Of a stretch of DNA of 64,000 bases, positions 1 through 64,000 are shown one piece after another (positions within the stretch are counted from its first letter, which is position 1; every line of letters starts with the position of its first letter). The DNA comes from Bacteroidetes bacterium GWB2_32_14 (GTDB lineage: Bacteria; Bacteroidota; Bacteroidia; Bacteroidales; UBA12077). The notes beneath the pieces are model-generated. The model searched no databases. It was not told where the DNA came from and saw only the letters and a program-made list of their open reading frames with translations. Made by a program: the position numbers and the translations under genes. Location: NCBI GenBank assembly GCA_001768235.1, contig MENK01000035.1, positions 250,183 to 314,182 of the forward strand. The letters are read 5' to 3'.

Positions 1-1957
1 TGAATACGATTCATCTCATATACAACTTGCAGAAGTAGATTTTTATATACAAAAACTTAACAACGGGAAATTTCATATTTGGACTTCTGCAGATGAAGTC
101 CTGGCGTATTTATATCAAAAAAACAAAATAACAGAAGTTTTACAAGATGTTGCAATAAATGATACCATACCCGGAGGCGATTATTTTACAGGAACTTATC
201 ATAAATTTAAAATTAAAGAGATTTCAGCTATTGATAATGATAAAATATATTTATTCAGGTTTAGAACATTAGAATCACTAATTAACGAGTTTCAACATAA
301 ACAAATCGAAGGGATAAAATATTCTTCTATTGTAAAAATTGTTTATGATGGTGAAAACATTTCTAAATCAATAGATTTTTTAAACCAATTGATAAATGTT
401 TATTTAAACCGGGGGGTTGAAAAAAAGAACAGGATAGCTATTAATACAATAGAATTTATTAATAGCCAGATTAATAGTATTTCCGATTCATTAAAAAGTG
501 CAGAAAACAACCTGGAGAAATTCAAATCATCTCAAAAAGTAATGAATATCGATTTTCAATCTCAACAATCATATCAAAATTTAGAAAGCCTTCAGACTCA
601 AAAAGCAGAAATAATTCTTAAACAAAAGTACTATACCTACTTAAAAGAATATTTGTCTGAAAATAAAGATTTTCAGGATATTATAGCCCCGTCGTCTATG
701 GGAATAAGCGATGCCCTTTTGAATAATTTAATTATCGAGCTAAATAACCTGTATTCAGAAAAAGTTGATGTAATGGTTAATTCCAAAAAGGATAATCCTT
801 ACCTGGAGAGTGTAAAACTAAAAATTGAAAATCAGAAAAACACCTTGCTGGAAAATATTTTAAATTCCATTGAAAGAGCCGAAATGTCATTAAATGATAT
901 AAATGAAAGAATAGATAAATTAACAACAGATGTAAAATCACTTCCCGAAACCCAGCGAAAATTATTTACTTATGAAAGAGAATTTCAACTGCAAGACGCA
1001 CTTTACACGTTTTTGTTAAGAAAAAAATCCGAGCTGCAAATTGCTAAAGCATCGAATTTCCCTGAAAATGAAATAATTGACCACCCTAAATTAATAAAAA
1101 ACGATCCTGTTTCTCCCAATAAAAGAGTAATTATATTATTGGGAATTATAATCGGACTTGGATTGCCTGCCTGCACTATTTTGCTGTACGATTATTTTAA
1201 CGACAAAATAACCGATATTTCTGATGTTGAGAAAATAACAGATAAATCAATCCTTGGCAATATCGTTCATAATAAAGAAAATATTCCCCTTGTTTTATTT
1301 GAATCTCCAAATTCAATTATTGCAGAATCTTTCAGGTCGCTTCGTACAAATTTTCAGTATGTACTGGGTGATATTAAGAATCCCGTGATAATGGTAACAT
1401 CAACAATTATGGAAGAAGGCAAAAGTTTTGTATCTATAAATTTAGCTACAAGTTTTGCCTTGTATCAAAAAAAGGTAGTCTTGTTAAGTTTCGATCTGAG
1501 ACGGCCATCGGTTTCTAAATTAATGGAATTACATAAAGAGAAAGGATTAAGTACATTTTTAAGCGGGAATTGTAAAATCGACGATATCATTTTTGAAACC
1601 AGGATTCCAAATCTGAGCGTAATACCAACAGGGCCTATTCCTCCCAATCCATCCGAACTAATTGCTTCTGCAAAAACAAAAATCCTGTTCGAAGAACTCA
1701 GGACTATTTTTGATTATATTATTCTTGATACTCCGCCGATTGGAATCGTGTCTGATGCCCTTTTACTTGAAAAATTCGCCGACAGGACAGTTTTTATTAT
1801 CAGGCATAATTATTCTCGTAAGAAAATGATAACACACCTGTTCTCCAGCCTGGAAAAGAAAAATATGAAAAACTTCAGCCTTATTATTAATGATATAAAC
1901 ATTAGTAATAAAAGGTATAACTATGGTTATAATTATAACTACAATTATAATTATTGA
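1..1957 (+). CDS. Exopolysaccharide co-polymerase / BY-type tyrosine kinase (Wzc-like), 5' end missing
   Basis: The reading frame is already open at the left edge, so the true start lies outside the window; about 652 codons are visible. The visible N-terminal part is periplasmic Wzz-like sequence with long coiled-coil stretches (roughly bases 390-1010), followed by one membrane segment (bases ~1126-1190, IILLGIIIGLGLPACTILL). A cytoplasmic P-loop kinase domain follows: a Walker A-like EEGKS (bases ~1414-1428), Walker A' SFDLRRPS (~1489-1512) and Walker B YIILDTPP (~1715-1738). The C-terminus is a tyrosine cluster (YNYGYNYNYNYNY), typical of the autophosphorylated tail of Wzc-type kinases that control capsule or exopolysaccharide chain length. 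Walker A lacks the usual proline and first glycine, which is slightly unusual. The family is clear; the polysaccharide it serves is not visible here. Confidence 0.9.
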   Translation, partial: EYDSSHIQLAEVDFYIQKLNNGKFHIWTSADEVLAYLYQKNKITEVLQDVAINDTIPGGDYFTGTYHKFKIKEISAIDNDKIYLFRFRTLESLINEFQHKQIEGIKYSSIVKIVYDGENISKSIDFLNQLINVYLNRGVEKKNRIAINTIEFINSQINSISDSLKSAENNLEKFKSSQKVMNIDFQSQQSYQNLESLQTQKAEIILKQKYYTYLKEYLSENKDFQDIIAPSSMGISDALLNNLIIELNNLYSEKVDVMVNSKKDNPYLESVKLKIENQKNTLLENILNSIERAEMSLNDINERIDKLTTDVKSLPETQRKLFTYEREFQLQDALYTFLLRKKSELQIAKASNFPENEIIDHPKLIKNDPVSPNKRVIILLGIIIGLGLPACTILLYDYFNDKITDISDVEKITDKSILGNIVHNKENIPLVLFESPNSIIAESFRSLRTNFQYVLGDIKNPVIMVTSTIMEEGKSFVSINLATSFALYQKKVVLLSFDLRRPSVSKLMELHKEKGLSTFLSGNCKIDDIIFETRIPNLSVIPTGPIPPNPSELIASAKTKILFEELRTIFDYIILDTPPIGIVSDALLLEKFADRTVFIIRHNYSRKKMITHLFSSLEKKNMKNFSLIINDINISNKRYNYGYNYNYNYNY

Positions 1958-2117
1958 TTTTTATTGATTCCTGTTTAAAATTCCTGTTGCCGGGTAAAAA
2001 ATTAGATATAATTGTTTTTACCATACCATTATTCCTGATAAACTCAACATAAGCCACACCGGGATAAATGTATAGTGATAATCAGGTATATGCAAAAATG
2101 CTGTAAGTGCGGTAGTA
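1958..2117. other. Intergenic stretch, nothing recognised
   Basis: AT-rich spacer between the kinase stop codon and the structured repeat. I see no ORF, clear terminator hairpin or RNA gene in it. Confidence 0.5.
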
Positions 2118-2541
2118 TAACGTGAGTTCGATATAAGAATTAAAAATTATAATTCTAAAACTATTCAAAATACATTGATAATCATTTAGTTTGTTTTGAA
2201 AAATGCTCCATGGGTTAACCTGCCTTTGGCAGGAGCTTAATCTTTGTAGAAGATTAGATTAATGAAGAAAAGCGCACCAACCACAAAATTTTTTGATGTA
2301 AATCAGATATGTGGTGCGCAATGTATATATAGCAATGAGTAATGATTCTCAACTATTTTGTATTTGTACCATTGCGCGTCAAGAAAACCTTGTGCCATAG
2401 AACAATATAGTACTGACGCGCCAATATAAACAAGATAATTTTTCTATAAAGATTAAGCTCCTGCCAAAAGCAGACAAGCCTCTGGAGCATAAACATTAAA
2501 AATATATAGAAATAAATCAGGCTTATATCGAACTCACGTTA
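2118..2541 (+). repeat. MITE-like structured repeat, copy 1
   Basis: About 424 bp bounded by 18-bp perfect terminal inverted repeats: TAACGTGAGTTCGATATA at 2118-2135 and its reverse complement at 2524-2541. The outer flanks read TAGTATA on both sides (2113-2119 and 2540-2546), so it could be a 16-bp TIR with a 7-bp target duplication, or an 18-bp TIR with a 3-bp GTA duplication. Inside are nested inverted repeats: an outer pair around CTGCC..GGCAGGAGCTTAATCTTT (about 2219-2250 against 2442-2472), stem A (2272-2279 with 2312-2319, GCGCACCA/TGGTGCGC) and stem B (2374-2381 with 2414-2421, GCGCGTCA/TGACGCGC). A second copy in opposite orientation is at 8739-9144. No transposase ORF is present, so it would be non-autonomous. 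A short reading frame from 2262 stops after 26 codons and is not conserved in copy 2, which argues for non-coding DNA. Confidence 0.8.
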
Positions 2542-2747
2542 GTATAAAAATTCTTCTTTGCTTAACCGGGCAACACTAATTTTTAAAAACAAATTATTAA
2601 CAGGTATTAATACTTCCCCGGGATTGGGTTTAAAATGTTTATTAATAATTCGGGGAAATTTAAACTTTAAAATTTTAAAATTGTTCATACTCAGATGTTA
2701 ATATTAACATTACAAAAAGATAGTGTTAACTTAATATTTTAATTATA

Positions 2748-2776
2748 TTTGAAATCCTAACAAAAAACTACATTTG
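2748..2776 (+). promoter_or_regulatory. Possible promoter of the TonB receptor operon
   Basis: A TTTG at 2748-2751 followed after 17 bp by TACATTTG at 2769-2776 fits the Bacteroidota promoter pattern (TTG, 17-23 bp, TAnnTTTG). It lies about 40 bp upstream of the receptor start codon. A second TAnnTTTG match (TATATTTG, 2744-2751) overlaps its -33 element, so the exact start point is uncertain. Confidence 0.4.
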
Positions 2777-2814
2777 AAATCACTATTTTTAAAACCAAAC
2801 CTTAAAACAAATCT

Positions 2815-5382
2815 ATGATGAAAATTTTTAAACGAAAATTCTTAATTGTGGCTTTGATGCTTGTTTCATTTGCATCGTTTAGCCAATCGAAGGTAAAAGG
2901 TATTCTCGTTGATGCACAAAATGGCGAGGTACTAATCGGAGCAGCAATTGTTGTTGAAGGAACAACTATTGGTACTGCCACTTCTCTTAACGGAAGTTTT
3001 ACAATTGATATTCCTTCCGGAAATCAAAAACTTATTCTTTCGTATGTTGGATACATAGAATTAATTAAAGAAGTTAATTTAACGTCAGGAGAAGAAATAG
3101 ACTTAGGCAAAATTGCTCTGGAACCGAATGCAATTGGTCTTGAAGAAGTACGTGTTGTTTCTTCATTTGCAAGAGACAGGGAAACACCTGTTGCAATTTC
3201 TACAATTAAACCTGAAGTTATTTTAGAGAAACTGGGAACACAGGAATATCCTGAGATTTTAAAATCAACCCCAAGTGTGTATGCTACAAAATCAGGTGGT
3301 GGTTATGGTGATAGTAGAATATATTTACGTGGATTTGATTCTAATAACATTGGTGTTTTAATCAATGGTGTTCCTGTAAATGGACAGGAAAATGGTAAAG
3401 TATATTGGTCAAATTGGGCTGGTTTATCAGATGTAACTCAAACTATGCAGGTACAGCGTGGATTAGGAGCTTCTAAACTGGCTATTTCTTCTGTTGGTGG
3501 TACAATTAATATTTTAACTAAAACGACAGATGTTAAGCAAGGCGGAAATGTTTACTATGGTGTTGGAAATGATGGATATCAGAAACAATCCTTTACCTTA
3601 TCTACAGGATTGTTAGATAATGGATGGGCTATAACATTATCCGGAGCTCATACTTATGGCGATGGTTATGTAACTGCAACAAATTTTGAAGGATGGTCAT
3701 ATTTTGTGAACATTTCTAAGAGGATAAATGATAACCAGAGTTTATCTTTTACGGCTTTTGGAGCACCACAATGGCATAACCAAAGAAACTTAATGCATAC
3801 AATTGAACAGTATAAAGAGCATAAAGATGGAATTAAATATAATTCTGATTATGGTTTAAGAAACGGTGAGATTTATTCTACCGCTTATGCATATAACTAT
3901 TATCACAAACCACAAATTTCGTTAAACCACTATTGGACAATTAATGAAAAAACCAATTTATCAACTGCTGCATATGCTTCCATATCAAAAGGAGGAGGAA
4001 GAAGAGTTGATGGATTAACTGCTGCTGATGCAAAACTTGTTACTAAAGATTTTAATTCAGGAGACCCTTATGACGAAACATTAATGACCGCAGAAGGTTT
4101 AATCGATTGGGATGCTGCGGCAGAAATTAATAAAGCATCTTTAAATGGATCAAGAGTTGTAATTGCAAATGGAATTAACGAACACGATTGGTATGGAATT
4201 CTATCTACATTAAACACTGAATTATTTGGAGTTGAAGTTACAGGTGGATTAGATGGAAGATGGTACAGAGGTTATCATGCATATCAAATTGACGATTTAT
4301 TAGGCGGAGCATATTATATTAATGCTGATGATGCAAATAGAGATCCAAATAAATTGTTAAAAGAAGGAGATTACGTTAATTATCATTATTATAGTGATCT
4401 TGCTTGGCTTGGATTGTTTTTACAAGGTGAATACAAGACAGAACAATATTCTGCATTTTTATCAGGATCGTTATCTGATCAGTTATATCGTAGAACAGAT
4501 TTATTTTTATTGCCTGATGAGCAACAATCTGATTGGTATAGTTTCTTAGATTGGGCTGTTAAAGGTGGAGCTAATTATAACATTAATAAACAACATAATG
4601 TATTTGTTAATGGAGGTTATTTTACAAGAGCACCATACTTTGAAGCACTTTTTCTAAATCGTAATAACGATTACAATGACAATGCTAAACACGAAAAAGT
4701 ATTATCTACAGAATTAGGTTATGGTTATAGGTCACCTGTTGCAAATGCAGATGTAACTTTATATAGAACTGTATGGATTGACAGAACATTATCAAGATCT
4801 GTTGGTAATGGAAGATATGCAAATTTAACTGGTTTAGATGCAACACATATCGGTGTTGAATTTACAGCAACAGTTAAACCAATTGAAAAAATGGAAGTAA
4901 AAGCAATGGTTTCTGTTGGTGATTGGAGATGGAATGCAGATGCTAGTGCAACTATTTTAGAAGATAACCAAGAAGGTGGAGTTGATACTACCCATATTTC
5001 AATAAGTTTAAAAGATGTTCATGCTGGTAACTCCGCTCAAACTACTGCAGCTTTGGGAATTAACTATGAAATATTGCCAAAATTTAGATTAGGAGTAGAT
5101 TTTAACTATTATGACAATCTTTATGCAGACTTTGATATTACTGAAAGAGAAGAAAGTGTTGATGCATGGGAAATGCCAGCTTATGGTTTATTAGATTTAA
5201 ATGCAAGTTATAAATTTAAAATTGGAAATGTAAATGCCATATTAATTGGTAATGTTAATAATATTTTGGATACAGAATATATTGCTGATGCAAAAGATGG
5301 CTCAGAACATGATGCAGCTTCGGCTTTAGTGTATTATGGCTTTGGACGTACCATGTCATTAAGTTTAAAAATTAATTTCTAG
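2815..5382 (+). CDS. TonB-dependent outer-membrane receptor with N-terminal carboxypeptidase-like domain
   Basis: The 855-residue protein begins with a signal peptide (to about SFASFSQS), then a CarboxypepD_reg-like beta-sandwich (residues ~25-105, VKGILVDAQNGEVLIGA), a plug domain (~115-245, with a GGYGDSRIYLRGF segment) and a long C-terminal beta-barrel ending in aromatic residues (LKINF). Such receptors import ligands across the outer membrane using TonB energy; the substrate cannot be read from the sequence. There is no SusD partner. Instead a lipoprotein follows after 21 bp, so the two are probably co-transcribed. Two adjacent ATG codons are possible starts (2815 and 2818). The gene sits inside the interval bracketed by the inverted repeat copies. 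By eye its codons are more A/T-ending than those of neighbouring housekeeping genes. Confidence 0.92.
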   Translation: MMKIFKRKFLIVALMLVSFASFSQSKVKGILVDAQNGEVLIGAAIVVEGTTIGTATSLNGSFTIDIPSGNQKLILSYVGYIELIKEVNLTSGEEIDLGKIALEPNAIGLEEVRVVSSFARDRETPVAISTIKPEVILEKLGTQEYPEILKSTPSVYATKSGGGYGDSRIYLRGFDSNNIGVLINGVPVNGQENGKVYWSNWAGLSDVTQTMQVQRGLGASKLAISSVGGTINILTKTTDVKQGGNVYYGVGNDGYQKQSFTLSTGLLDNGWAITLSGAHTYGDGYVTATNFEGWSYFVNISKRINDNQSLSFTAFGAPQWHNQRNLMHTIEQYKEHKDGIKYNSDYGLRNGEIYSTAYAYNYYHKPQISLNHYWTINEKTNLSTAAYASISKGGGRRVDGLTAADAKLVTKDFNSGDPYDETLMTAEGLIDWDAAAEINKASLNGSRVVIANGINEHDWYGILSTLNTELFGVEVTGGLDGRWYRGYHAYQIDDLLGGAYYINADDANRDPNKLLKEGDYVNYHYYSDLAWLGLFLQGEYKTEQYSAFLSGSLSDQLYRRTDLFLLPDEQQSDWYSFLDWAVKGGANYNINKQHNVFVNGGYFTRAPYFEALFLNRNNDYNDNAKHEKVLSTELGYGYRSPVANADVTLYRTVWIDRTLSRSVGNGRYANLTGLDATHIGVEFTATVKPIEKMEVKAMVSVGDWRWNADASATILEDNQEGGVDTTHISISLKDVHAGNSAQTTAALGINYEILPKFRLGVDFNYYDNLYADFDITEREESVDAWEMPAYGLLDLNASYKFKIGNVNAILIGNVNNILDTEYIADAKDGSEHDAASALVYYGFGRTMSLSLKINF

Positions 5383-5403
5383 AAATTATAAAATAAGTTA
5401 AAT

Positions 5404-7272
5404 ATGAAAAAACTAGTATATATATTATTAATGTTTGTCATGATATTCTTGGCATGTAATCCAAACGAGGATATATATGATGATTTAGATGAGAAGAATG
5501 CAGAATATGAAGGCCTCATTGAAAACTACGTTTTAACTGCTGCTGATTATTCTACAGCATCTGGTGTCGCTAAGAAGGATGCTGTAAGTGTAGGTGACTT
5601 AGATTCTACATATGCTAAACTTATTAAAAGTATGGAAGCTTTTAATAGTTATTATTCGGCTGAAGATTATGTTGGAAGTGTATTGGCAAAGAATTTTGGA
5701 GAATATGGAAACGGTTCAAGAGCTTATGTTACCTATAATTATGTTGCTGAACTACCTGAAGATTTAGCGGTTTATTCAGATGCAACTATCTTTGAACTTG
5801 AAGCTGAAGAATATGAGAATGTTGATGAACTGGTTGCTATAGCAGGATATCTATATCCAAATTTCAATCCAGATTTTTATATAGCTGATGTTTTAACTGA
5901 TGCAATAACTGGTGCTGTTGCTAATGATATTTATTGCATTAAATATAAATATTCTGATGTTAATCCTGTTATTGCTATAACATCTTCTTTTGAAGAAGGA
6001 TTTACTACAGGCCTTGGGAAATTTGACAGTACCAGTGTAACAGGTAGTAAAGGTTGGTATGCAAGCTCATACGGAAGCGATTTTTTTGCTAAAATGTCAG
6101 GATACCAGCAAGTTAATGATGACTGGTTAATCTCAAACCCAATAGTTTTAGGTAATGATGCAAATATTGTTTTTAATTTTACTCATGCTATTAAATATTT
6201 AAATTATCATTGGGAACAATTAACAGTTGCAATTTCAACAGATTATAATGGTTCTGATATTGCAGGAGCAACCTGGGATGTTATTGACTGGGGAGATGTA
6301 ATTGATACAACCGGGGCTACAATAGGTACAGATTACACGTTCTATTCATCCGGAGATATCGATATTTCTGCTTATGCAAATAATACAATATATATTGGGT
6401 TTAAATATATTTCTGATCTGGATAATGCTCCAACCTGGGAAATAAAAGATGTTACTGTTACACCAATTGAACCGGTTTATGCAGTATCTTATGGTAAAAC
6501 TCCTATAACTAAAAGTGATTTTTATGAGTATGATGGTTCAGATTGGTCAAAGGTTGAAGGAGTATATTGTTTAAACGAAGCAGATTATGAAGCTATGGGA
6601 GACCCAGGAATTGATAATATGTTCTCTTCAGATATATTACCTCAGGATTATTTACCAAAATTCTTAGATGCTAAATATCCTGAGGCTGGATCTGGTGTTG
6701 AAAAAACAATTGTTTATCAGTATGACTCGGATATAGAGGAAGAAATTACAATAGCAACTACATACGAATATGGAGAAAATGGTTGGGAATCAGATTACGA
6801 TTATATACAGGTTACAACTAATCAGTTTGTTCATAATGGCGAAGAGTGGTTGTTTGATCCAACTATTTCGAGAGAATTAAGTTCTGCTGATTATCAGATT
6901 ATTGTTGATTATGTTAAAAATGAATATGGTGATGAATTTTTAGATTCTTATAAAACAGCAGATTATATTTATGGAACTAGTGCTTATTATAGCGAATTCA
7001 ATATTGCTAATTATGATGAGGAAAAGTTTGGTGGTGGAGATAATGATTGGCAAAACGCTGTTAAAGAAGCTTTAGGTGAAGTTTTATTGCCTATATTATA
7101 TCCTGATGCACAATTACAAGTAAATGGTGTTAATATGTATTATCGTCCAGTATTCCTAATATATGATAGTGGTACAATGACTAATTATGCAATTAAATTT
7201 CAGGTAACTAAAGCAGGTCCAGAACCAGAGTTTACTTTCGATGAAGATTATGGTTTTCAAGAAGTAAAATAA
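5404..7272 (+). CDS. Secreted lipoprotein with choice-of-anchor-J-like domain, TonB receptor partner
   Basis: 622 residues. It starts with a lipoprotein signal (MKKLVYILLMFVMIFLACN; lipobox LAC, acylated Cys18), so it is probably anchored in the outer membrane. A central beta-sandwich segment (~residues 198-357, starting SFEEGFTTGLGKF and containing GWYASSYG and DDWLISNPIVL) resembles the choice-of-anchor J / DUF5017 / cleaved-adhesin family. The flanking segments repeat short YxYDGxxW-type motifs and are very acidic and Tyr/Asp-rich. It follows the receptor by 21 bp and is closed by a strong terminator, so the pair forms a two-gene unit. It may capture the ligand for the receptor, as SusD does elsewhere, but this is inferred from position. 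No catalytic motif was recognised. Confidence 0.82.
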   Translation: MKKLVYILLMFVMIFLACNPNEDIYDDLDEKNAEYEGLIENYVLTAADYSTASGVAKKDAVSVGDLDSTYAKLIKSMEAFNSYYSAEDYVGSVLAKNFGEYGNGSRAYVTYNYVAELPEDLAVYSDATIFELEAEEYENVDELVAIAGYLYPNFNPDFYIADVLTDAITGAVANDIYCIKYKYSDVNPVIAITSSFEEGFTTGLGKFDSTSVTGSKGWYASSYGSDFFAKMSGYQQVNDDWLISNPIVLGNDANIVFNFTHAIKYLNYHWEQLTVAISTDYNGSDIAGATWDVIDWGDVIDTTGATIGTDYTFYSSGDIDISAYANNTIYIGFKYISDLDNAPTWEIKDVTVTPIEPVYAVSYGKTPITKSDFYEYDGSDWSKVEGVYCLNEADYEAMGDPGIDNMFSSDILPQDYLPKFLDAKYPEAGSGVEKTIVYQYDSDIEEEITIATTYEYGENGWESDYDYIQVTTNQFVHNGEEWLFDPTISRELSSADYQIIVDYVKNEYGDEFLDSYKTADYIYGTSAYYSEFNIANYDEEKFGGGDNDWQNAVKEALGEVLLPILYPDAQLQVNGVNMYYRPVFLIYDSGTMTNYAIKFQVTKAGPEPEFTFDEDYGFQEVK

Positions 7273-7290
7273 TAATATAGATGTAATATA

Positions 7291-7316
7291 AAAAGGGGCA
7301 TTGTGCCCCTTTTTTT
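7291..7316 (+). terminator. Rho-independent terminator of the receptor-lipoprotein unit
   Basis: AAAAGGGGCA - TTG - TGCCCCTTTT forms a perfect hairpin with a 3-nt loop and runs into T residues. It lies 19 bp after the lipoprotein stop codon. Confidence 0.9.
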
Positions 7317-7362
7317 AAATTTTTGTTTATAAGTATAAGTGATAAAAAAGGATAAAATTAGT

Positions 7363-7409
7363 AATCCCCCTGTGTCCCCCTTTTCTAAAGAGGGCATAAA
7401 AGGGGGATT
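7363..7409. repeat. GC-rich intergenic hairpin (CCCCC/GGGGG)
   Basis: CCCCCTTTT at 7376-7384 pairs with AAAAGGGGG at 7398-7406. A wider pair, AATCCCCC (7363-7370) with GGGGGATT (7402-7409), competes for the same right arm. It stands out in AT-rich intergenic DNA and resembles the short palindromic units scattered between genes in many Bacteroidota genomes. It could also be a second terminator, but no T run follows. Confidence 0.55.
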
Positions 7410-7495
7410 TCATATTGAAATATAATTTTTAAAAATGTGTTTAAACAATATTTATTTTCTAAGTGTTTAGTATATCGTTTTGAAAAAGGATCATC

Positions 7496-8713
7496 ATGCA
7501 AAAAAAAATAGTTGTTTTTGTTGGAGTAATTTTACTCGTTTTTTCATCTATTAATTTTGGATTTACTCAAGCCGCAGAAGAAAAGCCGTATGTTGTGATT
7601 CTTTCTATGGATGGTTTCCGATGGGATTACCCGGATAAAGCAAATACTCCCAACCTCGATAAAATAGCTGAAAATGGAGTAAAAGCCGATGCTTTTATAC
7701 CCTGCTTTCCAACAAAAACATTTGCAAATCACTATACCATGGCAACAGGCCTGTATGCCGAAACTCACGGGATTGTTCAAAATAAATTTTTTGCAAACGA
7801 TTTGGGTAAAAAATACAAAATTACAGGCTCCGAATTTTATACCGGCGAACCCCTCTGGGCAACAGCCGAAAAGCAGAATGTAAAAAGTGCTTCTTTCTTC
7901 TGGCTTGGCTCTGAAGCACCAATAGAAAAATCGTTTCCTTCCTATTATCTCGAATACAACGAATCTGTACCTTTTGAAAACAGGATTGATAGTATTATCA
8001 GCTGGCTTCAACTGCCTGAAAATGAACGGCCACATTTAATCATGTGGTATATGCACGAGCCCGATGCCAAAGGAAACGAGTTTGGCCCCAATTCAATAGA
8101 AGTTAAAAACGAAGTTGAATACCTCGATAGCCTCGTGGGTGTTTTTTACCGCAGAGTCCAGGCATTACCCGATGCCAATAATATAAATCTTATTTTTACA
8201 TCCGATCACGGGATGAGCGAAATATCTGCTGATAAAGCGATATATTTAGACCAGTACCTGAAAAAGGAATGGTTTAATTATGTCGATGGAGGAACTCCTG
8301 TATATTTATTCGATGCTAAAGACGAATTTTATGATACCGTTTATACTGTTCTGAAATCAATACCTCATATAAATGCCTGGAAAAGAGAAGAAGTTCCTGC
8401 CCGCTTACATTATAGCAAAAATGTACGTATAAAAGATTTTGTAATTGTTGCCGATAGCAGTTGGAGTATATGGCCAGGCAAAGAAAAACAATACAACGAT
8501 TCTGGTGCTCATGGCTACGATAACCAGAATTCCGATATGCATGCTATTTTTTATGCTGTGGGGCCCGCTTTTAAAACAGGGTATAAAAGCAAAGCAATTA
8601 ATAATGTTGATTTGTACCCGCTTGTATGTAAGATTTTAAATCTTATTCCTGCAAAAAACGAAGGATCGCTGGAGAATGTATTACCCATGTTAAATTCGGA
8701 AAATAGCCACTAA
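7496..8713 (+). CDS. Secreted ectonucleotide pyrophosphatase/phosphodiesterase (alkaline phosphatase superfamily)
   Basis: 405 residues with a signal peptide ending near GFTQAAEE. The catalytic layout matches type I phosphodiesterase/nucleotide pyrophosphatase: first metal-ligand Asp39 in LSMDGF, nucleophile Thr75 in PTKTFANHYTMATGL, then MHEPDAKGNEFGP with metal-binding Asp and His, TSDHGMSE, and SGAHGYDN carrying the last His. Family members hydrolyse phosphodiester or pyrophosphate bonds in nucleotides or phospholipid head groups in the periplasm or outside the cell; the substrate here is unknown. The length (~400) is normal for bacterial members. It lies between the receptor terminator and repeat copy 2, and could feed products to the receptor next door, although the terminator means separate transcription. 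Confidence 0.92.
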   Translation: MQKKIVVFVGVILLVFSSINFGFTQAAEEKPYVVILSMDGFRWDYPDKANTPNLDKIAENGVKADAFIPCFPTKTFANHYTMATGLYAETHGIVQNKFFANDLGKKYKITGSEFYTGEPLWATAEKQNVKSASFFWLGSEAPIEKSFPSYYLEYNESVPFENRIDSIISWLQLPENERPHLIMWYMHEPDAKGNEFGPNSIEVKNEVEYLDSLVGVFYRRVQALPDANNINLIFTSDHGMSEISADKAIYLDQYLKKEWFNYVDGGTPVYLFDAKDEFYDTVYTVLKSIPHINAWKREEVPARLHYSKNVRIKDFVIVADSSWSIWPGKEKQYNDSGAHGYDNQNSDMHAIFYAVGPAFKTGYKSKAINNVDLYPLVCKILNLIPAKNEGSLENVLPMLNSENSH

Positions 8714-8738
8714 ATAGCCGTAGCCACTTAGCGGATTC

Positions 8739-9144
8739 TAACGAAGTAACTCGTGTATATTAAATATTTTAATGTTTTATGCTCCAGCGGCTTGTCTGCC
8801 TTTGGCAGGAGCACAATCTTTGTAGAAAAATTATCATGTTTATATCGGCGCGTCAGTACTATGTTATTTGATGTTACGAGGTTTTCTTGACACGCAATGG
8901 TACAAACACAAAATAGTTGAGAATCATTACTCATAGCTATATATATACATTGCGCACCACATACCTGATTTGTATCTAAAAATTTTGTAGTTGGTGCGCT
9001 TTTCTTCATTAATCTATTCTACAAAAATTAAGCTCCCATGGAGCATTTTTCAAAACAAACTAAATGATTATCAATGTATTTTGAATAGTTTTAGAATTAT
9101 AAGACAATGATTATATTTTTAATTTTTATATCGAACTCATGTTA
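8739..9144 (-). repeat. MITE-like structured repeat, copy 2 (inverted relative to copy 1)
   Basis: About 406 bp that align along nearly their whole length with the reverse complement of copy 1. The right TIR (TATATCGAACTCATGTTA, 9127-9144) has one change from copy 1; the left end (8739 onward, TAACGAAGTAACTCG) is degenerate. Relative to copy 1 it has lost about 19 bp of one internal arm (near 9029) and gained about 13 bp near 9103. The conserved internal stems are retained, with changes that keep pairing by G-U wobble. The flanks read AGCCACTTAGCGGATTC (8722-8738) and AGCTACTAAGCGGATAC (9149-9165), a 14/17 direct repeat that may be a coincidence. A 93-codon open frame on the minus strand here is not preserved in copy 1 and is probably not a gene. 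Confidence 0.78.
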
Positions 9145-9410
9145 ACTAAGCTACTAAGCGGATACTGGAAAAAAGATGTGTATTGGAAAGAATAAATATC
9201 TTAATGGAAATGTTATTTTCAAATAACAATACACTAAGCAGCATATTGAAATTAACCATTAAGTAGATGCTTTACTTTTCGTATTAACAATTCCTTGTTC
9301 ATAAAAACAATTCTTTTCATATCAGGGTTTATGTCGGGCTTTTGATGTTATTAACAATTGGTGTGAAAAGATATTTTACTTACCTGTTTTATAATTGAAA
9401 AATTTTCACT
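9145..9410. other. Intergenic stretch, nothing recognised
   Basis: AT-rich DNA between repeat copy 2 and the region upstream of nrdJ. No convincing ORF, RNA gene or cobalamin riboswitch was seen. Confidence 0.4.
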
Positions 9411-9527
9411 ATGACGCCAAAAATCAGTAATGACAAGACTTCCAGTGAATTAAACCCCTTCGTTAATAACTCCGTTGAAATGTTAAAAAATACCAACTTT
9501 AAATTCTTGTCAGAACTTTTAAGTTAA
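9411..9527 (+). CDS. Tentative small ORF (38 aa) upstream of nrdJ
   Basis: ATG at 9411 opens a 38-codon frame beginning MTPKISNDKTSSELNPF and ending FKFLSELLS. It has no membrane segment or known motif. It lies 76 bp ahead of the class II ribonucleotide reductase. It could be a leader peptide, a small protein or chance; only the plausible start and balanced composition support it. Confidence 0.2.
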   Translation: MTPKISNDKTSSELNPFVNNSVEMLKNTNFKFLSELLS

Positions 9528-9603
9528 ATTAACTTAGCATAACGCTAAAAAAAATCAGGAAAAATTATTTAATATTAGTTAACCCGTTATAAACAGGATA
9601 AAA

Positions 9604-12195
9604 ATGTACGCAAAAGGAATGGCAACGGACGAAAAATTACGCGAAATATCGCAGGATAAACCAAAACAGAAAATTTATACTTTCGATGAAGCACTAAAAA
9701 GCTCAAAGGAGTATTTCGAAGGAGATGAACTGGCAGCGAGAGTTTGGGCAAATAAATATGCATTAAAAGACTCGTATGGAAATTTATTTGAAAAAAATCC
9801 GGATGAAATGCATCGACGGCTTGCTAAAGAAATTGCACGCATTGAGAAAAGATATCCCAACCCGATGTCTGAAGATCAGATTTATGAATTATTTAAACAA
9901 TTTAAGTATATTATTCCCCAAGGTGGCCCAATGACAGGTATTGGAAATAAATACCAGATAGCATCCTTATCAAATTGTTTTGTTATCGGGCATAAAAATC
10001 CGGCCGATTCGTACGGCGGAATCATGAAAATCGATCAGGAACAGGTGCAGTTGATGAAGCGCAGAGGTGGCGTGGGACACGATTTATCACATATTCGGCC
10101 ACAGGGAAGCCCTGTTTTAAATAGTGCATTAACATCAACAGGAGTTGTTCCTTTCATGGAGCGCTATTCAAATTCAACACGGGAGGTTGCACAGGATGGG
10201 CGCCGTGGTGCTCTTATGTTAAGTATTTCTATTAAACATCCCGATGCAGAAAAATTTATCGATGCAAAACTGGAATCAGGTAAAGTTACCGGGGCAAATG
10301 TCTCTGTTCGTATCGACGATGATTTTATGCGTGCTGTAGTTGCCGATAAACCGTATGTTCAACATTATCCCGTTGATTCAACAGATCCTGCATACAAGCA
10401 AACAATAGATGCAAGAAAACTATGGGAAAAAATCGTGCATAATGCATGGAAATCGGCTGAACCGGGAATCTTGTTCTGGGATACTATTATTCGTGAATCA
10501 GTTCCTGATAGCTATGCCGATTTAGGTTATAAAACCGTTTCAACGAACCCGTGTGGCGAAATACCTTTATGTCCATACGATAGTTGCAGGTTAATTGCAA
10601 TTAATTTATTCAGCTATGTGAATAATCCTTTTACTCCTCAGGCGAAGTTTGATTTTGATTTATTTAAACAGCATGTAGGGTATGCACAACGCATAATGGA
10701 CGATATTATTGATCTTGAGATTGAAAAAATTGATGAAATTCTTCATAAAATAGAACTCGATCCAGAAGATTTTGAAATAAAAATGACCGAAGATAAGCTG
10801 TGGAGAAATATACGCAAAAAAGCACTCGAAGGCCGCAGAACAGGTGTTGGTATTACAGCAGAAGGTGATATGCTGGCAGCTCTTGGTTTACGTTATGGAA
10901 GCGATGTGGCTGTTGATTTCTCTGAAGAAGTACATAAGAATGTTGCTTTGGCAGCTTACAGATCATCTGTTGATATGGCTCGCGAAAGAGGGCCTTTTGA
11001 AATTTACGATGCTCAAAAAGAAAAAGATAACCCGTTTATTCAACGATTAAAAAACGAAGATGAACAGCTATACGTGGATATGGTTCAGTACGGGCGTAGA
11101 AATATTGCTTTGCTGACAATTGCTCCTACCGGATCAACCAGCTTAATGAGCCAGACTACTTCCGGAATCGAACCCGTATTCATGCCAATGTATAAAAGAA
11201 GAAGAAAAGTAAATCCAAATGATCCGGATGTTAAAATTACTTTTATTGATGAGGTTGGCGATTCCTGGGAAGAATATGCAGTTTTTCATCATAAGTTTGT
11301 TGATTGGCTTAAAGCAAACGAATACGATCCGGAAACATTACAAACCATGTCTGATGAAGAAGTGAATGCTATTCTTGCGAAATCACCATATTACAAAGCC
11401 ACTTCAAACGATGTGGATTGGGTGAGTAAAGTAAAAATGCAGGGAAGGATTCAGAAATGGGTTGATCATTCAATTAGTGTTACCATTAATTTACCTGAAA
11501 ATGCACAGGAAGATCTTGTTGGTAAACTGTATGTTACAGCATGGGAAAGCGGGTGTAAAGGAGTTACTGTATATCGCGATGGTTCACGCTCAGGTGTTTT
11601 GGTTTCAAATAAAAAAGAATCAAAAGCCGGGGAGGAAGAAAACTTCTCTACATTTAAACGCCCCAAAAGCCTCGAAGCTGAAATAATCCGATTTAATAAT
11701 GAAGATGAAAAATGGATCGCTTTTGTTGGATTATTAAATGGACGACCATACGAAATATTTACAGGTTTGGCCGACGAAGAAATGTTCCCTATTCCAAAAT
11801 CAATTAAAAAAGGCCAGATTTTAAAGGTTAAAGATAAAAATGGAAAAAGTCGATACGATTTTCAATATATTGATAAGTACGGTTACGAAAATACAATGGG
11901 CGGCCTTTCACACATGTTTAATTCAGAATTCTGGAATTATGCTAAATTAATATCAGGTGTTTTACGTCACGGCATGCCTATTCCTGATGTTGTACAATTG
12001 GTTTCATCATTACGGTTAGATACGGAAACAATTAATACCTGGAAAAATGGAGTAGAACGGGCTCTTAAAAAATACATTCCCGATGGTACCAAACCAAAAG
12101 CAGGAACAAAATGTAGCGAATGTAATTCTGAAAATGTTGTTTATTCTGAAGGATGCCTTATTTGTCAGGATTGTGGACACTCAAAATGCGGATAA
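9604..12195 (+). CDS. nrdJ: Adenosylcobalamin-dependent (class II) ribonucleotide reductase
   Basis: 863 residues. It reduces ribonucleotides to deoxyribonucleotides using adenosylcobalamin as radical generator, so it works with or without oxygen. Visible signatures: redox Cys125 in LSNCF, Cys317 and Glu319 in NPCGEIPL, the TIAPTGSTS loop near residue 500, and a C-terminal tail with a zinc-ribbon-like CSECN..CLICQDCG..C that fits the shuttle cysteines and zinc site of the long class II enzymes. An alternative in-frame start, MATDEKL, lies five codons downstream. No NrdR box or B12 riboswitch was recognised upstream. The gene is monocistronic, closed by a terminator at 12243. Confidence 0.95.
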   Translation: MYAKGMATDEKLREISQDKPKQKIYTFDEALKSSKEYFEGDELAARVWANKYALKDSYGNLFEKNPDEMHRRLAKEIARIEKRYPNPMSEDQIYELFKQFKYIIPQGGPMTGIGNKYQIASLSNCFVIGHKNPADSYGGIMKIDQEQVQLMKRRGGVGHDLSHIRPQGSPVLNSALTSTGVVPFMERYSNSTREVAQDGRRGALMLSISIKHPDAEKFIDAKLESGKVTGANVSVRIDDDFMRAVVADKPYVQHYPVDSTDPAYKQTIDARKLWEKIVHNAWKSAEPGILFWDTIIRESVPDSYADLGYKTVSTNPCGEIPLCPYDSCRLIAINLFSYVNNPFTPQAKFDFDLFKQHVGYAQRIMDDIIDLEIEKIDEILHKIELDPEDFEIKMTEDKLWRNIRKKALEGRRTGVGITAEGDMLAALGLRYGSDVAVDFSEEVHKNVALAAYRSSVDMARERGPFEIYDAQKEKDNPFIQRLKNEDEQLYVDMVQYGRRNIALLTIAPTGSTSLMSQTTSGIEPVFMPMYKRRRKVNPNDPDVKITFIDEVGDSWEEYAVFHHKFVDWLKANEYDPETLQTMSDEEVNAILAKSPYYKATSNDVDWVSKVKMQGRIQKWVDHSISVTINLPENAQEDLVGKLYVTAWESGCKGVTVYRDGSRSGVLVSNKKESKAGEEENFSTFKRPKSLEAEIIRFNNEDEKWIAFVGLLNGRPYEIFTGLADEEMFPIPKSIKKGQILKVKDKNGKSRYDFQYIDKYGYENTMGGLSHMFNSEFWNYAKLISGVLRHGMPIPDVVQLVSSLRLDTETINTWKNGVERALKKYIPDGTKPKAGTKCSECNSENVVYSEGCLICQDCGHSKCG

Positions 12196-12242
12196 ATAAA
12201 TTTAAAAAAGTTTGTTAAAAACGATAAGATAATCTTTTTTTT

Positions 12243-12268
12243 AAACCCGGTTTTAGTCCGGGTTTTTT
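12243..12268 (+). terminator. Rho-independent terminator after nrdJ
   Basis: AAACCCGG - TTTTAGT - CCGGGTTT, followed by more T residues, 48 bp after the nrdJ stop codon. Confidence 0.88.
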
Positions 12269-12341
12269 ATATTGATAATACAAATTTTAAGATGGTGTTA
12301 TAAAAGATATTTTAGAATTTTACAAAGATGCATTTATACCG

Positions 12342-12349
12342 TATTTTTG
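12342..12349 (+). promoter_or_regulatory. Possible -7 box for tdh
   Basis: TATTTTTG matches the Bacteroidota TAnnTTTG element 34 bp upstream of the tdh start. The upstream -33 element is weak. Confidence 0.3.
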
Positions 12350-12383
12350 CTAAAATAAATTGTAACAATCTAAATAAAATACT

Positions 12384-13418
12384 ATGGCAAATACAATGAA
12401 AGCCCTTGTTAAATCAAAACCAGAACGCGGTTTATGGATGGAAGAGGTAGAAATTCCAAAAGTTGGAATTAATGATATATTAATTAAAGTTAAGAAATCG
12501 GCTATATGTGGTACCGACTTGCATATTTACAGGTGGGACGAATGGTCACAGAAAACAATAAAAATCGGCCAGACTATTGGCCATGAGTATGTTGGAACTG
12601 TTGCCGAAATGGGTGCAGGGGTTACCGGATTTAAAATCGGCGAACGTGTAACAGGAGAAGGACATATCGCTTGCGGACAATGTCGTAACTGTCGCCGCGG
12701 TCGTCAGCATATTTGCGAAAATACTGTAGGAATAGGTGTGACAAGAAATGGTTCATTTGCTGAGTACGTGGTAGTTCCGGCCACCAACGTTATGAGAATG
12801 CATCCATCTATACCCGACGAGATGTTAGCTATTATGGATCCTTTTGGAAATGCTACCCATACAGCTTTATCATGGTCGCTTATTGGTGAAGACGTTCTTG
12901 TTACAGGTGCCGGTTTAATTGGCAGCATGTGTGTTGCTGTTGCAAAATTTGCAGGCGCCCGTTATGTTGTAGCTACTGAAACAAACGATTTTAGAATTGA
13001 ACTTGCTAAAAAAATGGGAGCTACCCGGGTTGTGAATCCATTAAAGGAAAAGCTCAGCGATGTTGTTAAAGAACTGGGAATGAAAGGTTTTGATATTGGT
13101 TTGGAATGCTCAGGTTCACCAATAGCATTTAACGATATGCTCGAGAATATGTATAATTCAGGTAAAATTTCTTTACTGGGAATACTCCCTCCTAAAACAG
13201 GAATTAACTGGGATAAAGTAATATTTAAAGGACTTACCCTGAAAGGAATATATGGCAGAGAAATGTACGAAACCTGGTATCAAATGGAACAAATGTTACA
13301 TTCAGGTCTCGATTTAAGCCCGATTATTACACATCGGTTCCATATAAATGATTTTGAAAAAGGATTCAAGATAATGGACGAAGGGAATTGCGGTAAGGTA
13401 ATTTTGAACTGGGAATAA
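12384..13418 (+). CDS. tdh: L-threonine 3-dehydrogenase
   Basis: 344 residues, the usual length of Tdh (~341). A zinc-dependent medium-chain dehydrogenase that oxidises L-threonine to 2-amino-3-ketobutyrate with NAD+. Catalytic zinc ligands are visible in [10 protein letters not shown] and IGHEY, the structural zinc site in [15 protein letters not shown], and the Rossmann motif in [10 protein letters not shown]. The sequence [11 protein letters not shown] is characteristic of Tdh rather than other alcohol dehydrogenases. The usual partner glycine C-acetyltransferase (kbl) is not next to it. Its own terminator follows at 13433, so it is transcribed alone. Confidence 0.93.
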
Positions 13419-13432
13419 GAAAATAAAATGAG

Positions 13433-13457
13433 ATGCCGGCTTTGTTCCGGCATTTTT
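13433..13457 (+). terminator. Rho-independent terminator after tdh
   Basis: ATGCCGG - CTTTGTT - CCGGCAT followed by T residues, 14 bp after the stop codon. Confidence 0.85.
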
Positions 13458-13492
13458 AATCAGATTTTTGTAACTTTCGAAAAATTTAAATT

Positions 13493-15022
13493 ATGGATAA
13501 AAGGAAAGTAAGAGTTCGTTTTGCACCAAGCCCAACAGGCCCGCTTCATATTGGAGGTGTCAGAACGGCGTTGTATAATTTTTTATTTGCCAGAAAAAAC
13601 AATGGTGTTTTTATTCTGCGTATTGAAGATACTGATCAGACACGTTTTGTTCCCGGGGCTGAAGAATATATCATTGAATCATTAAAATGGTGTGGAATAA
13701 CTATAGATGAAGGAATTGAAGAAGGCGGCCCTTATGGGCCTTACCGCCAGTCCGACAGAAAAGAACTTTATAAAGAATTTTCGCAACGACTCATTGATTC
13801 CGGGAATGCATATTATGCTTTCGATACTGCCGAAGAACTGGAAGCTATGCGAGAACGATTAAAAGAACAAAAAAATTCTGTTCAGCAATACAATGCAATT
13901 ACCCGGGGTGATATGAAAAATTCACTCACATTAAGCGAAACGGAAACAAATAATTTATTGAATTCAGGAGCCCCATTTGTTATACGATTTAAAATGCCTG
14001 ATAATGAAAATGTTCTGGTTGAAGACATTGTTCGAGGAACTGTTTCTGTAAATACAAACCAAATCGACGACAAAGTGCTTTTTAAATCCGATGGAATGCC
14101 TACCTATCACTTGGCGAATGTGGTTGATGATCATCTGATGAAAATTTCACATGTTATTCGTGGGGAAGAATGGTTACCTTCATTGCCTTTACATGTTTTA
14201 TTGTATCGTGCTTTTGGCTGGGAATCAACAATGCCTGAATTTGCACATTTACCATTGCTTCTCAAACCAAGCGGACAGGGAAAATTAAGTAAACGCGACG
14301 GCGATGCCTTGGGGTTTCCTGTATTTCCATTAGAATGGACAGATCCTGGCACGGGAGATGTTTCAAGAGGATATCGCGAAGATGGTTATTTCCCCGATGC
14401 TTTTGTGAATATGCTTGCTTTTTTAGGATGGAATCCAGGAACAGAAGAAGAAATACTATCATTAAACGAAATGGCTTTTCATTTCGATTTAACAAAAGTG
14501 CATAAGGCCGGTGCTAAATTTGATCCTGAAAAAGCCAAGTGGTTCAACCATAAATACCTGACGAAGAAAAATTCAACCAAACTGGCTAATTTGTACCAGG
14601 AAGTGTTAAAGAAGAAAAATATTCATGTAAGTGATGATTATGTTATAAAAGTAGTTTCCCTGATTAAAGAAAGAGCAAATTTTGTATCAGATTTTTGGGA
14701 TCAATCCTGTTTCTTTTTTCAGGCACCTCAAAAATACGATCAGGACGTGGTAAAAAAACGTTGGAAAGAAGAAACTCCTAAATTATTGTCGGAAATAAAA
14801 GAACAACTTGAAAAGGTCGAAGATTTCGATTTAATGAGCCTTGAAAAGGTTGTTCATGATTTTGTCGAAGAAAAAGGAATAGGCATGGGGCAATTAATGA
14901 ATCCTTTGCGGTTAACACTTGTTGGAGCAGGAATTGGCCCTGGTGTTTTGGAAATTATGGAGCTTTTAGGGAAGGAAGAAGCATTAAAAAGAATCCGGTC
15001 AGGAATTGAAAAAATAAATTAA
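13493..15022 (+). CDS. gltX: Glutamate--tRNA ligase
   Basis: 509 residues, class I aminoacyl-tRNA synthetase of the GlxRS type. The ATP-binding HIGH motif is in PSPTGPLHIGGVRTAL (residues ~10-25) and the KMSKS-type loop is GQGKLSKRDGD (~residue 260). A C-terminal anticodon-binding domain follows. A glutaminyl-tRNA synthetase is also encoded in this window, so this enzyme probably charges only tRNA-Glu. It leads a tightly spaced set: bacteriohemerythrin follows after 12 bp, then tatD-like and tcdA. Confidence 0.96.
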   Translation: MDKRKVRVRFAPSPTGPLHIGGVRTALYNFLFARKNNGVFILRIEDTDQTRFVPGAEEYIIESLKWCGITIDEGIEEGGPYGPYRQSDRKELYKEFSQRLIDSGNAYYAFDTAEELEAMRERLKEQKNSVQQYNAITRGDMKNSLTLSETETNNLLNSGAPFVIRFKMPDNENVLVEDIVRGTVSVNTNQIDDKVLFKSDGMPTYHLANVVDDHLMKISHVIRGEEWLPSLPLHVLLYRAFGWESTMPEFAHLPLLLKPSGQGKLSKRDGDALGFPVFPLEWTDPGTGDVSRGYREDGYFPDAFVNMLAFLGWNPGTEEEILSLNEMAFHFDLTKVHKAGAKFDPEKAKWFNHKYLTKKNSTKLANLYQEVLKKKNIHVSDDYVIKVVSLIKERANFVSDFWDQSCFFFQAPQKYDQDVVKKRWKEETPKLLSEIKEQLEKVEDFDLMSLEKVVHDFVEEKGIGMGQLMNPLRLTLVGAGIGPGVLEIMELLGKEEALKRIRSGIEKIN

Positions 15023-15034
15023 ATAGTATTATTT

Positions 15035-15448
15035 ATGAAAACAGAGTTTTTTCCATGGAAAGAAGAATACAGTGTAAAAGTAAAAGAAATTGATGACCAG
15101 CATAAAGTATTGATTAAATTACTTAACAAACTTTATGATGCATTCATGAAAAAGGAACACAGTACCATTATTGGGGATATAATTCAGGAATTAACCGATT
15201 ATGCTTCCTATCATTTTGGAACGGAAGAAAAATACTTTAAGAGATTTAATTATAAAGAAAGCGAAAAACACTTGTCTGAACATAAGATTTTTACTGAAAA
15301 GGTTAATGAATTTAAAAAAGAGTACGAAAAAAACAAGTCGGCTTTAACATTTACAATTATTAATTTTCTTAGGGATTGGCTAAAAAATCATATCTTAATT
15401 TCTGATAAAAAATACTCTGACTTTTTTGCACAAAATGGCATAAAGTAA
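15035..15448 (+). CDS. Bacteriohemerythrin
   Basis: 137 residues, a single hemerythrin-like four-helix bundle that binds O2 (or NO) at a di-iron site. The ligand pattern is complete: His in DDQHK, His and Glu in YHFGTEEKYF, two His in HLSEHK, His in LKNHI and Asp in ISDKKY. The N-terminal FFPWKEEYSV (F-x-W) is typical of bacterial family members. It sits 12 bp after gltX. A role in oxygen sensing, storage or detoxification in a microaerophile is likely but inferred. Confidence 0.93.
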   Translation: MKTEFFPWKEEYSVKVKEIDDQHKVLIKLLNKLYDAFMKKEHSTIIGDIIQELTDYASYHFGTEEKYFKRFNYKESEKHLSEHKIFTEKVNEFKKEYEKNKSALTFTIINFLRDWLKNHILISDKKYSDFFAQNGIK

Positions 15449-15465
15449 GTGTGCTAACTTAGAAA

Positions 15466-16146
15466 ATGAAAATGAAAATTTATGACAATAATTTTTTAAA
15501 TTTTCATGTACATCAGCATGAATCCGGTAAGGAAGAGATTGTTATTCAAAGTTTATTTTTACAGGAAAACCGTATCGTTGAACCAGGCGATACGGTTTTT
15601 TATACTGCAGGATTGCATCCCTGGCATGCAGATCTGTTATCCGGAACGGAAATAGAATATAGATTACAAAAGCTGATTGAAGAAAAAAAAATTATTGCTG
15701 TTGGAGAAACCGGCCTCGATAAAATTCGTGGTGCTAATTGGGAAACCCAATTAAAAGCATTTAGTTTACAGGCACATATTGCTGAGAAGAATAACCTGCC
15801 CATAATTATTCATTCTGTAAAATCACACAACGAAGTTTTGAAGTTAAAAATTAATTTGAATTCAAAAATACCCTGGGTAATTCATAATTTTACTGGTAGC
15901 GAGCAAATAGCCACAGATCTTATTCGTCATGGATTCTATTTGTCTCTTTGCCATCACATTCAAAATAGTAATTCCAGAATAAGTGAGTATTTTAATACTT
16001 TACCTTTAGACAAAATATTTTTGGAAACCGATGATTTTAATGTAAATATTAAAGGTTTATATCATACTGCAGCAACGAAATTCGGGATAAGTATTGAAGA
16101 GTTAAAAAAACAAATAGTTATGAATTTTGAATCATTATTTAATTGA
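15466..16146 (+). CDS. TatD-family metal-dependent hydrolase
   Basis: 226 residues, somewhat shorter than E. coli TatD (260). A TIM-barrel hydrolase or DNase family. Metal-binding motifs are recognisable but drifted: HVH near the N-terminus (NFHVHQH), VGETGLD, PIIIHSV, IHNFTG (usually HCFTG) and ETDDF at the C-terminal end. A second in-frame ATG two codons downstream (15472) could also be the start. It lies 17 bp after the hemerythrin gene and 10 bp before tcdA, so it is probably in the gltX cluster. The substrate is not known. Confidence 0.85.
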   Translation: MKMKIYDNNFLNFHVHQHESGKEEIVIQSLFLQENRIVEPGDTVFYTAGLHPWHADLLSGTEIEYRLQKLIEEKKIIAVGETGLDKIRGANWETQLKAFSLQAHIAEKNNLPIIIHSVKSHNEVLKLKINLNSKIPWVIHNFTGSEQIATDLIRHGFYLSLCHHIQNSNSRISEYFNTLPLDKIFLETDDFNVNIKGLYHTAATKFGISIEELKKQIVMNFESLFN

Positions 16147-16156
16147 TACTCGATTT

Positions 16157-16888
16157 ATGAATAAAGAAAACTGGCAGGAAAGAACAGAATTACTATTGGG
16201 TAAAGAAAATATCGGGAAATTAGGCAAAGCACATATATTGGTTGTTGGACTAGGTGGTGTAGGAGCCTATGCTGCGGAAAGTTTATGTCGTGCCGGTATT
16301 GGTGAAATGACAATTGTTGACGGCGATTTTATTCATTCTTCAAATAAAAACAGGCAGTTGGCTGCAATGGAAAGTACAATGGGAAAACCAAAAGCGGAAA
16401 TTATTGGAAACAGGCTAACAGATATCAACCCTGAACTAAAATTACATATTATCCCATTATATATTAAGGACGACCGGATGATTGAAATTCTTGACAAACC
16501 GTATGATTATATTGTAGATGCGATAGATACTTTATCTCCAAAAGTTTTTTTAATTTACCACAGTATTCAAAAAGGATATAAAATTGTTAGTTCGTTAGGT
16601 TCCGGTGCCCGGATGGATCCAACAAAAGTGAAAATTACAGATATTTCAAAATCATTCAATTGTAAGCTGGGATATATTTTACGTAAAAGATTACGAAAAC
16701 TGGGAGTACACAAAGGGTTTAAAGTTGTTTTCTCTGAAGAAAAAGCTAACGGGGAAGCCGTAATTGTGGATGAACCCGGAGAAAATAAAAAATCAACCGT
16801 GGGCACAATCTCTTACATGCCCCCAATTTTTGGTTGCATGTGCGCTTCGGTTGTAATTAGGGATATTATTAATCCTGCTTCTTCTTAA
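16157..16888 (+). CDS. tcdA: tRNA threonylcarbamoyladenosine dehydratase (TcdA/YgdL, E1-like)
   Basis: 243 residues from the ATG at 16157; an upstream TTG at 16127 would extend it into tatD and is not needed. A ThiF/HesA/MoeB-type adenylating enzyme that cyclises t6A37 to ct6A in ANN-decoding tRNAs. Visible: nucleotide-binding GLGGVGAYAAESLCRAG, VDGDFIHSSNKNRQ and GKPKAE, all characteristic of TcdA. It is the last gene of the gltX-hemerythrin-tatD-tcdA cluster. Its 3' end overlaps the convergent small membrane protein gene by about 20 bp. Confidence 0.9.
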   Translation: MNKENWQERTELLLGKENIGKLGKAHILVVGLGGVGAYAAESLCRAGIGEMTIVDGDFIHSSNKNRQLAAMESTMGKPKAEIIGNRLTDINPELKLHIIPLYIKDDRMIEILDKPYDYIVDAIDTLSPKVFLIYHSIQKGYKIVSSLGSGARMDPTKVKITDISKSFNCKLGYILRKRLRKLGVHKGFKVVFSEEKANGEAVIVDEPGENKKSTVGTISYMPPIFGCMCASVVIRDIINPASS

Positions 16889-17054
16889 ACAATGTTACAA
16901 AAAGAAATGCAATTCCAATTCCGAATAAAAATCCTGAAAAAAAGCTTATTAACTCAATATTAAGGGTTGTATTCGTATCTTTTATCAAAATGTTTATTAC
17001 CAAAGAAGAGATAATTAGAAGAACAGAAGCAATAATTGCATTTCTCTTTGTCAT
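16869..17054 (-). CDS. Small two-helix membrane protein, unknown
   Basis: 61 residues with two hydrophobic helices (~8-25 and ~34-58), Lys at both termini and a TKR..KKKQD charge pattern typical of a genuine small membrane protein. It lies upstream of nothing recognisable and just downstream of glnS on the same strand (22 bp gap), so it may be the second gene of a glnS unit. No known motif; function unknown. Confidence 0.6.
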   Translation of the reverse strand: MTKRNAIIASVLLIISSLVINILIKDTNTTLNIELISFFSGFLFGIGIAFLFVTLFKKKQD

Positions 17055-17076
17055 AATTATATAAAATAAATTTAAC

Positions 17077-18789
17077 TTATTCTTTATTCTGAATCTTTGT
17101 CCACGAATCTTTCAATGGTACTGTTCTGTTAAAAATAAGAGCTCCGGGCCTTGAGTCTTTTTTATCGACACAGAAATAACCTAGTCGCTGAAACTGGTAT
17201 TTCGATTCGGGAGCAGCATTTTTTAAACTTGGTTCCAGCTTACAATTTTCAAGGACTTTTAAAGAATCGGGATTAATAAAATCTTTATAATCTTTGTCCT
17301 TATGTCCATCTGGAGCTTCGTCGTTAAAAAGGCGATCGTACAAGCGAACTTCTGCTGAAATTGCATGTTTAGCCGAAACCCAATGCAATGTCCCTTTTAC
17401 TTTACGCTGACTGGCTTCCGATCCGCTTCCGCTTTTTGTGTCGGGGTCGTAAGTGCAATGGAGTTCTGTAATATTTCCAGTTGAATCTTTAATTACCTTT
17501 TCACATTTAATAATATAAGCACTTTTTAATCGAACTTCGGAACCAACAGTTAACCTGAAAAATTTCTTTGGAGCATCTTCCATAAAATCATCTTTCTCAA
17601 TAAATATCTCGCGGGAGAAAGGCATTTCACGGGTTCCCATTGTTGTATCTTCAGGGTTATTCTCTGTAATTACGAATTCTTCTTTGTTTTCGGGATAATT
17701 GGTTATCACAATTTTTAAAGGATCGAGAACGGCCATAACTCGGGGAGCTGTTTTATTCAGGTCTTCCCGAACATTGAACTCTAAAAGTGCAACATCAATA
17801 ACATTATCACGTTTGGCAACACCAATGGTGTCGGCAAACTGGCGAATAGAAGCAGCGGTATATCCTCTTCTTCGCATACCCGAAATTGTAGGCATTCGTG
17901 GATCATCCCACCCTGTTACTATATTTTGCTGAACCAGCTCGAGCAACTTGCGTTTACTCATTATGGTATAGCTTAAATTCAACCGTGCAAATTCAATTTG
18001 CCGTGGTTTAATGGTTCCTTCGGTATAAACATGATCTAAAAACCATTCATACAAAGGCCTGTGAACTTCAAATTCAAGTGTACAAACAGAATGCGTAATT
18101 CCTTCGAGATAATCCGACTGGCCGTGGGCATAATCGTACATAGGGTAAATACACCATGTATTCCCGGTTCTGTGATGTTCGCGCTTTAAAATACGGTACA
18201 TGATTGGGTCGCGCATATGCATGTTCGGAGAAGCCATGTTAATTTTTGCCCGTAATACTTTTTCCCCTTCCTTAAATTCACCATTTTTCATGCGGGTAAA
18301 AAGATCGAGATTTTCTTCTACAGAACGATTTCGGTATGGACTTTCTATTCCGGGCTGAGTAGGAGTTCCTTTTTGCTGACTGATAATTTCTGCCGATTGA
18401 TCATCAACATAAGCAAAACCATCTTTAATGATTTTAACTGCCCAATCGTACAACTGCTGAAAGTAATCAGAAGCATAACGGGCTTCACCTTCCCAGTTGA
18501 AACCAAGCCAGCGAACATCTTCCTTTATGGAATCGACATATTCAACTTCTTCTTTTTCGGGATTGGTATCGTCGAATCGTAAATTGGTTTTCCCATTGTA
18601 ACGCTGGGCTAAACCAAAATTCAGGCAAATTGATTTTGCATGCCCTATGTGTAAATATCCATTCGGTTCGGGTGGAAAACGAGTGCATACAACACCATTA
18701 TTCTTGTTGTTTTTTAAATCTTCCTCGATAATACTTTCAATAAAGTTGAGCGATCGTTTTACTTCTGGTTCTGTGTTTTCGGTTTTCAT
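17077..18789 (-). CDS. glnS: Glutamine--tRNA ligase
   Basis: 570 residues, typical for bacterial GlnRS (~555). Class I signatures: [17 protein letters not shown] (HIGH motif, residues ~42-58) and the MSKRKL loop (~residue 280). C-terminal beta-barrel anticodon-binding domains follow. The NPEKEE and DDQSAE elements are also typical of GlnRS. It charges tRNA-Gln directly, so the organism need not rely on the GatCAB route. Transcribed divergently from folB. Confidence 0.96.
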
Positions 18790-18895
18790 ATATCAATTTA
18801 ATTCAGTCAGGTTTTTAGAATCTTACAAAAGTAAAAGATTTTCTCCAATGCTGCTAAATTGTGATAAAAAAGATATCAATTAACCATTTATAAAT

Positions 18896-18903
18896 TAAAT
18901 TTG
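18896..18903 (+). promoter_or_regulatory. Possible -7 box for folB-queG
   Basis: TAAATTTG, an exact TAnnTTTG match, 21 bp upstream of the folB start. No good -33 element is visible. Confidence 0.3.
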
Positions 18904-18924
18904 ATGTTTTAAACCGATAATCAA

Positions 18925-19275
18925 ATGGGACAAATACAAATAGAAAACATGGAGTTTTATGCATACCATGGATGTTTTAAAGAAGAACAAATTGTAGGAA
19001 ACCGTTTTTTGGTTGATTTAACCATTGAAACCGACATGAATATTCCTTCGAAAACCGATAACATAAACGATGCATTAAATTACCAAACGGCATACGAGTT
19101 GGTAAAACAGGAAATGCAGAAAAAATCACATCTGCTTGAGCATATTGCGGGCCGTATTCTGGATGTGCTTTATGTTAAGTTTAATTCCATAAGAAAAGCA
19201 ACGGTTAAAGTTTCGAAAATGAATCCTCCAATGGGAGGTAAAATGGAGCGGGTAAGTGTAACAATGAGCCGTTAG
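18925..19275 (+). CDS. folB: Dihydroneopterin aldolase
   Basis: 116 residues, full length for FolB. It converts 7,8-dihydroneopterin to 6-hydroxymethyl-dihydropterin in folate synthesis. Seen: the N-terminal IENMEFYAYHGCFKEEQ with the conserved Tyr/His-Gly, the DLTIETD strand, NYQTAYELV, the catalytic-region LLEHIAGRI, and the C-terminal KMNPPMGG with the conserved Pro. queG begins 32 bp downstream, so the two are probably co-transcribed. Confidence 0.93.
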   Translation: MGQIQIENMEFYAYHGCFKEEQIVGNRFLVDLTIETDMNIPSKTDNINDALNYQTAYELVKQEMQKKSHLLEHIAGRILDVLYVKFNSIRKATVKVSKMNPPMGGKMERVSVTMSR

Positions 19276-19307
19276 CCTGCTAAACGGGCAGTTAAGCCTT
19301 TAACAAA

Positions 19308-20234
19308 ATGAATTCAATAATTTCCAATACAAAAAAAATTAAACAAAAAGCCCTTGAATTGGGTTTTGCTGATGTTGGAATATCGCGGGCTGGTTTTGTG
19401 GAGAAAGAATCGTTGTTGCTTCGTGAATGGCTGGATAATGGCTGCCACGGCGAAATGGCGTACATGGAGAATCATTTTGAAAAACGCACAGACCCTCGCG
19501 AGTTGGTTGAGGGAGCCCAATCGGTAATTTCGGTTTTATATAATTACTTTAATATCAATCAGCAGCCAAAAGATACTTACAAAATTTCGAAATATGCCTA
19601 TGGGCGCGATTATCATCATGTTATAAAAGAAAAGCTAAACCATTTTTTTGAATTTATTCAAACTCTTGAACCCAAAACTACAGGCCGTATTTTTGTTGAC
19701 TCGGCACCGGTTCTGGAAAAGGCATGGGCCGCGAGATCCGGCATCGGGTGGATTGGGAAAAACACGAACCTTATTTCGGGGAAACATGGTTCGTTTTTAT
19801 TTATTGGTGAAATTATCCTTGATTTGGAACTTGAGTATGATGTTGCCATTAAAGATTTCTGTGGGGCATGTACAAAATGTATTGATGCTTGCCCGACAAA
19901 GGCATTAAAACCACATAAGCTTGATGCCCGGAAATGCGTTTCGTATTTAACTATCGAAAAGAAAGGCGAGATACCCGAAGAATTTAAAAACCAATGGGAA
20001 GACTGGATTTTTGGCTGCGACATTTGCCAGGATGTGTGCCCCTGGAACTCGAAAGCAAAGGTGCACAATGAAAAAGATTTTCTTCCAAAGCCAGAAATAC
20101 AAAACTTCTTAAAATCCGATTGGGAAAACCTTTCACCTGGAGAATTTAAACAAATTTTTAAAGATTCTCCACTCGAGCGTGCAAAGGCTGAAGGGATAAA
20201 ACGGAATATTCAGGTTTTAAAACAGAAATATTAG
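19308..20234 (+). CDS. queG: Epoxyqueuosine reductase
   Basis: 308 residues, compared with ~310-380 in the family. A cobalamin- and [4Fe-4S]-dependent enzyme that makes the last step to queuosine in tRNA. Two ferredoxin-like clusters are visible: CGACTKCIDACPTKAL and CDICQDVCPWN. DSAPVLEKAWAARSGIGWIGKN carries the catalytic Asp region typical of QueG. With nrdJ it is a second apparently B12-dependent enzyme in the window. Probably co-transcribed with folB. Confidence 0.94.
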   Translation: MNSIISNTKKIKQKALELGFADVGISRAGFVEKESLLLREWLDNGCHGEMAYMENHFEKRTDPRELVEGAQSVISVLYNYFNINQQPKDTYKISKYAYGRDYHHVIKEKLNHFFEFIQTLEPKTTGRIFVDSAPVLEKAWAARSGIGWIGKNTNLISGKHGSFLFIGEIILDLELEYDVAIKDFCGACTKCIDACPTKALKPHKLDARKCVSYLTIEKKGEIPEEFKNQWEDWIFGCDICQDVCPWNSKAKVHNEKDFLPKPEIQNFLKSDWENLSPGEFKQIFKDSPLERAKAEGIKRNIQVLKQKY

Positions 20235-20247
20235 CTTTCTGTCAGGA

Positions 20248-21369
20248 CTAATGATTTTTAATATCAACATTAAAGAATGCAATAATATCCATTAATTGTT
20301 CAGCCTGTCCGGAAAGCTCTTCTGCTGTTGTGGCTAATTCTTCACTTGAAGAAGCATTTTGTTGTGTTATATTATTTAATTGCTGAATAGTATTATTAAC
20401 CTGACTTACACCATTGTTCTGTTCTATACTTGCCGCGGCAATCTCCTGAACAAGCTTAGATGTTTTTTCAATTTTAGGAATCGTGTCTATCATTACTTCA
20501 CCCGCGGTTTGTGTCATTTTTAGTGCTGTATGTGCAAGATTAACTATTTGCTCAGCTGCTACCTTGCTGTTTTCGGCAAGCTTACGTACTTCGGCTGCTA
20601 CAACGGCAAAGCCTTTTCCATGTTCTCCTGCTCTTGCAGCTTCAACCGCTGCATTTAACGCAAGTAAATTTGTCTGAAAGGCAATATCATTAATTATAGT
20701 AATTTTATCTGCAATGTTTTTGTTTGCATCAATTGCCTCTTTCGCTTTTTCTGCAACATCTTTTAATTGTGTGTTTGCTTCAAGCGATACTTTTTCTGTT
20801 TGTTGTGCACTTTTAGTATTTTGTTCAATATTTGATGATACCTGCTCCATTGTAGATGATACTTCTTCAATAGAGCTTGCCTGTTCATTAGCACCTTGTG
20901 ATAACTCTTGCGATGCACTGTTCATTTGTTGACTGGCTGATACAAGATTATCAGCATTGTTTTTCAAATCAATAATTATCTTTTTTAAAACTCCTGACAA
21001 TTGTAAAAGAGAGTTGTTTAATACTCCTAATTCATTTTCTGATTCAGATTTTTCGACATTTATATTCAGGTTTCCTTCTGAAAGTTCTTTTAATTGGGAA
21101 ATTGCATTTTCAAGAGGTTTTCGTAACACCTTATTTATATACATGAAAACAAATGCTCCAATCAGGAAATTTATAGGAGTAACCCAAAGCAAAGTATTGC
21201 CTCCAAGTTTACCAATTAATATAGACATATAGCTGACATAAAGAACAAATAGAACAACATAGAAACTGAATGTAAACATGATTGATTTTTTGAAAATCAA
21301 CTTTAGTACAATATATGCAAAAGGGGCACATCCAATAATAATAATTGCTTGTCTCAAGTATTCATTCAT
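20248..21369 (-). CDS. Methyl-accepting chemotaxis protein without a periplasmic sensor domain
   Basis: 373 residues from the ATG at 21369; a TTG 45 bp upstream could extend it but is less likely. Three closely spaced membrane helices (residues ~5-85) leave no room for a periplasmic ligand domain. A HAMP-like segment follows ([19 protein letters not shown]), then a long coiled coil with the conserved hairpin tip [21 protein letters not shown] and [14 protein letters not shown]. It should signal to CheA/CheW, none of which is in the window. It could sense a membrane or cytoplasmic cue. Most Bacteroidota lack flagella, so its output is uncertain. Confidence 0.9.
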
Positions 21370-21562
21370 GATTATTTTTTTTAATAGTTTTGAGAAAAGG
21401 TACAAAAAAAACAATTAAAAAAGAAGTCTTTTTAATTGTTTGCATAATCATGTCCTGAGTTATAGTGCTGATTATTTTTTGCCATTAAAAACTTACAGGC
21501 AAGTATGATCTGCCTGATTATTAACTCTGACTAAATGGTTTATAATTGTTAGTTGAGAGTTA

Positions 21563-22006
21563 TTATTTTTCAGATTCAATTTTCAATTGTTGATTCATTA
21601 ACTCAAATCCTCTGCGGGTATTGTCGTCCAGCAGTTTTTTAAATAATGAGATTAAAATCCCGTTAAATTTCTCTCTCTGAATAAAGGTTGTAGTACCATT
21701 TTGGTTATCTATAAGTTCGAATATATGTTCTCCATCAAACAATCCGGGAATAATCAAATGTCCTGACCATCTAAATTCTTTCTCATTATTTACTTCAAGA
21801 ATCGTGGGGTTAATTGTCATTCCTTTTGCATCTGGTGGTTCAAGCCTTGCTGATATTTTATTCCCTTTGAGTGGTTGCCCGGTAATAGACCGTATAAACG
21901 GGTTCCATTCAGGATACTTATTAAAGTCCATCAAAATAGTCCATATTTTTGAAGGATTTGAATTTATTATAATCTCAGTTTTTATTTCTTTGGGATGTTT
22001 GGCCAT
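21563..22006 (-). CDS. SRPBCC (START-like) domain protein
   Basis: 147 residues from the ATG at 22006 (MAKHPKEIKTE); an upstream alternative start would add 12 hydrophobic residues. The single SRPBCC/polyketide-cyclase-like fold is recognised from IIINSNPSKIWTILMDFNKYPEWNPF, GKKI/GNKISARLEPP, and HIFELIDNQNGTTTFIQRE. These small helix-grip proteins bind hydrophobic ligands; the ligand is unknown. No clear operon partner. Confidence 0.8.
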   Translation of the reverse strand: MAKHPKEIKTEIIINSNPSKIWTILMDFNKYPEWNPFIRSITGQPLKGNKISARLEPPDAKGMTINPTILEVNNEKEFRWSGHLIIPGLFDGEHIFELIDNQNGTTTFIQREKFNGILISLFKKLLDDNTRRGFELMNQQLKIESEK

Positions 22007-22189
22007 AATTATTAAAAATAAAATGAATACATGCGAATGCATATAAAAACAGATAAGAGCCGGTTTTGTTCGCCCCGTCCCGTTAAAAATATTTTAAATA
22101 AATGAATTCCTTCATTATTAAAAATTATCAAGAGACTAACCATAAACAGTCGATGCATTAACAATCTAAGCTCATTACTTGTCCAACTA

Positions 22190-22397
22190 TTAATAAAAAT
22201 TGATATCAACTTTAAGAATTTCTGATTGCCTGGCGGTTTTGACTTGAGGCCCCCAGCCTTATGCTCCGCAAGTAAAAAAATAGGTATTTATAACCCCAAC
22301 TTAATTCGTATAGTTGATTGGTGATAAAATTTAATGGAAATAACTGCCCGTGATGTGTGTGTCCTGAAAATTCAATTTTGTTTTGTTGAAAATGCCT
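22190..22397 (-). pseudogene. Remnant of a metallophosphoesterase gene (C-terminal part, frameshifted)
   Basis: The minus strand here encodes KIEFSGHTHHGQLFPLNF followed by WGYKYL, the C-terminal metal-binding GHTHHGQ motif of calcineurin-like metallophosphoesterases. About 40 codons later the frame is lost. In a neighbouring frame the sequence resumes as GWGPQVKTARQSEILKVDI and ends at a stop codon at 22190, matching the normal GxWGPPVR end of this family. The shift falls around 22255-22265. Upstream of about 22397 the frame meets a stop and no N-terminal two-thirds of the gene is present. So this is a truncated, frameshifted relic, probably of a YkuE-type membrane phosphoesterase. Confidence 0.75.
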
Positions 22398-22461
22398 TCA
22401 TCGTGTAATAATTTGTTTGTAACGAAAAACAATATTCGCACTTCTGCTTAAACCGGGTTTT

Positions 22462-23268
22462 TTATCTTTTTAATTTTGAACAAGCGGTAACGAACCATTT
22501 ACTTCTTTTAAGAACATGCAAAATAAGGTAAATAACTAAAACAAGTGCAAGTTTATCATGTATTTCGATAAAAATCAATCTTAAAACACTGACACTGCCC
22601 GATAAATCAATAAACCAGGGAATAAGGCCGGTAAGAGCAACCAGTAAAAAGAGTATCGACAATGTCATTACCTGGATGTTTTTGTTTATTAAACGTTTAG
22701 AGATAACTCCCTTATACCATTTCCAATGAATGTAAAGGTGATATATCATGAACAGGGAAAAGAAAACAATGGCAAACTTGTGAAGTGTTGACCAATTGGA
22801 ATAATTTATTCCCCCAATGGTATCGGGTGTATCTAATCCTCGAGCCTGTTCATAGTACACTGTTTGGGATTGTATTCCGCTTCTGCTTTCATGTTGTTCT
22901 CCTGGTGAGCCGACATGAAATCCAAGCTGAAGGACTAATCCGGAAACAATCATTATCAGGCCAAACAATAGCAAGAGATTGTTTGTGATGAAACTATAGA
23001 AAGTTTTATCCCGTTGCTTTGCAGCTTCCTGTTTTGTTTTATCCGCTATTGAATAGGCTCCATATTCGCATACTTCGATACATTTTAAGCACCCGGTACA
23101 TTTTCCGGGCTCTGCAATCAGGGCATGTTTGTGCCAGGGCAAATCTACTTTGGTAATAACCTGGTTTGGACAATTATCAAGGCATTTCCAGCATGCTTTA
23201 CATTTCCGTGTGTCGATTTGTACATGTGATGTTCGTGTATGTTCACGATTTAAAAATCCCGGTTTCAT
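22462..23268 (-). CDS. Ferredoxin-cytochrome b-like fusion (2x[4Fe-4S] + DUF4405-type membrane domain)
   Basis: 268 residues. The N-terminal cytoplasmic part carries two [4Fe-4S] motifs: CKACWKCLDNCPN (residues ~24-36) and CTGCLKCIEVC (~57-67). Four membrane helices follow (~95-115, 163-182, 200-220, 232-252). Helices 2 and 4 carry paired histidines (LHKF..IYHLYIHW and IHDK..LILHVL), as expected for b-type haem ligands in DUF4405/cytochrome b561-like proteins. It probably moves electrons between a cytoplasmic donor and the quinone pool or a periplasmic acceptor. A Crp-type regulator lies directly upstream on the same strand (69-bp gap with a perfect palindrome), suggesting local control. The exact reaction is unknown. 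Confidence 0.85.
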   Translation of the reverse strand: MKPGFLNREHTRTSHVQIDTRKCKACWKCLDNCPNQVITKVDLPWHKHALIAEPGKCTGCLKCIEVCEYGAYSIADKTKQEAAKQRDKTFYSFITNNLLLLFGLIMIVSGLVLQLGFHVGSPGEQHESRSGIQSQTVYYEQARGLDTPDTIGGINYSNWSTLHKFAIVFFSLFMIYHLYIHWKWYKGVISKRLINKNIQVMTLSILFLLVALTGLIPWFIDLSGSVSVLRLIFIEIHDKLALVLVIYLILHVLKRSKWFVTACSKLKR

Positions 23269-23314
23269 ATTCTTGTTTTTTACAAAAATGCTTCAGGAAA
23301 AAAGATCTTAACGA

Positions 23315-23326
23315 TAACAATTGTTA
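23315..23326. promoter_or_regulatory. Palindrome upstream of the ferredoxin fusion gene, candidate operator
   Basis: TAACAATTGTTA is a perfect 12-bp palindrome. Around it, CTTAAC (23307-23312) and GTTAAG (23323-23328) give a second, overlapping inverted repeat. It sits between the Crp-type regulator and the ferredoxin fusion gene, 47 bp ahead of the latter's start, so it may be a binding site for that regulator. Confidence 0.35.
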
Positions 23327-23337
23327 AGAAATGAAAA

Positions 23338-23892
23338 TTATCTTTTATTTCTTATCCTGCTTAACGAAACGGGTGTAATTCCTAAATACGAAGCGATATA
23401 GTGTTGTGGTACCCGTTTTATGATTTCAGGATGGTTATTTACTAAATCCTTATAACGCTCCCGGGGTGTATCTTTAATCCGGGAAAGAAAAAGATGGGCA
23501 TAATTTCTGAATCGTTGAAACAGGATCTCTTGAAACCCATTCTTTAGTTCGGGGTAAACCTGTTGGAGGTACTCAAAATTTTCCCTGCTGATTGAAAGAA
23601 TAACAGAAGGTTCGATGCTTTCAATTGTAAACATGCCGGGCTGGTTACTTAAAAGACTATCAATTGAAGCAACAGCCTGTCCTTCAAAAAAGAACTGGAA
23701 TGTTATATCCTTCCCGTTTTTATTAAACCACATGCGCAGACAACCTTTTTTTATAAAATATAACCGGTTTGATATTTCCCCCTCGTGTAACAGAATTGTT
23801 TTTGAAGCGATTTCTCTTTCCGTGAAAAAATCTTTAAATTTTGCCCAGTTTATATTGTCCTTCTTTATTTTATCAATCAGTTGGTCAAGCAT
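23338..23892 (-). CDS. Crp/Fnr-family transcriptional regulator
   Basis: 184 residues from the ATG at 23892; a TTG three codons upstream is possible. The N-terminal cyclic-nucleotide-binding-like beta-roll is seen in ILLHEGEISNRLYFIKKGCLRMWF, followed by the dimer helix and a short C-terminal helix-turn-helix (QHYIASYLGITPVSLSRIR). The protein stops just after the recognition helix, as in many short Bacteroidota Crp-like regulators. No Cys cluster is present, so a redox [Fe-S] sensor is unlikely. The ferredoxin-cytochrome fusion gene follows on the same strand. Confidence 0.88.
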   Translation of the reverse strand: MLDQLIDKIKKDNINWAKFKDFFTEREIASKTILLHEGEISNRLYFIKKGCLRMWFNKNGKDITFQFFFEGQAVASIDSLLSNQPGMFTIESIEPSVILSISRENFEYLQQVYPELKNGFQEILFQRFRNYAHLFLSRIKDTPRERYKDLVNNHPEIIKRVPQHYIASYLGITPVSLSRIRNKR

Positions 23893-23967
23893 AATCTGCA
23901 AAGTGTAGGGTACTGGTGTAAATATTCGCTGTTAGCAAAGTTTAAATTTAGTATTTATTTTCTACTT

Positions 23968-25758
23968 TTAAACTGTTCCGGTTACAGGTAAAGTAAATTT
24001 AAAATTGCTACCCTTTCCAATTTTACTAGTAACCCCAATTTTACCACCGTTTATTTCTACAAATTCTTTGCAAATCATCAATCCTAAACCTGTCCCTTTT
24101 TCTCTTGCGGTGCCTTCGGTTGCCTGAATTTGAGAAAATTTAAAAAGGGTAGTTATTGTTTCAGGTTGTATTCCAACACCATTATCTGAAACTGTAATTG
24201 TGATATTTGTGTTATTTTGTTCTACATAAATATCAACTTGTCCGCCATTATTGGTATATTTTATTGCATTTGAAACAAGATTGCGCAAAATTGTATTTAG
24301 CATATTTTTATCGGCATATACGTACACGTTATCAGAAAAATCAGGATTGATTTTAATGTTTTTATTATTGGCAATGAGTTTTAAACTTTCGATAACTTCA
24401 ATACAAATAGTTGAAAAATTAAGTTTTTGAGGATTATAAGGCAATTTACCTGATTGAGAACTAACCCAAATTAATATATCTTCCAATAAATTATAAATTC
24501 GATTCGCAGAGTCATTAATGATATTTACCCGGGCTTTAATTTCATCAATAGTGTAGGTGTGGATATTTGTGGTTAATAAATCGGCAAAACCCAATAGTGC
24601 ACTAAACGGACTTTTTAAATCGTGTGCAAGGATTGAGATAAAGCGGTCTTTGTCGGAGTTAAGTTTTTCTAGTTGTGCGTTTAGCAGCAAAATCTGCTTT
24701 GCCCGAAATTGTTTATTGTATAAGACTATTGACAAAGCAAATATCAATATACTAATTGAAAGGCCGCTTATTAAAACAATTAATATTTTGCCACGAAAAA
24801 TAGATAAATTTTCATTATGTGCCGTAAATTGTAATATCCATTTTTTACCATTAAATTCAATAGGGAGTTTAAGATGTAAATTTGATTTGTTGTTGTTCGA
24901 AATTTTATCCTTACCCTGACTATCATATAAAAGAGCATCATTTGATATGGTTTCGTTATCATAAATTTTTAATCGTATTCGATTTTTATTTGGTAAGTCC
25001 CAATTTCCTAAAATCCCGCTCATCATATCATTCATCCGGTAAGGACTGTAAACCCATCCTTTAATAGCAGCACGGCGTTCTTCTACCGTGTTTGTTTGCA
25101 TCCCATTTCGATAGACGGGAACATACATTAAAGCACCTGATTGTAAATCATCATTTGTTTCTTGTACAAGGATTACTTTGTCCGATAAGATAGCATTATC
25201 TGAATCACGAGATGTTTCCATTGCTTTCCTGCGTATTGGTTCAGAAAACATATCATAACCAAAAGCACGCAGATTTCTACCCGTAAAAGGCTCAAGATAA
25301 ATTATTGAAGTATATATTTCCCTATCGCCATCCGGTTTTACTATATAATCAGGAAACCCTGTTTTTCTGAACGATTCAATATGTTTTTTTAATTGATTTT
25401 TGTGAATTATTAACGAATAACCTACACCTTGAATCCCGGGTAAATTTTTATTTATTTTTTCATATTCAATAAATTTTCTCCATCCTTTGCAAGTAACAGT
25501 ATCTGTAGCTGCAAATAAGGCAGCACCACTTTGCAGAAGTTGAGCATGCGCGTTAAGTCGGGCGTCTAATTTTGTTTTTAACGTATTGCAAATGAATTCA
25601 AAATCCTGATTTGCAATCACATTTACGGTGTTTTTCGTGTAAAATGTAATAACTATTGTTAAAACAATTCCTCCCAAAAGAAAAACGAAAGATTTCCAGG
25701 TATTTTTAAACAACAAAAAGGGAGTTAGAAGTTGATTTTTAACTTTTGTTATTTTCAT
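23968..25758 (-). CDS. Membrane sensor histidine kinase with CHASE domain
   Basis: 596 residues. Membrane helix at ~19-40, a periplasmic CHASE domain (~55-310, with WRKFIEYE and GIQGVGYS), a second helix (~322-345), a short coiled coil, then HisKA with phospho-acceptor His379 in ILAHDLKSPFSALLGFADLL and a HATPase_c domain (NLVSNAIKYTNNGG, DNGVGIQ, GTGLGLMICKEFVE). CHASE domains usually detect small extracellular molecules. No receiver domain and no adjacent response regulator, so the partner is elsewhere. Its kinase core resembles that of the giant kinase at 31868-35128. Confidence 0.93.
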   Translation of the reverse strand: MKITKVKNQLLTPFLLFKNTWKSFVFLLGGIVLTIVITFYTKNTVNVIANQDFEFICNTLKTKLDARLNAHAQLLQSGAALFAATDTVTCKGWRKFIEYEKINKNLPGIQGVGYSLIIHKNQLKKHIESFRKTGFPDYIVKPDGDREIYTSIIYLEPFTGRNLRAFGYDMFSEPIRRKAMETSRDSDNAILSDKVILVQETNDDLQSGALMYVPVYRNGMQTNTVEERRAAIKGWVYSPYRMNDMMSGILGNWDLPNKNRIRLKIYDNETISNDALLYDSQGKDKISNNNKSNLHLKLPIEFNGKKWILQFTAHNENLSIFRGKILIVLISGLSISILIFALSIVLYNKQFRAKQILLLNAQLEKLNSDKDRFISILAHDLKSPFSALLGFADLLTTNIHTYTIDEIKARVNIINDSANRIYNLLEDILIWVSSQSGKLPYNPQKLNFSTICIEVIESLKLIANNKNIKINPDFSDNVYVYADKNMLNTILRNLVSNAIKYTNNGGQVDIYVEQNNTNITITVSDNGVGIQPETITTLFKFSQIQATEGTAREKGTGLGLMICKEFVEINGGKIGVTSKIGKGSNFKFTLPVTGTV

Positions 25759-25953
25759 TAGTTTAGTTTTATATTTGTTATTGCATAAAACTTTTGTAAA
25801 TAATCATTGCATAGATTTACAAATCAATATTGCAAATCGTACTCTTATTTATTAAAAACCAAGGAGAATAGTTTTAACCATTTAAAACGAATGTAATAAA
25901 ATTTTATTTATAATGTTGTTTCTCAGTGCCTTTTATTTAAACCCAACAAACTT

Positions 25954-27120
25954 TTATCGTGTTTTTCCCAGAACAATCGAATTAAATTTTTCTACTTCTT
26001 CCATAATTGGGCTATGGGCAGAGTTTTCAAATGTAAAGAATTCTTTTCGCGGTGCTTTAAGCTGATCGTAAAAGTCTTTTGCAACCGAATAAGGGGTTTG
26101 GTAATCGTATTTTCCCTGGAAAATATACACAGGAACCTGCATGCTGTCAATATCGTTAAACAGGTTTTTATTTATCACATCTGGCCATAGATATTTAAAC
26201 GAAAACAAGCTGCCTGGCATAAAATTCATTTTTTCTTTAAACGTGTATTCTTTTATATTGAGTATCATTTTAACTACCGGCCACATACCGGTCATTTCGT
26301 GAGTTACACCACCACCAAATTGAGTTACATAATTCCGTTCGTTCATTAAAAATTTTTGCCATACGTCAATACCTGCAAGAGAATCGGGGAAAGTTAATTT
26401 TGAGAGTGCGTTAATTGCTTTTTGGTTATTCTGTTTAAGGGCTTGTTCTTTAGTCCATTCAAACGAAATGTATTCTCCTTTATACTGGTAACATACCTGC
26501 CCAATACCAAAATATGCATGAAAAAGTTCAGGATACTCATAGGCGGTTAAGATTCCTAAAAACGAACCCCACGAATGCCCCATGAGATAGATTTTTTCCT
26601 GATTAAAGCGTTTGGCAAGATATTCACTTAGTTCCCGGGTGTCGGATATAAATTGAGCCAAATTCATACTTTCGGCAGGAATATTTTTTGAATAGGATTT
26701 TCCTGCTCCGCGTTGTTCCCAATAAACCATCACGAAATCATTTTCAATAGCCCTGTTCGTGGCTTTCATGAATGCATATTCGGGGCTTCCCGGTCCGCCA
26801 TGCAGAAACAGCATTACAGGTTTGGCCGCATCTGCACCACGAATAATAAGATATTGTTCTTGCCCGCCAAGCATTATTTTTTCAATTGTAGAAATGCTCC
26901 CGGCAAGCATTTTCCCGTCTAAACCAGTTATTGGATCAGCTTTTCCCGGACTTTTAATCCAGAGATTAATTGCAAGGATTAAAATAATTATAAGTATTCC
27001 GCCAACAATGTACAAGAATACTTTGCCAATTTTTTTTTTATTTTTTTCATTTTTATAAGCTTGTTTTAAGTTATTTTGCAGCACGTAACCAGTTTTAAAG
27101 TACGAACAAACATTATGCAC
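25954..27120 (-). CDS. Membrane-anchored alpha/beta hydrolase (proline iminopeptidase-like), uncertain start
   Basis: The frame is open for 388 codons from a GTG at 27120. An N-terminal membrane anchor (KVFLYIVGGILIIILILAINLW) is followed by an alpha/beta-hydrolase domain: oxyanion HGGPG, nucleophile in GHSWGS, acid Asp in FQGKYDYQTP and His in ENSAHSP, the pattern of prolyl iminopeptidase-like S33 hydrolases. The start is odd. The only sensible ATG (27050) is out of frame by one homopolymer step: it reads MKKIKKK through a run of ten A (27030-27039) and then loses the frame. The GTG start gives an unlikely leader (MHNVCSYFKTGYVLQNN). Slippage, phase variation or an indel in the run is possible. 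Confidence 0.85.
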   Translation of the reverse strand: MHNVCSYFKTGYVLQNNLKQAYKNEKNKKKIGKVFLYIVGGILIIILILAINLWIKSPGKADPITGLDGKMLAGSISTIEKIMLGGQEQYLIIRGADAAKPVMLFLHGGPGSPEYAFMKATNRAIENDFVMVYWEQRGAGKSYSKNIPAESMNLAQFISDTRELSEYLAKRFNQEKIYLMGHSWGSFLGILTAYEYPELFHAYFGIGQVCYQYKGEYISFEWTKEQALKQNNQKAINALSKLTFPDSLAGIDVWQKFLMNERNYVTQFGGGVTHEMTGMWPVVKMILNIKEYTFKEKMNFMPGSLFSFKYLWPDVINKNLFNDIDSMQVPVYIFQGKYDYQTPYSVAKDFYDQLKAPRKEFFTFENSAHSPIMEEVEKFNSIVLGKTR

Positions 27121-27278
27121 GGAGAATGTTTTAAAGTGCTATTTTGTTAATACGATTTATATCAAATGTAGCAATTTTACCTGAATCCTGGTACTAAAAA
27201 ATCAATTTCTGATTTTTATTAAGGTTGAAATCATATAGATTTCATAAGAAGGCAATAAATTTATCCCTGAAAAAGAGC

Positions 27279-27286
27279 TATCTTTG
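27279..27286 (+). promoter_or_regulatory. Possible -7 box for the DEAD-box helicase gene
   Basis: TATCTTTG, an exact TAnnTTTG match, 30 bp upstream of the start codon. Confidence 0.35.
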
Positions 27287-27316
27287 CCTGTTTTAACTAA
27301 TTAGCGATATTTATTA

Positions 27317-28519
27317 ATGAAGTTTACAGAATTTAATTTGAATGATCGTTTGCTGGAGGCGATATCATACATGGGTTTTGATGAGGCCACCCCGATACAG
27401 GAAATGGCTATACCCGAAATAATGAACGAAAACGATTTGATTGCCTGTGCTCAAACAGGAACAGGTAAAACAGCTGCATTTATTTTACCTGTTTTAAATA
27501 AATTAACCGGAGTAAAAAGTTCTTCAATTAATACATTAATTATTGTTCCTACACGTGAGCTGGCATTGCAAATCGATCAGCAAATCCAGGGATTTTCATA
27601 TTTTGTGCCTGTTAGCTCGTTACCCGTTTATGGCGGTGGCGATGGAAACGATTTTGAAACAGAACGAAAAGCCCTTTTGGGTAATTCCGATATTATTGTT
27701 GCAACACCGGGCAAATTGATTTCGCATTTAAAAATGGGATATGTTAAATTCAACGACATTAAGCATTTAATTCTCGATGAGGCCGACAAAATGCTTGATA
27801 TGGGGTTTTACGACGATATCCAAAAAATAATATCTTATATTCCAAAAAATAGGCAAACACTCATGTTTAGCGCAACAATGCCTCCGAAAATCAGAGTATT
27901 AGCCAGCCAGATTCTTAAAAATCCAAAAGAAATAAGCATTGAACTTTCTAAACCGGCCGAAGGTGTTTTGCAGGCATCGTATCTGGTATATGATAATCAA
28001 AAAACAGTTTTAATAAAATACCTGTTATTGAATAAACCAGAATACAACAGCATCCTTATTTTTACATCAACAAAAAGCAAGGTTTCCGAAATAGTAAGGG
28101 AATTAAAACGGAAAGATTTTGAAATTGAAGGGATATCTTCAGATTTGGAACAGCAGCAACGCGAAGAAGTGCTTTCACGGTTCCGTTCTAAAAAAACACG
28201 TATTTTAGTTGCTACCGATGTATTAAGCCGGGGAATCGATATTAAAGATATAAACCTGATAATAAATTACGATGTACCCGGTGATGCCGAAGATTATGTT
28301 CACCGTGTCGGCAGAACTGCCCGTGCAAATACAACAGGTGTTGCTTTAACGCTTATAAATGAAAACGATATGCAAAAATTCAGGCGTATTGAAGAGCTTA
28401 TTGAACGTGAGATTATTAAAATACCTGTTCCTGCCGAATTAGGCGAAAGCCCCGCGTGGAATCCCCGGCCTTTTCATAAGCACTCGAAACCTAGGTATAA
28501 AAGAAGAAAAGGTAAATAA
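27317..28519 (+). CDS. DEAD-box RNA helicase (RhlE-like)
   Basis: 400 residues. Canonical motifs in order: Q motif (FDEATPIQEMAIP), motif I AQTGTGKT, Ia PTRELA, Ib TPGK, II DEAD, III SAT, IV IFTSTK, V ATDVLSRGID and VI HRVGRTAR. A short basic tail (KPRYKRRKGK) probably contacts RNA. RhlE-like helicases remodel RNA in ribosome assembly or decay, often in the cold; the specific substrate is not evident. Monocistronic. Confidence 0.94.
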   Translation: MKFTEFNLNDRLLEAISYMGFDEATPIQEMAIPEIMNENDLIACAQTGTGKTAAFILPVLNKLTGVKSSSINTLIIVPTRELALQIDQQIQGFSYFVPVSSLPVYGGGDGNDFETERKALLGNSDIIVATPGKLISHLKMGYVKFNDIKHLILDEADKMLDMGFYDDIQKIISYIPKNRQTLMFSATMPPKIRVLASQILKNPKEISIELSKPAEGVLQASYLVYDNQKTVLIKYLLLNKPEYNSILIFTSTKSKVSEIVRELKRKDFEIEGISSDLEQQQREEVLSRFRSKKTRILVATDVLSRGIDIKDINLIINYDVPGDAEDYVHRVGRTARANTTGVALTLINENDMQKFRRIEELIEREIIKIPVPAELGESPAWNPRPFHKHSKPRYKRRKGK

Positions 28520-28691
28520 TTTATGATATCTAATTGGGAATAAAATGCTCCCGAAAAACGGAATCAAGTATTACTCAAGCACTTAACCTTTGATGCTGTA
28601 AATCAAAACATTATGGCAATTTCACAAACTTTAACATAATTTATTCGTAAATAAGGTACAGTTTTTGTTAAATTGCATAAAAAATAAGCTT

Positions 28692-29054
28692 ATGAGAAAA
28701 TATTTACTTTCAATCATATTTCTCTTATTTTCGGTTTGTTTGTTTGCTCAGGGAAATTCTGAAAAAACAGATTCAATACCTGTTCACGAAAAATTTTTTC
28801 AGAAACAGGAAATGAAAATTTATCCTAACCCCGTGGTTGATTATTTCTACGCAGAATATTCGATAGAATATATAAAAGATGCAAAACTACAGGTTTATAA
28901 TTCTCTTGGGGAAATAGTAATCAGCAAAGATTTAGAAGAAAAAAAGGGAAACGAGAAGATTTATGTTACCGGGCTTAAAAACGGGCTTTATTTTTGTTCT
29001 CTTCTCGTTGACGATAACCGTGTTAGTACAAAAAAACTTCTGGTTAATCGTTAA
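28692..29054 (+). CDS. Small secreted protein made almost only of a T9SS type A sorting domain
   Basis: 120 residues from the ATG at 28692 (MRKYLLSIIFLLFSVCLFAQGN, signal peptide). After a short linker nearly the whole mature part is a Por secretion system C-terminal domain: MKIYPNPVVDYFYAEY, KLQVYNSLGEIV, and GLKNGLYFCSLLVDDNRVSTKKLLVNR. It should be exported by the type IX system, yet has no cargo domain. It may be a very small surface protein or a remnant of a larger cargo gene. It overlaps the convergent sirtuin gene by 11 bp. Confidence 0.8.
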   Translation: MRKYLLSIIFLLFSVCLFAQGNSEKTDSIPVHEKFFQKQEMKIYPNPVVDYFYAEYSIEYIKDAKLQVYNSLGEIVISKDLEEKKGNEKIYVTGLKNGLYFCSLLVDDNRVSTKKLLVNR

Positions 29055-29745
29055 AAAGATATTTGTTTTTCAGGTCGTTAATTAAAGCTTGTACACCAGT
29101 GCAGGCTTTTTCTTTTATGCAGATCAGGTTTTTTATTGCAGGTAAGTTAATTTCGTTGGGATCAATTAAGTAAATGGGAATATGTAACGGGACATAATCA
29201 ATTAACCCGGCAGCGGGATAAACATTTAACGATGTGCCAATAACGACAAAAATATCGGCTTTTTCACAAATATGGCTTGCTTTACTAATTGCAGGAACCG
29301 ATTCGCCAAACCAAACAATATGGGGCCTGAGTTGTGAGCCTTTTTCGCACTTATCTCCCGGGTTTAATTCCCATCCCCGGATTGTATAAATAAGTGATGA
29401 ATCTGCCGTGCTTCTTGATTTTCTGATTTCACCATGTAAGTGTAAAATGTTTTTACTTCCGGCACGTTCATGCAAATCATCTACATTTTGAGTAATAATT
29501 TGTACATCGAAATATTTTTCAAGTTCAACTAAACCACGATGTCCCTGGTTGGGTTCCGATTCAATAACTTTCTTTCTTCGCTCATTGTAAAAACGTAATA
29601 CCAATTCAGGATTGTTGTGCCATGCCTCCGGGCTTGCAACATCTACAAAGTTGTATTGCTCCCATATTCCACCCATATCACGAAACGTAGGAATTCCACT
29701 TTCCGCACTTATCCCCGATCCGGTTAAAACAACAAGTTTTTTCAT
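29044..29745 (-). CDS. cobB: NAD-dependent protein deacylase (sirtuin, class III-like)
   Basis: 233 residues. Sir2 motifs: TGSGISAESGIPTFR, ITQNVDDLHERAGS with the catalytic His in LHLHGEI, and GTSLNVYPAAGL. FYNERRK provides the Tyr-x-x-Arg pair seen in SIRT5-like desuccinylases. The zinc site is unusual: after HGEI the expected first CxxC is missing (KSRSTADSS), and only one Cys (GDKCEKGSQ) remains. Similar loss is known in Bacteroidota sirtuins, so this is likely functional but zinc-free. Start and length fit the family. Confidence 0.9.
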   Translation of the reverse strand: MKKLVVLTGSGISAESGIPTFRDMGGIWEQYNFVDVASPEAWHNNPELVLRFYNERRKKVIESEPNQGHRGLVELEKYFDVQIITQNVDDLHERAGSKNILHLHGEIRKSRSTADSSLIYTIRGWELNPGDKCEKGSQLRPHIVWFGESVPAISKASHICEKADIFVVIGTSLNVYPAAGLIDYVPLHIPIYLIDPNEINLPAIKNLICIKEKACTGVQALINDLKNKYLFND

Positions 29746-29915
29746 GATTGCTGATTTTGTAAAGCAAAATACAAAATATTTTATTGATTTTGAATTTGTA
29801 AAGAGTTTTCAAAAGATTTATAATTGACCATCTATTTATTCTGCAGTTAATTTTTAGTATTTTAGCCGTTACCTGGGTGGAAATTAATCTCCATAAAATC
29901 AGGCAAATATATTTT

Positions 29916-31865
29916 ATGATTGATTTCAATACCATACAACGCATAATTGATACAGCAGAAATTGTTGATGTAGTTCAGGATTTTGTGAACCTGAAAAAGC
30001 GGGGTGTTAATTATTTGGGTTTATGCCCGTTTCATAACGAAAAAACCCCGTCGTTTACCGTTTCTCCGGCTAAAGGAATTTACAAATGCTTTGGTTGTGG
30101 CAAAGGAGGAAATCCGGTAAACTTTATTATGGAACACGAGCATTTGGGATACGCAGATGCACTCAGGTACCTGGCTAAAAAATATCATATCGAAATAGTT
30201 GAAAAGGAACTATCTGCCGAAGAAATTCAGCAACAAAACGAACGCGATAGTTTGCTTGTTGTTACAAAATTTGCGAATAGCTATTTTCAGGAAAAATTAC
30301 ACAAACACACCGATGGCCGGGCGATAGGATTAAGCTATTTTAAAGAACGGGGCTTCCGTGACGAAATCATCGATAAATTTGAATTGGGTTATAGCCTCGA
30401 TATTCGTGATGCTTTTACAAAAGCAGCAATTGAAAAAGGATACAAACTAGAGTTTCTCGAAAAAGCCGGATTTACTATTGTAAACGAGCAGGATAAATTT
30501 GATCGTTTTCGTGGACGGGTTATGTTTCCAATACACAGTTTGTCGGGAAATGTGATTGGTTTTGGTGGCCGTGTTCTGAAAAAAGACGAAAAAACAGCTA
30601 AATACCTGAATTCGCCCGAGTCGGAGATTTATCATAAAAGTAAGGTCTTGTATGGTATGTTTCAGGCAAAAACAGCAATAACACAATCGGATAAGTGTTA
30701 TTTAGTTGAAGGATATACCGATGTTATTTCAATGCATCAGTCAGGAATAGAAAATGTTGTAGCTTCATCGGGAACATCATTAACTGTTGATCAAATACGA
30801 TTAATCAAACGATTTACCCCCAATGTTACCATAATATACGATGGTGATGCGGCTGGAATAAAAGCATCTTTGCGGGGGATTGATCTTGTGTTGGAACAGG
30901 GAATGAATGTTCGTGTATTGTTATTACCCGAAAATGAAGATCCCGACTCGTTTGCAAAAGCGCATAGTGCTTCAGAATTGCTTGCATTTATACAAAAAAA
31001 CGAAGAGGATTTTATTACATTCAAAACCCGCTTGCTTTCGAAGGATACAAAAAACGATCCTGTAAAAAAAGCCAATTTAATTAGTGATATTGTTCATTCT
31101 ATTTCAGTTATTCCTGATGGCATTATCCGAACAGTATATATTAAGGAATGTAGCACTATACTTGGTATTGATGAAAAGATTCTTTATTCCGAAACCAATA
31201 AAATTCGTCGCAGATACGCAGATTCTGAATCACGCAGGGTTACAACTCCTTCGGATGTTTATAAAGTAGCTTCTCCGGCAGTTCCATCTTTTGTTGAAGG
31301 ATATTATGCGGAACCGCAGGAAAGAGAAATCATTAAACTGCTGTTACATTATGGTAACCAGGTACTTTATTCGTACCAGGAAGATAAATTTGATGAACCC
31401 CGGCATGTTAAGGTTGCAGAATATATTATTAAAGAAATACTGAATGATGACCTGGAGTTTAAAAACCTGGTTTATAAACAGATTTTTCAGGAATATCTTG
31501 ATGGAATGAGTAAAGATCTGCTTCCTGAAAGTAAGCAGTTTATTTTTCATAACGATCCGCAAATAAGTAAATTAGCTGCCGACTTACTAAGCACGACTTA
31601 TACTTTAAGCAAGATATTTAAAAGAAAAGGGGCTTTGATCGAAAATGACGAACTTAAATTGAACCAGATAGTACCGGAAACAGTTGTTGCGTATAAACGA
31701 AAAATATTGGAAATAGCTCAAAAGGATGTTTCAGAAAAACTTCATATAGCACAGGAAAACAAAATTTCAGTCGAAGAATTAAATACAATTCAAAAGGAGA
31801 GTATGTTAATTACTTCGGCTATTATTGCCATTTCGAAGGACAGGGGATGGGTAATAATTCGTTAA
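29916..31865 (+). CDS. dnaG: DNA primase
   Basis: 649 residues from the ATG at 29916; a GTG 39 bp upstream is less likely. It synthesises RNA primers for replication. Domains: an N-terminal CHC2 zinc finger (CPFHNEKTPSF..CFGCGKGG, residues ~39-65), the catalytic core, TOPRIM (YLVEGYTDVISMHQSG, IYDGDAAGIKASLRGID, residues ~260-340) and a C-terminal helicase-interaction region. The length is typical for Bacteroidota. It is followed by a convergent sensor kinase. Confidence 0.95.
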   Translation: MIDFNTIQRIIDTAEIVDVVQDFVNLKKRGVNYLGLCPFHNEKTPSFTVSPAKGIYKCFGCGKGGNPVNFIMEHEHLGYADALRYLAKKYHIEIVEKELSAEEIQQQNERDSLLVVTKFANSYFQEKLHKHTDGRAIGLSYFKERGFRDEIIDKFELGYSLDIRDAFTKAAIEKGYKLEFLEKAGFTIVNEQDKFDRFRGRVMFPIHSLSGNVIGFGGRVLKKDEKTAKYLNSPESEIYHKSKVLYGMFQAKTAITQSDKCYLVEGYTDVISMHQSGIENVVASSGTSLTVDQIRLIKRFTPNVTIIYDGDAAGIKASLRGIDLVLEQGMNVRVLLLPENEDPDSFAKAHSASELLAFIQKNEEDFITFKTRLLSKDTKNDPVKKANLISDIVHSISVIPDGIIRTVYIKECSTILGIDEKILYSETNKIRRRYADSESRRVTTPSDVYKVASPAVPSFVEGYYAEPQEREIIKLLLHYGNQVLYSYQEDKFDEPRHVKVAEYIIKEILNDDLEFKNLVYKQIFQEYLDGMSKDLLPESKQFIFHNDPQISKLAADLLSTTYTLSKIFKRKGALIENDELKLNQIVPETVVAYKRKILEIAQKDVSEKLHIAQENKISVEELNTIQKESMLITSAIIAISKDRGWVIIR

Positions 31866-31867
31866 AA

Positions 31868-34800
31868 TCAGGAGATATTCAGTGTAAATGTAAATGTACT
31901 CCCTTTTCCATGTTCGCTGGTTACAGTTATAGTTCCTCCATTGTGCTGGATAAATTCTTTACACAGGATTAGACCTAAGCCGGAGCCTTTTTCATTTTGT
32001 GTGCCGGGAGTAGTATGGTGTTGATCAATTCTGAATAATTTGTCAAGCTCTTCGTTTTTAATACCAATTCCGTTATCGGTAATACTTATTGTACACAATT
32101 CGTTATTTGCCGTACACCTGATTTCAATTTTCCCCTTGTTTCCGGTAAATTTAGCTGCATTTGAAATTAAGTTGCGAATAACGGTATGTATCATATTTTC
32201 GTCTGCAAAAACATCTAATTTATCGGGAACAAAAACCAGTAATTCTATTTCTTTCGACTCGAGCTTATTTTTAATTAATTCGATATTCTCCTTAATTATA
32301 CTTACAATATCAAAAGTTCTGGGATTAAATTTTATTTCTCCCATTTGGCTCGACGACCAGTCTAAAAGGTTTTCAAGAAGGTTGTATGTTGTTTGAGAAA
32401 GCTTGTTTAGTTCCGATAAAAATGATTTTGTTTTTTCTTTGTCAAAATCATCTAAATCGGTTAAAACATAGGCTGTAGAATTTACAAATGTGCTTATTGG
32501 GCTCCGTAAATCGTGAGCAATAATTCTGAAAAACTTGTTTTTTGTGGCGTTACTTATTTCGAGCTGATCTTTTTTCTTTTCAATTTCTTCTTTTTGACTT
32601 TCCAATTCAATGTTTTTAGCACTTATCCATTCGTTAGCATCTTTTAAATGTTCTGCCTGGACAAGGATTTCTTCGTTTTGCATCAATATTTCCTGGGTAC
32701 GCTGTTTTACGATTTTTTCGAGATTTTCCTTTTCTTTAATTAAATTGTATGTATAAAGCTTTACAATCAAAACAATAAACAGGGTGCTTAAAATAAAATA
32801 ACTTAAATAGGCTGCAAAAGTTCTATACCATGGGGGTAAGATTACAAACTTATACTCTGCAGTACCACTTTCAATACCATATATGTTTTTTGATTTTACT
32901 TTAAATGTATATGTTCCCTCGGGAAGGTTCGTGTATTCTTTTTTATTTTCTATACTCCATACAGACCAATCTTTATCGTATCCATCAAGAAAATAGCTAT
33001 ACGTGTTCTTTTGTTCTTCTTCATAAAAAGGTGAAGCATATTGAAATGTTAACGAGTTGTTTTTATAATTTAAAACGGTACCTGTATTTATTGTTGGATT
33101 GGGATCGAGCAGCAATTCAAAGGATGTTGAATCGGGATGAATTTCTACTTTTTTGAAATTTGTTCCGTTGTATAAGACAGAGTCTCCCGAAAAAACTTTT
33201 CTGATTAATGCAGGGTATAAATCGAAATAATCTTTATCGGGATGCCCGATGTATCTGAAAGTACCTTTAGTTGTTCCAAACCAGGTTGTAGAATCTTCCT
33301 GGGTAGCAATATAAAAATTTGTTATAATTTCGTCATTTATCCTTTTCCACGAAAGAGTATCTGCAAAGACATTTTCTGATGTAGTATCTTTGGGATGGAT
33401 GAATAATTCGAATTTATTTTCATTATAATTAAAGGTATAATATTCTCTGTCGGACGAGAAATGCAGTTTGTTATTTACATTAATAATCTGGTTTGATTTT
33501 ACAGAAGATAATCCATTCGATGTATCATAAAATTCAACATTGTTTAGTACATTTTCGTTTAATGGATTTTTAATGCGGATTAATCCCTTGTAGTTTACGC
33601 TTAGCCAAAGATTACCTAAAGAGTCTTCGTTTATATCCCTGATAATATCATTTATGCCAAATTGTATTCCGTGGTTAGTCCATTTTCCATTATTGTAGCT
33701 GGCTAAAGCAAGGCCGGTATTTAATCCTAAAAATAATTTCGTGGGATCTTTTTTATACTGGTGTAATTTAAAAGTAATTCTATAATCAGATATTTGTTTT
33801 GATTTGTCGTCAATAATTTGAAAAAGGCCCCTGTTTGATGCTACCAGTAAAATAGTTTTATCGGTTACTGTTAAATTCGATACTTTCTGTTTTTTTTCAG
33901 AATATAGATGCGGGGGTTGAAAATACAAGAAACCCCAGGTTTGCTCAAATGTTCCTTTAACAGGGATAAAGCTATTTACACAAAAATTTATTTTATCAGG
34001 ATTCTTATTTGTACAATAAATACCCGATCCGGTCGAAATATAAAGTTTATTTTTTGTTTCGGCTACATCAGATATCACGCCGTTTATACCCTTTTCATCA
34101 TTCCAGTATCTAAAAGGAGAATTTATTTCAACCTGGCAAATTCCGTTGGCAAGAGCTAACCATAGGGGCTGATTTTTTTGATAATATAAAAAATGGGTTG
34201 GGCTGACAATTCCGATCGATTCATGGTTTATTATATCAACAACATTCCAGTTGCCATCAACAATCAGAATACTTCCGTAAATTGTACTCATAGCATATAA
34301 GTTATCAGAAATCTCTATGCCATGATAAAAAATATTTTTTATTAAGTAATTATTCAGATTTTTTGTGATTTCCGAAATTTCAGAAAATGAGCGGATCACT
34401 ACTTGTTCCCCTTTTCTGCTATATAAAAAGGCGCCATCGGTACGGGTACAAATAATTAAACCGTTTTTATGTTTGAAAATGGAATGTATTTTTTTGTCAG
34501 CGAAAAAATCTCCCTGTTCAATCAGGTTTAATGAATCGTGTTCGAGTTTTAATAATCCTCTCCCTATTTCCTGAACAAAATATGAGTTATCAACCTTATG
34601 GCTAAGGTAAAATCGCTCCTTATTACTGGAATAATAGCTAAATTTTTTATTGTGATATTTAAAAAGATACTTATCCGTAAGAAAGAAAACAGTGTCGGAA
34701 AAACAATTAATATCCCAAATATCACCAAAATCCATGTATTGAGAATCGATAAGATGGGTTAGTGATTTATAAACCAGGTTTCCTGATTCATTTGGAATTA

Positions 34801-35128
34801 AACAACCTATTTCATTAAAAGCTCCTGAATATAGTATGTTTTTATTATCAATAGCTAAGCTGCGTACTGTTGAATTGTTTTTTACAGGTATTGTTTTCCA
34901 GTTCTCACCATCATATTCCAGAATGCCATTAACATTACCAAAATACATAATTCCTCGTTTATCCTGAATAACAGCCCAGTTTTGAGCTCCGCTATTATAA
35001 TCCTTTGCCGAATAGTATTTTGATGGCAACAAACCCCTTTCCTGTGATTTTGCATTAAAATTAAATGCAAACAGAAATATCAGGCCGGGAATTATAATTC
35101 TTTTATATGTATTCTGTGTGTCAAACAT
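31868..35128 (-). CDS. Giant sensor histidine kinase with Reg_prop propeller and Y_Y_Y domain
   Basis: 1086 residues. Signal peptide or anchor, then a large periplasmic region of Reg_prop-type beta-propeller repeats (e.g. NWAVIQDKRGIMYFGN, NYYIRDINEDSLGNLWLSVNYKGL-like units), a Y_Y_Y domain (NLPEGTYTFKVKSKNIYG), a membrane helix (~795-815), a coiled coil, HisKA with His872 in IIAHDLRSPIS, and HATPase_c (DNGIGIK, GSGLGLILCKEFI). Unlike classical Bacteroides hybrid systems it has no receiver or AraC domain. The LytTR regulator gene ends 14 bp upstream on the same strand and is the likely partner. Confidence 0.92.
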   Translation of the reverse strand: MFDTQNTYKRIIIPGLIFLFAFNFNAKSQERGLLPSKYYSAKDYNSGAQNWAVIQDKRGIMYFGNVNGILEYDGENWKTIPVKNNSTVRSLAIDNKNILYSGAFNEIGCLIPNESGNLVYKSLTHLIDSQYMDFGDIWDINCFSDTVFFLTDKYLFKYHNKKFSYYSSNKERFYLSHKVDNSYFVQEIGRGLLKLEHDSLNLIEQGDFFADKKIHSIFKHKNGLIICTRTDGAFLYSRKGEQVVIRSFSEISEITKNLNNYLIKNIFYHGIEISDNLYAMSTIYGSILIVDGNWNVVDIINHESIGIVSPTHFLYYQKNQPLWLALANGICQVEINSPFRYWNDEKGINGVISDVAETKNKLYISTGSGIYCTNKNPDKINFCVNSFIPVKGTFEQTWGFLYFQPPHLYSEKKQKVSNLTVTDKTILLVASNRGLFQIIDDKSKQISDYRITFKLHQYKKDPTKLFLGLNTGLALASYNNGKWTNHGIQFGINDIIRDINEDSLGNLWLSVNYKGLIRIKNPLNENVLNNVEFYDTSNGLSSVKSNQIINVNNKLHFSSDREYYTFNYNENKFELFIHPKDTTSENVFADTLSWKRINDEIITNFYIATQEDSTTWFGTTKGTFRYIGHPDKDYFDLYPALIRKVFSGDSVLYNGTNFKKVEIHPDSTSFELLLDPNPTINTGTVLNYKNNSLTFQYASPFYEEEQKNTYSYFLDGYDKDWSVWSIENKKEYTNLPEGTYTFKVKSKNIYGIESGTAEYKFVILPPWYRTFAAYLSYFILSTLFIVLIVKLYTYNLIKEKENLEKIVKQRTQEILMQNEEILVQAEHLKDANEWISAKNIELESQKEEIEKKKDQLEISNATKNKFFRIIAHDLRSPISTFVNSTAYVLTDLDDFDKEKTKSFLSELNKLSQTTYNLLENLLDWSSSQMGEIKFNPRTFDIVSIIKENIELIKNKLESKEIELLVFVPDKLDVFADENMIHTVIRNLISNAAKFTGNKGKIEIRCTANNELCTISITDNGIGIKNEELDKLFRIDQHHTTPGTQNEKGSGLGLILCKEFIQHNGGTITVTSEHGKGSTFTFTLNIS

Positions 35129-35142
35129 ATAATTAAATTGTG

Positions 35143-35856
35143 TTATTCGGGAGCTTCATTATTTCCGAGCTTTTTAACAGCTTCATCTTTATACTTTCTT
35201 CCTATAGGTATTTCCATTGTCCCTATTTCTACCGAAGAACAACTGAAAGCATCAATTTGGTTTATTGCAATTATATATGATCTGTGAATTCGTAAAAATT
35301 CATTCGGATTTAATATGCTCTCAAAGTAACTGAGTTGTTGTTTTGTGATTACTGTTTTTTGTTTTGTAACAACTTTTACATAATCTTTTATGCTTTCAAG
35401 GTAAAGAATGTTCGGTATATAGATTTTAACCATTCTTTTATTTTCCTTCAAATAAATATGACCAGAAATTTCTTGTTCTTTATCGGATTCTGTTTTCCCT
35501 GTTTTTATATCAATAAGTTTATTTATAGCTTTAATAAGCCTTTCAAACGTTATAGGTTTAAGTATATAATCTGCAACATTTAAATCAAATCCTTCAATTG
35601 CATAATTTTTGTTTGCAGACGTAATAATGACTAAAGGGGGATGGGTAAAACTTTTTAAAAAATCAATACCTGTAAGATTTGGCATTTCAACATCAAGAAA
35701 TAGAAAATCTACTTCATGATCTTTTAAGAATTCATAAACTGAAATAGCATTGTTAAATGTCTCTACAACTTCAATAGCAGGTATTTTTTTTAGATACCCC
35801 TGTAATACCGCTATAGCTAATGGTTCGTCATCAACTATAACACATTTTAGTTTCAT
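35143..35856 (-). CDS. LytTR-family response regulator
   Basis: 237 residues. Receiver domain with acidic pair in VDDEP and phospho-acceptor Asp55 in FLFLDVEMPNLTG, conserved Thr/Ser and Lys in ITSANK and KPITFERL, followed by a C-terminal LytTR DNA-binding domain (YLESIKDYVKVVTKQK, FLRIHRSYIIAINQID, IPIGRKYKDE). It is the first gene of a two-gene unit with the giant kinase (14-bp gap). LytTR regulators normally pair with LytS-type kinases, whereas this kinase is of the HisKA type. Confidence 0.92.
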   Translation of the reverse strand: MKLKCVIVDDEPLAIAVLQGYLKKIPAIEVVETFNNAISVYEFLKDHEVDFLFLDVEMPNLTGIDFLKSFTHPPLVIITSANKNYAIEGFDLNVADYILKPITFERLIKAINKLIDIKTGKTESDKEQEISGHIYLKENKRMVKIYIPNILYLESIKDYVKVVTKQKTVITKQQLSYFESILNPNEFLRIHRSYIIAINQIDAFSCSSVEIGTMEIPIGRKYKDEAVKKLGNNEAPE

Positions 35857-36082
35857 AAACTCCTCAAATGTTAGGCTTAGGTCAGGTTAATAAATAATCG
35901 GGCAATTTATAAATAATTTTTCAAAAATTTAAACATTCAATACTTTAAATATTATTTTCATTTTTCCAAGCAAAATGATTTTTAGGGGTTGATAATTGTT
36001 GTTTGTCGATAGCCAATTTTTATATGGATAATTGTTTGTAATTTTTGCAAAATTTACTTTAACCCTATAATCTTATTGAACT

Positions 36083-39010
36083 ATGAAAAAATTTACTTTG
36101 TTAACTTTTGTGTTCTCACTTTTTTTAGTTTTTACGGTATTTGCACAAAAGGGTTATGTTAACCCTGCTGCAAAATATTGTGAAATGCTGGGATATCGTT
36201 ATGAAATTACTTCTGTTAAAGGCAGTGGAGAGGTTGGTATGGTTCACTTACCCGATGGCCGAATTGAAAATGCATGGGATTTCTTTAAAGGCAAAGTAGC
36301 CCAGGAATATTCTTATGCAGCACGTTATGGTTTCGATATTGAAACAGAAACTGTAAAAGAAAATGGCTTTACTGTAGAAAGAGCTGTTTGTGTTCGCAGC
36401 AACAAAGGAGTTGAAGAAAGGATTCCTTTACTTGATTTAATGGAAATGAATGGAGATCAGCTTATGACGAATGAAAACAGAAGCTTATCCGATTTTCATG
36501 CAGATGCAAAGATAGATCCTAATTTCACTGCATCTAAAGCTCTTCCAACATCTTTCGACTGGAGAAGTTACAATGGAAATTCTTATATTGGAGATCCCCG
36601 CGACCAGGGAGGTTGTGGTTCTTGTTATGCTTTTGGTGCAGCAGCATGTGCTGAAGGAACATATAATTTTGCTACCGGAAGTTATAATAGCAATACCGCA
36701 GATTTCTCAGAAGCTTATATTGCGTGGTGTTTAAGCACTTTGTCAGCATATAGCAGCCACTTTGGAGGTTGCGATGGCGCAGATTATGATTACATGGAAT
36801 TACAGGCTTTAGTTGATGTTGGTATTATTGATGAAACCTATTTCCCATATACTGATACAGACAATCAATCTTGTCCATCAACAACTTCAACTGCCCCAAA
36901 AACACAGTTTGCAAGCTGGAATCGTGTTACTTGTTCCGATATAGATGCAATTAAAACTGCAATTATGACTTATGGTGTTGTTGATGCGGCAGTTTATGTT
37001 ACAACAGCATTTCAAAACTATACAGGGGGTATTTTTACCGATAGTTATACTGCCTGTTCATCCAGCCCTTGTTACGATACTCCAACAAACCATGCTATAT
37101 CATTAGTTGGTTGGGGTTATGATGCAACATATGGAGATTACTGGATTTTAAGAAACTCCTGGGGAAGCTCCTGGGGAGAAAGTGGCTACATGAGAATTGA
37201 TGCTACTGCTGCTCGTGTTGCTTGTTCTGTTTGTTATATGACATATGTAAGCGATGGAACTACTGTTCCTACAGTTACAACAAATTCAGTTTCTTCAATT
37301 GCAGATAATTCAGCCGTTTGTGGTGGAAATATTACTTCAGATGGTGGTGCTACAGTAACTGCCAGCGGGTTAGTATATGCAAAAACAACTGCCCCTACAT
37401 TATCTACAGGAACCGTTGTTTCTACTTCACCGGTTACTACAACAGGTTCTTATAGTTTAACCATGAGTGGTTTAACTGCCGGAACAACTTATTATGTTCG
37501 TGCTTATGCTACAAATGCAAAAGGTACAAGCTATGGATCTGAAATTAGCTTTACTACAACAGGTACAACTCCTGTAACATATTGTACTTCAAAGGGAAGT
37601 AATTACAGTTACGAATGGATTGCCGGTGTTGCAATAGGTACTTTTAGCAATACTTCAACTGCTGCAGGTTATACCGATTTTACAAGCAAAACGGTTAATA
37701 TGACAGCAGGTACAACCTATAATATTACACTTACCCCCGGGTTTGCAAGTACAACTTATTTAGAGTATTGGAAAATCTGGGTTGACTTAAATGCAGACGG
37801 TGATTTTGATGATACAGGGGAGAATATTTATGATATCGGGACAATGAGTAAAACAATAGTTACCGGTACTATGAGCATTCCTGCCGGAACAACAGCTAAG
37901 TCAACACGAATGAGAGTTTCAATGAAATACAATGCAGCACAAACATCGTGCGAAACTTTCAGCTATGGCGAAGTTGAAGATTATACTGTAGTTATTTCTG
38001 CAGCAACAGCCGATACTCAGGCACCAACTGCTCCAACAAATTTAACTTCAGCAAGTATTACTCAAACTACATTCACACTAAGCTGGACTGCTTCAACTGA
38101 CAATGTTGGTGTTACAGGATATGATATTTATCAGAATGGCGTATTAAAAGGTTCTTCAACAACAACCAGTTACAGTGTAACAGGTTTAACTGCTGCAACT
38201 ACTTATTCATTTACAGTAAAAGCTAAAGATGCTGCAGGTAACGTTTCTGCTGCAAGTACAGCTTTAAGTGTAACAACGTTATCAACCGCAATTACATATT
38301 GTGCTTCAAAAGGAACAAATGTTGTTTACGAATGGATTGATTACGTTGCTATGGGAGGTATGACAAATACTACAACAGCAAATGCAGGGTATGGAGATTT
38401 TACAACTACTAAAATTGCTACCGTTGCTTTAGGTGCAAGTACAACAATAAGCTATAGCGCTGGATTCAGGAGTACATTATATACTGAATACTGGAGAGTA
38501 TGGATTGACTGGAATCAGAATGGTACATTTGAAACTACTGAGTTAATGGTTAGCGGTTCATCATCAGCCAGCACTACTTTATCAACTACATTTACAGTTC
38601 CTTCAACTGCTTTAATTGGATCAACCCGCATGAGGGTGAGCATGAAATATGCTTCAGCACCAACAGCTTGCGAAACATTTACTTATGGCGAAGTTGAAGA
38701 TTATACAGTAAATGTTACCGGAAATACATTTGTAAGAACAGAAGTAATTGGTGAAGAGCTAGGTAATGAAGCTCCAACCAGTTTAATAGTTTATCCAAGT
38801 CCTGCTAATGATTTTATTACAGTTAAAATTAGTAATGGAACCAGAGTAGGAACAGTTTCAATCTATAATATGAGCGGAGTATTAGTTAAACTCGTTGATA
38901 TTAATGGTGAAGAAAGAGAAATTGGTATTTCTGAACTTCCATCTGGTTCATATATTGTTTCTGTTGAAGACGAGAGAGAAACATTGGTGAAGAAAATAGT
39001 TAAACAATAG
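36083..39010 (+). CDS. Secreted papain-like (C1) cysteine protease with DUF333-like, FN3 and GEVED domains and T9SS signal
   Basis: 975 residues. Signal peptide (to VFTVFAQK), then a DUF333-like module (~25-75, [23 protein letters not shown]). The C1 peptidase domain follows (~155-398): Gln175, catalytic Cys181 in [12 protein letters not shown] (Tyr replaces the usual Trp), His337 in [10 protein letters not shown], Asn358 in NSWGSSWG. After that: an FN3-like module (~404-495), a GEVED domain (~500-635), FN3 (~650-735), a second GEVED domain (~745-880; both end in [13 protein letters not shown]) and a type A T9SS sorting domain (~898-975, [11 protein letters not shown]). Likely exported through SprA and attached at the cell surface as a protein-degrading enzyme. 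Confidence 0.93.
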
Positions 39011-39067
39011 CTTTTCAAGATAAAAAACACTCTAATTTAATTACTCACTCTATTTTATTAACCTTTA

Positions 39068-39101
39068 GAAGAGTACCGAAAACCGGTACTCTTCTTTTTT
39101 T
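39068..39101 (+). terminator. Strong terminator after the C1 protease gene
   Basis: GAAGAGTACCG - AAAAC - CGGTACTCTTC, an 11-bp perfect stem with a 5-nt loop, followed by seven T. Confidence 0.93.
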
Positions 39102-39219
39102 AGGTAACTCAAACCCGGTTTTTCTACAATCAATCTCCTTTTTGCGGAAAATAGTTTAAAAACATAGGATTCTAATACGCAGAATATTGAATAATTGATA
39201 ATTTTGGAAAAATTTTAAA

Positions 39220-39813
39220 ATGAAAGACTTCTCAATTATTTCTGTTTCTATTATTAACTTATTGATAGGAATAAGATATTGTATATTAATTTATAAAAAA
39301 GAAATAAAGCCTGCTTTAGCAATGTGGATTTTTTTTACACTTGCTGTTGTTATGAGTTTAATAACATATCTTGCAGACGGGAATTATAGTATTTGGGATA
39401 ATATTTTAAATACAACCGATATTCTTCTTGTGTCAACAGTTTCCGTTTTTATTTACATATACGGTGATAAAAGTTCAAAATTTAATAAATTCGATACCGT
39501 ATGTTTAATTGCGGTATTACTAATAATTATTTTTTGGATAATATCACGAAATCATGTTATAACAAATCTTCTGATACAACTAATATTAGTTATTGCTTAT
39601 TTCCCGGTAATAAAGCGGCTGATAAAATCGAAAGAAAACACGGAGCCTTTTACTGTATGGATAGGGATGATGCTGGCCCCGGTATTTGCTCTTATTTCGA
39701 GCAAGGGTGCTTTGGCTACTATTTATTCAGTAAGAGCTATTATATGTGTTGGTTTGCTTTTATTGCTGATGTTACGTGTTCAATATTTATACAGGAAAAA
39801 TTCTCCAGGCTAA
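39220..39813 (+). CDS. Multi-pass membrane protein, unknown
   Basis: 197 residues with about six or seven hydrophobic helices (e.g. ISVSIINLLIGIRYCILIY, MWIFFTLAVVMSLITYLA, VCLIAVLLIIIFWII, LLLLLMLRVQYLY) and short loops. No catalytic motif was recognised. A TAATTTTG at 39199-39206, close to the start, may be a -7 promoter box, although it lies only 14 bp before the ATG. It stands alone between the protease terminator and tRNA-Cys. Confidence 0.75.
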   Translation: MKDFSIISVSIINLLIGIRYCILIYKKEIKPALAMWIFFTLAVVMSLITYLADGNYSIWDNILNTTDILLVSTVSVFIYIYGDKSSKFNKFDTVCLIAVLLIIIFWIISRNHVITNLLIQLILVIAYFPVIKRLIKSKENTEPFTVWIGMMLAPVFALISSKGALATIYSVRAIICVGLLLLLMLRVQYLYRKNSPG

Positions 39814-39883
39814 TTTTTAAAGAGTTTTACGAAAATCACGAATTGAAAAATTAAAAGTATAGGGATTATTTAAAGAATTTTTC

Positions 39884-39891
39884 TATTTTTG
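39884..39891 (+). promoter_or_regulatory. Possible -7 box of tRNA-Cys
   Basis: TATTTTTG (TAnnTTTG) ends 11 bp before the mature tRNA 5' end, so transcription would start only a few bases upstream of the tRNA. Confidence 0.45.
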
Positions 39892-39902
39892 CAGTCTGAT
39901 AT

Positions 39903-39973
39903 GGTCAGTTGGCCGAGTGGCTAGGCAGCGGTCTGCAAAACCGTGTACGGCGGTTCGAATCCGCCACCGACCT
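39903..39973 (+). tRNA. tRNA-Cys (GCA anticodon)
   Basis: A full cloverleaf folds by hand: acceptor 39903-39909 with 39966-39972, D arm around 39912-39926, anticodon arm 39928-39944 with loop CTGCAAA (anticodon GCA at 39935-39937... read as GCA), T arm 39949-39965 with loop TTCGAAT. The discriminator base is T (39973), the identity base of tRNA-Cys. The CCA end is not encoded. The acceptor stem has one A-C mismatch (39907/39968). Confidence 0.95.
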
Positions 39974-40134
39974 CAAGTAAAAAACAAGCGCCTGTAAACT
40001 AATAATTTGCGGGTGCTATTTTTTTAGGGCGGAAGTATTTAGATAACTGCTATCAATGAATGACATTAAATAATAATAAATTTTAAATAGGGTTTTTTAA
40101 TAGATGATTATCGTTTATATAAAACAGGTTATAC

Positions 40135-41430
40135 ATGAGACGGTACTCTTTTTTATTGATTGTAGCAGGATTTATATTAAATAATTCTTTTGCTCAACTT
40201 TCCGATAATAAAGTTATTGACTCTTTAGTAAATGAATTATGGGTAAACACGAAAGGGTATAAATCGTCAAGAATAATAAAAAAAATTGAAAAGCAAAATC
40301 CCCAATTTGATTATTTAACCTGTGTTATTAAAAACCAAATCAAATTTCCCGGGAATGTAAAAAAGGGATTTGTTGAATGGGAGTATGAAATAGATTCAAT
40401 AAAACACTATTGTATTGTTATTATTCCAAATAATTACGATCCTGCAAAAAAATATGCAGTAACCGTTTTTTTACATGGTGCAATAATGAATTTAAACCCT
40501 CGCTATGTAAGCACATTTATAACTCCGACAAGCTACAACCCGGATTCTCTGGATAGAATTATTATTTATCCGGCATCGTGGATGCAAAGTTTATGGTGGA
40601 ACAACAGACAAGTCGAAAATCTTAAATATATCATCGAAAGATTAAAGAAAAACTACAATATTGATGAAAATAATATCCATTTATCAGGGTATTCTGACGG
40701 GGCAACAGGGAGTTTTTACCAGGCAAACATGAACGGAACTCCCTGGGCAACAATCAGGTCTTATATTGGAAATCCTAATGGTGTCGCAGATTTAAGTAAT
40801 CAGAATATTTTTTTGAAGAATTTCAATTCTGTTCCCTGGCTAATTGTGAATACTACTAACGACAAATTATTTCCTGCATCGGAGATAACCCCGTTTATTC
40901 AAAGGATGAGAATGGCAGGGAATACGGCTTATTATTATATAATGGAAGGATATGGACATGATCTGAATTGGGTTCCATTGTTAAAAGATTCAATCCGGAA
41001 TTTTCTAAGCCAAAATATAAGAAATCCATATTCTTCTGAGATATATTGGAGAACAGAAAACACATTAAAATATGGAAGAAACCGGTGGGTTATTATTGAT
41101 AAGCTGAAAAAAAATACAAATACTTCTGCATATAATGATATTACAGAAATATTAGTGCCGTATAACCGGGAATCAATTAATTTATCAGGGTTTATTCATG
41201 TAACAACAACCGGGAATATAATAAATGTTACCACTGAAAATGTAGAACAATATACCTTGCTCATTTCACCTGAACAATTTAATTTTAATAAACCGATAAC
41301 AGTTTATACAAATGAAAATCTTTCATTTGAAGGGGAAATAGAAAAAAACATGCATACATTATTAAAATGGGTTTCACGCGACTTAGATCGAACCATGTTG
41401 TTTGGATACGAACTAAAAATTCGCTTGTAA
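40135..41430 (+). CDS. Secreted alpha/beta-hydrolase-fold esterase or peptidase-like protein
   Basis: 431 residues with a signal peptide (MRRYSFLLIVAGFILNNSFAQ cut near FAQ). The alpha/beta hydrolase core is recognised by the strand VTVFLHGAIM, nucleophile Ser187 in SGYSDGATGS, acid Asp243 in NTTNDKLFPAS and His275 in GYGHDLNW. A C-terminal beta-rich part (~310-431) of unknown function follows. No T9SS signal, so it probably stays in the periplasm. It may act on esterified polysaccharide or peptides; the substrate is unknown. Confidence 0.8.
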   Translation: MRRYSFLLIVAGFILNNSFAQLSDNKVIDSLVNELWVNTKGYKSSRIIKKIEKQNPQFDYLTCVIKNQIKFPGNVKKGFVEWEYEIDSIKHYCIVIIPNNYDPAKKYAVTVFLHGAIMNLNPRYVSTFITPTSYNPDSLDRIIIYPASWMQSLWWNNRQVENLKYIIERLKKNYNIDENNIHLSGYSDGATGSFYQANMNGTPWATIRSYIGNPNGVADLSNQNIFLKNFNSVPWLIVNTTNDKLFPASEITPFIQRMRMAGNTAYYYIMEGYGHDLNWVPLLKDSIRNFLSQNIRNPYSSEIYWRTENTLKYGRNRWVIIDKLKKNTNTSAYNDITEILVPYNRESINLSGFIHVTTTGNIINVTTENVEQYTLLISPEQFNFNKPITVYTNENLSFEGEIEKNMHTLLKWVSRDLDRTMLFGYELKIRL

Positions 41431-41439
41431 AAACAGGTA

Positions 41440-41901
41440 TTAAAAAATCACGTTGATTAATTCAATATCGAATAATAAAACAGAGTTCTTGGGAATACCA
41501 GAAATGGCAACATCTCCATATCCTAAGGTGGAAGGAATAAAGAGTTTAATATGGCCACCTTTTTTAATTAAAGGAAGGCCTTCTTGCCAGCCTTCTACCA
41601 GGTTTTCTAATATAAACGAGTTTCTTTGGCTGTCGAAAATTGTGCTGTCTAAAAGCATCCCGGTATAATTTACATCAACAATTGCTTCGTTTGTTGGTGT
41701 ATCACCAGTTCCTTCTTCAAGAATAATGTAATGCAATCCCGATTCGGTAGATTGTGCAGTTAAATTGGTTTCTTCAAGGTATTGTTCAATTTTGGCGATG
41801 TCAATTTTTAATTGTTCGGCTTCGGAAATTTCATCATCATCATCATCGCATGCAGTTAATGCAAATATTGGTAAAAGCAACAGTAAAAATAATTTTTTCA
41901 T
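41440..41901 (-). CDS. FKBP-type peptidyl-prolyl isomerase lipoprotein
   Basis: 153 residues. A lipoprotein signal (MKKLFLLLLLPIFALTACDD; lipobox LTAC) is followed by an acidic stretch (DDDDDEISE) and one FKBP domain: VDVNYTGMLLDSTIFDS, LVEGWQEGLPLIKKGGHIKLFIPSTLGYGD and NSVLLFDIELINV. It should help fold exported proteins at the envelope. Confidence 0.92.
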   Translation of the reverse strand: MKKLFLLLLLPIFALTACDDDDDEISEAEQLKIDIAKIEQYLEETNLTAQSTESGLHYIILEEGTGDTPTNEAIVDVNYTGMLLDSTIFDSQRNSFILENLVEGWQEGLPLIKKGGHIKLFIPSTLGYGDVAISGIPKNSVLLFDIELINVIF

Positions 41902-42042
41902 GGGTATATATTTTTTTGTGATGTTTAGATTGTTTGTATTTTATTCTTTTTCGTTTTGTGCAATTTTTTGCATGGATATTTAATTTAGCTTGTAAACATA
42001 AGCAATTTCTATAAAAACAAAAATTTTTTAAATCTTTTTAAC

Positions 42043-42495
42043 TTACCGGGGTAGTTGACCAAAGACTTTTCTCAAAAATTTGTGAAATTTATGAACACTG
42101 GTTACAGGTTCCGCAAACATGAAAATACATTCTTTGTCTATCAGGTCAATATCATTTTCTTTTGCAATTTTAGAGGTGTCTTTTGTATTCGACATTTGCT
42201 GAACCCAAACATGTTTAATTCCTTTTTCAGCAGCTTGTTTTAAAACAATATCGGTTTCATTTTTGGGAGTAATGATGAGAAGTTTCTGATATTCTGCGGG
42301 AATTTCAAAAACGGAGTTGTAACATTTTACGCCATTAATATCTTTAGCTTTGGGGTTTACCGGGCAAACATCAAACCCTTTTTGTTGAAGTTCGTTGAAT
42401 ACTGTATATCCGAATTTTTTTGTATTTCTCGACACCCCGACTATTGCAAGTTTTTTGGGAGCCAGGAACTGAATTATACTTTCTTTTTTTGTCAT
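42043..42495 (-). CDS. CoA-binding (YccU-like) domain protein
   Basis: 150 residues, a single Rossmann-type CoA_binding domain: KKLAIVGVSRNTKKFGYTVF, GFDVCPVNPKAKDINGVKCY, and CIFMFAEP with a Cys near the C-terminus. Homologues bind CoA or nucleotides, but a catalytic role is not established. It follows the serine hydrolase gene by 50 bp on the same strand. Confidence 0.87.
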   Translation of the reverse strand: MTKKESIIQFLAPKKLAIVGVSRNTKKFGYTVFNELQQKGFDVCPVNPKAKDINGVKCYNSVFEIPAEYQKLLIITPKNETDIVLKQAAEKGIKHVWVQQMSNTKDTSKIAKENDIDLIDKECIFMFAEPVTSVHKFHKFLRKVFGQLPR

Positions 42496-42545
42496 AACTT
42501 TCCTTTTTTAATTATTTATACATTCAAAATTAATATATTCTTTTT

Positions 42546-43679
42546 TCAGTTAACAGCATCAACAGCTAATGAAATAAATTCCGCGGTATCCCATCCCAGT
42601 TCACCTGTTGCGGCATCATTCCCAAAACGTACAAGAATCATGTTTTTTGATGGAATAATGACAATATATTTTTGAAAAAGCCCGACAGCCATGTATGTCT
42701 CTTCAGGAATACGTGTGTCAATATCGTTTGGATAGCGTTGTGCTGTCCAGAACATATAGCCGAACTGTGGATAATTTTCTAAGGGAGGAGTGTAAGAATC
42801 TGAAACCCAGTATTCAGGTAAAAGCCTGGTTCCATCCCATATTCCATTGTTTAAATAAAGATAACCCAGTTTTGCATAATTACGAACAGTTGTTAAGATT
42901 CCCCATGCCCCAATTGTATGCCCTTCGGGGTCGGATGCCCATTCAATATTTGTTATTCCGAGAGAATTAAACAGATTGTCTTTTGCAAAATCAAAAGCCA
43001 ATTGTCCTGTTGCATTTTCAATTAAGCCGGCAAGCAGTACAGGCATCCCGCTACTGTAATTCCATACTGTTCCGGGAGTATCAATTACAGGTTTATTCAA
43101 AACATAATTAACAAAATTTGTAGAACCTGTTCGCATACTTAAAAGGTCGTTATCGCCATTTAGTAAAAGTTCTTCCTCGTTCCATTGAATTCCCGATGTC
43201 ATTGTGAGTAAGTGCTTAATAGATATTTCGTTTTTTTCTGGTTGAACATTATCGCCTTGAAGTTGAGGAAAATAATCAGCAATTTTATCATCAACACCAT
43301 TAATGTATCCCTTTTTTATAGCTACCCCTGTAAGTGAAGCTACAAAAGCTTTAGCAATAGAATAGCTTGGTTGAAAAGTAGAGATAGTGTTTTTATTAAA
43401 ATAATATTCGGCAACGATATACCCGTCTTTTATAACAATAAACGCGTCGGTTTTTCGAATATCATCAGCACAATAATCGTAAACAGCTTTAAGTTTTTCG
43501 GAACTCATTCCAACTTCTTCGGGGGCACATTCTTTCCAATCGGTCGTGGGAAAATAAAACCCGTTGGCAATTCCTTCTCCTAAAAATTCAGGATTTCCGG
43601 ATTCATCTTCTTTTGTACATGTAGTTAAGAGAATAAGTAAAATTAAAAATACTGTTCCTAAATTAAAAATCTTCGTCAC
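42546..43679 (-). CDS. Serine hydrolase, class C beta-lactamase-like lipoprotein
   Basis: 377 residues. The lipoprotein signal (LIDLLTTCTK-type lipobox, LTTC, Cys ~22) puts it at the outer membrane or periplasmic face. The beta-lactamase/DD-peptidase fold is recognised by the SxxK motif SIAK (~residue 111, PSYSIAKAFVASLTG), the YSS/YxN-type YSSG, and a C-terminal VGLFQKYIVIIPSK in place of the KTG strand. Probably a peptidase or esterase on cell-wall-related substrates, not an antibiotic resistance enzyme. It follows sfsA by 12 bp. Confidence 0.88.
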   Translation of the reverse strand: MTKIFNLGTVFLILLILLTTCTKEDESGNPEFLGEGIANGFYFPTTDWKECAPEEVGMSSEKLKAVYDYCADDIRKTDAFIVIKDGYIVAEYYFNKNTISTFQPSYSIAKAFVASLTGVAIKKGYINGVDDKIADYFPQLQGDNVQPEKNEISIKHLLTMTSGIQWNEEELLLNGDNDLLSMRTGSTNFVNYVLNKPVIDTPGTVWNYSSGMPVLLAGLIENATGQLAFDFAKDNLFNSLGITNIEWASDPEGHTIGAWGILTTVRNYAKLGYLYLNNGIWDGTRLLPEYWVSDSYTPPLENYPQFGYMFWTAQRYPNDIDTRIPEETYMAVGLFQKYIVIIPSKNMILVRFGNDAATGELGWDTAEFISLAVDAVN

Positions 43680-43691
43680 TTTTAATATTGT

Positions 43692-44384
43692 TTAGAGTTC
43701 AAAAGGCAGTTCTTTCAATAATTCGATTTTTTCAGGAGTAACATTAACCTGCATGGGAATAATTTCAACCCCTTTTTCATAAGCTATTTTAAGTACTTTT
43801 GCATATTCGGGGTCAATTTCTTTTGCCGGGGCAAAAATTTCCACATCGTTTCGTTGAATAACATATAACATTACTGCTCTCATTCCTTGCTCTTTAACCT
43901 TCGCGAGTGTTTCGAGATGTTTTTTCCCGCGGCTTGTAACCGCATCGGGAAAGAGAGCGTATTTCCCTTCTTTTAAAGTTACATTTTTTACTTCGATAAA
44001 GCAGGTTTCTTTTTCGTTTTTTGCCATCAGGTCGAAGCGGCTGTCATCGAATTTTACTTCGGCCTGTACTTCGGTGTAACCTTTCAGTTTCTCGATTTTG
44101 CCCGATTTAACAGCCTCGTAAGCGAGTTTATTTGGATTCCCGGTATTAATCCCAACCCAATTGCCATTTATTTTAATCATTTCCCAGGTGAATTTTGTTT
44201 TTCGGTTTGGGTCATCTACCGGAGATAAATAAACTTCTGCATTATCTTCCAAACAACTTTTCATAGTACCCGAATTGGTGCAATGAGCTGTAACAATATT
44301 GCCAGAATCGAGTTTAATATCAGCTAAAAATCGCATGTATCGTTTTATTAAATACCCGTGAATCAAAGGTTTTTGAAAATTCAT
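43692..44384 (-). CDS. sfsA: DNA/RNA nuclease SfsA family protein
   Basis: 230 residues, the usual SfsA length. Conserved blocks: RYMRFLADIKLDSGNIVTAHCTNSGTMKSC, NKLAYEAV, ESRFDL/DDSRFDLMA, CFIEVKNVTL, FPDAVTSRGKKHLETL and AVMLYVIQRNDVEIFAP. The family is a putative endonuclease once linked to sugar-fermentation stimulation. It is the first gene of a unit with the serine hydrolase gene. Confidence 0.94.
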   Translation of the reverse strand: MNFQKPLIHGYLIKRYMRFLADIKLDSGNIVTAHCTNSGTMKSCLEDNAEVYLSPVDDPNRKTKFTWEMIKINGNWVGINTGNPNKLAYEAVKSGKIEKLKGYTEVQAEVKFDDSRFDLMAKNEKETCFIEVKNVTLKEGKYALFPDAVTSRGKKHLETLAKVKEQGMRAVMLYVIQRNDVEIFAPAKEIDPEYAKVLKIAYEKGVEIIPMQVNVTPEKIELLKELPFEL

Positions 44385-44546
44385 ATAACGTGCGTATAAT
44401 TTTTATATTGGTAAAATTAAAGATTCATTAAACAAAGTGCAAAATTATATCTTATGAGAATTAATAATTTTATGCTTTTACTTTGCACTTAAATATTTAA
44501 TACCTGAAATTTGTGTTTTTAGGATTGTTGAATAATTATTTTTATT

Positions 44547-44801
44547 ATGGATTGCCGCGAAGGATGTGCCGCTTGTTGTATTTATCTTTCAATTTCATCA
44601 CCCATTCCCGGGATGCCCAATGGTAAATCGGCCGGAGTACGATGTATTCATCTTTCCGAAGATTTAAAATGTGAAATTTTTGAATCTCCTGAACGCCCGC
44701 GGGTTTGTGCCGGGTTTAAACCAGAAAAACTGTTTTGTGGTGAAACGGCTCAGGAAGCGTATGAAATTCTTGCAAAATTAGAGGGAGTAAAGATTATATA
44801 A
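44547..44801 (+). CDS. YkgJ-type cysteine-cluster protein
   Basis: 84 residues with six or seven cysteines in the YkgJ/Fe-S-oxidoreductase-like pattern: CREGCAACC, GVRCIHLSEDLKCEIF, RPRVCAGFKP and KLFCGETA. The ligands suggest a bound zinc or iron-sulfur centre. Function unknown. A lone plus-strand gene between minus-strand units. Confidence 0.85.
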   Translation: MDCREGCAACCIYLSISSPIPGMPNGKSAGVRCIHLSEDLKCEIFESPERPRVCAGFKPEKLFCGETAQEAYEILAKLEGVKII

Positions 44802-44825
44802 ACTGAATTCGCTTAAAAATATTTT

Positions 44826-45404
44826 TCAGATTAAATCACAGGCGTCTGCAGGCATCCAATGAGCATCTTTTCCTTCCCATTTCACGTTACATCCTATGGG
44901 ATTTGTAACGGGTATCGAGATTTTATTCCCTGATAAATGTTCTTCTAATGCTCTTTCTAAATCATTTACAGTCATTTTTGATGTATCTCTGGGGCTGTCA
45001 ATAGCTCTTCCTGTATAAATTAATTTTCGTTCTTTATTTAAAACATAAAAATGCGGGGTTCGTAATGCCCCGTAAGCTTTTGCTATTTCCTGTGATTCAT
45101 CGTACAAATAAAGCCAGGGGAATTTATTTTCCTCCATTCGTTTTACCATATTCGGGAAATTATCTTCGATATAGGTGTTTTTACTGTTAGCGTTTATTGC
45201 TACAAAACGAATTCCTTTTGGAATATATTTTTCTGCCATTTTACGGGTTACTTCATCGGAACCAATTACATACGGGCAATGATTGCAGGTAAAAAATACA
45301 ACCAGAGTATGTTCATTAAAATCCGTTAACTGGTATGTATTCCCATTTGTAGCAGGTAATTTAAAATGAGGAGCTTCTTCGCCTATTTGTAATGTAAATG
45401 CCAT
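44826..45404 (-). CDS. Thioredoxin-family (AhpC/TSA-like) protein
   Basis: 192 residues with no signal peptide. Thioredoxin fold with an [10 protein letters not shown] active site (CNHC), [28 protein letters not shown] with the cis-Pro, and a conserved C-terminal tail containing GCNVKW and PADAC. Probably a cytoplasmic thiol oxidoreductase or peroxiredoxin-like protein. Confidence 0.9.
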
Positions 45405-45481
45405 AATTTGTTTTTTTATTTAAACAGTTTATTAAAGAAAATGTTTATTTATCCGGAAAGCAGTGGTGATTTTTTGAACAT

Positions 45482-45507
45482 AAAAAAACCGCCCGAGAGC
45501 GGTTTTT
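45482..45507 (-). terminator. Terminator of the sulfur operon
   Basis: AAAAACCGC - CCGAGA - GCGGTTTTT is a symmetric hairpin that can work on both strands. On the minus strand it lies 17 bp after the dsrE-like stop codon and separates the operon from the thioredoxin gene. Confidence 0.85.
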
Positions 45508-45523
45508 CTATTGAAAAGAATTA

Positions 45524-46027
45524 TTAAGTAAAAATTATTTGAGAACCTTCGCCACCAGCCATATTGTAAAATTCACCAATTGTAATGATATCAATTACAT
45601 GATCTGTTAAATCTTTTTTCTCCAGTTTAAACATGTCAACAGCTAATTTGCAAGCATAAATTTCGCCACCACCAGCAGTAATCATATCTAAAAATTCTTC
45701 GACAGGAGGAATATCGAGTTTGTCCATTTGGCTTCGCATCATAGCAGAAACACCGGCTTCAACACCAGGTATTAGTCCCAGAAGTGTTGGGAAGGGTAAT
45801 CCCCCGGGCATACGCATTGCCGGGTTTCCAACTGTTGCTGTATGCAATTTGTTCATGTATTTCTTTGTAATTGCATCGAGTCCAAAAAAAGTAAAGAAAA
45901 CCTTTGCTTCCATACCTTCCATAACAGCACCATTTGCCATTACCAAAGCAGCATAAACATCTTCAATAGTGCCTTTTGCACATATTATTGCTACTTTCTT
46001 AACTTTAATATCTTTTTTTTCTGTCAT
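45524..46027 (-). CDS. DsrE/DsrF-like (DsrE2-type) sulfur-relay protein
   Basis: 167 residues. DsrE2-like fold: VAIICAKGTIEDVYAALVMANGA, AKVFFTFFGLDAI, and a conserved candidate sulfur-accepting Cys in GGEIYACKLAVDMF. It should carry persulfide in a sulfur relay. Last gene of the four-gene operon SQR-like, DUF1641, DsrC-like, DsrE2 (intergenic gaps 18-24 bp). Confidence 0.88.
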   Translation of the reverse strand: MTEKKDIKVKKVAIICAKGTIEDVYAALVMANGAVMEGMEAKVFFTFFGLDAITKKYMNKLHTATVGNPAMRMPGGLPFPTLLGLIPGVEAGVSAMMRSQMDKLDIPPVEEFLDMITAGGGEIYACKLAVDMFKLEKKDLTDHVIDIITIGEFYNMAGGEGSQIIFT

Positions 46028-46045
46028 AGCTGTATTCTTTATTTG

Positions 46046-46348
46046 TTATACACAACTGGTTGGTTTATTAATTCCAGCAATTTTAGAAGATAATTTTAAA
46101 GGGCCTCCAGGGAATAAATCGTAAAATCCTTTAATATCTACAATCCCTGATTTACCTACCTTACGGATGGTTAATCCGGCCTGGTTTTCACGAATGTATT
46201 TTAAAACAGCGAAATGTTTGTCGGTAAGTTCTATACCTTCTTCTTTTGCTATTTCTTTTGCTATTTCTTCGTTCCATTTTGTTGAATCTACTAAATAGCC
46301 ATCTTCGGTAACTTCTAGTGTTACACCTGCATAAGTTTTTTGTGCCAT
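46046..46348 (-). CDS. TusE/DsrC-family sulfur carrier with a single C-terminal Cys
   Basis: 100 residues, full length. DsrC/TusE fold: LEVTEDGYLVDSTKWNEEIAKEIA, LTDKHFAVLKYIREN, FPGGPLKLSSKIAGINKPTSCV. The penultimate Cys98 (PTSCV) that carries persulfide is kept, but the second Cys of true DsrC, ten residues earlier, is Ser (KLSSKIAG). So it is TusE-like or a single-cysteine DsrC. In the operon between DUF1641 and dsrE2 it could accept sulfur released by the SQR-like enzyme. Confidence 0.88.
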   Translation of the reverse strand: MAQKTYAGVTLEVTEDGYLVDSTKWNEEIAKEIAKEEGIELTDKHFAVLKYIRENQAGLTIRKVGKSGIVDIKGFYDLFPGGPLKLSSKIAGINKPTSCV

Positions 46349-46372
46349 GGTATTCTTGTTTTTTTTAATGAA

Positions 46373-46945
46373 TTATTGAGTTATTGATTTTGTTTCTTGA
46401 GACATGTTTTTTAAGAGTGTTAACATAAACCCAATACTTTGTTTAACTTCAGGACTATTTATTTCTCGCATAATCCTCCATAAAGAGTATTGTTTTGTTG
46501 GTTCATTCGTTGTTTTATTATAAGCAACAACAGCATTATCGAATAGTTTTGCCATCTGGCCCAGGAACTCGAAATATCCTTTTTGTTCAAATTCATGAAG
46601 TTTGTTTGTAAAATCAATTCCTACTTCAGTAATTATCGGACCCATATCCTTAGCCAAATCATTTAAGCTTTCGAACATATCAATAAGTTGAGAAAAATTA
46701 TTGATGTTTCGTATAAACTTAAAAACCAAAGTTTTAAGATCGTCAACATTTAGTTCGATTCCTTGTTTATCAAGCTCTTCAATGGCACTTGTAAATGCAT
46801 CTTTACCTATAATAGACAGGTCGCTAACCAAATCTTCAATTGCTTCGCTTTTTAATCGTTGCTCATTCACATAATGCAGCACCAGATCAAGCTTTTGATT
46901 TATCTGATTAATTTGTTCCTGGATATTATCTGTTTTTAATTCCAT
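46373..46945 (-). CDS. DUF1641 protein
   Basis: 190 residues, largely helical and charged (IQEQINQINQKLDLVLHYVNEQR; GFMLTLLKNMS at the end), matching DUF1641. Members usually neighbour SQR or formate-dehydrogenase-like genes. The role is unknown, possibly a scaffold or partner of the FAD enzyme. It lies 21 bp after the SQR-like gene. Confidence 0.85.
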   Translation of the reverse strand: MELKTDNIQEQINQINQKLDLVLHYVNEQRLKSEAIEDLVSDLSIIGKDAFTSAIEELDKQGIELNVDDLKTLVFKFIRNINNFSQLIDMFESLNDLAKDMGPIITEVGIDFTNKLHEFEQKGYFEFLGQMAKLFDNAVVAYNKTTNEPTKQYSLWRIMREINSPEVKQSIGFMLTLLKNMSQETKSITQ

Positions 46946-46966
46946 TTTTAATTCTTTTTAAATTAA

Positions 46967-48196
46967 TTATTTCTTTTTACCAGCCATCGACATTTCTGAT
47001 TCTACCGGGAGTTCTTTCCCTTTAAGAAGAATATGCCAGTAAATCCATCGGAAAATTACTTTCCCGTAATGATTCATTTTTGTATTTTGCAATAAACCAA
47101 AAGGGCCTATCCCGGGTAATGGATAATTTCCGGCAAGAGGTTCCGTTTCATAATTAAAGTCGATAATCGAGCCTTTACCAAACCCGGTTTCGATATAACA
47201 ATTTGCATGTCCGTCGAAATGAGCACGCATTCTTCTGCCTTTTATTGAGCACATTAAATTATCGAACACTACATCTGATGCAAAGTGAACAACAGATCCT
47301 GCTTTTGATGTAGGAATATTTGATGCATCACCCAATACAAAAATATTTTCATATTTCTCGGAACGTAATGTTTGCTTATCGGTAGGGATATAGTTTAGGT
47401 CGTCGCCCATTCCGCTTCGTTCTATTGCATCATCACCTTTGTTTACAGGGACAATGGTTAATACATCGAATGGAATTTCTTTACCATCATAAGATTTTAT
47501 TTTCTTTTCTTTATTATCAACACTTTCGAGATAAAAGTCTGGAATAACGGTAATGTTTTTTTCTTTTAAAAGCTCACCCAACATTTTTGTAGCTTTAGGT
47601 TTTGTAAATGCTCCCGGTAAGGGTGTAACATATGTAATATCTACCTTGTTTCGAATGCCAGCCTTAGTAAAATACTCATCGGCTAAGAAAACAAATTCGA
47701 GTGGAGCTACAGGGCATTTAAATGGAAGTTCGGCAATGTTCATAACCAATCGCCCACCCTGCCATGTTTCAAAAAATTCTCTTAATGCTAAGGCACCTTC
47801 AATTGTATAAAAATCAAAAATCTCCTTGTGCCATAGCTCTTCTTTAAGTCCCGGAGTATCTTCGGGGCTTACATGTGTGCCTGTTGCAATAATTAAGAAA
47901 TCATAATTCAGTATTTGCCCGCCTTCTAAAATAACCTTGTTGTTTTCAGGTTCAATTTTGTCGATTTCGTTAAAAATTAACTTTACGCCCGAAGGAATAA
48001 AATCTGCTTTAGATTTAATAACATCTTGTTTTTTATAGATTCCAAAAGGAATAAACAGGAACCCGGGTTGATAATAATGGGTTTTATGTTTATCAACAAT
48101 TGTAATTTCCCATTCTTCCCGGTCGAGAGCTTTTCTCAATTTATTTGCCATAATTGTTCCGCCTGTTCCGGCACCTAATATTACGATCTTTTTCAT
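46967..48196 (-). CDS. Sulfide:quinone oxidoreductase-like FAD enzyme
   Basis: 409 residues. N-terminal FAD-binding GAGTGGTIMANKLRK, a second nucleotide-binding region ATGTHVSPEDTPG, and GDASNIPTSKAGSV at the FAD-dimethylbenzyl site. The Cys in KCPVAPLEF corresponds to one SQR redox Cys; another (ANCYIETG) lies near the C-terminus, while the first redox Cys of classical SQR is absent. This may oxidise sulfide or a related sulfur compound and reduce quinone. It starts the operon and faces the FNR-like regulator. Confidence 0.85.
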   Translation of the reverse strand: MKKIVILGAGTGGTIMANKLRKALDREEWEITIVDKHKTHYYQPGFLFIPFGIYKKQDVIKSKADFIPSGVKLIFNEIDKIEPENNKVILEGGQILNYDFLIIATGTHVSPEDTPGLKEELWHKEIFDFYTIEGALALREFFETWQGGRLVMNIAELPFKCPVAPLEFVFLADEYFTKAGIRNKVDITYVTPLPGAFTKPKATKMLGELLKEKNITVIPDFYLESVDNKEKKIKSYDGKEIPFDVLTIVPVNKGDDAIERSGMGDDLNYIPTDKQTLRSEKYENIFVLGDASNIPTSKAGSVVHFASDVVFDNLMCSIKGRRMRAHFDGHANCYIETGFGKGSIIDFNYETEPLAGNYPLPGIGPFGLLQNTKMNHYGKVIFRWIYWHILLKGKELPVESEMSMAGKKK

Positions 48197-48237
48197 TTTT
48201 GATTTATTTTATAGTATTTTTATAAAGTTTACTGTTA

Positions 48238-48245
48238 CAAAAATA
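48238..48245 (-). promoter_or_regulatory. Possible -7 box of the sulfur operon
   Basis: On the minus strand this reads TATTTTTG (TAnnTTTG), 41 bp upstream of the SQR-like start. The twin palindromes lie ~47 and ~63 bp further upstream, a fitting place for activator sites. Confidence 0.35.
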
Positions 48246-48276
48246 ACACATATAAACATATCGACATTTTTATATA

Positions 48277-48307
48277 TTATGATATATATCATAAGTGATA
48301 TATATCA
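48277..48307. promoter_or_regulatory. Twin FNR/CRP-type operators between the sulfur operon and its regulator
   Basis: TTATGATATATATCATAA (48277-48294) is a perfect 18-bp palindrome with core TGATATATATCA (48280-48291). The same 12-bp core recurs at 48296-48307. The cores fit TGAT-N4-ATCA, the inner part of the FNR consensus, and their centres are 16 bp apart. They lie between divergent genes, one of which encodes an FNR-like regulator. Confidence 0.7.
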
Positions 48308-48331
48308 TTTTTAAAAGAGGTAAAGTGTAAG

Positions 48332-49027
48332 ATGGAATTATCAGTAAAAGTGAATGATTGTAAAGAGTGTATTTATCGTTCATGGGCATTTAAGAATTTG
48401 TCTGACGATGAATTAAAATTAATAAATAGCCGGAAAAAAGAAAAATTTTTTCGCAAAGGAGAACTTGTTTGTTTAGAAGGCGATACTGTAACATCGTTTT
48501 TATACCTTCAAACAGGTTTGGTGAAACTGTATAAAACGGAATCAAATAATCGTGAACATATAATAAGTATTGCAAAACCTATGGATTTTATTGGTTTGCT
48601 AAGCATTTTCTCTAATACGGTTCATGTTTATTCAATAACAGCAATTGAAGATTCAATTGTTTGCCTGGTAGATTTGGAAGTAATAAAAAACCTTATAAAA
48701 ACAAACGGAGTATTTGCTATTGATTTTTTTGAGAAAATAAGCAAAGTTGCCGATTCGGTTATTAAAACCAGGGTTGATATTAATACACGGCAATTACGGG
48801 GAAGAATAGCATACATACTTTTGCATTTTTCAAAACATATTTACAATTCATCAAAATTTAACTTGCCAATTAGCAGGAAAGAAGTAGCTGAACTTATTGA
48901 TATGAGTACAGAAAATGTAATCCGGGTATTATCGGAATTCAGGAAAGACAAAATTATCCAGATTGAAGGGAAGAATATTGAAATTTTAGATATTAAACGT
49001 CTTGAAAAGATATACGATCTTGGTTAA
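48332..49027 (+). CDS. FNR-like Crp/Fnr transcriptional regulator
   Basis: 231 residues. N-terminal CKEC (Cys10, Cys13), the sensory beta-roll (GELVCLEGDTVTSFLYLQTGLVKLY), a Cys in EDSIVCLVDLE that aligns with FNR Cys122, a dimer helix, and a winged helix-turn-helix (SRKEVAELIDMSTENVIRVLSEF) whose recognition helix keeps Glu and Arg of the CRP/FNR contact set (E..R). The third N-terminal FNR Cys is missing (Ala), so a classical [4Fe-4S] ligand set is incomplete. It is divergent from the sulfur operon and overlaps the convergent mlaF-like gene by 4 bp. Confidence 0.9.
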   Translation: MELSVKVNDCKECIYRSWAFKNLSDDELKLINSRKKEKFFRKGELVCLEGDTVTSFLYLQTGLVKLYKTESNNREHIISIAKPMDFIGLLSIFSNTVHVYSITAIEDSIVCLVDLEVIKNLIKTNGVFAIDFFEKISKVADSVIKTRVDINTRQLRGRIAYILLHFSKHIYNSSKFNLPISRKEVAELIDMSTENVIRVLSEFRKDKIIQIEGKNIEILDIKRLEKIYDLG

Positions 49028-49785
49028 TGATGATTTTTTAGGTCTTTAATTTTTTGTGATAATTTTGATGCAAAAATAAAATTGTTTAATTCTGAATTGT
49101 CTGAATCAAAAATATCGTCTTTTGTACCTTCCCACCATATTGTACCATCTGCAATAAAAATTACTTTATCTCCGATTTCCATAACGGAATTCATATCGTG
49201 TGTATTTACAATAGTTGTCATATTGTATTCGATGGTTATTTCTTTAATTAAGCTGTCGATAACAAGTGCTGTTTTGGGGTCGAGCCCGGAGTTAGGTTCG
49301 TCGCAAAAAAGGTATTTTGGATTAAGAGCAATTGCACGGGCAATAGCTACTCTTTTTTTCATTCCTCCACTAATTTCGGCAGGATACAGTTGATTTGCAT
49401 TAATAATATTTACCCGTTTAAGGCATTCGTTCGCTCTTTCGCGTTTCTCTTCAAAGCTCATTTCTGTAAACATGTCAAGAGGGAACATTACATTTTCCTC
49501 AACCGTAGATGAATCGAACAAAGCACCACCCTGAAAAAGCATGCCAATTTGTTTACGCATGTCTTTTTTATCTTTAAAATTGAGTTCATTGAAAACGATA
49601 TCATCGTAAAAAATTTTTCCTGAATCAATTTCGTGTAATCCTACAATAGATTTTAGAAGTACTGTTTTGCCGGATCCGCTCTGGCCTATGATTAAGTTGG
49701 TTTTACCTTTTTCGAATAAAATGCTTATATTATTTAAAACCTGTTTATTATCAAACTGTTTAGATATGTTTTTTACTTCTATCAT
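49024..49785 (-). CDS. MlaF-like ABC transporter ATPase
   Basis: 253 residues. Walker A GQSGSGKT, Q-loop MLFQGGALF, signature SGGMKKRVAIARAIA, Walker B LFCDEPNSGLDP and switch His in THD. The MKKRV signature and GALFDS are typical of MlaF, which powers phospholipid transport between membranes. It overlaps the mlaE-like gene by 4 bp. No mlaD-like substrate-binding gene is next to it. Confidence 0.92.
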   Translation of the reverse strand: MIEVKNISKQFDNKQVLNNISILFEKGKTNLIIGQSGSGKTVLLKSIVGLHEIDSGKIFYDDIVFNELNFKDKKDMRKQIGMLFQGGALFDSSTVEENVMFPLDMFTEMSFEEKRERANECLKRVNIINANQLYPAEISGGMKKRVAIARAIALNPKYLFCDEPNSGLDPKTALVIDSLIKEITIEYNMTTIVNTHDMNSVMEIGDKVIFIADGTIWWEGTKDDIFDSDNSELNNFIFASKLSQKIKDLKNHH

Positions 49786-50522
49786 GAAAGTAACAATTGA
49801 GTAAGGACTAAATTAAATAACAATATTGAAATACTACTATGGACAACGGCTTTTGTGCTTGACTGGCCTACTTCGAGGGATCCTCCATAAGAATTATAGC
49901 CATGGTATGCTGAAATAGATGTGATTAAAAATGAAAAAACAGCACTTTTAATAAGTGCATAAACGATATAATAGGGAATAAATGCGTACTGAATACCATA
50001 AATATAATCCTGTGATGTCATAACTCCAGTTGCCACCCCAGCGATCCACCCTCCAAAAATTCCAATAAACATACTCAGGATACACAAGAACGGGCTAAAG
50101 AAAACCGTGGCAATAATTTTAGGTAAAATAAGGTAACTCGCCGAATTAACACCCATGATTTCAAGAGCATCAATTTGCTCGGTAACTCTCATTGTTCCAA
50201 TTTCAGAAGCAATATTAGAACCAATTTTTCCTGCAAGTATTAATGCAACAATTGTTGAAGAAAATTCAAGCAGTAAAGTATCGCGGGCAGTTAACCCGAT
50301 CAAATACTTTGGATAAATCGGGTTTTCGGTATTGTATGCAGTCTGTATGGTAATTACCGCACCCATAAATACCGAGATAATTACAACAATCCAAATAGAG
50401 TTTATTCCCAGTTTATCAATCTCCTTAATTGTTTCTTTGTAATATATTTTCAGTTTCTCGGGTTTCGAAAATACCCTGGTTAGCAATATAAAGTACCTAC
50501 CTATGTGATTTAATAAATTCAT
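49782..50522 (-). CDS. MlaE-family ABC permease
   Basis: About 246 residues from the ATG at 50522; the frame extends upstream but MNLLNHIG is the natural start. Five or six membrane helices with the MlaE signatures VIISVFMGAVITIQTAYN, ALILAGKIGSNIASEIGTMRVTEQIDALEIMGVNS and GYNSYGGSLEVGQSSTKAVV. It forms the membrane channel with MlaF for lipid trafficking. First gene of a two-gene unit with its own promoter-like sequence. Confidence 0.92.
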   Translation of the reverse strand: MNLLNHIGRYFILLTRVFSKPEKLKIYYKETIKEIDKLGINSIWIVVIISVFMGAVITIQTAYNTENPIYPKYLIGLTARDTLLLEFSSTIVALILAGKIGSNIASEIGTMRVTEQIDALEIMGVNSASYLILPKIIATVFFSPFLCILSMFIGIFGGWIAGVATGVMTSQDYIYGIQYAFIPYYIVYALIKSAVFSFLITSISAYHGYNSYGGSLEVGQSSTKAVVHSSISILLFNLVLTQLLLS

Positions 50523-50550
50523 TTCTGAAAAGTTGTTTTTTAAAGAGATA

Positions 50551-50579
50551 CAAATATACAAATATTGTTAGGATTCAAA
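50551..50579 (-). promoter_or_regulatory. Promoter of mlaE-mlaF
   Basis: Minus-strand TTTG (50576-50579), 17 bp, then TATATTTG (50551-50558), in good agreement with the Bacteroidota promoter consensus, 28 bp before the start codon. Confidence 0.5.
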
Positions 50580-50677
50580 TTATAAAGTTTAAGAGTAGTT
50601 TTTTTACTTTTTGCTCATTTAATATGCGGGCTTTTGTTATTTTAGTGTCTTTAAAAATAATCGAAAAAATACCAGAA

Positions 50678-51769
50678 ATGAATAAAAATAACTATTGTGT
50701 TATAATGGCCGGAGGTGTTGGAAGCCGGTTTTGGCCTTTAAGCCGGTCAAATAAACCCAAGCAATTTTTAGATATTCTTGGAACAGGCAGAACACTTTTA
50801 CAAATGACTTTTGATCGATTTAAAACAATTTGCCCGGTTGAAAATATTTTTGTTGTTACGGGTACTCCTTATGGTAAACTAATTGCCGAACAATTGCCAG
50901 AGTTAAGCGAAAACCAGATACTTTTTGAGCCTATCAGAAGAAATACAGCTCCTTGTATTGCATATGCCAATTATAAAATATTTAAAATTAATCCCGATGC
51001 AAATATTGTTACAGCTCCATCGGATCATTTAATTTTAAATGAAACCGAATTTAAAAACGTGATATTACAAGGGCTTGATTTTATTTCAGACAAAGACGCT
51101 TTACTTACTTTAGGGATAAAACCCAGCAGGCCTGAAACGGGTTATGGATATATCCAGTTCAATCAAAAACAAAAGGAGAGTAAAAATTCACCAATATTTA
51201 AAGTAAAGACATTTACAGAAAAGCCAAATAAAGACTTAGCACAGGTCTTTTTAGATAGCGGGGAATTTTTTTGGAATTCAGGAATATTTATATGGTCGCT
51301 TAAATCAATAATGAAAGCTTTTAATTCGTACCTGCCTGAAATAGATTCTTTATTTAAAGAAGGATACAATATGTACAATACAGACCAGGAAGAATCTTTT
51401 ATTTCAAAAACCTATTTTGAATGCCGCAATATTTCTATTGATTACGGGATAATGGAAAAAGCAGATAATGTATTTGTATATTGCAGTAACTTTGGTTGGG
51501 CCGATTTAGGAACATGGGGTTCGCTTTATGAATATTTACCCCAGGACGAAAATAAAAATTCAATTCGTGGTAAAAATACGTTTACCTATAACCTGGAAAA
51601 TTGTATTGTCAATTTACCTGACGATAAACTTGCAGTTGTTCAGGGCCTTTCAAATTATATTGTTGTTGAATCTGACGGAATTCTTCTAATTTGTAAAAAA
51701 GAGGATGAGCAGGAAATTAAACAATTTGTGAATGATATTAAATTAAAAAATGGAGACCAATATCTATAA
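50678..51769 (+). CDS. manC: Mannose-1-phosphate guanylyltransferase
   Basis: 363 residues from the ATG at 50678 (MNKNNYCVIMAGGVG); an in-frame ATG at 50624 would add 18 unlikely residues. It makes GDP-mannose from mannose-1-phosphate and GTP for glycan and capsule synthesis. Signatures: nucleotide-binding AGGVGSRFWPLSRSNKPKQFLDI, FEPIRRNTAPCIAYA, APSDHLIL, FTEKPN, WNSGIFIWS and GWADLGTWGSLYEYL. The isomerase domain of bifunctional ManC is absent. Closed by a terminator. Confidence 0.93.
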   Translation: MNKNNYCVIMAGGVGSRFWPLSRSNKPKQFLDILGTGRTLLQMTFDRFKTICPVENIFVVTGTPYGKLIAEQLPELSENQILFEPIRRNTAPCIAYANYKIFKINPDANIVTAPSDHLILNETEFKNVILQGLDFISDKDALLTLGIKPSRPETGYGYIQFNQKQKESKNSPIFKVKTFTEKPNKDLAQVFLDSGEFFWNSGIFIWSLKSIMKAFNSYLPEIDSLFKEGYNMYNTDQEESFISKTYFECRNISIDYGIMEKADNVFVYCSNFGWADLGTWGSLYEYLPQDENKNSIRGKNTFTYNLENCIVNLPDDKLAVVQGLSNYIVVESDGILLICKKEDEQEIKQFVNDIKLKNGDQYL

Positions 51770-51821
51770 TCATTTAAAGTATTAAAATCCTTTTAATTAA
51801 CATACCTGTTTTCTTTCTGAT

Positions 51822-51856
51822 AAAGATGCGTTGATATTTTTTCGCATCTTTTTTTT
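51822..51856 (+). terminator. Rho-independent terminator after manC
   Basis: AAAGATGCG (51822-51830) pairs with CGCATCTTT (51843-51851) across a 12-nt loop, followed by T residues. Confidence 0.8.
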
Positions 51857-51953
51857 GTCCAATTCTCTATTAAATTGTTAATTTCATCAATTTAGTATAA
51901 CTTATTCAAGTTAAAAACGTTATACAGATTAATTTTTTTACAGTTATTTTTTA

Positions 51954-54188
51954 ATGAAACGATATCTACTCATAATCCTGCAATTACTATTCATAAACGG
52001 CTATTCGTATTCTCAAAACTGGGGCGATATATTTTACATGGATATGGATGCAGAGTATTTACTCGATGAAAAAAAATACGACAAAGCAATCGAGATTTAT
52101 GAAAGAATATTAAAAAAAGTCCCCAACAGCGCGTTTGTTAAATTTAAAATAGGAATAACATATTTAAAAACAGACGATCAGCAAAATAAGGCCATAAGTT
52201 ATCTTGAAGAAGCGGTTAAAGATGTGGCAAAAGATTTCGATAATCAATCCATATCAGAAACCCGTGCTCCTATAGAAGCTCATTTGTATTTAGGAATTGC
52301 GTATCAAATTAATAACCAAATTGCGAATGCCCTTACTTCATTTACAAACTATAAAGGACTAATTGATTCGGGTAATGAGTATTATTCTATTGTAAATCAA
52401 TATATATCTAGTTGTAACAATGCCGAGAATCAGCTTAAAAACCCTAAAAAAATTAAAACATTAAACCTGGGAGAAAATGTAAATGATCAGAATTCAAATT
52501 TTAACGCGGTAATTTCTGGCGATGGAAACACGTTGGCTTATACATCATATACTTCGAACTATATCGATTTATATATTTCAAAAAAATCAGGTGAGCAATG
52601 GAGTAAACCAAAGAATGTTTCAGAAAAAGTGAGTAAAAAATATTATTTAAAAACCACGGGAATATCTTTTGATGGAAACACACTCTACCTTGCAACAGAC
52701 GACCCGGCCAATAACGATATTTATGTTAGCACGTTTAGTGAGAATGAGTGGGCAAATGCAAAAAAATTAGATAAAACGATTAATGGAAAATCGAATGAAA
52801 CACATGCATCGGTTTCTAAAGATGGTAAAACACTTTATTTTACAAGTGATCGTGAAGGCGGATTTGGTGGCCTTGATATTTACAAATCAACACTTGACGA
52901 AAAAGGCAAATGGGGCAACGCGGTAAACCTTGGAAGTAAAATTAATACCCCTTTCAATGAAGAAACTCCTTTTGCTACCATGGACAACGAGTACTTATTT
53001 TTTAGTTCCCAGGGTCACACCAGTATTGGCGGGTACGATGTGTTTTATGTAAATTTAAATGGCGAACAGGAAGTTATAAACATTGGTTATCCAATTAATA
53101 CAACAGCAAATGATTTGTTTTTTGTTCCTGGTGAAAACATAAATTCAGGGTATATTTCTCTTTTTGATGCTCAAAGTAAGGGTAAAAAAGATATTTACCT
53201 GGTTACAATTACACCCGAGATAAAATTAAATGGAAAAATCTTTATTGATAACGAAATAGCGTCTGTTGAATCCCCATTTACAGTTTCTGTTGTGAATACC
53301 GAAAATTTAGAAACGGTATCGGTTGATTCAACAATTTACAATAATTTCAGCATGGGTTTAACTCCCGGCAATTATAAAGTAAGTATAATAAATCAAGGAT
53401 TTCAGCCATATACACAAGAACTTGTTTTAGAACAGGGTTATTCTAAAAACGAATATTCATTCGAAGCACATTTAAATCCAATTATCGAAGAAAAACCGGT
53501 ATTAGTTGCAGAACAAATAATGCCTCCAGTTATAACCGAACCGGAAATTGCAGCTGTTTTACCTGTAGCAGCAAGTACAGAACAAACAACAGATTCTGCT
53601 GAACTCAGGCCAGAACTAGTTGCTGATGTTGTTAAAGAAGAAATAAGTATTCCCGAAACACAACCCGAAGCTATCGTTTCACCCACAGAATTACCAATAC
53701 CAAAAACGAATGACTTTATTGTTCGGTCAGAAAATGAAAAGAAATCATACTCTGTTCAGATAATGGCTCTTAAAAATCCTGTAGATACTGATTTTTTCGC
53801 AAATCTGGATCATGTTGTAATCACCTTATCACCAGATGGTTTCTACAGATATACAGTTGGATATACAACATCCTATTTGGATGCTGTTGAATTAAATGAA
53901 AGAATACACCAATTGGGATATACAAATGCATTTATTAAAACAAATTCGTTTATTCCAAATTTTACAATTCAACTTATGGCTTTAAAGGCTCCTGTTGATT
54001 TAAATTTTTTTAAAAATTTGCCGATAGTATCTGTTACCAAAGGGGCTGATGAGTTTTACCGTTATACTTTTGGTGTATATGAATCAGTTTCTGAAGCAAA
54101 AGAACATGTCAAGAAACTTTCTGATTTAGGATATAAACAGGTGTTTGTTAAGAAAATGGATACGGGAACCCACTTAGCTAATAAGTAG
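51954..54188 (+). CDS. PorE-like envelope protein: TPR, PD40 propeller, CRD-like domain and two SPOR domains
   Basis: 744 residues with a signal peptide (to YSYSQNW). N-terminal TPR-like helices (~30-150), WD40-like/PD40 repeats (~185-420; NETHASVSKDGKTLYFTSDR, GGFGGLDIY, GGYDVFYV), a carboxypeptidase-regulatory-like sandwich (~425-505), a Pro/Glu-rich linker (~505-595) and two tandem SPOR-like units (~598-668 SYSVQIMALKNPVDTDFF; ~673-740 FTIQLMALKAPVDLNFF). The first three domains match the T9SS protein PorE. PorE ends in an OmpA-like peptidoglycan-binding domain; here SPOR domains, which also bind the cell wall, replace it. It could anchor a machine to peptidoglycan. Its end overlaps the convergent protease gene by 15 bp. 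Confidence 0.8.
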   Translation: MKRYLLIILQLLFINGYSYSQNWGDIFYMDMDAEYLLDEKKYDKAIEIYERILKKVPNSAFVKFKIGITYLKTDDQQNKAISYLEEAVKDVAKDFDNQSISETRAPIEAHLYLGIAYQINNQIANALTSFTNYKGLIDSGNEYYSIVNQYISSCNNAENQLKNPKKIKTLNLGENVNDQNSNFNAVISGDGNTLAYTSYTSNYIDLYISKKSGEQWSKPKNVSEKVSKKYYLKTTGISFDGNTLYLATDDPANNDIYVSTFSENEWANAKKLDKTINGKSNETHASVSKDGKTLYFTSDREGGFGGLDIYKSTLDEKGKWGNAVNLGSKINTPFNEETPFATMDNEYLFFSSQGHTSIGGYDVFYVNLNGEQEVINIGYPINTTANDLFFVPGENINSGYISLFDAQSKGKKDIYLVTITPEIKLNGKIFIDNEIASVESPFTVSVVNTENLETVSVDSTIYNNFSMGLTPGNYKVSIINQGFQPYTQELVLEQGYSKNEYSFEAHLNPIIEEKPVLVAEQIMPPVITEPEIAAVLPVAASTEQTTDSAELRPELVADVVKEEISIPETQPEAIVSPTELPIPKTNDFIVRSENEKKSYSVQIMALKNPVDTDFFANLDHVVITLSPDGFYRYTVGYTTSYLDAVELNERIHQLGYTNAFIKTNSFIPNFTIQLMALKAPVDLNFFKNLPIVSVTKGADEFYRYTFGVYESVSEAKEHVKKLSDLGYKQVFVKKMDTGTHLANK

Positions 54189-56990
54189 TTTTTGACTAAG
54201 GGTTTTATTGTTAAAAATGATTTGGATAATATAAACTCCTTTTGGTACAGAATAAAGCTGAATCTCTTTATTTATTTCGTTTGTATTTATTCTCTCTTCG
54301 TGAACAATATTCCCGGTAATATTAATTATTCTAATTATTGCCCCGGAATATTTTGTTAAGTCATTGTCAAGAATTAGTGTAAAATTTCCAGGATTCGGAT
54401 TAGGAAAAATTTGAAAGTTTGTTTCCGGATTATCAATTTGAGAAATAGAATTTAATATCAGATGCTTTACTTCCGAAGTTTCTGTACAACCCGCAAAATT
54501 TGTTACTTCAAGAGAATAATCTCCATCTTGAAGGATAGTATAAGTTTTTGAAACAGCGCCGGGTATTATTTCATCATTTAAAAACCATTGATTTCCATAA
54601 GGAGATGTTGAAGTTAGTATATTCCCGCTCACGGTAAAATCGGGTAAATTGCTAAACCCAAATACTTTAATAAAATCAGGGATATATTTAATGTATGTAT
54701 TATTTGCAATTAATGTTACAGGTTTAAGCCCCGGGGTTGTATAAACAATTTTATGAGGGCCAATACCTGTGGCTGTTTTTGGAATAGCTGTTTCACCAAA
54801 ATCCCAACTTAAATCATAGCTGTTATCTAATGATGTTGAAAACAGGATTGTGTCTAAAGTACAAACAGTGTCGCGATCGGACGAAAACTCAACTGAAACA
54901 AATTTTGTATCTTCAGCAATAAGAATACTATCAATACTTATTCCATACCCATGCAGCCCATATCCTTCAAATGCAATTTGAGTATTCTCTGAATTCCCGG
55001 GTAAAGAAACAAATACTTTCTGCCATCCTGTCTTTGGATTTTCAAATGATTTTATTTCTTTCCAGCTTAAAGAATCATTCCCGCGGTAAAGTATTTTTAA
55101 TTTATGAGCTTTATCGCCAATACTGTCTAAATTTAAATAAAATGAAAGTAATGCATTGTTTGTTGTTCCTAAATTAAATTTTGGAAGAATTAATTTTGAT
55201 TTTTCGCCTGAAGTACTGTAGAAATAGGCATTGTAAATTCCTTCGAAAGCAGTATCCAGGTAACCGGCATATCCTCCGCTTTTAAATTCCCAGCCAACGG
55301 TATCATTGGTTTGCTCTTCATAAAAATCTGACGGGATAAAATTGCTGTCGAATAACTGGACATAAGGAAGACTTAATGCATCCATTGTTCTTACCGTTAT
55401 GGTATTCGATTTTGCTGATTCTTTTTTACCCGGATCATTGTATTTTACTGTAATCCAGTATGAATTTATCGTTCCTTTAAATGCAAAAGAATCGATGTAA
55501 TTTGTATTTATTGTAGAATCAAATTTAACAGAGTTTCTATATATATAATAGCTATTGATTTCGGCAGAATTCGTTGGTTCGTTCCAATATAATTTAATGA
55601 TTGTATCAGCAACCGATGCTTTTAGATTTGATGGCATGGTATCGTAAGGTAAAAATCCGTCTAACTCGATTAAACCTGAATTTTGTGGGTCGAGCCAGGC
55701 TTTCAATTGATTATTAATATTGTCGCTGTTTTGCCATGAATGATGAAATTGCTGGTAATAATCATTAAAGTTATAAACACAGTTGGCATCGCCACCGGTT
55801 AAGTCGCCAATTATTCTTTTGTTTTGATCAAACAAGGGAGAACCAGAAGAGCCTCCTTCTGTTGTGCCTGAATCCCATGCATCAATCCACCAATGAGTAA
55901 AAGAGGAGTAATCAGTTTCGTAATTTCCCGTCGTGGCACCGTCAAGCGATTTGGTAATTTTTTTTACATCACCAGAAGGATGGTGAATTGAAGTCGCGGA
56001 TGTTGGATCGGATATATTCCTGTTCCAACCCGCGTAATATGGAAAATATGCCGCAGGAGGTTCGGAGCTGAGTTCTAATAGAGTAAAATCTAAACTGTTG
56101 TTTGCCGATGTTGCTATTATTGTTGAACCAGAAAGGGTTTGGTCGGTAGGCCCGTCTATACCGTTACATTCCGGGCTTTCGTAATTAAAATAAAAGATTG
56201 CCGCTGATGCTTCATAAGCCTGATCGATGCAATGTTGAGCTGTTAATAAAAAAGGATTGCCATCAAAATTGGTATTGTTTATTAACGCTCCCGTGCAAAG
56301 CCACCCATTCTGAGTTATTTTACAGACTGAATGTTTATGAAGTTGCCACTCATCTCCGTCTGTACAATTAATATCAACATTACAATCCCCGGAGCTGCCA
56401 AAACCTTTTGTATCTTTTGTTAAATGTTCGAAAATATTTTTGTAGTCGTGGGCTATTGATGAAATATGAAATTCACCTTTAAAATCAACGTTCTCTGGTT
56501 CAAAATATTCGATTATAATTTCATCACCTTTTACAGGTGCAGTAGCTAAAATATTATCTGTTTTATTGTTTTTATATGTAAATGCTCCTAGTATATGGGT
56601 TTTATCGGGATTGTAAATAAAAAGTTTTGCCCCAACAGGCAACCTGTATTTATCAAAATAAACACCTAACGAGTATGCTTCTGGTGATTTTATTTTAATA
56701 TTCCATATTTTATCACCGGTTTGTAGTATTTCCCATTCACCGTTTTCTGCCGGATCAACATCAATATCAATAATTTCAGCATATCGCATTGATTTTAATC
56801 CTGTTTGTTCATGTATCTTATCTTCTGAAAGTAATTTGGAAATATTTATTGAAGGCAAAACGATTTCGGGAATTGCTGACGTGTTTTTGTAAAAAATGTA
56901 TGTACTGTTTTTTTCCTGGATTTGCCCATACCCGGGAATAGATAATGTGAAAATAATCAGGCAGAAAATGAAAATAAAAGAATTTTTCAT
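54174..56990 (-). CDS. Secreted trypsin-like serine protease (lysyl-endopeptidase-like) with T9SS signal
   Basis: 938 residues. Signal peptide, a propeptide-like region (~25-200), then an S1-type domain: His253 in LLTAQHCID, Asp301 in SLDFTLLEL, Ser384 in GGSSGSPLF. The layout and Cys pattern (GDCNVDINC, CKITQNGWLCTG) resemble lysyl endopeptidases. An FN3-like segment (~450-530), a beta-rich jelly-roll-like region (~545-690), a PKD-like domain (~695-780) and a type A T9SS sorting domain at the end (IFPNPNPGNFTLIL, ~860-938) follow. Probably a surface or secreted protease exported via SprA. Confidence 0.92.
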   Translation of the reverse strand: MKNSFIFIFCLIIFTLSIPGYGQIQEKNSTYIFYKNTSAIPEIVLPSINISKLLSEDKIHEQTGLKSMRYAEIIDIDVDPAENGEWEILQTGDKIWNIKIKSPEAYSLGVYFDKYRLPVGAKLFIYNPDKTHILGAFTYKNNKTDNILATAPVKGDEIIIEYFEPENVDFKGEFHISSIAHDYKNIFEHLTKDTKGFGSSGDCNVDINCTDGDEWQLHKHSVCKITQNGWLCTGALINNTNFDGNPFLLTAQHCIDQAYEASAAIFYFNYESPECNGIDGPTDQTLSGSTIIATSANNSLDFTLLELSSEPPAAYFPYYAGWNRNISDPTSATSIHHPSGDVKKITKSLDGATTGNYETDYSSFTHWWIDAWDSGTTEGGSSGSPLFDQNKRIIGDLTGGDANCVYNFNDYYQQFHHSWQNSDNINNQLKAWLDPQNSGLIELDGFLPYDTMPSNLKASVADTIIKLYWNEPTNSAEINSYYIYRNSVKFDSTINTNYIDSFAFKGTINSYWITVKYNDPGKKESAKSNTITVRTMDALSLPYVQLFDSNFIPSDFYEEQTNDTVGWEFKSGGYAGYLDTAFEGIYNAYFYSTSGEKSKLILPKFNLGTTNNALLSFYLNLDSIGDKAHKLKILYRGNDSLSWKEIKSFENPKTGWQKVFVSLPGNSENTQIAFEGYGLHGYGISIDSILIAEDTKFVSVEFSSDRDTVCTLDTILFSTSLDNSYDLSWDFGETAIPKTATGIGPHKIVYTTPGLKPVTLIANNTYIKYIPDFIKVFGFSNLPDFTVSGNILTSTSPYGNQWFLNDEIIPGAVSKTYTILQDGDYSLEVTNFAGCTETSEVKHLILNSISQIDNPETNFQIFPNPNPGNFTLILDNDLTKYSGAIIRIINITGNIVHEERINTNEINKEIQLYSVPKGVYIIQIIFNNKTLSQKLLIS

Positions 56991-57203
56991 TTATAATTTT
57001 TTGTAAAACTATCAAATATACAATTTGTTTTTCTTCATTTCAACAACACGAAAAATTTCATTTGGTTCGATTTTAAAAATAACAGCTTAAAAAATGGAAT
57101 AAATGGAAGCTTTCTTTAAATCAGGCAATAATATAAAACTGTATTTTAAATTTTTACATCCCCGAAATTTATGTATTTTTAGCGTTTGTAAAATTTGCAA
57201 GCA

Positions 57204-57785
57204 ATGTACGAATTTATAAAAGGCAAAATACAGGAAATATTTCCCACATATCTTGTTTTAGAAAATTCTGAAATAGGTTATTTTATTCATATTTCGGTAA
57301 ATACATATTCAAAAATTTCAGGGCATCAGGAATGCATGCTTTATATTCACGAGGTTATCCGCGAAGATGCCCATTTACTTTTTGGGTTTTTTGATAAAAA
57401 AGAACGTGATATTTTTTTGCAACTGATTTCTGTTTCAGGTATTGGTGCGAATACAGCAAGAATGATGCTTTCATCGTTATCTCCCGGCGAAATTCAAACA
57501 GCTATAATGCAGGGGAATGTTCCACTGCTTAAAAGTATAAAAGGAGTAGGTGCAAAAACTGCAGAAAGAATAATTGTTGATTTACGCGATAAAGTCGGGA
57601 AATTACCGGATGGTCTGGAAATAATTACTCATTCAGACAATACTATTAAAGAGGAAGCGTTATCTGCTTTAGTAATGTTGGGTTTTCCTAAAGCTAAAAT
57701 TGAGAAACTGTTAAGTGATATTCTAAAAGAATTTCAAGGACTTACTGTTGAAAACCTTGTAAAAGAAGCTCTTAAAAGGGCGTAA
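57204..57785 (+). CDS. ruvA: Holliday junction DNA helicase subunit RuvA
   Basis: 193 residues from the ATG at 57204; a TTG 9 bp earlier is less likely. Three domains: the N-terminal OB fold (MYEFIKGKIQEIFPTYLVLE), tandem helix-hairpin-helix motifs (VSGIGANTARMMLSSL, IKGVGAKTAERIIVDLRDK) and the C-terminal RuvB-binding helices (EALSALVMLGFPKAKIEKLL). It binds four-way junctions during recombination. Its stop codon overlaps the sprA start (TAATG). Confidence 0.95.
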   Translation: MYEFIKGKIQEIFPTYLVLENSEIGYFIHISVNTYSKISGHQECMLYIHEVIREDAHLLFGFFDKKERDIFLQLISVSGIGANTARMMLSSLSPGEIQTAIMQGNVPLLKSIKGVGAKTAERIIVDLRDKVGKLPDGLEIITHSDNTIKEEALSALVMLGFPKAKIEKLLSDILKEFQGLTVENLVKEALKRA

Positions 57786-60700
57786 TGATTAACCTATTTT
57801 TTGCCTTTGTGTTAAATAAAAATTTAAAATACGTATTCCTCTTATTTTTTGTGCTTTGTACATTTATTGTTGAGGCACATTTTTATAATATGTCGTTTAA
57901 TGAACAGGTATTTTTGAATAATGCTTTTACCCTGAATCTCCCTCCTGATACCATTGATTTGCCATTTCCATTTAAAGATTCGGAAGAATATAACCCGCGA
58001 TTAACAGAGGAAGAATCTCCATTGTTTTTAGGTGAACCCGAAAATATTGAAGAATCTGTTGAATATGATCCCGAAACCAATGAATTTATTGTTTCTAAAA
58101 AGGCAGGTTCTGTTGATTACAGGCCTTCATCGAGAATGACTTATGACGAATACAGTAACTATCAGTTTGAGCAATCGATTAGGAAATACTGGAAACAACG
58201 ATCGCGTGGTGGCAGCGGGGATGCTCAATCGGGGCTTTTCCCAAATTTACGACTGGGAGGAGAAACATTTGATAAAATATTCGGAAGCAATGTAATTAAT
58301 ATTGTTCCAATGGGTTCTGCCGAACTTATTTTCGGGGTGAATATCAATAAGATTGATAACCCGATTCTATCTGAAGATTTGCGTAGTACAACAACCTTTG
58401 ATTTTAAGACCAAAATCACCATGGAGGTTAAGGGAAATGTTGGCGATAAAATTAAACTCGGAATTCGATACGATACCGAAGCTACTTTTGATTTCGAAAA
58501 TCAAACCAAGCTCGAATATGTTGGGAAAGAAGATGAAATTATAAAACGTATCGAAGCAGGGAATGTTACATTGCCTTTACCCGGATCGTTAATTACAGGC
58601 AGCCAGAGTCTTTTTGGTATTAAAACTGAAATGCAGTTTGGTAATCTCACGGTTACAAGTGTTTTTTCACAACAGAAAGGCGAAACCAAAGTAATTAATG
58701 TAAAGGGGGGTGCACAATCGCAAACTTTTGAAATAGGTGCCGATGAATACGAAGCCAATAAACATTTTTTCCTTTCGCATTTTTTTAAAAATAATTATGA
58801 TGATATACTCAAGAACCTTCCTATTGTTAATTCACCATACAATATTACCCGTGTTGAAGTTTGGGTAACAAATAAAACAAACAACTTTGAAGAAAACAGA
58901 AATATACTTGCATTACTCGATTTGGCTGAAGCCGATACTATTTTTGCATCACCAGATATTATAAATCCCGCTACTATTTTTCAACCAAATCCTGCAAATA
59001 ATACAAACGGATTATATGATAAGCTATATAACCTGGCTGGTATTCGCGATATAAATCAAATACAAAATGTACTTCGACCCTGGGAAGTTTATAATTATAA
59101 TTCGGGGCAGGATTTCGAAAAAATTGAAAATGCCCGAAAACTAAAAGAAAATGAATATACAATTAACGAACGTTTGGGTTACATTTCGTTAAATTCTGCA
59201 TTAAATTCCGATGAGGTTTTAGCTGTTGCTTACGAATATTACTATAATGGCGAACGTTTCCAGGTTGGAGAATTTTCGACCGATGGGTTAACAGGCTCAA
59301 GTGTATTACTTGTAAAACTTTTAAAAGGAACAACCCTTACCCCAAGTATTCCAACCTGGGATTTGATGATGAAAAACGTGTATGCTATTGGTGCATACCA
59401 GGTTAATTCTGATGATTTTATTCTCGATGTGCTTTACCAGGATGATAAAACGGGTAATGCAATCAATTTTATTCCGGATGGAAAAATAAATAAAAAAATA
59501 TTACTCAAGGTTTTAAATCTTGATAATTTAAACAGCCAGCTGGATGAATCTCCCGACGGGAGGTTTGATTTTATTGAAGGTACAACTGTTAACTCGTCTA
59601 ACGGAAGGATTATTTTTCCCGTTTTACAACCTTTTGGCAGTTATTTGAGAGAAGCTTTTGGTGAAAGCGATGCCGATCAGATTATTGCCGACAAATATGT
59701 TTTCCAGGAACTTTACGATACAACAATTACTTATGCCAAATTAGTAGCTGAAAAAAATAAGTTCTTATTAAGGGGCGAATACCGTTCTGCTGTTAGTTCA
59801 GAAATTTCGTTAAGTGCAATAAATATCCCGCAAGGTTCGGTAGTAGTTACGGCAGGAGGAAGAAAACTTACCGAAAATATAGAATATACCGTAGATTATA
59901 ATTTGGGAAGGGTACGAATTATTGATGCCGGTTTGCTCGAATCAGGAACTCCAATACAGGTGTCGCTCGAAAGCAATGCTCTTTACAGTATCCAATCAAA
60001 AACATTAATCGGAACGCACTTAAATTACCGGATTTCTGACGATTTTAATATTGGCGGTACGGTTATTAATTTAACCGAACGGCCTTTAACCCAAAAAGTA
60101 GCAATTGGCGAAGAACCCATATCAAACACTATTTGGGGTTTAAATACATCATACCGTACAGAATCCCAGTTTTTAACAACATTAGTCGATTATCTTCCAT
60201 TTCTTGAAACCAAAGAAAAATCTGCAATAAATTTTGATGCAGAATTTGCACATCTTATTCCTGGACATTCCGATGCTATTGAAGAAGAAGGAAATGCATA
60301 TATCGATGATTTTGAGGGAAGTGAAACGTCATTTGATATCCGAACATATAATTCATGGGTATTATCGAGTATTCCGCAGGGCCAGTCCGATCTTTTTCCC
60401 GAAGCAAATGCTGATAGTGTTGCCTCCGGGTATAATCGTGCAAAAATTGCCTGGTACAAAATTGATCCCTTGTTTTTACGAAACTCATCTTTAACTCCGG
60501 GGCATATAAAAAGTGATCCTGAACAACAATCGAGTCATTTTGTACGGGAAATTTTTGAACAGGAAATTTTCCCAAATAAGGAATCAGAAACACAGGTACC
60601 AACTGCATTACAAGTATTAAACCTGGCTTATTACCCCAGAGAAAGAGGCCCGTATAATTTTACAACCAATTCTTTAAATGCAGACGGAACATTAAGTAAT

Positions 60701-63700
60701 CCGGAAGAACGATGGGCTGGGATAATGAGAGAAATGCCTCAAAAAGATTTTGAAACTTCAAATGTGGAATATATCGAGTTTTGGTTAATGGATCCTTTTG
60801 TTTATGATTCTTTACATACTGGTGGTGAACTGTATTTTAACCTGGGGAATATTTCAGAAGATATATTAAAAGACTCTCGAAAAAGCTTTGAAAACGGGTT
60901 GCCAAATTCTGCCGAAGTTATTGATGTTGATACAACAGCATGGGGCAGGGTACCTTCAAACCAGTCAATTGTTGATGCTTTTGACTTAACCCAGGCAAAT
61001 GCCCGTAAATACCAGGATGCAGGGTTGGATGGACTTACCGATTCCGATGAACAGCAGTTTTTCAATTGGTATTTAACAGCTTTGAATGCTGTTGTCAGCA
61101 CAGATGCTTTACAGAAAATCGAGAACGACCCATCAGCCGATAATTATCATTATTATCGCGGGGGTGATTATGATGCTGAAAAAGTTAGTATTCTTAATCG
61201 GTATAAAAATTTTAATAATCATGAAGGAAACTCTCCAACCGATGAACAATCGCCAGAAGGTTATCCTACATCGGCAACGAATGAACCCGATGTTGAAGAT
61301 ATTGACAGTGATAATACGTTAAGTGAAACAGAAAGTTACTTCCAGTATAAGGTTGAATTACGCCCCAATATGATGCGTGTTGGAGAGAATAATATCGTGG
61401 ATAAAAGAACGGCTACTGTCAAACTTCCTGTTGGAGAGGGGACAATTACATGGTATCAGTTTCGCATACCTGTTCGTGAACCCGAACGTGTTGTGGGGGC
61501 AATTCAGGATTTTAAATCCATCCGTTTTATGCGTATGTTTATGAGAGATTTCGAAGACAGTATAATTCTTCGATTTGGAAAACTCGAATTGGTTCGTGGT
61601 GAGTGGCGAAAATACAACCTTTCACTTATGGAAGGCCACGAAGCTATTTCAACACCCGAATATTCAAATGGAATTCTGGATATTGCATCAATAAATATTG
61701 AAGAAAATACGAATTATGTTTTACCTCCCGGAGTTGACCGTGTAATAGATCCTACAAACCCTCAGTTAAGGCAGTTGAATGAACAATCGATGGTGCTTCG
61801 AATCAAAAGCCTTGATGATGGTGACGCACGTGCTGCATATAAATCTCTCAACCTGGATATCAGGCAATATAAAAAACTTAAATTATTTGTTCATGCTGAA
61901 CCGCTTGAAACAGAAATATTAAAAGACGAGGATTTGCGTATTTTTGTTCGTTTAGGAACCGATTACCGGGATAATTACTACGAATACGAAATACCTCTTG
62001 TAACAAGTAACCCTGGCGATAAAAACCGCAATAGTGTTTGGCCTGACGAGAATAATGTGGAAATCATACTGGATGAACTGGTTAATGTTAAGCAAACCAG
62101 GAACACCGAGATGCAAAAAGCTAACTCGGCAATTGCTATAAATTCCATTTTTTCGGTTTACGATGGCAATACCAGGTTAACTGTTCGTGGAAACCCCAAC
62201 CTGAGTAATGTAAAAACAATAATGATTGGTATTCGAAACCCGAGCAAACAAAGTAATATTCTTTCTGATGATGATGGAATGCCTAAATCAGGAGAAATAT
62301 GGGTTAACGAATTACGGTTAACCGATTTTAAAGAAGATGGCGGATGGGCTGCACGAGCCCGATTATCGACAAGGCTGGCCGATTTTGGAACCGTGAATGT
62401 TGCAGGAAGCATGAGCACTCCCGGTTTTGGAAGCATCGAAAAGAAAGTGAACGAACGCAGTAAAGAAGAAATTATTGAGTATGATTTATCCACGAATCTT
62501 GATTTGGGTAAATTTTTCCCTGAAAAGGCACAGGTAAGTATTCCAATGTATGCAGGATATTCAGAAGGGTTTATTAATCCCGAGTATAATCCGCTTGATC
62601 CTGATGTCCCCTTAAAGGTTGCTCTTGATAATGCTGCATCAAAAACGGAAAGAGATTCAATAAAAAATATTGCACAGGATTATACCGAACGAAAAAGTTT
62701 AAATTTTACTAACGTGAAAATTAATAAACCGTTAGAGAAACCCCGGGTATATGATCCATCAAACTTTTCTGTGAGTTATTCATATAACGAAGTATTCTCA
62801 AAAAATATTAACACGGAGTACAATATTCAAAAGAATTACAGGGGAGGGATTAACTATAATTATATTACCCGACCAAAAAATGTTACTCCATTTCGAAAGG
62901 TGAAGTTTTTTAATAACAACTCGATGGCTCTTTTTCGCGATTTCAATTTCTATTACCTGCCATCGAGTTTTGTATTCAGAACAGATATGTACAGGAGATA
63001 CCAGGAAGTAAAAACACGAAATATAAGCAACCCGGATAATATTATTGAACCAACATTCAGTAAAGACTTTACCTGGAACAGGTATTACGATTTAAAATAC
63101 GATATTGCCCGCTCTTTAAAACTCGATTTTTCTGCACAAAATGTGGCTCGTATCGACGAACCATATGGAATTGTTGATAAAAACAGAGATAGAGATTCTT
63201 ACGAACACTGGAAAGACTCTGTTTGGAATAATATCAAAAATTTTGGCCGCAATACACAGTACAATCAAAATATTAATTTAACCTATACTGTTCCAATAAA
63301 TAAAATACCTCTGTTCGACTGGGTAAATGCATCTGCCCGGTACAATGGAACATACAACTGGGATGCAGGGCCCGTTTTAAAATCATATGCTTTTGAACGA
63401 GGTAATACAATCCGTAATTCAAGAACGTATCAATTAAACGGGCAAACAAACCTGCTTACTTTGTACAATAAGGTTGGTTTCTTAAAAAAGATTAACCAGA
63501 AATACAGCAGTACTGCAAACCGCAAAAAAAGCAAAAAGCTTGAAGCAGTTACTTATAGAGAGGAAAAAGTAAGCTTAAAGGCCAACCGTTCGAAAACAAT
63601 TAATCATGAATTATTAACTGAAGATATTACAGTTAAAGTGATTGATAAAAATGGCAAAGATATAAAAGGGGAAGTAGAAATTATTTCGAAAAACAAAGTA

Positions 63701-64000
63701 AAATTCAAACCAGAGATTGATGCTGATGATGTAACGATTAGTGTTCAGGGAAAAATTGAAAAGAAAGAAAATCCATTTATATTTATAGCAGAAAATACAG
63801 CCCTTCTGTTAATGTCGGTAAAAAATATATCCGTTTCATATTCAGTAACCGAAGGGTCGAGTATATCCGGGTATAAACCATCAACATCCATACTGGGAAT
63901 GGAAAATGCTTTTGAATCATCTTCGGCACCTGGATGGCCTTACGTTTTCGGATGGCAGGATGAAGATTTTGTAGCTAATGCAATTAAAAATGGTTGGTAC
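57785..64000 (+). CDS. sprA: T9SS outer-membrane translocon / cell-surface protein SprA (Sov), 3' end outside the window
   Basis: The frame from the ATG at 57785 is open for 2072 codons to the last base of the window; full-length SprA is usually ~2400 residues, so a few hundred C-terminal residues are missing. N-terminal signal-like helix (NLKYVFLLFFVLCTFIVEA), then repeated SprA segments: FDKIFGSNVINIVPMGSAEL, FNIGGTVINLTERPLTQKV, LIPGHSDAIEEEGNAYIDDFEGSE, GEIWVNELRLTDFKEDGGWAARARL. SprA forms a giant beta-barrel through which T9SS cargo leaves the cell and is needed for gliding in related bacteria. It follows ruvA with a TAATG overlap, an arrangement also known in Flavobacterium. The window holds at least three likely cargo proteins. 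Confidence 0.95.
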   Translation, partial: MINLFFAFVLNKNLKYVFLLFFVLCTFIVEAHFYNMSFNEQVFLNNAFTLNLPPDTIDLPFPFKDSEEYNPRLTEEESPLFLGEPENIEESVEYDPETNEFIVSKKAGSVDYRPSSRMTYDEYSNYQFEQSIRKYWKQRSRGGSGDAQSGLFPNLRLGGETFDKIFGSNVINIVPMGSAELIFGVNINKIDNPILSEDLRSTTTFDFKTKITMEVKGNVGDKIKLGIRYDTEATFDFENQTKLEYVGKEDEIIKRIEAGNVTLPLPGSLITGSQSLFGIKTEMQFGNLTVTSVFSQQKGETKVINVKGGAQSQTFEIGADEYEANKHFFLSHFFKNNYDDILKNLPIVNSPYNITRVEVWVTNKTNNFEENRNILALLDLAEADTIFASPDIINPATIFQPNPANNTNGLYDKLYNLAGIRDINQIQNVLRPWEVYNYNSGQDFEKIENARKLKENEYTINERLGYISLNSALNSDEVLAVAYEYYYNGERFQVGEFSTDGLTGSSVLLVKLLKGTTLTPSIPTWDLMMKNVYAIGAYQVNSDDFILDVLYQDDKTGNAINFIPDGKINKKILLKVLNLDNLNSQLDESPDGRFDFIEGTTVNSSNGRIIFPVLQPFGSYLREAFGESDADQIIADKYVFQELYDTTITYAKLVAEKNKFLLRGEYRSAVSSEISLSAINIPQGSVVVTAGGRKLTENIEYTVDYNLGRVRIIDAGLLESGTPIQVSLESNALYSIQSKTLIGTHLNYRISDDFNIGGTVINLTERPLTQKVAIGEEPISNTIWGLNTSYRTESQFLTTLVDYLPFLETKEKSAINFDAEFAHLIPGHSDAIEEEGNAYIDDFEGSETSFDIRTYNSWVLSSIPQGQSDLFPEANADSVASGYNRAKIAWYKIDPLFLRNSSLTPGHIKSDPEQQSSHFVREIFEQEIFPNKESETQVPTALQVLNLAYYPRERGPYNFTTNSLNADGTLSNPEERWAGIMREMPQKDFETSNVEYIEFWLMDPFVYDSLHTGGELYFNLGNISEDILKDSRKSFENGLPNSAEVIDVDTTAWGRVPSNQSIVDAFDLTQANARKYQDAGLDGLTDSDEQQFFNWYLTALNAVVSTDALQKIENDPSADNYHYYRGGDYDAEKVSILNRYKNFNNHEGNSPTDEQSPEGYPTSATNEPDVEDIDSDNTLSETESYFQYKVELRPNMMRVGENNIVDKRTATVKLPVGEGTITWYQFRIPVREPERVVGAIQDFKSIRFMRMFMRDFEDSIILRFGKLELVRGEWRKYNLSLMEGHEAISTPEYSNGILDIASINIEENTNYVLPPGVDRVIDPTNPQLRQLNEQSMVLRIKSLDDGDARAAYKSLNLDIRQYKKLKLFVHAEPLETEILKDEDLRIFVRLGTDYRDNYYEYEIPLVTSNPGDKNRNSVWPDENNVEIILDELVNVKQTRNTEMQKANSAIAINSIFSVYDGNTRLTVRGNPNLSNVKTIMIGIRNPSKQSNILSDDDGMPKSGEIWVNELRLTDFKEDGGWAARARLSTRLADFGTVNVAGSMSTPGFGSIEKKVNERSKEEIIEYDLSTNLDLGKFFPEKAQVSIPMYAGYSEGFINPEYNPLDPDVPLKVALDNAASKTERDSIKNIAQDYTERKSLNFTNVKINKPLEKPRVYDPSNFSVSYSYNEVFSKNINTEYNIQKNYRGGINYNYITRPKNVTPFRKVKFFNNNSMALFRDFNFYYLPSSFVFRTDMYRRYQEVKTRNISNPDNIIEPTFSKDFTWNRYYDLKYDIARSLKLDFSAQNVARIDEPYGIVDKNRDRDSYEHWKDSVWNNIKNFGRNTQYNQNINLTYTVPINKIPLFDWVNASARYNGTYNWDAGPVLKSYAFERGNTIRNSRTYQLNGQTNLLTLYNKVGFLKKINQKYSSTANRKKSKKLEAVTYREEKVSLKANRSKTINHELLTEDITVKVIDKNGKDIKGEVEIISKNKVKFKPEIDADDVTISVQGKIEKKENPFIFIAENTALLLMSVKNISVSYSVTEGSSISGYKPSTSILGMENAFESSSAPGWPYVFGWQDEDFVANAIKNGWY

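Follow-up and report, generated by a model that had tools for sequence, protein, structure and literature searches.

The repeat at positions 2119-2540 of the stretch analysed here (64,000 nucleotides of contig MENK01000035.1, hereafter the window) is very probably a non-autonomous MITE of the IS982 type with a captured palindromic interior, whose alternative foldings are a by-product and require no regulatory switch. The element proper spans about 422 bp (Table 1), and no open reading frame of at least 60 aa is found within it; it carries no transposase gene. It lies between two plus-strand genes, both named by reading their translations: a polysaccharide-export tyrosine-kinase-like gene that ends at 1957, and a TonB-dependent-receptor-like gene that starts at 2815.

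Table 1. Features of the element, and a second copy, in window positions.
Feature	Position	Strand	Remarks
Left target-site duplication, AGTAT	2114-2118	.	direct repeat with 2541-2545
Left terminal inverted repeat, AACGTGAGTTCGATATAAG	2119-2137	+	perfect inverted match to 2522-2540
Left long arm: hairpin GCTCC..GGAGC, then AATCTTTGTAGAA	2203-2251	+	49 nt, 84% complementary to 2442-2490; homologous in copies
Stem A, left arm, GCGCACCA	2272-2279	+	pairs with 2312-2319
Stem A, right arm, TGGTGCGC	2312-2319	+	pairs with 2272-2279
Bridge, left arm, GCGCAATG	2316-2323	+	GCGC common to stem A
Bridge, right arm, CATTGCGC	2370-2377	+	GCGC common to stem B
Stem B, left arm, GCGCGTCA	2374-2381	+	pairs with 2414-2421
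Stem B, right arm, TGACGCGC	2414-2421	+	pairs with 2374-2381
Right long arm: TTCTATAAAGATT, then hairpin GCTCC..GGAGC	2442-2490	+	49 nt, pairs with 2203-2251
Right terminal inverted repeat	2522-2540	-	perfect partner of 2119-2137
Right target-site duplication, AGTAT	2541-2545	.	direct repeat with 2114-2118
Second, more decayed MITE copy, right end degenerate	8740-9143	-	84% identity (C35:258949-259330); core 202 bits, model R1

The two ends form a perfect inverted match of 20 bp (2118-2137 and 2522-2541), in which the outermost base at either end is already part of the target duplication. A preliminary description of the element had given perfect terminal inverted repeats of 18 bp; they are indeed perfect, but their length is 19 bp once the base of AGTAT is set aside. 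Direct repeats of at least 4 bp (4-5 bp) adjoin six of the eight complete elements or ISs with these termini (binomial P ~4e-9 against base composition), as compared with 4 of 56 in a control where the flanks were re-paired.

Termini of this type also stand 1.0 kb apart on contig C3 of the same genome, where they enclose an intact transposase of 303 aa. The ends of this IS, AACGTGAGTTCGATTTAAG and AACGTGAGTTCGACGTAAG, match the MITE end, and its transposase (C3:151822-152730), which belongs to IS982 (NF033520, E = 1e-78; Pfam DDE_Tnp_1_3), has no further full-length counterpart of its type in the genome. In other families of the order (G191, G155) these termini flank interiors of unrelated sequence, which argues that the ends are the mobile part. 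An IS982-family DDE transposase would recognise the 19-bp ends and move the MITE in trans, with a target duplication of 4-5 bp arising on insertion, and we infer that the C3 transposase acts as the mobiliser. A contig classed as viral (IMGVR_UViG_3300022753_003446; L049, 3299-4370) also contains a transposase gene of the IS982 family together with these ends, and phages may thus carry the parent IS between hosts.

In the element's own genome 21 matching stretches were found, self-matches of the arms included, and 18 sites match the terminal repeat within 2 mismatches as against 1 for the reversed control. The hairpin core has three further well-aligned copies and one partial copy in this genome, one of them inside the window. 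Long copies consist of two GCTCC..GGAGC hairpins around a core of stem A, a middle arm and stem B, and short copies (e.g. L010, about 180 bp) of the two arms and a single such hairpin. Dispersed copies, for which the preliminary description had proposed a genome search, are thus present in the own genome, and also in two other species of the genus; together with the matching IS982 ends, the target duplications and the missing transposase gene they bear out its reading of a MITE-like repeat. One copy on contig C24 (L007, 1197-1634), with the same ends and the target duplication ATAAT, has a different nested inverted repeat as its interior (CACTATTGTCC..GGACAACAGTG). Another copy on C24, near 254,500, is adjoined by a tandem repeat resembling the end of a CRISPR array (L006, about 1200-1450; repeat GTTGTGGTTTGATGTAATTTCAAGATGATAAAAAAC with spacers of about 30 bp).

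All pairings of the nested stems were found where they had been placed; stems A and B and the bridge comprise 8 bp each, and the bridge is perfectly paired in the window copy. The RNA fold of the whole element is far more stable than expected (z = -13.9), mainly owing to the long arms, while for the core by itself z is -3.1 in the RNA fold and -2.75 in the DNA fold; no consensus structure emerged for the middle arm across copies. The stems and the bridge had been proposed to form mutually exclusive foldings. This description did not hold, since what A, B and the bridge share is only the self-complementary GCGC, and the other half of the bridge (AATG/CATT) can pair alongside A and B. An exchange of GCGC partners gives a second isomer from the same four arms, as in a branch-migrating four-way junction, and the two foldings are therefore largely isomers of one such junction. 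An integron attC site was also considered and rejected: the RYYYAAC ... GTTRRRY core sites are absent, and stems A and B by inspection end in GCGC.

Conservation of the stems was assessed in ten aligned copies, the only ones that align well. In stems A and B, 98.1% of the base-pair cells hold standard pairs; double (compensatory) changes occur at two pairs of stem B, the remaining changes being mostly G-U wobbles. For the bridge the figure is 95.0%, with one double change in L002, another in L022, and four mismatched cells spread over L004, L043 and L078. Covariation in the stems, on which the preliminary description had made its reading depend, is thus present in stem B as well as in the bridge, which leaves the bridge a small probability. 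Two independent bridge double changes were reached in 9 of 500 shuffles, a test that ignores the relatedness of the copies. At the fourth pair of stem B a C-G has become U-A in the two most divergent copies (L075 and L078), whereby A and B are kept and the outer pair of the alternative becomes C-A and is broken. This change is one event common to two relatives, and may be taken as a pointer rather than as proof. In a tree of the copies the only resolved split sets the two divergent copies of the related species G001 apart from the rest.

The preliminary description had further suggested a switch-like design, possibly a transcription attenuator. That the element acts as a conformational switch, an attenuator or riboswitch-like RNA whose transcripts alternate between A plus B and the bridge, is in our judgement most improbable. 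The near-equal RNA energies of the two states in the window copy (-40.6 vs -40.5 kcal/mol) speak for it, as do the bridge double changes, which are more than shuffling readily yields. However, as RNA the bridge comes within 2 kcal/mol of A plus B, or is better, in only three of the ten copies (within this range in the window copy and L022, and in L002 with A plus B disfavoured), whereas A plus B is ahead by 3 to 10.5 kcal/mol in the other seven, and in DNA folds its lead is 2-9 kcal/mol throughout the ten copies. The mismatches in three copies also count against it, and the two folds are not jointly conserved among homologues, as would be typical of a riboswitch or attenuator, with the bridge competitive in three of ten copies and the stem-B change breaking the alternative in two. 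Neither a terminator nor a constant gene context is seen: the copies adjoin unrelated genes with no shared neighbour or downstream gene, and a terminator consensus scan of this copy gave no hit, although the scan allows loops of 3-8 bases so that the long-loop A and B fall outside it. Rfam searches at gathering and relaxed thresholds returned nothing credible (the best, SNORA18, has E 0.29 and reaches 20.8 bits where the gathering score is 70). We conclude that a functional switch is unlikely, that a kept structure of A and B is plausible, and that the element is most simply explained as a passive MITE.

A kept structure could mean that the A and B hairpins, with the weak middle arm and the long outer stem forming a cloverleaf or four-way junction, are selected without any switch, for instance as a protein-binding or RNA-processing hairpin. 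This is a tentative possibility, somewhat against the balance of the evidence. It agrees with the high proportion of paired A and B cells, with the compensatory and mostly wobble changes described above, and with the divergent copy L084, which retains a 7-bp hairpin of a different sequence at the position of B (GCCCTGT/ACAGGGC, read by eye). On the other hand, the copies and the independent events are few, the middle arm contributes no consensus structure, and template switching in quasi-palindromes can give the same paired changes without selection; such correction is known in E. coli (reported in PMC7202029). The persistence of A and B may accordingly reflect selection on a hairpin of DNA or RNA, or else the correction of quasi-palindromes during replication. 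It is unlikely that the elements serve gene ends as terminators of transcription or as insulators. Of the copies with IS982 ends, about 7 of 14 sit between convergent genes, and among those with classifiable neighbours a single one sits between divergent genes, a convergent bias with a crude Fisher P of 0.002 against the window's own intergenic gaps (the base rate being from mechanical ORFs); in G001, moreover, T runs come after the stem-B hairpins (L081, GACACGCTTTTTT). Such placement is expected of terminator-like elements, but also of insertions tolerated at gene ends. The same bias would follow from the loss of insertions that part a promoter from its gene, and this copy has no terminator-like site within the loop range of the scan.

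The non-autonomous MITE is therefore retained as the preferred reading, and related species indicate where its interior may have come from. A covariance model of the core matched 15 places at E < 1e-5, which belong to the own species, G001 and G019, all three of the same genus. A fourth species of the genus, G007, has a single marginal match (E 0.007), and no match lies outside the genus among 295 genomes drawn across the order. An order-wide search with the stem-B pattern likewise gave no match outside the genus, and a 23-base stem-A pattern searched in all GTDB species matched only in two Bacteroidetes MAGs, bin_153 and GWA2_31_9b. Ten matches of the stem-A pattern in viral contigs have flanks that are all unrelated and were judged to be due to chance.

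In G001 the core module occurs without IS982 ends at three places (L075, L078 and L081), partly in tandem. The order in L081 is B, hairpin 1, hairpin 2, A; in L075 the same unit is followed by the middle spacer and a second B, and in L078 (G001:C61) two identical B hairpins, direct repeats about 300 bp apart (945-994 and the region of 1241-1290), flank the rest of the module. The outward ends of the G001 module read ATTGCG... and ...GCGCAAT, and thus the window bridge looks, from an alignment by eye, like two such ends facing each other across the spacer. The core (arms A, middle and B) of the nested palindrome inside the MITE is homologous to this free module, and most likely the MITE captured an older palindromic module, although the events may also have run in the reverse direction. 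The two foldings, largely branch-migration isomers around four GCGC copies, would then be a by-product of palindromic ancestry. It is quite improbable that the core is a selected four-way junction whose four GCGC segments let it shift by branch migration from one isomer to the other, and that a palindromic element of the genus used it in the form of single-stranded DNA or RNA before it was packaged in IS982 ends. A palindromic unit in another family of the order (TTTTCTACAAATAT-hairpin-hairpin-GGAATATTTGTAGAA; L109, 1340-1420) resembles hairpins 1 and 2 of the G001 module, and units of this type may be a widespread Bacteroidota repeat.

This MITE of the IS982 type, from an uncultured genus of the Bacteroidota, is well documented, and its likely parent lies in the genome that carries it. 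The case also illustrates that an apparent folding switch can arise where neighbouring hairpins share a self-complementary tetranucleotide, and the presence of the hairpin module both inside and outside IS982 ends points to a way in which older palindromes may be built into elements of this kind.

Structured intergenic repeats of bacteria, such as ERIC, NEMIS/Correia and REP/BIME, are dispersed and palindromic and can fold as RNA. The present element resembles them in all these respects, by description rather than by sequence, but differs in its IS982-family ends and in a core found only in one Bacteroidota genus. Another counterpart is MITECca01 of Cardinium, also of the Bacteroidota, a MITE of about 240 bp derived from IS982 (ISCca4) (PMC9769881). 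Both have a Bacteroidota host, no transposase gene, and ends resembling an IS982-family IS of the same genome, whereas the element described here is longer at about 422 bp, has a nested multi-hairpin interior, and shares no visible internal sequence with its parent IS. As a mobile element it is thus of an ordinary kind; what is unusual is its interior.

Follow-up and report, generated by a model that had tools for sequence, protein, structure and literature searches.

FNR, as known from Escherichia coli and Aliivibrio fischeri, recognizes the box TTGAT-N4-ATCAA, binds a [4Fe-4S] cluster through four cysteines (a C-x2-C pair, a third one 6 residues further along, and a fourth within the beta roll), senses oxygen by loss of this cluster on exposure to it, and at class II promoters occupies a site at -41.5. 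Regulators that respond to sulfide or persulfide and control sulfide-oxidation genes are also known, but these (BigR, SqrR, CstR, and FisR) belong to the ArsR, CsoR, or sigma-54 activator families and not to CRP/FNR. Among the papers listed by full-text literature searches, none was seen to describe a CRP/FNR-family regulator of sulfide oxidation. HcpR2, an FNR-family regulator of nitrosative stress in Bacteroides and other taxa, has a motif, GTAAC-N4-GTTAC, that follows the Pro at position 181, belongs to a family without the FNR cysteine motif, and has a very small regulon beside its target (PMC1274295). For Bacteroidota sigma-A, a -7 box, TAnnTTTG, is described at -12 to -5 (PMC9723704).

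The window analyzed here is a 64,000-nucleotide stretch of Bacteroidetes bacterium GWB2_32_14 (G000; genome of 3.66 Mb), whose relatives are Bacteroidetes/Bacteroidales metagenome-assembled genomes (MAGs) such as GWA2_31_9b. Between a gene for sulfide:quinone oxidoreductase (sqr) and a divergent gene for an FNR-like regulator (fnr), it contains twin palindromes that we interpret as a dual operator of that adjacent regulator. By this interpretation, to which we assign a probability of roughly 0.7 from comparative sequence evidence, regulator dimers would occupy sites centered at -52.5 and -68.5 of the sqr promoter and activate the sqr-DUF1641-tusE/dsrC-dsrE2 operon from a constant position with respect to the -7 box; the same occupancy would cover the start region of the regulator gene and repress it, with redox as the most likely signal. 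The CRP/FNR fold, the TGAT-N4-ATCA core, the recognition Glu and Arg, and three of the four cluster cysteines are shared with FNR. In contrast, the third cluster cysteine is absent, A is usual before TGAT, and the proximal site lies near -52.5, with two sites at a fixed 16 or 17 bp, instead of at the class II position. The site preference and the cysteine set thus differ from those of FNR; with BigR, SqrR, CstR, and FisR the putative switch has in common a sulfide-oxidation target but not the protein family.

The sqr operon and its divergent FNR-like neighbor

The sqr gene (46967 to 48196, minus strand) encodes a type III sulfide:quinone oxidoreductase, which scored 660.8 bits against a cut-off of 525 with NCBIfam model NF049943 (SQR_III_seleno). 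It is followed on the same strand by genes for a DUF1641 protein (46373 to 46945; PF07849), a TusE/DsrC-family sulfur relay protein (46046 to 46348; PF04358, TIGR03342), and a DsrE2-like sulfur carrier (45524 to 46027; PF13686, with NF047629 under its cut-off). The sqr score is well above the cut-off of a selenoprotein subtype, yet the reading frame has no internal stop and therefore no selenocysteine codon read as one in this copy.

On the plus strand, the regulator gene (48332 to 49027) encodes 231 amino acids; matches that exceed the cut-offs of PF00027 (68 bits) and PF13545 (59.5 bits) place the protein in the CRP/FNR superfamily. The top Foldseek matches of its AlphaFold model (mean pLDDT 87.6, poor at residues 1 to 14) were to holo-FNR of A. 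fischeri, at TM 0.81 to 0.82. Scores stayed below the cut-offs of the curated FNR model NF008365 (59.9 versus 228 bits) and of the FnrL model (65.8 versus 300 bits). The cysteines of the window's protein are Cys10, Cys13, Cys47, and Cys111. Three of these were near invariant among 81 orthologs (Cys10 in 79, Cys13 in 81, Cys111 in 80) and correspond in the alignment to cluster cysteines of FNR, of whose four only the third has no counterpart; Cys47 was present in 26 of the 81, the window's protein among them, and an extra Cys8 and Cys32 in 37, always jointly in the printed alignment rows. Ile197, conserved in at least 90%, occupies the position of Ser212 in FNR. The regulator has the FNR fold but is not a canonical FNR. 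Tail to tail with its gene, and overlapping it by 4 bp, lies an ABC-transporter ATPase-like gene (49024 to 49785), a homolog of which seems to adjoin the regulator in several relatives.

Paired sites in the window and among relatives

The two identical 12-bp cores, TGATATATATCA, lie inside the 135-bp intergenic gap (17% G+C). The sqr-proximal predicted operator spans 48280 to 48291 (center 48285.5), within a perfect 18-bp palindrome at 48277 to 48294; the sqr-distal, fnr-proximal one spans 48296 to 48307 (center 48301.5), with its last base 24 bp before the fnr start codon. Position and sequence bear out the first-pass annotation of this DNA, which had reported identical cores 16 bp apart, center to center, in the gap. 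One core by itself occurred at about chance frequency (11 copies with up to 2 mismatches in the window versus 7.9 expected; 3 exact copies of the 12-mer in the genome). The paired cores, in contrast, were beyond chance: TGAT-N4-ATCA twins at 16 or 17 bp arose in none of 200,000 gap sequences simulated with a first-order Markov model, and a 16-bp twin was found once per genome in 17 of 25 genomes of the family, versus 0 for a reversed-pattern control.

Regulator orthologs (E <= 1e-46) were present in 79 of 393 genomes of the order; in a phylum sample of 395 genomes, the only match at this threshold was in the window's own genome. The counted set comprised the 81 loci, of 102 examined, with sqr divergent from the FNR-like ortholog. 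The other 21 had no divergent sqr piece and were left out; L010 and L019, which end close to a contig edge, were left out despite having a pair. For scoring, the two best sites were chosen from all spacings between 13 and 40 bp, and a threshold of 14 of 16 was then applied. Two TGAT-N4-ATCA-like sites stood 16 bp (n = 28) or 17 bp (n = 32) apart at 60 of the 81 loci, whereas shuffled sequences were even, at about 3 per spacing. These 60 loci cover 26 of 39 families, with 17 from the window's own genus, and so provide the phylogenetic footprint that had been proposed as a check. The 21 without a scored pair include L101, whose pair lies outside the 330 bp examined. Across whole genomes, the 16/17-bp twin was found in 25 of the 393 from the order, compared with 2 of 393 for the reversed pattern; by coordinates, 23 of the 25 have it between an fnr-like gene and sqr, and the others before sqr without an adjacent fnr (G412) or inside an unrelated open reading frame (G353). 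That the palindromes are AT-rich simple sequence, or a hairpin with no regulatory role, would fit the low G+C of the gap and the near-chance frequency of single cores, but the TGAT and ATCA arms and the spacing are kept while the site center varies (ATAT, AAAT, or AATT), and the excess over the reversed pattern also speaks against it; we consider this practically negligible. The twin palindromes are, on their conservation, a real and strongly conserved putative control switch.

The recognition-helix residues Glu194, Asn195, and Arg198 were invariant in 81 of 81 orthologs, as were Arg182 and Glu184. The base 5' of TGAT was A in 72 of 94 perfect sites and T in only 5, by which the preferred half-site would be ATGAT and the full site ATGAT-N4-ATCAT, versus TTGAT in FNR. 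The first-pass annotation had matched the cores to FNR half-sites and noted a recognition helix retaining Glu and Arg: the helix residues held throughout, and the inner TGAT-N4-ATCA of the FNR box is matched exactly, but the outer base mostly departs from it. HcpR2 likewise has a very small regulon beside its target. An HcpR2 identity was rejected, given the different site motif and the Glu (Glu194, 81/81) that stands here in place of the Pro; the three retained cysteines are a further difference from HcpR2.

Site position relative to the sqr and regulator promoters

A predicted sqr -7 box, TATTTTTG (TAnnTTTG; 48238 to 48245, minus strand), lies 34 bp from the proximal operator and therefore puts the site centers at about -52.5 and -68.5. 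The register is shared: TAnnTTTG occurred 33 to 35 bp from the proximal site edge on the sqr side at 41 of the 60 pair loci and in 17 of 26 families (34 bp, n = 34; 35 bp, n = 6; 33 bp, n = 1), compared with a mean of 0.09 and a maximum of 2 of 60 in a shuffled control. Sites among the pair loci accordingly fall near -52.5 and -68.5 or -69.5. The exact motif at 33 to 35 bp was missing from 19 of the 60, including the locus of the nearest relative (L005). At 25 loci from other genera, base counts revealed no -33 TTTG, which proves nothing because a -33 box is likewise reported as not found in Flavobacterium johnsoniae (PMC7366714). A fixed distance from operator to -7 box is shown by activators, whereas a repressor needs none, and this suggests that the neighboring regulator turns the sqr operon on. 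The control of the sulfur operon that had been proposed from the window alone is strengthened by this distance, with more support for activation of sqr than for control in general. A palindrome, TGTTA-N6-TAACA, lies across the predicted sqr -7 box (48233 to 48248), and similar ones were seen near the -7 box in five distant relatives (L029, L088, L103, L114, and L118); it was rejected as a further operator, with 8 occurrences genome-wide versus 16 for the reversed control and thus no enrichment.

The spacing of the sites bears on how they would be used. At 16 bp, or about 1.5 helical turns, one dimer would lie almost across the helix from the other, and the strictness of the 16/17-bp spacing suggests that they touch or that both are read by RNA polymerase. 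It is nevertheless conceivable that the two are independent single operators, the proximal one for sqr and the distal one for fnr, bound by dimers that do not interact. Where no pair was scored, one site in the proximal register is mostly retained (with TAnnTTTG at 34 or 35 bp, it was perfect in 11 of the 21 loci and matched at 7 of 8 positions in a further 3), so the proximal position is the most conserved and one site can suffice for sqr. Independent sites would drift, however, and the spacing stayed at 16 or 17 bp although scored pairs came from loci with sqr and fnr 123 to 299 bp apart and the two genes are 515 bp apart in L101; moreover, G412 keeps both sites, with the -7 box at 34 bp, without an adjacent fnr. 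We therefore consider independent operators unlikely and retain the dual operator. Single sites also occurred in two MAG loci labeled Chlorobiota (L060) and Bacteroidetes (L061), each with the -7 box at 34 bp. A more distant regulator branch beside sqr (L128, L130, L132, L032, G069, and G197) has a single site about 56 bp from the -7 box, centered near -74.5, which is a different activator register.

On the regulator side, 19 to 26 bp separate the end of the distal site from the regulator start codon in loci of the genus, and TAnnTTTG, where visible, lay 0 to 20 bp from the site (n = 10) or about 70 bp from it (n = 2). A protein bound there would lie over the promoter of the regulator gene, which makes autorepression likely; the crowding of the start codon suggests this form of the autoregulation that the first-pass annotation had predicted.

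The neighboring regulator as the probable binding protein

At E <= 0.001, the regulator has six matches in the window's genome, and several paralogs per genome could also bind the sites. A further set comprised sqr loci of genomes in which no ortholog was found (E <= 1e-46), with no Crp/Fnr piece adjacent. This count of 15 leaves out three loci with too little upstream DNA (G298, G344, and G013), five with a more distant fnr piece beside sqr (G069, G226, G309, G282, and G040), and one truncated sqr hit (G278). The pair was present in 2 of the 15 (G172 and G412), single perfect sites elsewhere in three (G197, G271, and G355), and neither in 10. Where an ortholog was present but not seen divergent beside sqr, two loci had the pair (G177 and G273) and one a single site (G130), with -7 boxes at 34 to 36 bp. 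A different Crp/Fnr paralog as the main binder would account for G172 and G412, which have the pair without a detected ortholog, both in incomplete bins. Against this, the pair tracks the ortholog (60 of 81 loci with it adjacent versus 2 of 15 with none found), even as those 15 genomes encode other Crp/Fnr proteins. A paralog is thus quite improbable as the main binder, and the adjacent regulator is the preferred candidate.

Signal and a possible second target

Between a gene that reads in translation as thiL-like and one that reads as sufB-like is the third genomic copy of the core. A single TGATATWTATCA precedes the sufB-like gene in 15 of 15 genomes of the genus with the gene start in the locus (L221 to L235) and is absent in 5 of 5 sister-genus genomes; the count leaves out L240, whose match is cut at a contig start, and the partial matches L242 and L243. 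TAnnTTTG follows 50 bp downstream of the site in 13 of the 15 and 49 bp in one, so that this site shares the -68.5 register with the distal site of sqr. Its flanks, however, read TTGAT, and binding by another paralog is conceivable. In many genomes of the genus, a second palindrome, AAGATT-AAAC-AATCTT, was seen just downstream of TGATATWTATCA in these regions. The sufB site would link the switch to Fe-S cluster assembly, as fits a cluster-bearing sensor.

The regulator's signal would be either Fe-S/oxygen or sulfane sulfur. Most likely it is redox, received by an Fe-S cluster on Cys10, Cys13, and Cys111 plus a variable fourth ligand. Sensing of sulfane sulfur (persulfide) by cysteine thiols rather than a cluster would change the signal and leave the operator model as it is; it would suit a target operon for sulfide oxidation and sulfur relay and a protein in which these cysteines are near invariant while the third FNR ligand is missing. 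All three, however, fall exactly on ligand positions of the FNR cluster, which has four, and the conserved site before sufB, an Fe-S assembly gene, fits a cluster sensor; thiol sensing is possible, with the odds somewhat against it. Spacing and Cys8 corresponded closely among the loci (16 bp, 28 without and 0 with; 17 bp, 2 without and 30 with), but the match needs only 3 and 2 changes on the tree, with one independent pair; a coupling of operator spacing to cysteines is not claimed, as the tree cannot separate it from common descent.

More broadly, and as a tentative and rather doubtful generalization, the locus may exemplify a class of Bacteroidota promoters at which a pair of FNR-type dimers, spaced by 16 or 17 bp and almost on opposite faces of the DNA, acts as a single activating unit at -52.5/-68.5 for the TAnnTTTG polymerase of the phylum. 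An FNR branch would there have swapped the third cluster cysteine for alternative ligands (Cys8 and Cys32 with 17 bp; mostly Cys47, or none, with 16 bp), coupling sulfide oxidation, and in the genus also Fe-S assembly, to the sulfur or redox state. Transcription activation in Bacteroidota, with their unusual -7 box, is poorly understood, and the predicted switch offers an order-wide, sequence-defined case of fixed activator geometry that is open to in vitro work. Its FNR-like protein is a candidate CRP/FNR-family regulator of sulfide oxidation.
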